A DNA stretch of 28,311 nt from Betaproteobacteria bacterium (GTDB lineage: Bacteria; Pseudomonadota; Gammaproteobacteria; Burkholderiales; SG8-41): the NCBI GenBank assembly GCA_025356695.1, contig JANXSE010000007.1:1-28311 (forward strand). The letters are read 5' to 3'. The first letter of the stretch is position 1. Each line of letters starts with the position of its first letter. This document shows positions 1-28,311 of this stretch, one piece after another. Below the pieces are notes generated by a model, which ran no database searches, had not been told where the DNA came from, and was given only the letters and a program-made list of their open reading frames with translations. The translations under genes were made by a program, and so were the position numbers.

Positions 1-177
1 GGCTTCGTTCGGCGTGCACGGGCCGGGCGAAATGACGATCTGCGCCGGTTTCAGTGCGGCGATTTCATCGAGCGTGATTTCGTCGTTGCGATGCACGACG
101 ACATCCTGCTTCAGCTCGCCGAAGTACTGCACAAGGTTGTAGGTAAACGAGTCGTAATTGTCGATCATCAGCAGCAT
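1..177 (-). CDS. trpG: Anthranilate synthase component II, glutamine amidotransferase (5' end only)
   Basis: The reverse strand from 177 reads 59 codons before the window ends, so only the N-terminus is present. It begins [19 protein letters not shown], the hallmark start of the TrpG/PabA class I amidotransferase, and continues to the [11 protein letters not shown] segment that precedes the nucleophile-elbow half of the domain (the catalytic Cys and His-Glu lie outside the window). TrpG releases ammonia from glutamine for TrpE to make anthranilate from chorismate. An AGGTG lies just upstream of the ATG as ribosome binding site. In related bacteria trpG directly follows trpE; here trpE ends 2.6 kb away with two opposite-strand genes between, so trpG probably starts from its own promoter in 178-432. 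PabA-type dual use in folate synthesis cannot be excluded. Confidence 0.93.
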
Positions 178-432
178 GGGGCACCTGAATTCTGGAGTTA
201 CAGCCGGGGAACGCCGCACAATGCGGCGAATAATGCAGCGCGGTCAGTCGCGGTGAGGCGTACGCCATCGCCGTGTCGGCACTGCGCTGCGCGGCTGAAA
301 TGAGCGGGAGTCCATGTGTGCCAGTGTAGCGCAAAGGCCCTGTTTCAATCCAGAAGAGGCGCGTGCCGCCGCCGGCCGGCTGCGTTATATTCAGCAGGGG
401 CAAAAGACCCCTGTAACCGCGAGGAGACGAAC
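178..432. other. Divergent intergenic region between trpG and the selenoprotein operon
   Basis: This stretch must hold the promoters for trpG (leftward) and the selenoprotein/hydrolase pair (rightward). A TATATT hexamer at 386-391 is a possible rightward -10 without a good -35. Two perfect inverted repeats are visible: 212-228 (7-bp arms, CAA loop) and 395-413 (CAGGGG, 7-nt loop, CCCCTG). Neither is followed by a T-run. The short reading frames crossing it have no family resemblance and no ribosome binding sites, and I do not call them genes. Confidence 0.5.
395..413 (+). repeat. Inverted repeat in the leader of the selenoprotein gene
   Basis: CAGGGG at 395-400 and CCCCTG at 408-413 form a 6-bp GC-rich hairpin with loop CAAAAGA. 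It sits between the possible -10 (386-391) and the GAGGAG ribosome binding site (421-426), so it would lie at or near the 5' end of the mRNA. It could be a protein operator or an mRNA-stabilising structure; nothing in the sequence decides. Confidence 0.35.
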
Positions 433-1071
433 ATGACACAACGACTGCGAGGCATTTCCGACGCCGAAGCCACCGGCGCCGCCAAAGAGATTTTTGAATC
501 GTCCAACAAACTGCTCGGCCGTACCGCGAATCTGATGCGCATCCTCGCGCACAGTCCGCATCTGACGAAGTGGTATCTGGGTTTTGTCGCCGCAGTGCGC
601 CAGCCCGATGCCGGCGCCATCTCCGACGTGCGCCTGCGCAATCTGGCGGTGCTGAAAACCTCGACGCTCAACGGCTGCCGCTACTGAACGGAACACAACC
701 GGGTGCTTGGTCAAGCACTGGGACTTACCGACGCCGAATTCGATGCGTTGAAGGACGAGCATTACCGCGACAGCCCGCTGTTCAACGAACGCGAAAAAGC
801 CGCCATGTGGTGGTCGGAGGCGATGACGCTGAACACCGCCAAACGCGACGATAAGGTGTGGGCAGAGGTGCGGCGGCTTTTCAGCGACGCAGAAATCGTC
901 GAAATCTCCTACGCCTGCGGCATGTTCAACATGATCAACCGGCTCAACGATTCGTTCCGCACCGAACTCGAACCGGAGGAATACAACCGCCGCCAGCACG
1001 GTGCGGTGAAAGTAACGCGGGCCACGCTCGACGACTACGCCTGCACCTTTTGCGAGCGCAAAGAGAAATAA
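433..1071 (+). CDS. AhpD-like/carboxymuconolactone decarboxylase-family selenoprotein (Cys82-x-x-Sec85)
   Basis: Read through the in-frame TGA at 685-687, this is one 212-residue protein. The start is ATG 433 with GAGGAG six bases upstream. The family active site is C-x-x-C followed by His; here it reads N-G-C82-R-Y-(TGA)-T-E-H88, so the TGA replaces exactly the second Cys, the reactive peroxidatic residue in Mycobacterium AhpD. The frame then continues intact for 127 codons with normal family features (QALGLTDAEFDALK; ACGMFNMINRLNDSF). A SECIS-like hairpin follows at 699-721. I infer that TGA encodes selenocysteine and that the protein is a thiol/selenol oxidoreductase or peroxidase. No Glu occurs in the twelve residues before C82, unlike true AhpD. 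A second pair, C204-T-F-C207, ends the protein. It overlaps nothing and lies 4 bases before the hydrolase gene, so the two are probably cotranscribed. Alternative: a recent Cys-to-stop pseudogene or a sequencing error. The sel genes needed for decoding are not in the window. Confidence 0.8.
685..687 (+). other. In-frame TGA predicted to encode selenocysteine (Sec85)
   Basis: The codon before is TAC (Tyr84) and the one after ACG (Thr86). Reading phase is the same on both sides, since the frames of ATG 433 and of the 688-1071 segment coincide. It is the only interruption between 433 and 1069. It stands at the catalytic Cys of the CxxC motif, the position at which Sec-for-Cys replacement is chemically sensible. 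Confidence 0.8.
699..721 (+). promoter_or_regulatory. Candidate bacterial SECIS element (SelB-binding hairpin)
   Basis: GTGCTT at 703-708 pairs perfectly with AAGCAC at 713-718 around the tetraloop GGTC (709-712). Below it, G702-T719 and C700/C699 with G720/G721 can extend the stem with one bulged G. Twenty-one bases separate the TGA from the loop, within the 16-37 range described for bacterial SECIS elements, and a G occupies the first loop positions as that model demands. GGUC is also the apical sequence of the Escherichia coli fdhF SECIS. The hairpin lies inside the coding region, as bacterial SECIS elements do. Confidence 0.8.
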
Positions 1072-1075
1072 ACCG

Positions 1076-2809
1076 ATGACCGACGGCCCCGCCATGCAAA
1101 TCGACTGGGATGTTCCGATCACGATGGACGACGGCGTGGCGGTGCGCGCCGATATCTTCCGTCCGCCGGTCGCGGGCAAATTTCCGGTCATCCTCGCCTA
1201 CGGCCCGTATGCGAAAGGCCTCAACTTCGCCGAAGGCTATCCGGACGCCTGGAACATCATGGTGACGTCGCACCCGGAAGTCGCGGCGAATTCCTCGAAT
1301 AAATATCAGGCGTGGGAAGTCGCCGACCCCGAACGCTGGGTGCCCGACGGCTATATCTGCATCCGCATTGACGCGCGCGGCTGGGGCCGCTCGCCGGGCT
1401 ATATCGAGCCTTGGAGTCCCCGCGAAGCACGCGACATGCACACCTGCATCGAATGGGCGGGTACGCAGGCGTGGAGCAACGGCAAGGTCGGGCTGCTCGG
1501 CATTTCGTATTATGCGATCAACCAGTGGCACACCGCCGGCCTGCAGCCGCCGCATCTGGCCGCGATGATTCCGTGGGAAGGTTTCGCGGACTGTTACCGC
1601 GACCTCTGTTATCACGGCGGCATCGGCAGCGACATGAAGGATGTCTGGTACCGTCGAACCATCACGACCGTTCAGCACGGCCTCGGCAAACGCGCGCTGA
1701 CCAACCGCAACACCGGCGAAGCGGTGGCCGGGCCTGAAACATTGCCGGATGAAGCGCTGGCAAAAAACCGTTCGGACTTTCCGGCTGCTATTAACGCGCA
1801 TCCGCTCGACGATTCATTCCACCACGAACGCTCGGCGCACTGGGACAAGATCGTGGTGCCGTTTCTGTCGGCCGGCAACTGGGGTGGCTCATCGCTGCAT
1901 CTGCGCGGCAATGTCGAAGGCTTTGTGCGCGCGGCATCGACGCAGAAATGGCTGGAAATCCACGGCCGCGAGCACTGGACCGAGTTCTATACCAACTACG
2001 GCGTCAGCCTGCAAAAACGCTTCTTCGATTATTTCCTCAAGGGCCTCGACAACGGCTGGGACCGACAACCGCAGGTCATGCTACGCGTGCGCACGGTCGA
2101 CGACACGTTCATCGATCGGAACGAAAACGAATGGCCGATTGCGCGCACGCAGTGGACGCGCTTTTATCTCGACGTTGCGGACAGCGCGCTCTTGACAGCG
2201 CCGGCGTCACAAGGTGCAAGCGCCGGATTCAAAGCACTCGACAGTGAAGGCATCACGTTTTCAACATCGCCGCTGGACAAAGAAACCGAAATCACCGGCC
2301 CGGTCGCAGTCAAGCTGTTCGTCTCCTCCGACACCGCCGACGCCGACCTCTTTGTCGTGCTGCGCGTCTATCGCCCGGACGGCAGCGAGGTGGTGTTCAA
2401 GGGCGCGGTCGACCCGCATACACCGGTGGGGCACGGCTGGCTGCGCGCCTCGCACCGCAAGCTCGACAATAAACTGTCGACGGCATGGCGGCCCTGCCAT
2501 GCGCACGACGAAATCGAGCCGCTTACGCCGGGTGAAATTTACGAACTCGACATCGAAGTGTGGCCGACCAGCGTAATCGTGCCGGCGGGTTACCGCGTGG
2601 CGCTGACGGTGCGCGGCAGGGATTATGAATACGGCGGGGAAATTGCCGAACTGGGCTTCTTCAAGAACAGCAAGCTGAAGGGGGTGGGTATCTACACGCA
2701 CGCCAACCCGCTGCTACGGCCCGCTGCACTCTACGGCGGCAACACCACCGTGCACACGGGCGGCGTGCATGCCGCTTATGTGCTGCTACCGGTGATACCA
2801 CCGCAGTAA
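1076..2809 (+). CDS. CocE/NonD (X-Pro dipeptidyl-peptidase S15) family hydrolase
   Basis: A 577-residue protein with an N-terminal alpha/beta-hydrolase domain and a C-terminal PepX_C/jelly-roll domain (about 330-570). The nucleophile motif is G142-I-S144-Y-Y, matching G-x-S-Y of the CocE/PepX family; the candidate catalytic His is in HGREHW (H296/H300). The segment that carries the catalytic Asp in CocE (G-W-x-D) reads GNWGG (267-271) and lacks an Asp, so the acid may come from elsewhere. The family cleaves esters or amides such as cocaine, glutaryl-7-ACA or amino-acid esters; the substrate here cannot be told. No signal peptide, so probably cytoplasmic. It starts 4 bases after the selenoprotein gene (a second possible start is ATG 1094) and converges on trpE with a 7-base gap. 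Confidence 0.85.
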   Translation: MTDGPAMQIDWDVPITMDDGVAVRADIFRPPVAGKFPVILAYGPYAKGLNFAEGYPDAWNIMVTSHPEVAANSSNKYQAWEVADPERWVPDGYICIRIDARGWGRSPGYIEPWSPREARDMHTCIEWAGTQAWSNGKVGLLGISYYAINQWHTAGLQPPHLAAMIPWEGFADCYRDLCYHGGIGSDMKDVWYRRTITTVQHGLGKRALTNRNTGEAVAGPETLPDEALAKNRSDFPAAINAHPLDDSFHHERSAHWDKIVVPFLSAGNWGGSSLHLRGNVEGFVRAASTQKWLEIHGREHWTEFYTNYGVSLQKRFFDYFLKGLDNGWDRQPQVMLRVRTVDDTFIDRNENEWPIARTQWTRFYLDVADSALLTAPASQGASAGFKALDSEGITFSTSPLDKETEITGPVAVKLFVSSDTADADLFVVLRVYRPDGSEVVFKGAVDPHTPVGHGWLRASHRKLDNKLSTAWRPCHAHDEIEPLTPGEIYELDIEVWPTSVIVPAGYRVALTVRGRDYEYGGEIAELGFFKNSKLKGVGIYTHANPLLRPAALYGGNTTVHTGGVHAAYVLLPVIPPQ

Positions 2810-2816
2810 AGCAAGA

Positions 2817-4292
2817 TCACTCGACTTTGGTGTCGAGTCCGCCCAGCGCCATCTCGGCGGCGCGCAACACCGCGCGCGCCTTGTTCTGCGTTTCCTGCCA
2901 TTCGTTGGCCGGCACCGAATCAGCCACGATGCCGCCGCCGGCCTGCACGTAGAGCCGGCCGTCCTTGACCACCGCGGTGCGAATGGCGATCGCCAGATCC
3001 ATGTCGCCGTTGAAACCAAGGTAACCAACCGCGCCGGCATAGACGCCGCGCTTGGTCGGCTCGAGTTCGTCGATGATTTCCATCGCGCGTACTTTCGCCG
3101 CGCCGCTGACGGTGCCGGCGGGAAAGGTCGCCTTCATCACGGCGATCGCATCCTGTCCGGGCTTCAATTGGCCTTCGACATTGGAAACGATATGCATGAC
3201 GTGCGAATAACGCTCGATGGTCATGTTGTCGGTGACATGCACCGTACCGGTTTGCGCGACGCGACCGATGTCATTGCGTCCCAAGTCCATCAGCATGACG
3301 TGTTCGGCGCGTTCCTTCGGATCGGCAAGCAGTTCTTTCGCCAGCGCCACATCTTCATCCGGCGTTTTGCCGCGCGGGCGCGTGCCGGCGATCGGCCGCA
3401 CTGTCACCTTGCCGTTTTCCAGGCGCACCAGAATTTCGGGTGAGGCGCCGACGACGTGGAAATCGCCGAAGTTGTAGAAGAACATGTAGGGCGAAGGATT
3501 CAACGCGCGCAGCGCGCGATACAGCGTCAGCGGCGACGCGGAAAACGGCTGGCTCATGCGCTGCGACAACACGACCTGCATGATGTCGCCGTCGAATATG
3601 TAGCGCTTGGCGCGTTCGACCACCTTCAGATACGCCGCCTCGCCGAATTCCGATTGCGCTTTTTGCGGTGCCGCCGGCGCAGCCGCCGGGATGGAAACGG
3701 GCCGGCGTAGCGCTTCGAGCAATTCGCGCAGGCGCGCGCGACCGCGCGCGTAGGCACCCGCGGTACGCGGATCGGCGTAAACAACGAGGTAAATCTTGCC
3801 AGACAGATTGTCGACGACGGCGAGTTGCTCCGACACCAGCAGAATGATGTCCGGCACGCCGAGCGGGTCGGGCTTTTTCGTCGCCGCCAGTTTCTTTTCG
3901 ATATAGCGAATGGTGTCGTAGCCGAAGTAACCGACCAGTCCGCCGCAAAAACGCGGCAGGCCGGGCTGGCTGGCGGCCTTGAAGCGTGCCTGATATTCAC
4001 GCACGAACTGCAACGGATCGTCGCAGGTGGTGGTGCGTGCCGGTTTGCCGTCTTCGTACTCGGTACATTCGAGCCCGCGCACTTCGAGCCGCGCCTGTGC
4101 GGCGAGCCCGATGAACGAATAACGGCCGAAACGCTCGCCGCCAACGACGGATTCGAGCAGATAGGTGTACGGCTGGTTGGCGAGCTTGAGATAAACCGAC
4201 AGCGGCGTGTCGAGGTCGGCGAAGGTTTCGAGAACCAGCGGGATGCGGTTATGCCCTGCTGCTGCCAGCTCGTTGAATTGTGATTCGGTCAT
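2817..4292 (-). CDS. trpE: Anthranilate synthase component I
   Basis: A 491-residue protein of normal TrpE length. With TrpG it converts chorismate and glutamine to anthranilate, the first committed step to tryptophan. Visible signatures are the N-terminal LLES motif (45-48), which forms part of the tryptophan feedback-inhibition site, and the chorismate-binding block with [45 protein letters not shown] and the C-terminal [13 protein letters not shown] chose ATG 4292 because GGAG lies seven bases upstream and because longer frames would run over the trp leader. A leader peptide and terminator-like hairpin precede it (4320-4408). Upstream are gph and rpe on the same strand. Its end meets the hydrolase gene tail to tail, with no terminator visible between. 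Confidence 0.96.
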
Positions 4293-4319
4293 GATTGCAC
4301 TCCACAAAAAATCCGCAAA

Positions 4320-4375
4320 GAAAAACTGCCGCGCGCTGCTTAACGTGCACGCCAGCGGCGCCAATGCGTCGGCAG
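4320..4375 (-). terminator. trp attenuator hairpin before trpE
   Basis: Read on the minus strand, CTGCC (4375-4371) pairs with GGCAG (4330-4326), directly followed by five T (4325-4321). Within the loop, CGCTG and CAGCG form an upper stem extended by GCG:CGC past a bulged C. The 5' arm contains both Trp codons of the leader. A competing pairing is available: CCGCGC (4387-4382, leader codons 8-9) with GCGCGG (4334-4329), which would disrupt the terminator. This supports ribosome-mediated attenuation: stalling at Trp codons blocks the 5' arm, completion of the leader allows termination. Confidence 0.6.
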
Positions 4376-4408
4376 GGTAAAGCGCGGTTTTTTCAATTGT
4401 GAATGCAT
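4340..4408 (-). CDS. trpL: trp operon leader peptide (22 aa, two Trp codons)
   Basis: The minus strand reads [16 protein letters not shown]16-R-R-W19-R-A-R-stop. Two Trp codons separated by two Arg codons near the end of a tiny frame just upstream of trpE, followed at once by a hairpin and T-run, is the architecture of a transcription attenuator. Its ATG overlaps the gph stop (TGATG), so it would be translated by coupling to gph; the ATG one codon upstream (4411) is in frame and could also be used, giving 23 residues. The placement inside rpe-gph-trpE means attenuation could shut off trpE while leaving rpe and gph expressed. This is inferred from sequence alone. Confidence 0.7.
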
Positions 4409-5097
4409 CATGCCCGTGTAATGAGTCTGGCAGCGTCCAGTATCGTTTCAACTATAGCATCAACGTCGAGCGACCGCACATCGGCGCCCTCGTTGTAGCC
4501 ATAGCCGACGCAGAAAATCGGGCAACCGGCGGCGCGCGCCGCCTCGGCGTCGTTGAGCGAGTCGCCGATCATCAGGAGCTCCGCCGGCGCGACGCCGAAT
4601 TTCGCGGCGACGTGCGTCAGCGGCAGCGGATCAGGCTTCTTTTTCGGCAGCGTATCGCCGGCAACCACCAGCGAAAAATAACCGTCGAGTCCGGTCTGCG
4701 CCAGCAGCGGCAGCGTGTAACGTTCGGACTTGTTGGTGACGCAGGCCAGCGCGTAGCCGGCCGCTTTCAATGCATCGAGTCCCTCGCGCACCTGCGGATA
4801 CATGGTGGTGTGACGACCGTTGACCTCGGCATAACACTCCATGTAAATCGGCAGTGCCTTCGCATAAAGCGCCGCATCGGGTTTGCCCTCAAGCGCGCCG
4901 ACCAGCGCGCGTTCGACCAGATTATTGATGCCCTTGCCGACGAAGTTGCGCACCAGTGCCTGGTCGAGCGGCGAGCGGCCGATGCGATCAAGCATCATGT
5001 TGACGGCGATGGCGAGGTCTTCAACGGTGTCGAGCATGGTGCCGTCGAGATCGATGGCAACGGCTTTGACACGCAGGGGAAATGCGATTTTCGGCAT
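4408..5097 (-). CDS. gph: Phosphoglycolate phosphatase, HAD family
   Basis: A 229-residue HAD hydrolase that dephosphorylates 2-phosphoglycolate formed in DNA repair or photorespiratory-type metabolism. HAD motif I is D16-L-D18-G-T, motif II VTNKSE, motif III the Lys in KKPDPLPL, and motif [10 protein letters not shown]. Length and the helical cap (about 26-90) fit Gph. The first ATG, 5097, gives the natural start; a TTG at 5133 would add twelve residues with no better ribosome binding site. It follows rpe by about 60 bases on the same strand, and its stop overlaps the trp leader start. The rpe-gph-trpE order is common in proteobacteria. Confidence 0.9.
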
Positions 5098-5157
5098 AAT
5101 GATCTTTTTGGGAATGGCAATGGCCGGCGTCAATGCCGGCGGGGCGGCACGCGCGAA

Positions 5158-5826
5158 CTACGCTTTGGCGAGTTCGCCGCGCATTTTGTCGATGGTCGCC
5201 TTGTAATCCCCGGCACCGAAAATGGCGGAACCGGCGACGAAGGTATCTGCGCCGGCGCGTGCGATCTCGGCGATGTTGTCGACTTTGACCCCGCCATCAA
5301 CTTCCAGCCAGATGTCGCGACCCGATTGGTCGATACGCTGGCGCACCGCGCGCAGCTTGGCCAGCGCCTCGGGAATGAACTGCTGGCCGCCGAAACCCGG
5401 GTTCACCGACATGATCAGCACAAGGTCGAGCTTGTCGAGCACGTGGTCGAGATAGTGCAGCGGTGTCGCCGGATTGAACACCAGTCCGGCCTTGCAGCCG
5501 TTCTCCCGGATCAGGCCGATGGTGCGGTCGATGTGCTCGGAAGCCTCGGGGTGGAACGAAATGATGTTGGCACCGGCCTTGGCAAAATCCGGAATGATGC
5601 GATCAACCGGTTTGACCATCAGGTGCACGTCGATCGGCGCCTTGGTCAGCGGACGGATCGCCGCGCAGACCAGCGGCCCGATGGTGAGATTGGGCACGTA
5701 ATGGTTGTCCATCACGTCGAAGTGAATGAGGTCGGCGCCGGCGGCGATGACGTTTTTGACCTCTTCGCCCAGACGCGCGAAATCGGCAGAAAGTATGCTC
5801 GGAGCAATGCGTTGCACGGTTTTCAT
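5158..5826 (-). CDS. rpe: Ribulose-phosphate 3-epimerase
   Basis: A 222-residue TIM-barrel enzyme interconverting ribulose-5-phosphate and xylulose-5-phosphate in the pentose phosphate and Calvin cycles. Metal ligands are visible as H35 and D37 (IHFDVMD), H68 (DVHLM) and D177 (EVDGG). The family signatures [13 protein letters not shown] and [12 protein letters not shown] are intact. ATG 5826 starts at the usual [11 protein letters not shown]; longer versions have no homology. First gene of rpe-gph-trpL-trpE, divergent from apaG across 167 bases that should contain both promoters. Confidence 0.96.
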
Positions 5827-5993
5827 GGCTGTTTTGCGCTCGCGCTTATCACGCCGGCCGCGCAGTTCACGATAACGCCACCATTCTACCCGCTCTGTCT
5901 GCAACGCACAGGCGGTGCCCCGCGGCGGTTGCGGCGCCGGACGAATTGGTGTGCAATGCACCCCTGCAACCCGATCCGGCGCCGGCCATTTCA

Positions 5994-6377
5994 ATGACAA
6001 GCGAAAAACAATACGACATCGCGGTGACCGTGCGCTCCGCCTTCCTCGCCGACCAGTCCGATCCGGACAGCGGGCGCCATGTTTTCTCGTACACCATCCG
6101 CATCACCAACAACGGCGGCGTTGCGGCGCAATTGATCAGTCGCCACTGGATCATCACCGACGCCAACAATCGCGTGCAGGAAGTCAAAGGGCTGGGCGTG
6201 ATCGGTGAGCAGCCCTTGCTGCAGCCCGGCGAATCATTCGAGTATTCCAGCGGCTCGATGATCGCTACCGCGGTCGGCACCATGCGCGGCAGTTATCAGA
6301 TGCGCGCCGCCGACGGCACGCAATTCGACGCCGAAATTCCGGAATTTACGCTGTCGATGCCGCGCGTGCTGCACTAG
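5994..6377 (+). CDS. apaG: ApaG domain protein
   Basis: A 127-residue single-domain beta-sandwich protein, the standard ApaG length, with diagnostic stretches [39 protein letters not shown] and GTMRGSYQM. ApaG has been linked to divalent cation (cobalt/magnesium) resistance and its exact biochemical role is unsettled. ATG 5994 was chosen because it gives the family start; a TTG at 5946 would add sixteen unrelated residues. It is divergent from rpe and converges on the radical SAM gene with a 14-base gap. Confidence 0.92.
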
Positions 6378-6391
6378 CGCGAGACGCGGAT

Positions 6392-7369
6392 TCAATAACT
6401 CAGATAGGTGCAGGTGTTGCATGGACTGCGTGTGCCGCGCCGGCTCACCAGCGATTCGCGCAATTCGCGCAGCCACGGCTGATTGTAGATTTCGAGCACG
6501 TGCTGCGTGTTGACGTCGCCCTTCGGGTATTGCGCGGCGCCGTCCATGCAGCACATCGACACCACACCGGTGGCGGTGATCGACATGTCGAACCAGCGGT
6601 GGCAGGGCGCATCCGGAATGGCCAGCGCGCCGTCGGGTGTATCGACGGTGCCGATCCAGTCGTGCCGCGGCGAAACGTCGGCCTTGAAGCGCGGAAAATT
6701 TGTGCGCACCCAATGCGTGAAAGAGAGGTCGTCATTGCGGTTGCTCGCCACGCGCGTCAAACGCACCGGGCAGCGGATCACACCCTCGGCGTGCAGACGA
6801 TGCAACAACTCGACGCGCTCGACCGTGCGCGCGAACGGCAGCTGCATCACGGCCTCGTATTCCTCCGGGTTGTCGAAATTCATCGAAACGTTGATGTAGG
6901 CGAGATTTTTCACGCCGGACAGCTGGCGAATTTTCTTTTCGGTCAGCGGCGAACCGTTGGTGATGATGCTGATGCTGGCATTGGGCAGCTTTTCATTGGC
7001 CAGCGCAATGATATCGAACAGCCGGCTTTCAAGAAACGGCTCGCTGACCTTGTACGGCGCAAACTGGAAATAAACGTCCTTCGGAATGTCCGACAGATCG
7101 TCGATGACCTTGGCGATCAATTCGTCCGGCATGCGCGTGCCCTTGCGCTCGAGCGACGGGTAAGGACAGAAATTGCACGCGGCGTTGCAATTGGCCAGCG
7201 TTTCCAGATGCACGATCGCCGGATAATCGAGCAGCCCGGCGGCTTTCAGGCGCTCGGCTTTTTTGCGCGCAAAGCGCACCAGCTGGTCGTGGTTGTAATA
7301 GTCGCCGCGAAACCCGCGGTTCGGATCGTTATAGCGCCTGCGATAGGCCCTGAGGAATGCGCCGAACAT
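6392..7369 (-). CDS. Radical SAM/SPASM-domain protein, function unknown
   Basis: A 325-residue protein. The radical SAM 4Fe-4S motif is C61-x3-C65-x2-C68 (CNAACNFC) after HLETLAN. Later cysteines C256, C273, C274, C317 and C320 resemble a SPASM-type auxiliary cluster region (CHRWFDM, SMCCMDG, C-N-T-C near the end). Such proteins modify peptides or proteins or rearrange small molecules. No precursor peptide, transporter or partner protease lies next to it; its upstream neighbour on the same strand is a small membrane protein. It ends tail to tail with apaG. The substrate cannot be predicted. The unusual basic N-terminus (LRAYRRRYNDPNRG) precedes the barrel. Confidence 0.82.
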   Translation of the reverse strand: MFGAFLRAYRRRYNDPNRGFRGDYYNHDQLVRFARKKAERLKAAGLLDYPAIVHLETLANCNAACNFCPYPSLERKGTRMPDELIAKVIDDLSDIPKDVYFQFAPYKVSEPFLESRLFDIIALANEKLPNASISIITNGSPLTEKKIRQLSGVKNLAYINVSMNFDNPEEYEAVMQLPFARTVERVELLHRLHAEGVIRCPVRLTRVASNRNDDLSFTHWVRTNFPRFKADVSPRHDWIGTVDTPDGALAIPDAPCHRWFDMSITATGVVSMCCMDGAAQYPKGDVNTQHVLEIYNQPWLRELRESLVSRRGTRSPCNTCTYLSY

Positions 7370-7427
7370 GGTGCCGCAGTTTAAACGCCACCCATCCCCG
7401 CCTCAAGGAATGATTGCACACGCGGCC

Positions 7428-7592
7428 TCACGGGCCGGGGCGGTCGCCCTTGTCGCGCGGCGCGCGCGGCCACGTCCACCAGACGATGAGTAGCAGCACC
7501 GCAAGCGCAACGCCTGCTTCGAACAACAGCCAGAACATGTCGGTACGTTTCGCGAATAAATCGTCGGGGCGTTGAGATATACTGCGGCGCAT
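7428..7592 (-). CDS. Predicted small single-pass membrane protein
   Basis: A 54-codon frame with one strong transmembrane helix (about residues 19-41: FWLLFEAGVALAVLLLIVWW) followed by a positively charged tail, RAPRDKGDRPGP. The positive-inside rule would place the tail in the cytoplasm. It lies in otherwise empty DNA upstream of the radical SAM gene on the same strand, which argues for a real gene; there is no clear ribosome binding site. ATG 7592 would abut the mltA start (7594) head to head; the Met at 7538, just before the helix, is the alternative start, giving 36 residues. I do not recognise the family. Confidence 0.42.
   Translation of the reverse strand: MRRSISQRPDDLFAKRTDMFWLLFEAGVALAVLLLIVWWTWPRAPRDKGDRPGP
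7578..7583 (+). promoter_or_regulatory. Possible -10 box for mltA
   Basis: TATACT lies only ten bases before the GTG start of mltA (7594). No convincing -35 is seen. If used, transcription would begin within a few bases of the start codon, giving a nearly leaderless message. Confidence 0.3.
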
Positions 7593-7593
7593 C

Positions 7594-8889
7594 GTGCAAC
7601 ACGCCGCATTTATCATACTACGCTGCCTCGTCGCGCTCGGCGCCGTGCTCGCGCTCAGCGCCTGCGAATCGCTGCGCATCGGCGCGCCACCGGTGCCGGC
7701 CCCCGTGCCCGCACCGGCGCCCGCACAACCGCAACCCGCGCCCGAAGTACCGCTGGAGAAACCGCCGGTGCCGCCAGTCAAGCCGTCCGCGCCGCCGCCC
7801 AGCCCGCTTCGTCAGAGCAACTGGGACGCCATGACAGGGTGGCGCGACGACAACCTGCTGCAAGCCTGGCCGGCGGTTTTGACCGGCTGCGGTGCCCTGA
7901 AAGCGCAGGCCGCGTGGCAATCCGTCTGCGAACAGGCGGCCGCGCTGCCCGAACCATCGAAAGAAACCATCCGCCGTTTTTTTGAAACGCGCTTCACGCC
8001 GTGGCAGGTCATCAACGCCGACGGCAGCGACAGCGGCATGATCACCGGTTATTACGAGCCGCTGTTGCGCGGCAGCCGCAAACGCACGAACACCTATCGA
8101 TATCCGGTGTACGGCACGCCCGACGACCTGCTGGTGATCGATCTGTCGGAACTCTATCCCGACATGAAGAACTTGCGGCTGCGCGGGCGTGTCGACGGCC
8201 GGCGCGTGGTGCCCTACTACAACCGCGCGCAGATCGAGAGCGGCACCGCGCCGGTGACCAGCAAGGAAATCGTCTGGGTCGCCGACGCGATCGATCTGTT
8301 CTTCCTGCAGATCCAGGGCTCGGGCCGCGTGCGGCTCGACAACGGCGAGATGGTACGCCTCGGTTACGCCGATCAAAACGGGCATCCCTATCGCTCGATC
8401 GGCCGCCTGCTCGTTGATCGCGGCGATCTGCCGCTGGAACGCGCCTCCATGCAGGGCATCAAAAACTGGGCGCTGCAGAATCCGGACAAACTGCAGGACC
8501 TGCTCAACTACAACGCGAGTTACGTGTTCTTCCGCGAAATGCCCGCCGATCTGCCGGGCCCGCTCGGTGCGCTTGGCGTGCCGCTGACGGCACAGCGCAG
8601 CGTTGCCGTCGATCCGCGTTATGTGCCGCTGGGTGCGCCGCTTTTTCTCAGCACGACGATGCCGAATGCGCGCGTACCGCTCAACCGCCTGGTACTCGCG
8701 CAGGATACCGGCGGCGCGATTCGCGGTGCCGTGCGCGCGGATTTTTTCTGGGGTTTCGGCGACGAGGCCGGCGCACAGGCCGGACGCATGCGCCAAAACG
8801 GTCGCCTGTGGGTGCTGTTGCCGAACGACTATCCGCCGCCCGCCGCAACCAACGGCAATGGTAACGGCAACGGCGCGCGTACCGAATAA
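7594..8889 (+). CDS. mltA: Membrane-bound lytic murein transglycosylase A (lipoprotein)
   Basis: A 431-residue protein that cleaves peptidoglycan glycan strands with formation of 1,6-anhydromuramyl ends at the outer membrane. A lipoprotein signal ends in L-S-A-C24, followed by a proline/alanine-rich linker (about 31-70). The MltA domain follows (GYYEPLLRGSR, FFLQIQGSGRVRL, GYADQNGHPYRSIGRLL) and then the 3D domain with the conserved AQDTGGAIRGAVRADFFWG segment that carries the catalytic Asp. GTG 7594 is the only start that leaves a full signal peptide. The tail carries a short NGNGNGNG run. It converges on the TonB-domain gene with a 14-base gap. Confidence 0.94.
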   Translation: MQHAAFIILRCLVALGAVLALSACESLRIGAPPVPAPVPAPAPAQPQPAPEVPLEKPPVPPVKPSAPPPSPLRQSNWDAMTGWRDDNLLQAWPAVLTGCGALKAQAAWQSVCEQAAALPEPSKETIRRFFETRFTPWQVINADGSDSGMITGYYEPLLRGSRKRTNTYRYPVYGTPDDLLVIDLSELYPDMKNLRLRGRVDGRRVVPYYNRAQIESGTAPVTSKEIVWVADAIDLFFLQIQGSGRVRLDNGEMVRLGYADQNGHPYRSIGRLLVDRGDLPLERASMQGIKNWALQNPDKLQDLLNYNASYVFFREMPADLPGPLGALGVPLTAQRSVAVDPRYVPLGAPLFLSTTMPNARVPLNRLVLAQDTGGAIRGAVRADFFWGFGDEAGAQAGRMRQNGRLWVLLPNDYPPPAATNGNGNGNGARTE

Positions 8890-8903
8890 CGATCAGGCAG
8901 CGC

Positions 8904-9599
8904 TCAGCGCACCGGCGCTTCAGTGTCACCGCAGAGAAAATTCACGCGCAGCATGACGCGGCTTTTGACGTGATTGCCCTGCTTCTGCGCCGGCACAAAA
9001 CGCGCAACACGGAACGCCTGCACGGCGGCATCGTCGAATGTCCCCGCCGGCTGCGCTTCGACGACGGAGGCTTCGTTGACGACGCCGAATTCGTCGATCA
9101 GCACCAGCAACTGCACGCGGCCGTTGATTTTTTGCGCTACTGCGGCGTCGGAACATTTCGGCTGGATCAACGCCATCGGTTGCGGGTAAACATCGAGCTG
9201 GCGCGCCGGATAATACGTCGGGTCGCGGATCAGCGGCAGCTCAATGCCGGTCGCGGGCGATGACGGCGCTTTCACCGCCGGCTGTTCCGCCGGTTTCGGC
9301 GCCGCTTTGGGCGGTGATTCCGCCACCGGCTTTTCTGTGCTGGCCGTCTGCGGCGCGGGTACCGGCGCCACGGGTTCTTCCTGCACCGGCACGCTGTCAC
9401 CGTCGAAGGTCATCGCCGGCTCAAGCCGCGCCTGAATAGTGGAAACCGTCTGCGGCATGCCGCCGGTCGGGTTGACCGGCACGCCCAGCACAAGCAGGTG
9501 CAGCATGGCCGACAGGATGCACGCCAGCAGCAGGCGCGGCCTCGCGTCGGCCTCGCCGTTATCAGGCGGCACTGCAACCGCAATGGCCATCACCGACAT
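8904..9599 (-). CDS. TonB C-terminal domain protein (orphan)
   Basis: A 231-residue protein with TonB layout. A short cytoplasmic N-terminus precedes one transmembrane anchor (about 23-42, LLLACILSAMLHLLVLGVPV), then a Pro/Ala/Glu-rich periplasmic spacer (about 70-115, repeated PAP and KPA units), then the C-terminal fold with NGRVQLLVLIDEFGVV, the FDDAAVQAFRVARFVPA block and the end strand. TonB proteins pass proton-motive energy from ExbB-ExbD to outer-membrane receptors. No exbB, exbD or receptor gene is adjacent, so it may be an accessory TonB or have a structural role. It starts 52 bases after dsbC on the same strand and may be cotranscribed. Confidence 0.82.
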   Translation of the reverse strand: MSVMAIAVAVPPDNGEADARPRLLLACILSAMLHLLVLGVPVNPTGGMPQTVSTIQARLEPAMTFDGDSVPVQEEPVAPVPAPQTASTEKPVAESPPKAAPKPAEQPAVKAPSSPATGIELPLIRDPTYYPARQLDVYPQPMALIQPKCSDAAVAQKINGRVQLLVLIDEFGVVNEASVVEAQPAGTFDDAAVQAFRVARFVPAQKQGNHVKSRVMLRVNFLCGDTEAPVR

Positions 9600-9651
9600 A
9601 TCTGGACGGGGAAGCGTTTAAATCAAGGTCGGCAGCAAACCAGCCCCGGGA

Positions 9652-10380
9652 TCATTTCGTCGGTTTGGCCGACGCCAGCTTTTGTTCGATCTGGTCGGAA
9701 GAAATCGCACCTGGAATTCGGGTGCCATCAATAAAGACCAGGGTCGGGGTACCTGTAACCTTGTATTTGCCACCGAGCTCAACTGTTTTATCGACGGGGT
9801 TTTCGCAATTAGGGGAAGCGGAAGGCATCACGTCACGCTGTAAAGCATCGTCCCACGCTTTCGACCGATTTGAGGAACACCAGATTCGCTTGGCCTTTTC
9901 GCGAGCCTGGGGATGCAGCGAATCGATCGGATACAAAAACGTATAAATCGTCACGTTTTCGAGTTTGGCAAGATCACCTTCTACACGCTTGCAGTAAGGA
10001 CAGTCCGGATCCGAGAACACCGCCAGCTTGCGACTGCCGTTGCCCTTAACACGCTTGAATGCCAAATTAAGAGGTAATTGATCGAACCTGATCGCAGTAA
10101 GTTTGCTCATACGCTCTTCGGTAAGATTAATTTTCTTATCCGTGTCAACCATCTGCGCGTTGAGGAAGAGAAAAGACGCCTTCTCATCGGTGTAATGCAG
10201 CTGGCCGTCAGCATAGACCTCGTACATGCCGGCGAGCGGCGTTTTGGTCACACTTTCGATCTGAATCTGATTTGGATATTTTTTTTGCAGTGCCGCCTTG
10301 ACGCTGGCCTCGTCGGCATGGGCCGTCTGGCCGATCATTGCAATAAACGCCGCGGCGAAAATCAGTATTAGCTTACGCAT
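9652..10380 (-). CDS. dsbC: Periplasmic thiol:disulfide interchange protein DsbC
   Basis: A 242-residue protein with a cleavable signal peptide (cleavage likely after AHA, residue 22), an N-terminal dimerisation domain and a C-terminal thioredoxin fold. The active site is C127-P-Y-C130 (DPDCPYCKRVEGDL) and the cis-Pro loop is TGTPTLVF. A second Cys pair (WCSSN and SPNCENP) matches the structural disulfide of DsbC. It isomerises wrong disulfides in exported proteins and is kept reduced by DsbD, which is not in this window. The ribosome binding site AAGGA stands five bases before ATG. It lies 33 bases downstream of the ubiH-type gene, an arrangement often seen in betaproteobacteria. Confidence 0.94.
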   Translation of the reverse strand: MRKLILIFAAAFIAMIGQTAHADEASVKAALQKKYPNQIQIESVTKTPLAGMYEVYADGQLHYTDEKASFLFLNAQMVDTDKKINLTEERMSKLTAIRFDQLPLNLAFKRVKGNGSRKLAVFSDPDCPYCKRVEGDLAKLENVTIYTFLYPIDSLHPQAREKAKRIWCSSNRSKAWDDALQRDVMPSASPNCENPVDKTVELGGKYKVTGTPTLVFIDGTRIPGAISSDQIEQKLASAKPTK

Positions 10381-10413
10381 GGTTTTCCTTGGTGTTGGTT
10401 ATGTAATAAGAAA

Positions 10414-11580
10414 TTATCCGACAGCCTGTTGCACTAAATAGTTCTTCAATACAGTTCCACGGTTGGTCAGGCGCAGGCCAAGATTGCGCGCGCCGGCCAG
10501 CAGCGCCGAATCGTTGTTGAACAAGCGCTGCAGCGCATCAGTCGTCAACTGCATCGTTGCGATGTCTTCACGCCGCGCCCGTTCGTAACGCCGCAACAGA
10601 TAAAAATCACCGCAGTCGGTTTGCGCGCCGCGCCCGCGCAGCACCGCGGCCAGTTTGCGCGCGTCGCGAAAACCGAGATTCACGCCCTGCCCGGCCAGCG
10701 GGTGGACGTTGTGCGCGGCGTCGCCGACGAGCGCCAGCCGCGGCCTGATCATTTCACGCACGCTTTGCAAACGCAGCGGAAATGCCGCGGCAGGCGTTAT
10801 CACGCGCAGATCGCCGGGCTGCTGCGCGCAGGCGGTCGCGACCTGTGCCGCCAGTTCATCCGCTGGCAATTGCATCAGTTCCACGGCATGTTCTTCACGC
10901 GTCGACCACACCATCGAAACGCGTTTGCCCGGCAACGGCAACAGGGCCAGGATGCCGTCGCGGCGAAACCACTGGCGGGCGACGCCATGGTGCGGCATTG
11001 CAGTTTCGAAATTGGCGACCACCGCAGTCTGGCCGTACGGCCGCGCATCCGCCTGGATGCCAGCCTCGCCACGCACCCATGAATTGCCGCCGTCGGCGCC
11101 AACAATCAAGCGGGCGCGCAGGCTGCGGCCGTCCGTCAGCGTCAGCATTGCCGCACCGGCCTCAATGTTCAAACCGGCGCAAACGGCCGGCGCATGCACT
11201 GCGACATCCGGGCACTCCGCCAATGCGCGCCACAACGCAGCTTGCACCTGACGGTTCTCGACAATCACCGCCAATTCGCGCAGCCCGGCATCGTAGGCGC
11301 TGAAGTCGAGTTCGGAGCGTGCATCATCGCCGAAAATTCGCATGTCTTCGACCGGCATGGCGCGAGCGCCATCGACGTACTGCCAGGCGCCGCAGCTCTG
11401 CAAATATTCGATGCTGCCGGGACCCAGTGCATAAATGCGGCTGTCCCAGCCGTCTGCATCCGCGGTCGCCTGCGGTATCTGCGTTTCGACCAGCGCAATT
11501 TTGAGGCCGGCCCCGGCCAGGCTGAGCGCAAGGCTACCGCCAACCAGACCGCCGCCAACGATGATTACGTCAAAAAGCAT
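10414..11580 (-). CDS. UbiH/UbiF/VisC-family FAD-dependent ubiquinone biosynthesis hydroxylase
   Basis: A 388-residue flavoprotein monooxygenase. The Rossmann FAD motif is at the very N-terminus (G9-G-G-L-V-G14, ending at E32), the NAD(P)H/FAD DG motif is RLIVGADGGNSWVRGEAG, and the FAD ribose-binding motif is GDAAHNVHPLAGQGVNLGFRD. These match the hydroxylases that add oxygen to the ubiquinone ring. Which ring position it acts on (UbiH, UbiI, UbiF, UbiL or UbiM type) cannot be decided by eye. ATG 11580 begins the FAD fold; a longer frame from 11802 crosses the promoter of the tRNA gene. Followed by dsbC. Confidence 0.9.
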   Translation of the reverse strand: MLFDVIIVGGGLVGGSLALSLAGAGLKIALVETQIPQATADADGWDSRIYALGPGSIEYLQSCGAWQYVDGARAMPVEDMRIFGDDARSELDFSAYDAGLRELAVIVENRQVQAALWRALAECPDVAVHAPAVCAGLNIEAGAAMLTLTDGRSLRARLIVGADGGNSWVRGEAGIQADARPYGQTAVVANFETAMPHHGVARQWFRRDGILALLPLPGKRVSMVWSTREEHAVELMQLPADELAAQVATACAQQPGDLRVITPAAAFPLRLQSVREMIRPRLALVGDAAHNVHPLAGQGVNLGFRDARKLAAVLRGRGAQTDCGDFYLLRRYERARREDIATMQLTTDALQRLFNNDSALLAGARNLGLRLTNRGTVLKNYLVQQAVG

Positions 11581-11692
11581 GTGCCTATTTGAATGATAAA
11601 TCGAGGCTGCGAGTGTAATCGGGTCGAGGTAACACGGCAAAAAGTGCAGCCGGGCGGTCAAACTACCGGGATAGACGGATTTCAACCGAATC

Positions 11693-11721
11693 TTGACAAG
11701 TTCGGGGCCAAAACATAGACT
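11693..11721 (+). promoter_or_regulatory. Promoter of the tRNA-Met gene
   Basis: TTGACA (11693-11698, perfect -35) is followed after 17 bases by TAGACT (11716-11721, 4 of 6 to the -10 consensus). The bases just after are very GC-rich (GCCGCGCC), the type of discriminator found at stringently controlled stable-RNA promoters. The tRNA begins about 48 bases downstream. Confidence 0.7.
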
Positions 11722-11769
11722 GCCGCGCCTCCTCCGGGTGAACCGAAGCCGGTCCCGGTGCCGGAAATA

Positions 11770-11846
11770 GGTGATGTAGCTCAGTTGGTTAGAGCGTGGC
11801 ACTCATAACGCCAAGGTCGGTGGTTCAATTCCACCCATCACCACCA
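11770..11846 (+). tRNA. tRNA-Met (CAT), elongator type
   Basis: A 77-nt cloverleaf with encoded CCA. The acceptor arm is GGTGATG/CATCACC with discriminator A; the D arm is GCTC/GAGC with loop AGTTGGTTA; the anticodon loop is CTCATAA with anticodon CAT; the T arm is GGTGG/CCACC with loop TTCAATT. All stems pair except position 31-39 of the anticodon stem, which is A-C. The paired 1-72 (G-C) excludes the initiator tRNA. The D-loop and overall pattern match elongator tRNA-Met and not the CAT-anticodon tRNA-Ile2, although lysidine modification cannot be excluded by eye. Confidence 0.93.
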
Positions 11847-11904
11847 CTCCCCACTCCCTTTTGCCGCCCGTGCCATCGACCACGCGCTTTGGCGCAGACT
11901 TCGC

Positions 11905-11910
11905 TATAAT
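11905..11910 (+). promoter_or_regulatory. -10 box upstream of the small exported protein and miaB operon
   Basis: A perfect TATAAT at 11905-11910 lies 38 bases before ATG 11949, with no clear -35 at 16-18 bases upstream. It is well placed to serve the exported-protein gene and the closely spaced miaB-phoH-ybeY-corC-lnt genes. Confidence 0.5.
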
Positions 11911-11948
11911 GCATGAGACTGATTTAAAAAGAAATTCCATCCATTCCT

Positions 11949-12281
11949 ATGAATAGTCGCATGCTCGGATTTTTGCTGATGCTGGTCACCGCCTGTGCAG
12001 GTGTTGCCGGCAGCGCTTTTGCGCAGTTGCGCACGCTGCCGCAAAACGCCAAATTCGCGCGCGTCGGCGATCCGCAGCCGCTGCCCTTCATTCAGCTCGA
12101 CGACAAGATTGTCCGGCTGGCGCCCGGCGGCATCATCATCGACGAAAACAACCGCAGCATTCTGCAGGGCGCGTTGCCCCCTGGTGTGCGCGTGGCGTAC
12201 ATCCTCGACATGGGCGGCGACATCGGCCGCATCTACATACTCACCGCGCAAGAGCAGGCGCAGGTCGACAGCAGCCAGTAG
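11949..12281 (+). CDS. Conserved small exported protein of unknown function
   Basis: A 110-residue protein with a Sec signal peptide ([21 protein letters not shown], cleavage likely after S-A-F-A, residue 25). The mature part is about 85 residues, mainly beta-strand-like: [53 protein letters not shown]. It lies five bases before miaB, and I recall similar small periplasmic proteins ahead of miaB in related betaproteobacteria, though I cannot name the family. ATG 11949 is the first start after the TATAAT box; a second Met at residue 5 is possible. Confidence 0.75.
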
Positions 12282-12286
12282 CCCGC

Positions 12287-13621
12287 GTGACCACCAAGCT
12301 TTTCATCAAGACCTTTGGCTGCCAGATGAACGAGTACGACTCGTCCAAGATGGCCGATGTGCTAAACGCCTCGAACGGCATGGTGACCACCGACACGCCC
12401 GAAGACGCCGACGTCATCCTCTTCAACACCTGCTCGGTGCGTGAAAAAGCGCAGGAAAAGGTTTTTCACGATCTCGGTCGCGTCAAACATCTGAAAAAAG
12501 CGCGCCCCGGCATCATCATCGGTGTCGGCGGCTGCGTCGCCAGCCAGGAAGGTGCGGCGATCGTCAAGCGCGCGCCCTACGTCGATCTCGTCTTCGGACC
12601 GCAGACCCTGCACCGCCTGCCGGCGATGATCAAGGCGCGGCGCGACGGCGCGCCGCCGCAGGTCGATATTTCGTTTCCGGAGGTCGAAAAATTCGACAAC
12701 CTGCCGCCGGCACGCATCGAAGGCTGCGCCGCATTTGTATCGATCATGGAAGGCTGCAGCAAATACTGCAGCTTTTGCGTGGTGCCGTATACGCGCGGCG
12801 AAGAAGTGTCGCGTCCGCTGGATGACGTGCTGGCTGAAATCGCCGAACTCGCCGAGCAGGGTGTGCGCGAGGTAACTTTGCTGGGCCAGAACGTCAACGC
12901 CTGGCGCGGCAGCAGCGACGACGGCAGTACCGCCGATTTTGCACTGCTGATCGAATACGCAGCAGCCATCCCGGGCATCGAACGCATCCGCTACACCAGC
13001 TCCCACCCGAACGAATTCTCGCAGCGTCTGATCAACGTCTACGAACGCGTGCCGCAACTGGTCAGCCACGTGCACCTGCCGGTGCAATCGGGCGCGGACC
13101 GTGTGCTGGCGGCGATGAAACGCGGCTATACCGCGCTCGAATACAAGTCGATTGTGCGGCGCCTGCGTAAAGTACGTCCGGAGATCACCATCACTTCCGA
13201 CTTCATTGTCGGCTTCCCCGGCGAAACAGAAGCCGATTTCGAAGCAACCATGGGTCTGATTACGCGCGTCGGCTTCGATGCGAGCTACAGTTTTCTCTAC
13301 AGCCCGCGCCCTGGCACACCGGCGTCCGAACTCGCCGACGACACGCCACATGAAATCAAACTGGCGCGCCTGCAACGGTTGCAGACGCAAATTGACGCCA
13401 ACGAACGCGCCATCAGCACTGCCATGATAGCCACCACACAGCGCGTGCTGGTCGAGGGCGTGTCGCAGCGCAACGCGCTCGAACTGTACGGCCGCACCGA
13501 AAACAACCGCGTCGTCAATTTTCCGGGTGGCGCCGCGCTGATCGGGCAATTCACCGACGTGGCCATCACCGCCGTGTCGGCGCACACGCTGCGCGGCGAA
13601 ATCGCAACGGCCCGCGTTTGA
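12287..13621 (+). CDS. miaB: tRNA-2-methylthio-N6-dimethylallyladenosine synthase
   Basis: A 444-residue methylthiotransferase that adds a methylthio group to i6A37 of tRNAs reading UNN codons. The N-terminal domain has the auxiliary-cluster cysteines C12 (FGCQMN), C49 (NTCSVRE) and C83 (GGCVAS). The radical SAM motif is C157-S-K-Y-C161-S-F-C164. [20 protein letters not shown] and [13 protein letters not shown] identify MiaB, and the C-terminus has the TRAM region ([10 protein letters not shown] to FTDVAI). The start is GTG 12287, giving [15 protein letters not shown]. Its stop overlaps the phoH start. Confidence 0.97.
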
Positions 13622-14589
13622 AACCCCCGCCGCCCGCAGAAGTTTCGTTCAAGCCCGTCGACAACCGGCGCCTGGCCAATCTGTGCGGCACGCTCGACGA
13701 GAACCTGCGCCAGATCGAGGCTGCCTTCGATGTCGTGATCGTGCGGCGGGGCAGCAACTTCACGCTCGCCGGCGAACCGGAACGTACGCGCCAGGCCGCG
13801 CAGGCGCTGCGGAATTTTTACACCAAAGCCGGCGATGATCTCTCGGTCGAAGACGTACAGCTTGGATTGATTGAAGTCGTGCGCGGCGCTCCGCCGTCGG
13901 ATGGCGGCAACACTTCCACGCTGAAAACACGCCGTCACGACCTGCACGGCCGCACGCCGCGCCAGATCGAGTACCTCAAGCAGATCCAGAAACACGACAT
14001 CACGTTCGCCATCGGCCCCGCCGGCACCGGCAAGACGTATCTGGCGGTCGCCTGCGCGGTCGACGCGTTGGAACGCGACAGCGTCAAACGTCTGGTGCTG
14101 GTGCGTCCGGCCGTCGAGGCCGGCGAACGTCTCGGTTTTCTGCCTGGCGACATGGCGCAGAAAGTCGATCCCTACCTGCGCCCGCTCTATGACGCGCTCT
14201 ACGACCTGATGGGTTTCGAAAAAGTCACCAAGCTGTTCGAGCGCAGTGTCATCGAGGTGGCGCCGCTCGCCTTCATGCGCGGTCGCACGCTCAATCATTC
14301 ATTTGTGATTCTCGACGAGGCGCAGAACACCACGCCCGAGCAGATGAAAATGTTCCTCACCCGCATCGGCTTCGGCAGTCGTGCGGTGGTCACCGGCGAC
14401 GTAACCCAGGTCGATCTGCCGCGCGGCCACAAGAGCGGCCTCACCGAGGCGGCGGTCATTCTCAAACGCGTGCGCGGCATCGCCTTCACCCGCTTTCAAT
14501 CGAGCGACGTCGTGCGCCACCCGCTTGTTCAACGCATCGTCAACGCCTATGAGCGCCACACCAAAGCGCAAACGCGCACCGACGCCTGA
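13618..14589 (+). CDS. PhoH-like ATPase (YbeZ type)
   Basis: A 323-residue P-loop ATPase with Walker A G133-P-A-G-T-G-K-T140 and Walker [13 protein letters not shown] (D233, E234), plus [17 protein letters not shown] and GDVTQVDLP. The N-terminal region (about 15-90) is the usual single-stranded-nucleic-acid-binding-like extension. PhoH-family (YbeZ) proteins work with YbeY in ribosomal RNA maturation and are RNA-stimulated ATPases; the adjacent ybeY supports that. The start is a TTG (13618) that overlaps the miaB stop (TTTGA), giving [11 protein letters not shown]; this reading fills the frame to miaB and suggests translational coupling. Confidence 0.92.
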
Positions 14590-14596
14590 GGCGGGT

Positions 14597-15034
14597 GTGA
14601 CCGTGCAAATCGCTAGCAGCGCCGCCGCGATTCCGTCGCGCGCGCACTTTCTGCGCTGGGCCACGGCGGCGCTCAGGCGCAAAGCGCGCATCACGTTGCG
14701 GATCGTCGATACACGCGAAGCGCGCGCGCTCAACAAAAGTTACCGCCGCCGCGATTACGCCACCAATGTGCTGACCTTTGTCTATGCGGACCAGCACCCG
14801 CTGGCCGGCGACATCGCCCTCTGCGCGCCGGTCGTACAGCGCGAGGCGCGCGCGCAGAAGATCAGCGTCGCCGCACATTACGCACATCTCACGGTGCATG
14901 GCGTGCTGCACCTGCAGGGTTACGACCACATCCGCACCAGCGACGCCGAACGCATGGAACGGCTTGAAGCGCGCATCCTGAAAAAACTCGGCTACGACGA
15001 CCCCTACCGCACTGAAACGGCGAAAAAATCATGA
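14597..15034 (+). CDS. ybeY: Endoribonuclease YbeY, 16S rRNA maturation
   Basis: A 145-residue metalloenzyme involved in 16S rRNA 3' processing and ribosome quality control. The zinc motif H-x3-H-x5-H is intact: H101-G-V-L-H105-L-Q-G-Y-D-H111. The RDYATNVLTF and GDIALCAP segments are diagnostic. I chose GTG 14597 because GAGG stands five bases upstream and the product then starts at the family core; ATG 14549, inside phoH, would add a basic 16-residue extension ([16 protein letters not shown]) and is a real alternative. It ends in an ATGA overlap with corC. Confidence 0.9.
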   Translation: MTVQIASSAAAIPSRAHFLRWATAALRRKARITLRIVDTREARALNKSYRRRDYATNVLTFVYADQHPLAGDIALCAPVVQREARAQKISVAAHYAHLTVHGVLHLQGYDHIRTSDAERMERLEARILKKLGYDDPYRTETAKKS

Positions 15035-15870
15035 GCGACGACACGCCGACACCCAAAGCGGGCTGGCTTGAACGCATCAGCGCCTTTCTGCTGCGCGAAC
15101 CCGAAGACCGCGAACAGCTGATCGAACTGCTGCGCTCGGCGTACGAACGCCAGTTGCTCGACAGCGATGCGCTGTCGATGATCGAAGGCGTGCTGCAGGT
15201 GTCCGAGATGCAGGCGCGCGACATCATGATTCCGCGCGCGCAGATGGACATGATCGATGTGGCAGAGGCGCCGGACAAATTCGTCCCGCTGGTGATCCAG
15301 ACCAACCACTCGCGTTTTCCGGTGTTCGAAGGCGACCGCGATCGCGTGATCGGCATTCTGCTCGCCAAAGACCTTCTGCGTTTTTACGCCGGCGAAGAAG
15401 AATTCAACGTGCGCGACATGCTGCGTCCGGCGGTGTTCATCCCGGAATCCAAACGCCTGAACGTGCTGCTCAAGGATTTCCGCGCCAACCGCAACCACAT
15501 GGCAATGGTGGTCGATGAATACGGCGGCGTCGCCGGACTGGTGACGATCGAGGACGTGCTCGAACAGATCGTCGGCGACATCGAGGACGAATACGATTTC
15601 GACGAAACCGCTGACGACATGATTGCCGAGCGCAGCGGCGCCTGGCGCGTCAAAGCCGCCACCGAACTGGCGCGCTTCGACGAAACCTTCGGTACCCGCT
15701 ACGCCAATGAAGACAGCGACACGGTCGGCGGGCTGGTGTTGAGCCGGCTCGGCCGCCTGCCCAAACGCGGCGAACAGATCGTCGTCGACGATTTGAACTT
15801 CAAAGTCCTGCGCGCCGACAGCCGCAGGCTGCATTTGCTGCTGGTGGAAAAGAAAGCCGGCGCCAGGTAG
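15031..15870 (+). CDS. corC: CorC/HlyC-family CBS-domain protein
   Basis: A 279-residue soluble protein with two CBS domains (about 65-122 and 128-185) and a C-terminal transporter-associated domain (about 200-275, AWRVKAATELARFDE to RLHLLLVEKK). The IMIPRAQMDMI and VVDEYGGVAGLVTIEDVLEQIVGDIEDE motifs are typical. CorC is associated with magnesium/cobalt efflux; this protein has no DUF21 membrane domain, so it is the soluble regulatory form. ATGA overlap with ybeY and an 11-base gap to lnt place it in the miaB-lnt operon. Confidence 0.93.
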   Translation: MSDDTPTPKAGWLERISAFLLREPEDREQLIELLRSAYERQLLDSDALSMIEGVLQVSEMQARDIMIPRAQMDMIDVAEAPDKFVPLVIQTNHSRFPVFEGDRDRVIGILLAKDLLRFYAGEEEFNVRDMLRPAVFIPESKRLNVLLKDFRANRNHMAMVVDEYGGVAGLVTIEDVLEQIVGDIEDEYDFDETADDMIAERSGAWRVKAATELARFDETFGTRYANEDSDTVGGLVLSRLGRLPKRGEQIVVDDLNFKVLRADSRRLHLLLVEKKAGAR

Positions 15871-15881
15871 GCGACACGCTT

Positions 15882-17411
15882 TTGCGCAAACACCCGCTGA
15901 TCCTGGCTGCCCTGGCCGGTGCCGCAACGGTGCCGGGATTCGCACCATTCGAATGGTTTGTGCTGCCGGTGCTGACACTGGCCATCCTGATCGGACTTTG
16001 GCAAACGGCCGCCAACCCGCGCGCCGCCGCACTGGCGGGTTTTGTTTTCGGCCTCGCATTTTTCATCTGCGGCGTCAGCTGGGTCTACGTCAGCATGCAC
16101 GACTTCGGCGCGATGCCGGCGTGGCTGGCCATCGCGCTGACCTTGCTGCTGTGCGCTTACCTGGCGCTGTTTCCCGCCGCCACCGGCTGGGTCTGCCGCA
16201 CGCTCGACTGCCGGTCGAACATCGTCGCGCTGCTGGCCGTACCCGCCGTCTGGATGCTGACCGAATGGCTGCGCGGCTGGCTGTTTACCGGGTTCCCCTG
16301 GCTGGCAATCGGTTATTCGCAACTGCCGGCCAGTCCGCTCGCCGGTTACATCCCGGTGGTCGGCGTGTATGGCGCAAGCCTGCTGACCTTGGCCAGCGCC
16401 GCACTGCTGCTCGTCGGCGCAAAACGTGCGCTCGCATCAGCGGACAAGCGGCCACTGCCTGTTTTGTTGTCGCTGCTCGACAAACCGTGGTTGCTGCTGT
16501 TGGTTGCAATGTGGGCGGGCGGCTTTGCCCTGAAAAACGTGGCGTGGACCGCGCCGATCGGCGAACCACTGTCGGTAGCGCTGGTGCAGGGCAATATCGC
16601 GCAGGACCTGAAATGGCGCGACGACCGCGTGCAATCAACGCTGTCGGCCTATCGCGACTTCGTTGCAGCAAACGACGCGCGTCTGACCGTGCTGCCGGAA
16701 ACCGCGCTGCCGCTGTTCCTGCACAGCGTGCCGCGCGACTATCTCGAAGGACTGGCAGCGCACGTGAGCAAATCAAACGGCGACATTCTGATCGGCGTGC
16801 CGGAACGCAGCGATGCCAGCACCTATTTCAACACCGTGCTGTCGATCGGCAGCGCGCCCGCCCAGTTCTACCGCAAATCGCATCTGGTGCCCTTCGGCGA
16901 ATTTGTGCCGATGAAATTTCTGTTCGGCTGGTTTCTCGACTTTGCGCAAATCCCGCTGGCCGATTTCGCGCGCGGCGACGAATCGCAGCAGCCGCTGGCG
17001 GTGGCCGGTCAACAGGTCGCGGTGAACATCTGCTACGAAGACGCTTTCGGCGCCGAGATCGCGCGCCAGCTGCCGCAGGCGACCCTGCTCGTCAATGTCA
17101 GCAATGTGGCGTGGTTCGGCCGTTCGATCGCGCCACAGCAGCACCTGCAGATCTCGCAGGCGCGTGCCCTCGAGACCGGGCGCCCCATGCTGCGCGCCAC
17201 CAATACCGGCATGACCGCGATCATCGATCCGCACGGCCACGTGCAAAGTGTGGCACCGGAATTCACTGCCACCGTGGTGCGCGGCGAAGTTCGGGGCTAT
17301 GCCGGCGTCACGCCCTATGTGCGCTGGACGGACTGGCCGGTCATCATCGTTGCGCTGCTGCTGCTGGCTGGCGTCTGGCTGGGCCGTTTTCTCCGCCGCA
17401 GCGGCCAATAG
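15882..17411 (+). CDS. lnt: Apolipoprotein N-acyltransferase
   Basis: A 509-residue inner-membrane enzyme that adds the third acyl chain to the N-terminal Cys of lipoproteins. About seven hydrophobic segments occupy residues 5-220, followed by the periplasmic nitrilase-like domain with catalytic E273 (VLPETALPLF), K332 (YRKSHLVPFGEF) and C384 (VNICYEDAFG), and a final C-terminal helix (485-503). The start is TTG 15882, giving MRKHPLILAALAG, needed for a complete first helix. Clients in this window are MltA and LptM. Follows corC closely. Confidence 0.94.
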   Translation: MRKHPLILAALAGAATVPGFAPFEWFVLPVLTLAILIGLWQTAANPRAAALAGFVFGLAFFICGVSWVYVSMHDFGAMPAWLAIALTLLLCAYLALFPAATGWVCRTLDCRSNIVALLAVPAVWMLTEWLRGWLFTGFPWLAIGYSQLPASPLAGYIPVVGVYGASLLTLASAALLLVGAKRALASADKRPLPVLLSLLDKPWLLLLVAMWAGGFALKNVAWTAPIGEPLSVALVQGNIAQDLKWRDDRVQSTLSAYRDFVAANDARLTVLPETALPLFLHSVPRDYLEGLAAHVSKSNGDILIGVPERSDASTYFNTVLSIGSAPAQFYRKSHLVPFGEFVPMKFLFGWFLDFAQIPLADFARGDESQQPLAVAGQQVAVNICYEDAFGAEIARQLPQATLLVNVSNVAWFGRSIAPQQHLQISQARALETGRPMLRATNTGMTAIIDPHGHVQSVAPEFTATVVRGEVRGYAGVTPYVRWTDWPVIIVALLLLAGVWLGRFLRRSGQ

Positions 17412-17516
17412 CCGGGTCAAAATCGCACGCGATACTGCGCGTACCCGGGTTTCAGCCACGGTGATGTCTCTCGCGGCCTGCAATCGCGCGCCCTGTTCCG
17501 CACCGCCGGGAAAAGC

Positions 17517-17522
17517 TAAAAT
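17517..17522 (+). promoter_or_regulatory. Possible -10 box for glyQ
   Basis: TAAAAT at 17517-17522, in GCTAAAATCCGCCC, lies 38 bases before the glyQ ATG in the only gap (149 bases) between lnt and glyQ. The -35 is weak. It is the likeliest promoter for glyQ-glyS-gmhB-plsC-ygjP. Confidence 0.35.
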
Positions 17523-17560
17523 CCGCCCTCACTCAACCAATCGCGGGCGACCGCCTGCCC

Positions 17561-18502
17561 ATGCTGACATTCCAACAGATCATTCTGCGCCTGCAACAAT
17601 ACTGGGGCGACCGCGGCTGCGCGCTGCTGCAGCCTTACGACATGGAGGTCGGTGCCGGCACCTCGCACACCGCGACCTTTCTGCGCGCCATCGGGCCCGA
17701 ACCGTGGCGCGCCGCCTATGTGCAGCCGTCGCGCCGCCCGAAGGACGGCCGTTACGGCGAAAACCCGAACCGCATGCAGCATTACTACCAGTATCAGGTG
17801 GTGCTCAAACCATCGCCCGCCGACATCATCGACCTCTACATCGGTTCGCTGCAGGAACTGGGCATCGATCCGGCCGCGCACGACATCCGGCTGGTTGAAG
17901 ACAACTGGGAAAACCCGACGCTAGGCGCCTGGGGCCTCGGCTGGGAAGTGTGGTTAAACGGCATGGAAGTCACGCAGTTCACCTACTTTCAACAGGTCGG
18001 CGGCATCGACTGCAAACCGATCACCGGTGAAATCACCTACGGCATCGAGCGTCTGGCGATGTATCTGCAGAACGTCGAGAACGTTTACGACCTGGTGTGG
18101 ACGCCGGGCGTGACCTATCGCGACGTCTTCCACCAGAACGAAGTCGAGCAATCGACGTACAACTTCGAACACTCCAACGCGGCGATGCTGTTCGAACATT
18201 TCGGTCACTACGAAAGCGAAGCCAGGCGCCTGATGGCGGTGGCACTCGCATTGCCGGCCTATGAAATGGTGTTAAAGGCGGCACACACCTTCAATCTGCT
18301 CGATGCGCGCGGCGCCATTTCGGTGACGGAGCGCGCTGCCTACATCGGCCGTATCCGCAATCTGGCTCGCAGCGTGTCGCAGTCCTATTTCGACTCGCGT
18401 CTGCGCCAGGATTTCCCGATGTGCGCACCGGGCCAGCTCGAACGGCTGGGCATCGACGTCGCCGCGCTGAAGGCCGCGGCACAGGAAAAGGCGACGGCAT
18501 GA
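17561..18502 (+). CDS. glyQ: Glycyl-tRNA synthetase alpha subunit
   Basis: A 313-residue protein, the catalytic subunit of the bacterial alpha2-beta2 class II-type synthetase that charges tRNA-Gly. Signature segments are [72 protein letters not shown] and [13 protein letters not shown] 17561 gives the standard start [12 protein letters not shown]. Its stop overlaps the glyS start (ATGA), consistent with matched production of the two subunits. Confidence 0.97.
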
Positions 18503-20619
18503 GCGCGAACCTGCTGGTCGAATTGCTGACCGAAGAACTGCCGCCGAAAGCGCTCAAACAACTGGCCGAGGCTTTTGCGAATGGCATCGCCGCCGGATTG
18601 ACCACGCGCGGGCTCGCGCCCGCCGATGCCGCACGCGAGGTCTATGCGACGCCGCGACGGCTGGCCGTCAAAATCGCCGGCGTGCTGGGGCGTGGCAGCG
18701 ATCGCAGCGAAACCAAGAAACTGATGCCGGCGAAAGTCGCTTTTGGTGCTGACGGCAATGCCACGACGGCTCTGCGCAAACGCCTCGAAAAAGAAGGTTA
18801 TGCCGCCGACGTCAATATTGAGGGCATCGTCGAACGCAAAATGGAGGGCAAGGAAGAGTTTGTCTTTCATACGCAGGTCGTGCCCGGCCAGTCGCTGCAA
18901 ATTGGTTTGCAGGCGGCACTTGAAGACGCAATTGCCAAGCTGCCGATCCCGAAGGTGATGAGCTATCAACTCGCCGATGGTGCTACCACCGTGCATTTCG
19001 TGCGCCCGGCGCACGGCCTCATCGCACTGCACGGTAACGAGATCGTACCGGTCGAAATTCTCGGACTGCAAGCGGGCCGCGTTACACAGGGCCACCGCTT
19101 CCAGGGCGCGCGCGACATCGAAATCGCCACCGCGGACGCCTACGAGGAAGCGCTGGCGGCCGACGGCAAAATCATCGCCGGCTTCGATCAGCGTCGCGCC
19201 GACATCTACACCCAGCTGCAAAAACACGCCGGCGAAATCGGCGCTACGCTGGGTGCGCCGGCCGATTACGAGCCGCTGCTCGACGAAGTCACCGCACTGG
19301 TGGAGATGCCGACGGTCTACGTCGGCACTTTCGAAGCCGAATATCTGGCGGTGCCGCAGGAATGCCTGGTGCTGACCATGCGCGCCAACCAGAAGTATTT
19401 CCCGCTGTTCGACACGGCGGGCAAGCTGACCAACCGCTTCCTGATCGTTTCGAACATGCGGCTCACCGATCCGCAGAACATCGTCGAAGGCAACCAGCGC
19501 GTGATCCGGCCGCGGCTCGCCGATGCGCGGTTTTTCTTCGAAACCGACAAGAAAGTCCGACTTGAAGAACGCGTGCCCGAACTGGCGCGGATCGTTTATC
19601 ACAACAAGCTCGGCAGCCAGCTTGAGCGCACCACGCGCGTGCAGTTACTCGCCGGCGTGATTGCGCGCGCGATCGGCGCCGATGCCGCACTGGCTGAACG
19701 CGCCGCCTGGCTGGCCAAAGCCGACCTGCTGACCAACATGGTCGGCGAATTTCCGGAACTGCAGGGCACGATGGGCCGCTACTACGCGCTGGCCGACGGC
19801 GAAAACGCCGCCATCGCCGCCGCCATCGGCAACCAATACCGCACCCGCTTCGGCGACGACGGTGCCGCCGACACCGTGGCTGCCAGCCTCTATCTGGCCG
19901 ACCGCATTGAAACGCTGGTTGGGATCTGGGGCATCGGCCTGCAACCGACGGGCGACAAAGACCCGTTCGGCCTGCGGCGTGCGGCACTCGGGGTGATCAG
20001 CGTGTTCGAGTGGCTGGGCGCGCGCAGCGGCGCCGGCGCATTCGATTTGCAACTGGCAGCGCTAATCGATCACGCGACTGCACAATTCAAACACGGCGTG
20101 CTCGGCAAGGACGTCAAGGCGCCGCTGATCGAATTTGTATTCGAACGTTATCGCAACCAGCTGGCGACCAGACACGACCGCAACGCAGTCGACGCGGTTA
20201 TCGCGCTGCAGCCGCCGCTGCAGGAAGTCGCGGCACGTTTGAACGCCGTGATCGCATTCAGTGCGTTGCCGGAAGCCGCTTCGCTGGCCGCCGCCAACAA
20301 ACGCATCGGCAACATCCTCAAAAAGGCGGAAGGCGCGGTCGCGACGGTCGATCCAACGCTGTTTGTCGAACCTGCCGAGCGCGCATTGGCGTCGGCGCTG
20401 GCGCAGGTACGCCCCAACGCAATGGCGCGTTTTGCCAGCGGTGACTACGCCGGCAGTCTGATGCTGCTTGCCCGCACGCGCGACGCGGTTGACGCCTTCT
20501 TCACCGACGTCATGGTGATGGCAGAAGACCCGAAACAGCGCGACAATCGTATCGCCCTGCTGCGCGAACTGCACGGACTGATGAACAAGATTGCCGACCT
20601 CTCGAAACTTGCCGCATGA
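18499..20619 (+). CDS. glyS: Glycyl-tRNA synthetase beta subunit
   Basis: A 706-residue partner of GlyQ needed for tRNA recognition. The N-terminus [19 protein letters not shown] is canonical. Other blocks are [53 protein letters not shown] and, near 480-510, [13 protein letters not shown]. The C-terminal third contains the helical anticodon-binding (DALR-like) region. ATG 18499 was preferred over an upstream in-frame start at 18421 that has no homology. ATGA overlaps with glyQ before and gmhB after. Confidence 0.96.
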
Positions 20620-21149
20620 AACTCGTCATTCTCGATCGCGACGGCGTGATCAATCACGACAGCGCCGAGTTCATCAAAAACCCGGACGAATGGGTACCGA
20701 TTCCCGGCAGCCTGGAGGCGATTGCGCGCCTGAATCAAGACGGCTACAACGTCGTGCTGGCGACCAACCAGTCCGGCGTCGGCCGCGGCCTTCTCGATAT
20801 CGCCACGCTGTGCGCCATCCACGACAAGATGCATCTGGCGCTGGCACACGCCGGCGCCCGCGTCGAAGCCGTGTTCTACTGCCCGCATGGACAGGATGCC
20901 GGTTGCAACTGCCGCAAGCCCAAACCCGGCATGTTCGAGGACATCGCCCACCGCTTCAACGTCGATCTCACCGACGTGCCCTGCGTGGGTGATTCATTGC
21001 GCGACCTGCAGGCTGCCGCTGCCGTCGGCGCGCAACCGATCCTGGTGCTGACCGGCAAAGGCATGCAGACCAAGGCGGCGGGCGGACTGCCGGCGCACAC
21101 GCAAATCCACGCCGATCTCGCCGCCGCGGTCAAAGCTATCGTCTCATGA
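20616..21149 (+). CDS. gmhB: D-glycero-beta-D-manno-heptose 1,7-bisphosphate 7-phosphatase
   Basis: A 177-residue HAD phosphatase of the ADP-heptose pathway for the lipopolysaccharide inner core. The nucleophile and acid are D7 and D9 (LDRDGVIN); motif II is ATNQSGVGRG; motifs III/IV are RKPKPGMFE and VGDSLRDLQAA. The zinc-binding loop is C89-P-H91 ... C97-N-C99, which separates GmhB from other HAD enzymes. ATGA overlaps join it to glyS and plsC. The same family includes alpha-anomer-specific enzymes, so anomer choice is not certain. Confidence 0.92.
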   Translation: MKLVILDRDGVINHDSAEFIKNPDEWVPIPGSLEAIARLNQDGYNVVLATNQSGVGRGLLDIATLCAIHDKMHLALAHAGARVEAVFYCPHGQDAGCNCRKPKPGMFEDIAHRFNVDLTDVPCVGDSLRDLQAAAAVGAQPILVLTGKGMQTKAAGGLPAHTQIHADLAAAVKAIVS

Positions 21150-21871
21150 GCGCCGGCATCGTCCTGCGTTCCTGCCTGTTTGCCGCCTTTCAGCTCGTTC
21201 TCACGCCGCCCTACGCCGTTGTCGCGCTGCTGACGTTCCCGTTCAGCGCACTCACGCGCTACCGCATCATATCGTTGTGGGCCCGCGTGATGATGCTGGC
21301 GCTCCAGCACATCTGTGGCATCCATTTCCGCGTAATCGGCGCCGCAAACATCCCGACCCGGCCCTGCGTGGTATTGTCGAAACACCAGTCGGCCTGGGAA
21401 ACCTTCGCCTTTCAGGTGATTTTTCCGCCGCAGGTGTACGTGATCAAGCGCGAGTTGCTGTGGATCCCGTTCTTTGGCTGGGGCCTGGCGATGTGTTCAC
21501 CGATCGCCATCAACCGCGGCGCCGGGCCGCGGGCCGCGCGCCAGATGCTGACGCAGGGCAAGGACCGTATCGCACGCGGTTTCTGTGTCATCGTCTACCC
21601 GGAGGGCACGCGCGTTGCACCGGGCACGCGCGGCAGGTATCAATCATCCGGCAGCGCCGTCGCGATCCATGCCGGCGTGCCGGTGTTGCCGGTCGCCCAC
21701 AATGCGGGACGCTGCTGGCGGCGCAATGCCTTTCTCAAACATCCGGGCACGGTTACGGTCAGCATCGGTGCGCCGATCGACTCCAGCGGACGTAAAGCAG
21801 ACGCGCTCACGCGCGAAGTCGAGACCTGGATCGAAGCCGAAATGCAGCGGATCGATGTTGGACACGCCTGA
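21146..21871 (+). CDS. plsC: 1-acyl-sn-glycerol-3-phosphate acyltransferase
   Basis: A 241-residue inner-membrane enzyme making phosphatidic acid. Hydrophobic N-terminal segments (about 5-35 and 45-58) precede the acyltransferase core. The catalytic motif is H80-Q-S-A-W-E85, i.e. HX4E in place of the common HX4D; motif III is VYPEGTRV and motif IV lies around VPVLPVAHNAG. The HX4E form in the KHQSxWETF context is, as I recall, usual in betaproteobacterial PlsC and not a defect. It overlaps gmhB by 4 bases and the next gene by 17. Confidence 0.92.
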   Translation: MSAGIVLRSCLFAAFQLVLTPPYAVVALLTFPFSALTRYRIISLWARVMMLALQHICGIHFRVIGAANIPTRPCVVLSKHQSAWETFAFQVIFPPQVYVIKRELLWIPFFGWGLAMCSPIAINRGAGPRAARQMLTQGKDRIARGFCVIVYPEGTRVAPGTRGRYQSSGSAVAIHAGVPVLPVAHNAGRCWRRNAFLKHPGTVTVSIGAPIDSSGRKADALTREVETWIEAEMQRIDVGHA

Positions 21872-22613
21872 GCAACAACTGGCACTCGTGTTCGACCGTC
21901 CACCGGACGACGCGGCGCCGCAACGTTTGCAACTCGGCGGACAGCCGATTGAATACACCATCAGGCGCAGCGCGCGACGGCGCAGCATCACGCTGATGAT
22001 CGACGAGCATGGGCTGCGGGTCGGTGCGCCGCTGCGCGCCTCGCAGCAGCGCATTGTGTCGGTCCTGAGCACACATGCAAGCTGGGTCGTGCGCAAGATG
22101 ACGGAATGGAAGGCGCGCCGGCCACCGCCCTTCGCCTGGTCGGCGGGGGCGCAACTATCGTTTCTCGGCAAACCGCTCAGGCTTGCGCCGGATCCGACGC
22201 ACGTCCGCACCACGCGCCGTGGCGACAACCTTCTGCTGCCAGCACGCCCCGATGACGCCGCGGCCATGGCATGTGCCGCAATGGCCTGGCTGCAACTCAA
22301 TGCAAAAGAGTGGTTCGAGCAGCGTGTCGTTCATTTTGCGCCGGTGCTGAGGGTCAAAATTCCGCTGCTCAGGCTGTCTAACGCACAAACCCGCTGGGGC
22401 ACCTGTCATCCGCATGGCCGTGTGCACCTGAACTGGCGCCTGATCCACATGCCGCCGGCGCTGATCGACTACGTAGTCGTGCACGAACTGGCGCATTTGC
22501 ACGAACCCAACCACTCAACGCGGTTCTGGCGCCATGTCGAGGCCGTCCTGCCCGATCATGCACAACGGCGCAAAATGCTGCGCACGGATGCGCATCGTTT
22601 CCTGCTGCCCTGA
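21855..22613 (+). CDS. YgjP-like zinc metallohydrolase (M48/DUF45 family)
   Basis: A 252-residue protein. The metal site is H210-E-L-A-H214 with a third ligand likely H220 in EPNHSTRFW; TRWGTCHPHGRVHLNWRL precedes it, as in YgjP proteins. The N-terminal beta region (RLQLGGQPIEYTIRRSARRR) is also typical. The Escherichia coli family member has been described as a UTP pyrophosphatase, while annotation pipelines call the family metal-dependent hydrolases or peptidases; the substrate here is not settled. ATG 21855 overlaps plsC by 17 bases. Last gene of the glyQ cluster. Confidence 0.88.
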   Translation: MLDTPEQQLALVFDRPPDDAAPQRLQLGGQPIEYTIRRSARRRSITLMIDEHGLRVGAPLRASQQRIVSVLSTHASWVVRKMTEWKARRPPPFAWSAGAQLSFLGKPLRLAPDPTHVRTTRRGDNLLLPARPDDAAAMACAAMAWLQLNAKEWFEQRVVHFAPVLRVKIPLLRLSNAQTRWGTCHPHGRVHLNWRLIHMPPALIDYVVVHELAHLHEPNHSTRFWRHVEAVLPDHAQRRKMLRTDAHRFLLP

Positions 22614-22636
22614 CCGGTAACCGCATATCGCTATGC

Positions 22637-22642
22637 TAATAT
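22637..22642 (+). promoter_or_regulatory. Possible extended -10 box for lptM-lysA
   Basis: TGC-TAATAT (TG at 22634-22635, hexamer 22637-22642) is an extended -10 lying 29 bases before the lptM ATG at 22672. It would place the transcript start downstream of the ATG at 22633, which supports the later start for lptM. Confidence 0.4.
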
Positions 22643-22671
22643 TCCTGCGCACACGCCTTTTAAAGCCACTC

Positions 22672-22836
22672 ATGCGAAATCTTTTCGTTACCCTGTCGAT
22701 CACCTGCCTGTTATCGGCCTGCGGACTCAAAGGTCCGCTGTACGTGCCGAGCCAAAAACCGGACGCAAAACCGCCTGCTTCGGCCCCGGCAGCGCAAACC
22801 GACGAAAAGAAAACCTCCGGCAGCACCTCGCCGTGA
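22672..22836 (+). CDS. lptM: LPS translocon maturation lipoprotein LptM (YifL family)
   Basis: A 54-residue lipoprotein with lipobox L-S-A-C17 and the invariant C-G-L-K-G-P-L-Y-V-P motif of the LptM family, followed by a short Pro/Ala/Lys-rich tail. LptM assists LptD disulfide maturation in the outer-membrane lipopolysaccharide translocon in Escherichia coli. The ATG at 22672 gives a compact signal peptide; an in-frame ATG at 22633 would add thirteen residues. It sits directly upstream of lysA, overlapping it by 4 bases, the usual position for this gene. Confidence 0.9.
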   Translation: MRNLFVTLSITCLLSACGLKGPLYVPSQKPDAKPPASAPAAQTDEKKTSGSTSP

Positions 22837-24077
22837 CTTTTTTCACGCAACGCGACCAGCATCTCTTTGTTGAAGGGGTGTCGCTGGAGCAGATTGCCGA
22901 AAACTGCGGTACGCCCTGCTATGTCTACTCGCGGGCGGCGCTGGAATCGGCCTATCGTGCCTACGACGATGCGCTGGCAACGCGCGACCATCTGGTCTGC
23001 TACGCCGTCAAAGCCAATTCAAGTCTCGCCATCCTGAACGTCTTTGCGCGTCTCGGCAGCGGCTTCGATATCGTTTCGGGCGGCGAGCTCGCGCGCGTAC
23101 TCAAAGCCGGCGGCGATCCAAAGAAGGTGGTGTTTTCCGGCGTCGGCAAGACCGCCGGCGAGATGCGCGCGGCGCTGGCGGCCGGCATCCTCTGCTTCAA
23201 CGTCGAGTCCGAGAGCGAGCTGACACGCATCAACAAGGTGGCTGGCGAGATTGGCAAAATTGCGCCCGTCAGCCTGCGGGTCAACCCCGATGTCGATGCA
23301 AAAACCCATCCCTATATCGCGACCGGCCTCAAAGAAAACAAATTCGGCGTGCCGTTCGAAGATGCGTTGCGGCTGTATAAGGCCGCCGCCGGCATGCCCA
23401 ACCTGCGTGTGCATGGCATCGATTGCCATATCGGCTCGCAGTTGACGGAAATCCCGCCCTTCGTCGCTGCACTGCAAAAACTTTTGGGACTGGTCGATCA
23501 ACTGGCTACCGATGGCATCCAGATCAGCCATATCGATATCGGCGGCGGACTTGGTATCCGCTATCGGGACGAAACGCCGCCGCCGGTCGCTGACTACATC
23601 AAAGCGCTTGGCGCCTGCCTCGGCAAACGCCCGCAGAAAATTCTATTCGAGCCCGGCCGTTCACTGGTCGGCAATACAGGCGTGCTGCTGACGCGGGTTG
23701 AATACCTGAAACACGGCGAGGACCGCAACTTCGCCGTGGTTGATGCTGCGATGAACGACCTGATGCGTCCGGCCCTCTATGACGCGTGGCACGACATCCG
23801 CCCCGTATCGCCACGGCAGGGCATACCGCGCCGCTATGAAATCGTCGGCCCGGTTTGCGAGAGCGGTGATTTCCTCGGGCGCGATCGTGAACTCAATCTG
23901 GCTGAAGGCGACCTCCTCGCCATCATGTCGGCCGGTGCGTACGGCATGTCGATGAGTTCGAACTACAACACGCGACCGCGCGCTGCGGAGGTCATGGTGA
24001 CAGGAAACGAATTTCATATCGTCAGATCGCGCGAAACGTTCGATCAGATCATCGCAACGGAAAAAATCGCACCTTAA
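22833..24077 (+). CDS. lysA: Diaminopimelate decarboxylase
   Basis: A 414-residue PLP enzyme converting meso-diaminopimelate to lysine. The PLP lysine is K60 (YAVKANSS). The glycine-rich phosphate loop is HIDIGGGLGI, with the family segments FEPGRSLVGN and, near the end, PVCESGDFLGRDR carrying the catalytic Cys contributed across the dimer, and AGAYGMSMSSNYN. It starts at GTG 22833, overlapping the lptM stop (GTGA). Full length. Downstream the DNA turns AT-rich. Confidence 0.97.
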   Translation: MTFFTQRDQHLFVEGVSLEQIAENCGTPCYVYSRAALESAYRAYDDALATRDHLVCYAVKANSSLAILNVFARLGSGFDIVSGGELARVLKAGGDPKKVVFSGVGKTAGEMRAALAAGILCFNVESESELTRINKVAGEIGKIAPVSLRVNPDVDAKTHPYIATGLKENKFGVPFEDALRLYKAAAGMPNLRVHGIDCHIGSQLTEIPPFVAALQKLLGLVDQLATDGIQISHIDIGGGLGIRYRDETPPPVADYIKALGACLGKRPQKILFEPGRSLVGNTGVLLTRVEYLKHGEDRNFAVVDAAMNDLMRPALYDAWHDIRPVSPRQGIPRRYEIVGPVCESGDFLGRDRELNLAEGDLLAIMSAGAYGMSMSSNYNTRPRAAEVMVTGNEFHIVRSRETFDQIIATEKIAP

Positions 24078-24272
24078 ACTTGCGAAACTGTCGAAATTTC
24101 ATCGTTCGATTGCAATTTCCAAGATTTTTTTCCTGAAAAATTGCTTCGCGCATAAAAAAATTCGCTGATGTGCGGTTGGAAAATAAAAATTCCAGCGGTA
24201 TACATGCAACAACATTTCGATCAATCATCAAATTCCTTTACAAAAGTGTTGCATTTTTTTTTGAACGTAGCT

Positions 24273-24278
24273 TAGAAT
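24273..24278 (+). promoter_or_regulatory. Possible -10 box for the lysine-rich mini-gene
   Basis: TAGAAT (5 of 6 to consensus) lies 18 bases after TTGCAT (24249-24254), with a T-tract between. It would yield a leader of roughly 130 bases before ATG 24414. Confidence 0.4.
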
Positions 24279-24354
24279 TGGCGCACCAAGCGTTGTAATC
24301 CTGGTTTGGAAACAAAACAGGAGTCACAGCAACAACGTGATCGACGATTTGGGA

Positions 24355-24379
24355 GTGCAGAAACAAATGTTGTTTGCAC
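24355..24379 (+). repeat. Leader hairpin upstream of the lysine-rich mini-gene
   Basis: GTGC (24355-24358) pairs with GCAC (24376-24379) and, past a two-base AG bulge, AAACAA (24361-24366) pairs with TTGTTT (24370-24375) around loop ATG. It ends 22 bases before the TAAGGAG ribosome binding site. It may stabilise the message or bind a regulator. Confidence 0.45.
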
Positions 24380-24413
24380 GAAAGCCAACTACATAACTCG
24401 TAAGGAGATCACC

Positions 24414-24464
24414 ATGGCAGCGAAGAAAAAAGCCAAGAAAGTTGCAAAGAAAAAGAAGAAGTAA
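24414..24464 (+). CDS. Lysine-rich mini-protein (16 aa)
   Basis: The frame reads M-A-A-K-K-K-A-K-K-V-A-K-K-K-K-K-stop: ten lysines in sixteen residues, with only Ala and Val otherwise. The reasons to believe it are the strong ribosome binding site TAAGGAG (24400-24406, seven bases before ATG), a long AT-rich leader with a hairpin, and a near-perfect intrinsic terminator 16 bases after the stop. The composition resembles the Ala/Lys tails of bacterial histone H1-like proteins, so binding to nucleic acid is a reasonable guess; it could instead be a remnant of a longer gene, a leader-type peptide, or part of a small RNA that is translated. I do not recognise a named family. Confidence 0.6.
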   Translation: MAAKKKAKKVAKKKKK

Positions 24465-24479
24465 CGTAAGTTGCTTGAG

Positions 24480-24513
24480 CGGGAGCTGGGCTCCCCAGCT
24501 CCCGTTATTGCTC
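24480..24513 (+). terminator. Intrinsic terminator of the lysine-rich mini-gene
   Basis: CGGGAGCTGG (24480-24489) and CCAGCTCCCG (24495-24504) form a perfect 10-bp stem, with G24490-C24494 able to add one more pair, followed by a T-rich tail (TTATTGCTCTTATAGTTTT). GAGC at 24477-24480 and GCTC at 24510-24513 could extend the base of the structure. Confidence 0.8.
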
Positions 24514-24863
24514 TTATAGTTTTACCTGGCTGCATCCAGCGCGGCCTTAGCAGCACCACTCTCCCTTAGAAATTCCCTGGGTCAGCCCCCTTCTCCCCTG
24601 CAGTTTCTGCATCCTCCCGCAGAAAAATTCTCAAGTCTTTGTATTTTTTGTTTTTTCTGATTCGCTCAGAAAAGCGATGCGCGCGCATCAACAACCCGTA
24701 ACGAGATTGATCCCTGCAAGTTAAGAATGCAGACCGCAGGCACTCGCCGCCATTGCGTCGTAGCGATGCTGGACTAACCGATGATTGCGTATCGGCCCGC
24801 GGGTGCACCGGATCTTGCAAACTTCCCGGCGTCCCGAAAGTCGCCGCGCAAATACCCGGGCGA
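24505..24863. other. Intergenic region between the mini-gene terminator and the TPR glycosyltransferase
   Basis: About 360 bases with no gene that I can support. It holds a 7-bp inverted repeat TTTCTGC/GCAGAAA (24604-24625), a T-rich stretch (24640-24656) and a 14-base perfect palindrome GATGCGCGCGCATC (24676-24689). The short frames across it on either strand have no ribosome binding site and random-looking composition. Confidence 0.5.
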
Positions 24864-24864
24864 C
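24840..24864 (-). terminator. Weak terminator-like hairpin at the end of the TPR glycosyltransferase gene
   Basis: GTCGCC/GGCGAC arms (24840-24845 and 24859-24864) with a 13-base loop. On the minus strand the structure overlaps the stop codon and is followed by only three T before G/C bases, so termination may be Rho-dependent instead. Confidence 0.25.
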
Positions 24865-27443
24865 TAGGCCATTAAGAATTGACCGGCCCACAGCCCGTCA
24901 AAGGCATCTTCCAGATTGCGCACGAAGCGCGGTGAGTCAAACAAAGCGCAACTATCACGATTTGCCGCCAGACGGGCGCGCAGTGCGGCGAGGTCGGCGG
25001 GAGCATTTGCCAATGCAATGGCAAGACGCTCCGCCTCGGCGATCGAATCGGTCACCAATTCAGGCAATCCGGCCGCATGCAAAATACTACCTGCGACGCG
25101 CGATGCAAACGTTTTGCCTGCACAGGTCACCAGCGGGCACCCGGCCCACAGGGCGTCACTCGCGGTGGTGTGCGAGGTATAGGGAAACGTATCCAGGGCG
25201 ATATCAGCAAGGCGATAGCGTGCCAAATGCTCGCTTAACGGGCGGCGCGGCGCAAATATCAGGCGTTCCGCTGCGACCCCCGCGCTGGTCGCTGCATGAC
25301 GAAGGTTTTCTACCGCCCATGGGTTGGTCTCGAGCAGCCACAACACGCTTCCAGGGACCGCTGACAGCGCCCTCATCCAAGCGGCAAAAACGTCCGGCAG
25401 AATTTTGTATGATTGATTGAAGCAGCAAAAAACAAAACCCGCCGATGGAAGGCCACAGTCTGCGCGTGTCATCGAATTCGCGCTGATTTCACGCCGACGA
25501 TCGTTTATTTGATAACAATCCGGCAAGCGCACGATTTTTTCGCTGTAATCCGCCTCCGCTCCTTCAGGAAGGATGAATGGGTCCGCAATAATGGCATCAA
25601 TCTGTTCCATGCCCATCGTGCCCGGGTAGCCCAGCCAGTTGACCTGCACGGGGGCCGGTCGCAGCGCCATGATTTGCGCCCGTGCGCCCTGCGTATAGCC
25701 CTTGAGGTCTACCAATATATCGATGTGATTCTCATAAATCGCGCGCGCGGCAGACACGTGCGACAGTTCGGCAATATCAATGAAGCCGTCAGCGGCAGCG
25801 TGCATGCGGGCACGAATCGCGCTACCGTCCTCAGGCCCGTAGGAATAGGCGAATACTTCGAAACGCTTGCGATCATGCAATTCGAACAATTCTGCGATCA
25901 GATAGGACGTCGCGTGTTCATGCAGGTCCCATGATAGATAACCTATGCGCAGTTTTTCCGGCCGCGCATGGCGCTGTTCGAACTCGAATCCCAGTTGCCC
26001 GCGTTGACCTGCGATTAATGCGGTTTCCGCGCGGGCCCACGCGCGCGCGCAGGCAAGCTGTTCTGCTGGTGTTGTCGGCTGCGCAAGAATGCTGAACGGG
26101 GTAATACCGGAATCGGGCTTTGTAATGGCGTCGCGCTGCGCCCGCATCCAGAGCGCCTCGATACCCTTCCAATCCGACATCTGCTGTTTGACGTATATGA
26201 GCCCGCCCAACGCGGCGAAACCATCAGGTTTCAATTCAAGCGCGCGACCGTATAGTTGCGCCGCCTCGTCAAAGCGTGCGCAGGTTTTGAGCGCGTCACC
26301 GAACTCCCGCAGAATTGCCGCGTCGTCGGGCGCGATTCCGACCGCCTTGCGATACCACGCAACGGCCTGCTCGAAATCCCCCGCGTCGCGATAAGTGCCG
26401 GCGATTTCGGCCATGATCCCCGCGCCATCCCGATTGGCGCCGAGCGCTCGGCGTAAAAAACTCAATGCTTCCGGATAGCGCCCCTGCTGCCGGCTCAATT
26501 TGCCAAGATTGGTCAGGGCGTCGATTTCCGCGGGGCTGCCGAGTGCTTTTTCATAACAGGCCTGAGCCTCCGCCGGCCGGCCCTGGTCGGAACGCAAATT
26601 CCCCAGATTGACGCAGGTATCCGGTTCATTTGGTACAGCCGCGAGTGCCTGCTGGTAGCAATCCTCGGCCTGCGCATGATCGCCGCGCGCGGCCAATGCA
26701 TTGCCAAGATTGTTCAGCGCCTGGATCTGCGCGGGCGCATGTTCAAGCGCGCGCCGGTAGCAAACGATGGCCTCATCCATGTCGCCGCGTTCCGCATGGA
26801 TCAAGCCAAGGCTGGTGTAAGCATCTGCATAAGCAGGTTCCTGCGCCAACACTTCACGCAGGCAGCGCTCAGCATCATCCGAACGGCCCATGCGCCTGTA
26901 TACAGCGCCGAGATTGAACCGCGCATCGGCATGCGACGGATGCTGCGCCAGCACCTGGCCATAACACTGCACTGCGTCATCCAGCCGCCCGGATTCTGCC
27001 AGCGCATTGCCGAGATTCAGTTGTACATTCGCATCCTCGGGCAACAGGGCCGCTGCGTTATGCAGCAACGCCACCGCGTCATCCAGCCGCCCCTGCGCGC
27101 CGACTGCAAGCCCGAGGCGCATATACAGCATGCCGTGGCCGGCCCCGAGGCGCCGCGCCGTGCGCAGCGCCCGTTCCGCGTCCGCATACCGCCCCGCCGT
27201 CAGGTTGGCCAGGCCGAGATTTTCAAATATGGCAGCGTCATCGCCCTTGATGCCGGCGGCGCGCTGGAACAAAGCGACCGCTTCGGCCGCCCTGCCTTCC
27301 ATCATGCGTATGGCCCCCTGCAGATGCAGTGCATCAGCGGTTTGCGGCTGCACCGCCAGAATCTCGCCGCATAAACGATCGGCGCCGGCCAGATCGCCGG
27401 CATTGAAGCGGCTGAATGCCTGTTGTAATTTCACGTTGGACAT
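24864..27443 (-). CDS. TPR protein with O-GlcNAc transferase-like (SPINDLY, GT41) domain
   Basis: An 859-residue protein. Residues 4-425 hold about eleven or twelve 34-residue tetratricopeptide repeats (for example LNLGNALAESGRLDDAVQCY, FNLGAVYRRMGRSDDAERCL, NNLGNALAARGDHAQAEDCY). Residues 497-859 form the GT41 catalytic part: RIGYLSWDLHEHATSYL with the His equivalent to the OGT catalytic-region His, VDLKGYTQGAR, PVQVNWLGYPGTMGM, CCFNQSYKILPDVFAAW with the UDP-contacting Lys, and DTFPYTSHTTASDALWAG. It should transfer a sugar from a nucleotide sugar to Ser/Thr or another acceptor bound by the TPR groove. No flagellin, adhesin or polysaccharide gene is near, so the acceptor is unknown. ATG 27443. 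No signal peptide; cytoplasmic. Confidence 0.9.
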   Translation of the reverse strand: MSNVKLQQAFSRFNAGDLAGADRLCGEILAVQPQTADALHLQGAIRMMEGRAAEAVALFQRAAGIKGDDAAIFENLGLANLTAGRYADAERALRTARRLGAGHGMLYMRLGLAVGAQGRLDDAVALLHNAAALLPEDANVQLNLGNALAESGRLDDAVQCYGQVLAQHPSHADARFNLGAVYRRMGRSDDAERCLREVLAQEPAYADAYTSLGLIHAERGDMDEAIVCYRRALEHAPAQIQALNNLGNALAARGDHAQAEDCYQQALAAVPNEPDTCVNLGNLRSDQGRPAEAQACYEKALGSPAEIDALTNLGKLSRQQGRYPEALSFLRRALGANRDGAGIMAEIAGTYRDAGDFEQAVAWYRKAVGIAPDDAAILREFGDALKTCARFDEAAQLYGRALELKPDGFAALGGLIYVKQQMSDWKGIEALWMRAQRDAITKPDSGITPFSILAQPTTPAEQLACARAWARAETALIAGQRGQLGFEFEQRHARPEKLRIGYLSWDLHEHATSYLIAELFELHDRKRFEVFAYSYGPEDGSAIRARMHAAADGFIDIAELSHVSAARAIYENHIDILVDLKGYTQGARAQIMALRPAPVQVNWLGYPGTMGMEQIDAIIADPFILPEGAEADYSEKIVRLPDCYQINDRRREISANSMTRADCGLPSAGFVFCCFNQSYKILPDVFAAWMRALSAVPGSVLWLLETNPWAVENLRHAATSAGVAAERLIFAPRRPLSEHLARYRLADIALDTFPYTSHTTASDALWAGCPLVTCAGKTFASRVAGSILHAAGLPELVTDSIAEAERLAIALANAPADLAALRARLAANRDSCALFDSPRFVRNLEDAFDGLWAGQFLMA

Positions 27444-27498
27444 ATCAACAGAACCTTGCGCGCAACCATCCGGTATCGCTGCGCGTCATGCCGGCGCG

Positions 27499-28311
27499 TC
27501 AGACCAGAAAAATGGTGGCCAGGCCGAGGAAAATAAAAAAACCACCGCTGTCGGTAATGGCCGTAATCATGACGCTTGAACCAATCGCCGGGTCACGACC
27601 GAGTTTCTGCATAACCAGCGGCACCGTAACGCCCACCACTGCGGCCAACAACAGGTTCAGCGCCATCGCACCGGTCATGACCAAGCCCAGCGGCACGCTA
27701 TGGTAAATCAGGAAGGCAAACAACCCCACCACAGCCCCCCACAGCAAACCATTGATGAAGCTCACGCTGATTTCCTTGGCAAAAAGTTTTCCTGCATTCG
27801 CCAGCGAAATCTGATTGAGCGCCATCGCCCGCACGATCATTGTGATGGTCTGATTGCCGGAGTTGCCGCCGATCCCCGCAATAATCGGCATCAGTGCCGC
27901 GAGTGCGGCCAGTTTGGTGATGGAACTCTCGAACGCACCGATCACCCGCGAGGCAATGAACGCGGTGACCAGATTGATGGCAAGCCACGTCCAGCGGTTT
28001 TTCACGCTGTTCCACACCGAGGCAAACAAATCCTCCTCTTCACGCAAACCGCCGGCGGACAACATCTCGCTTTCGGTTTCCTCGCGAATGAAGTCAACCA
28101 CCACGTTCACCGTCACGCGGCCGATCAGCTTCCCGTCGGCATCGACCACCGGCGCCGACACCAGGTCGTAGCGCTCGAAAGCCTGCGCGGCATCCTGCGC
28201 TTTTTCGTTTGCCTGAAAACGGATCGTATCGGCCACCATGATCTGGGTGACCGGCACGTCGAGATCGGTCACCAGCAGGCGGCTGGTGGGCAACAGGCCG
28301 CGCAAATGCAT
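27499..28311 (-). CDS. mgtE: Magnesium transporter MgtE (C-terminal part; 5' end outside the window)
   Basis: 270 codons to the window edge; the Met at the edge is internal, since the N-terminal domain of MgtE is missing. Present are the end of the first and all of the second CBS domain (about 20-85, VSAPVVDADGKLIGRVTVNVVVDFI), then the five-helix membrane pore. Signature segments are LAALMPIIAGIGGNSGNQ, TITMIVRAMALNQI and the last helix with AITDSGGFFIFLGLA, containing the conserved Asp. MgtE is a Mg2+-gated magnesium channel. It lies 55 bases upstream of the TPR glycosyltransferase on the same strand and may be cotranscribed with it. Confidence 0.95.
   Translation of the reverse strand: MHLRGLLPTSRLLVTDLDVPVTQIMVADTIRFQANEKAQDAAQAFERYDLVSAPVVDADGKLIGRVTVNVVVDFIREETESEMLSAGGLREEEDLFASVWNSVKNRWTWLAINLVTAFIASRVIGAFESSITKLAALAALMPIIAGIGGNSGNQTITMIVRAMALNQISLANAGKLFAKEISVSFINGLLWGAVVGLFAFLIYHSVPLGLVMTGAMALNLLLAAVVGVTVPLVMQKLGRDPAIGSSVMITAITDSGGFFIFLGLATIFLV

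Follow-up and report, generated by a model that had tools for sequence, protein, structure and literature searches.

An in-frame TGA conserved at the second active-site cysteine position of an AhpD-like gene, very probably read as selenocysteine

An AhpD-like gene interrupted at its active site

The stretch of DNA analysed here (the window, 28,311 nt) carries an AhpD-like gene on its forward strand (433..1071) which is interrupted by a single in-frame TGA, and this raises the question whether the codon marks a broken gene, a change in the genetic code, the border between two proteins, or the insertion of selenocysteine (Sec). The frame begins with the ATG at 433, preceded by an AGGAG (422..426, forward strand) which on direct reading of the sequence is a likely ribosome binding site, and apart from the TGA at 685-687 it is open up to the TAA stop codon at 1069-1071. 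With UGA read as Sec, the product is 212 amino acids long and the TGA is codon 85, at the second Cys position of a C-x-x-C motif, giving N80-G-C82-R-Y-U85-T-E-H88 as the active-site reading, with the codons for Cys82 and His88 at 676..678 and 694..696, respectively. The initial annotation of this locus had described just such a gene, i.e. one TGA at the second Cys of CxxC in an intact frame with a ribosome binding site and with AhpD-like family features on both sides; the frame and its translation agree with this description, as does the conservation of C82 and H88 given below. A scan of the whole window for thiol-type motifs containing TGA gave 44 matches, TGA 685-687 among them.

When the read-through product was used for a protein search, 1381 homologues were obtained, and the best 120 of these (58-69% identical) all have Cys opposite the TGA in column 85, as well as Cys in column 82 and His in column 88. 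Among these best 120 of 1381, some bear the carboxymuconolactone decarboxylase (CMD) model PF02627, which the gene product itself did not reach in a Pfam search at E 0.001, where no family was assigned to it. Going by sequence scores, the product is related to four NCBIfam families while belonging to none of them by cut-off: the best match is the YciW-related (seleno)protein family NF053654 (68.5 bits vs a cut-off of 310, residues 4-176), which represents a different subfamily, followed by the peroxidase-related enzymes of TIGR01926 (59.4 vs 81.8 bits), TIGR04030 (29.9 vs 233 bits) and the AhpD_rel_CFYUT (seleno)proteins of NF041238, whose model is 357 positions long and is related around the active site (29.7 vs 175 bits, residues 75-183). 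An AlphaFold model of the product (pLDDT 79, pTM 0.77) was used for a Foldseek search, in which the first 36 rows were AhpD/CMD-like chains with 2gmy as the best (E 7.0e-6), and by sequence there were matches to 10 PDB entries including 2gmy, 2ijc, 7xw1, 6k40 and the debrominase Bmp8. The model thus predicts the all-helical AhpD-like (carboxymuconolactone-decarboxylase) fold, with C82, U85 and H88 corresponding to the C-x-x-C (or U) and nearby His of the AhpD/CMD proteins. Fold and active-site position are shared with the solved AhpD/peroxidase-related proteins 2gmy, 2ijc, 7xw1, 6k40, 3c1l and Bmp8, which carry Cys and are only 17-30% identical to the window protein (Foldseek rows with E 0.001 or better).

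Conservation of the TGA codon and selection on both sides of it

Relatives of the window were reached with a Rickettsiales genome as a mere starting point and then via the MiaB protein of the window, which is 72% identical to its matches in genomes G172 and G104. In the order of G172 an orthologue of the AhpD-like gene was found in 9 of 399 genomes (69-77% identity, with a single TGA in every copy), and in the bacterial family of G244, which is probably betaproteobacterial, 44 of 74 genomes contain a full-length match (68-96% identity), giving 45 matches with two of them in G635, and every one of these holds the TGA. The 45 orthologues used for counting are these family matches minus that of G596 and plus that of G339, which came from the order search and is outside the 74 genomes; all were read as DNA (68-96% identical to the window gene), and one of them is cut by a contig end (L117b). 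All 46/46 sequences, the window gene included, have TGA as codon 85 and none has TAA or TAG, while nearby codons of the same 46 sequences vary synonymously (TGC in 38 and TGT in 8 for C82, TAC in 35 and TAT in 11 for Y84). Searches outside the family returned no relative at 1e-40 among 369 genomes from the class and none at 1e-30 among 398 from the phylum, E-values so strict that an empty answer by itself shows nothing, and plasmid records gave AhpD relatives below 60% identity only. Matches of two other proteins among named plasmids are distant as well, at 47% identity to Neisseria and 41-42% to enterics and Aeromonas for GlyS, and at 67% to Aeromonas and 65% to E. coli for MiaB.

Outside the window, 47 orthologous genes were seen, and two of these are damaged: the copy in G596 (L109) has an additional TAG, located 44 codons after the TGA, and that in G597 (L119) has an internal deletion, with codon 85 still being TGA in both. 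Further disruptions in relatives had been named in the initial annotation as evidence against a selenoprotein; they are absent from 45 of these 47 genes and present in the G596 and G597 copies.

Purifying selection is similar upstream and downstream of the TGA, and the downstream part is selected as protein. In comparisons of the window gene with its nearest orthologues, dN/dS was 0.060 upstream and 0.028 downstream of the TGA for G635, 0.040 and 0.029 for G632, and 0.054 and 0.124 for G624, while pairwise pN/pS had a median of 0.260 upstream and 0.251 downstream (990 pairs, without L117b). A pseudogene or sequencing error, with the TGA having arisen by inactivating mutation or through misreading of TGC or TGT, would explain a lone stop in a frame that is otherwise intact, and damaged orthologous copies do exist in two other genomes. 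This reading is nevertheless contradicted by the TGA in 46/46 sequences and by the selection that persists behind it, and the invariant hairpin described below also argues against it; we have rejected it and assign it next to no probability. Because the TGA recurs at the same codon in the 45 orthologues and in the two damaged copies, sequencing error or chance decay can be excluded, and the TGC or TGT that resequencing might have revealed is contradicted by the relatives.

A second alternative follows from the open reading frames that are called mechanically in the window (316-687 and 703-1071), which could encode one protein each, the first being short and terminating at codon 84, the second starting inside the gene, for instance at the GTG at 703. 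The break coincides with the active-site Cys, the homologues form a single chain, and codon 85 is always TGA (TAA or TAG in 0/46 sequences), on which grounds the split-gene reading was rejected as highly improbable; the GTG at 703 moreover lies within the invariant hairpin.

A SECIS-like hairpin and selenocysteine machinery in relatives

Starting 14 bases behind the TGA there is a SECIS-like hairpin (702..719, forward strand) with a 7-bp stem (702-708 with 713-719) and a GGUC loop (709-712), which has the features of a bacterial SECIS element, i.e. a position just behind the UGA and a G in a small apical loop. In the E. coli fdhF SECIS, which contains a bulged U, the apical loop is likewise GGUC and lies about 20 bases behind the UGA; the window hairpin has the loop in common, whereas the bulged U is not evident. 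The codons 91-94 (703-714, GTG CTT GGT CAA), which cover stem and GGUC loop, are free of synonymous changes in 45 sequences (without L117b), and comparable fixation was seen in none of 104 other codons (those outside 86-99 with a residue conserved in at least 90%).

To assess covariation, 12 orthologous rows were aligned with 6 rows from a second AhpD-like gene that contains a TGA, all rows being our own selection out of a larger set. Stem bases pair in 96.8% of the alignment cells, and sliding one strand by 1-3 columns leaves no more than 48.4% paired. Changes on both sides were found in three of the seven stem pairs (matched by 8/500 shuffles), and the covariation score of the stem was reached in 0/500 shuffles, the number of further pair types in 86/500. 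The related TGA genes hence preserve the stem via paired changes, and conservation and covariation of this SECIS-like element support the selenoprotein originally proposed. In 13/15 TGA genes other than the typical orthologues there is a stem of 6 bp or more whose loop begins with G, a count made without a shuffled control; in L120 the longest stem is elsewhere, though GGTC is in register, and the deleted copy L119 has no such stem. In its fold energy the hairpin region does not stand out (z -1.64 and -1.08), the energy minimum is a different one in the orthologues L017 and L018, and an Rfam scan of 401-1100 gave no SECIS and three weak, unrelated matches.

The genes for Sec incorporation were surveyed in 12 genomes bearing an orthologue, i.e. 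the nine of the order search and the nearest ones, G635, G632 and G624. A tRNA-Sec was found in all 12 (72.9-77.7 bits in 9/9 genomes of the order search), and selB (8/9 in the order search) and selA were each over cut-off in 11/12, with G339 lacking a selA over cut-off and having its selB in pieces, one of which adjoins its tRNA-Sec near a contig end; in G635, G632 and G624 selA, selB and tRNA-Sec were all over the cut-offs. All 12 genomes contain selD, the best selD of each having one in-frame TGA, a sign that this lineage reads TGA as Sec. Among 11 other genomes checked, tRNA-Sec scored above 70 bits in G172, G084 and G198 only, with G222 marginally over the cut-off (48.3 bits). Of 17 family genomes without an orthologue, 14 have selB over cut-off and 13 have tRNA-Sec, so sel genes in this family do not predict the AhpD-like gene. 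The initial annotation had suggested looking for selA, selB, selC and selD in the same genome, and had named a genome without sel genes as refuting its proposal; the genomes of the relatives contradict such an absence, with the exception noted for selA and selB of G339. Within the window, the sole tRNA detected is a tRNA-Met (CAT) at 11770-11846 on the forward strand.

These results also bear on a reassignment of UGA, or its readthrough as Trp or Cys without Sec, since any residue at the TGA leaves the frame open. TGA is an ordinary stop codon for the other genes of the window, ending 14 of the 25 window genes (with gene limits set by us), and together with the SECIS-like hairpin and the sel genes of the relatives this led us to reject a change of the genetic code as very improbable.

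Because the TGA is conserved, selection acts on both sides of it, a hairpin follows it, relatives carry sel genes and TGA is otherwise a plain stop codon, the gene is very probably a working AhpD-like selenoprotein gene, and the functional selenoprotein claimed at the outset is supported. For such a gene, SelB would deliver Sec-tRNA-Sec to the UGA at 685-687, with the hairpin and its GGUC loop directing Sec insertion, and translation would yield a protein of 212 residues whose active site is C82-x-x-U85. If it works like AhpD, Cys82 and Sec85 together with His88 may reduce a hydroperoxide or similar electrophile; a disulfide reductase of the cell could then recharge the pair, a possible candidate being the thioredoxin-reductase-like flavoprotein whose gene adjoins selB in this family.

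Function, genomic context and selenium biology of the family

From the AhpD-like family and fold matches we infer thiol/selenol reduction of hydroperoxides or similar electrophiles, and a peroxidase-type activity of the product is reasonably probable. A selenoprotein with a different role, reductive dehalogenase-like or catabolic in another way, is suggested by the presence of the debrominase Bmp8 among the sequence and structure matches, and by genome G398, where a flavin reductase gene and an acyl-CoA-dehydrogenase-like gene are directly upstream of the AhpD-like gene; the same clusters of genes are found in G571. As Bmp8 is just 20-21% identical across the Foldseek alignment, the other matches are named peroxidase-related or AhpD, and the neighbours differ from genome to genome, we consider such a role unlikely, if well worth keeping in mind. 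In the window, a Peptidase_S15/PepX_C hydrolase gene (1076..2809, forward strand) is located 4 bases downstream and is possibly co-transcribed with the AhpD-like gene; both lie between a trpG fragment and trpE, and this trpG/trpE-hydrolase gene order recurs in only two of the 12 neighbourhoods compared (G635 and G632).

A thioredoxin-reductase-like gene is located directly behind selB in 13/13 sel loci of the family whose flank could be used (the contig of G339 is too short for this comparison), and is absent from the sel loci of two outgroups, G084 and G172. It is at L071:7929-8855 in G244, with matches in L070, L072-L077, L138-L140, L143 and L144, and its product scores 224.8 bits with TIGR01292 (cut-off 343.45). 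This flavoprotein is a possible reductant of the AhpD-like selenoproteins, and we propose it tentatively as the partner of the one encoded in the window.

Other TGA-bearing genes were noted in these genomes. Near the sel operon there are glutaredoxin-like genes of about 257 residues with a PGUSSC motif and a GTT-loop hairpin behind the TGA (L075:563-1336, L073:2203-2973 and L144:780-1550, all forward), and UGSC-type genes of 577-629 residues with IGAUGSC or IGAUGAC (L075:7986-9725 forward, L075:1451-3340 reverse and L139:1408-3141 reverse). The UGSC-type protein of L075:7986-9725 matches PF24696 (E 2.7e-25), and neither type reaches the cut-offs of the NCBIfam (seleno)protein models to which it is related. 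G635 has a cluster of AhpD-like genes on L107 (5150-6526 reverse, 10000-10665 forward, and the second orthologue at 7629-8246), which encodes a tandem double-domain protein whose first domain alone contains a TGA, with A-x-x-M replacing C-x-x-C in the other, as well as a 221-residue AhpD-like protein with a TGA. A further AhpD-like TGA group (HGCNYUMAHTAG) is present in other genomes of the order (L028, L031-L035, L037 and L038), with an 8-bp stem and a GGC loop in seven loci (L034 being outside this count as a duplicate).

Publications on AhpD-like selenoproteins with CxxU go back to 2005, and the window gene adds a member to a known kind: 27 sequences were reported in the 2005 Sargasso Sea survey (PMC1088965) and 299 selenoproteins of AhpD-like 1 in the 2008 GOS survey (PMC2398784), and the group is included in reviews of 2022 (PMC9312934) and 2026 (PMC13188914). 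As far as the surveys describe them, their AhpD-like selenoproteins (COG2128 / TIGR01926) resemble the window protein in having CxxU with Sec second and a hairpin behind the UGA with a G in the apical loop, and differ in that the window protein is below the TIGR01926 cut-off (59.4 < 81.8). A 2016 survey gives Deltaproteobacteria, Clostridia and Synergistetes as the selenoprotein-rich groups (PMC5029168). We found no paper on selenoproteins or selenocysteine in metagenome-assembled Burkholderiales in a search that had most subscription journals outside its scope.

The TGA makes a working enzyme appear broken, as the best 120 of 1381 protein matches are Cys forms, yet there are 45 Sec orthologues in the DNA. 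The lineage is also unusual, in that single genomes combine TGA-bearing AhpD-like paralogues with SelD, glutaredoxin-like and UGSC genes, as opposed to the picture in a 2006 survey, in which FdhA was reported as the sole selenoprotein of Sec-decoding Alphaproteobacteria, Betaproteobacteria and Pseudomonadales (PMC1794560). It is conceivable, albeit speculative, that this selenoprotein-rich family runs a Sec-based peroxide/electrophile relay, with several AhpD-like selenoproteins (the one described here having Sec in all copies seen) and a dedicated thioredoxin-reductase-like recharger, encoded between selB and the tRNA-Sec gene, beside flavin-dependent catabolic enzymes. The consistent use of Sec across the family, together with the thioredoxin-reductase-like neighbour of selB, makes a selenium-based redox pathway directly testable.
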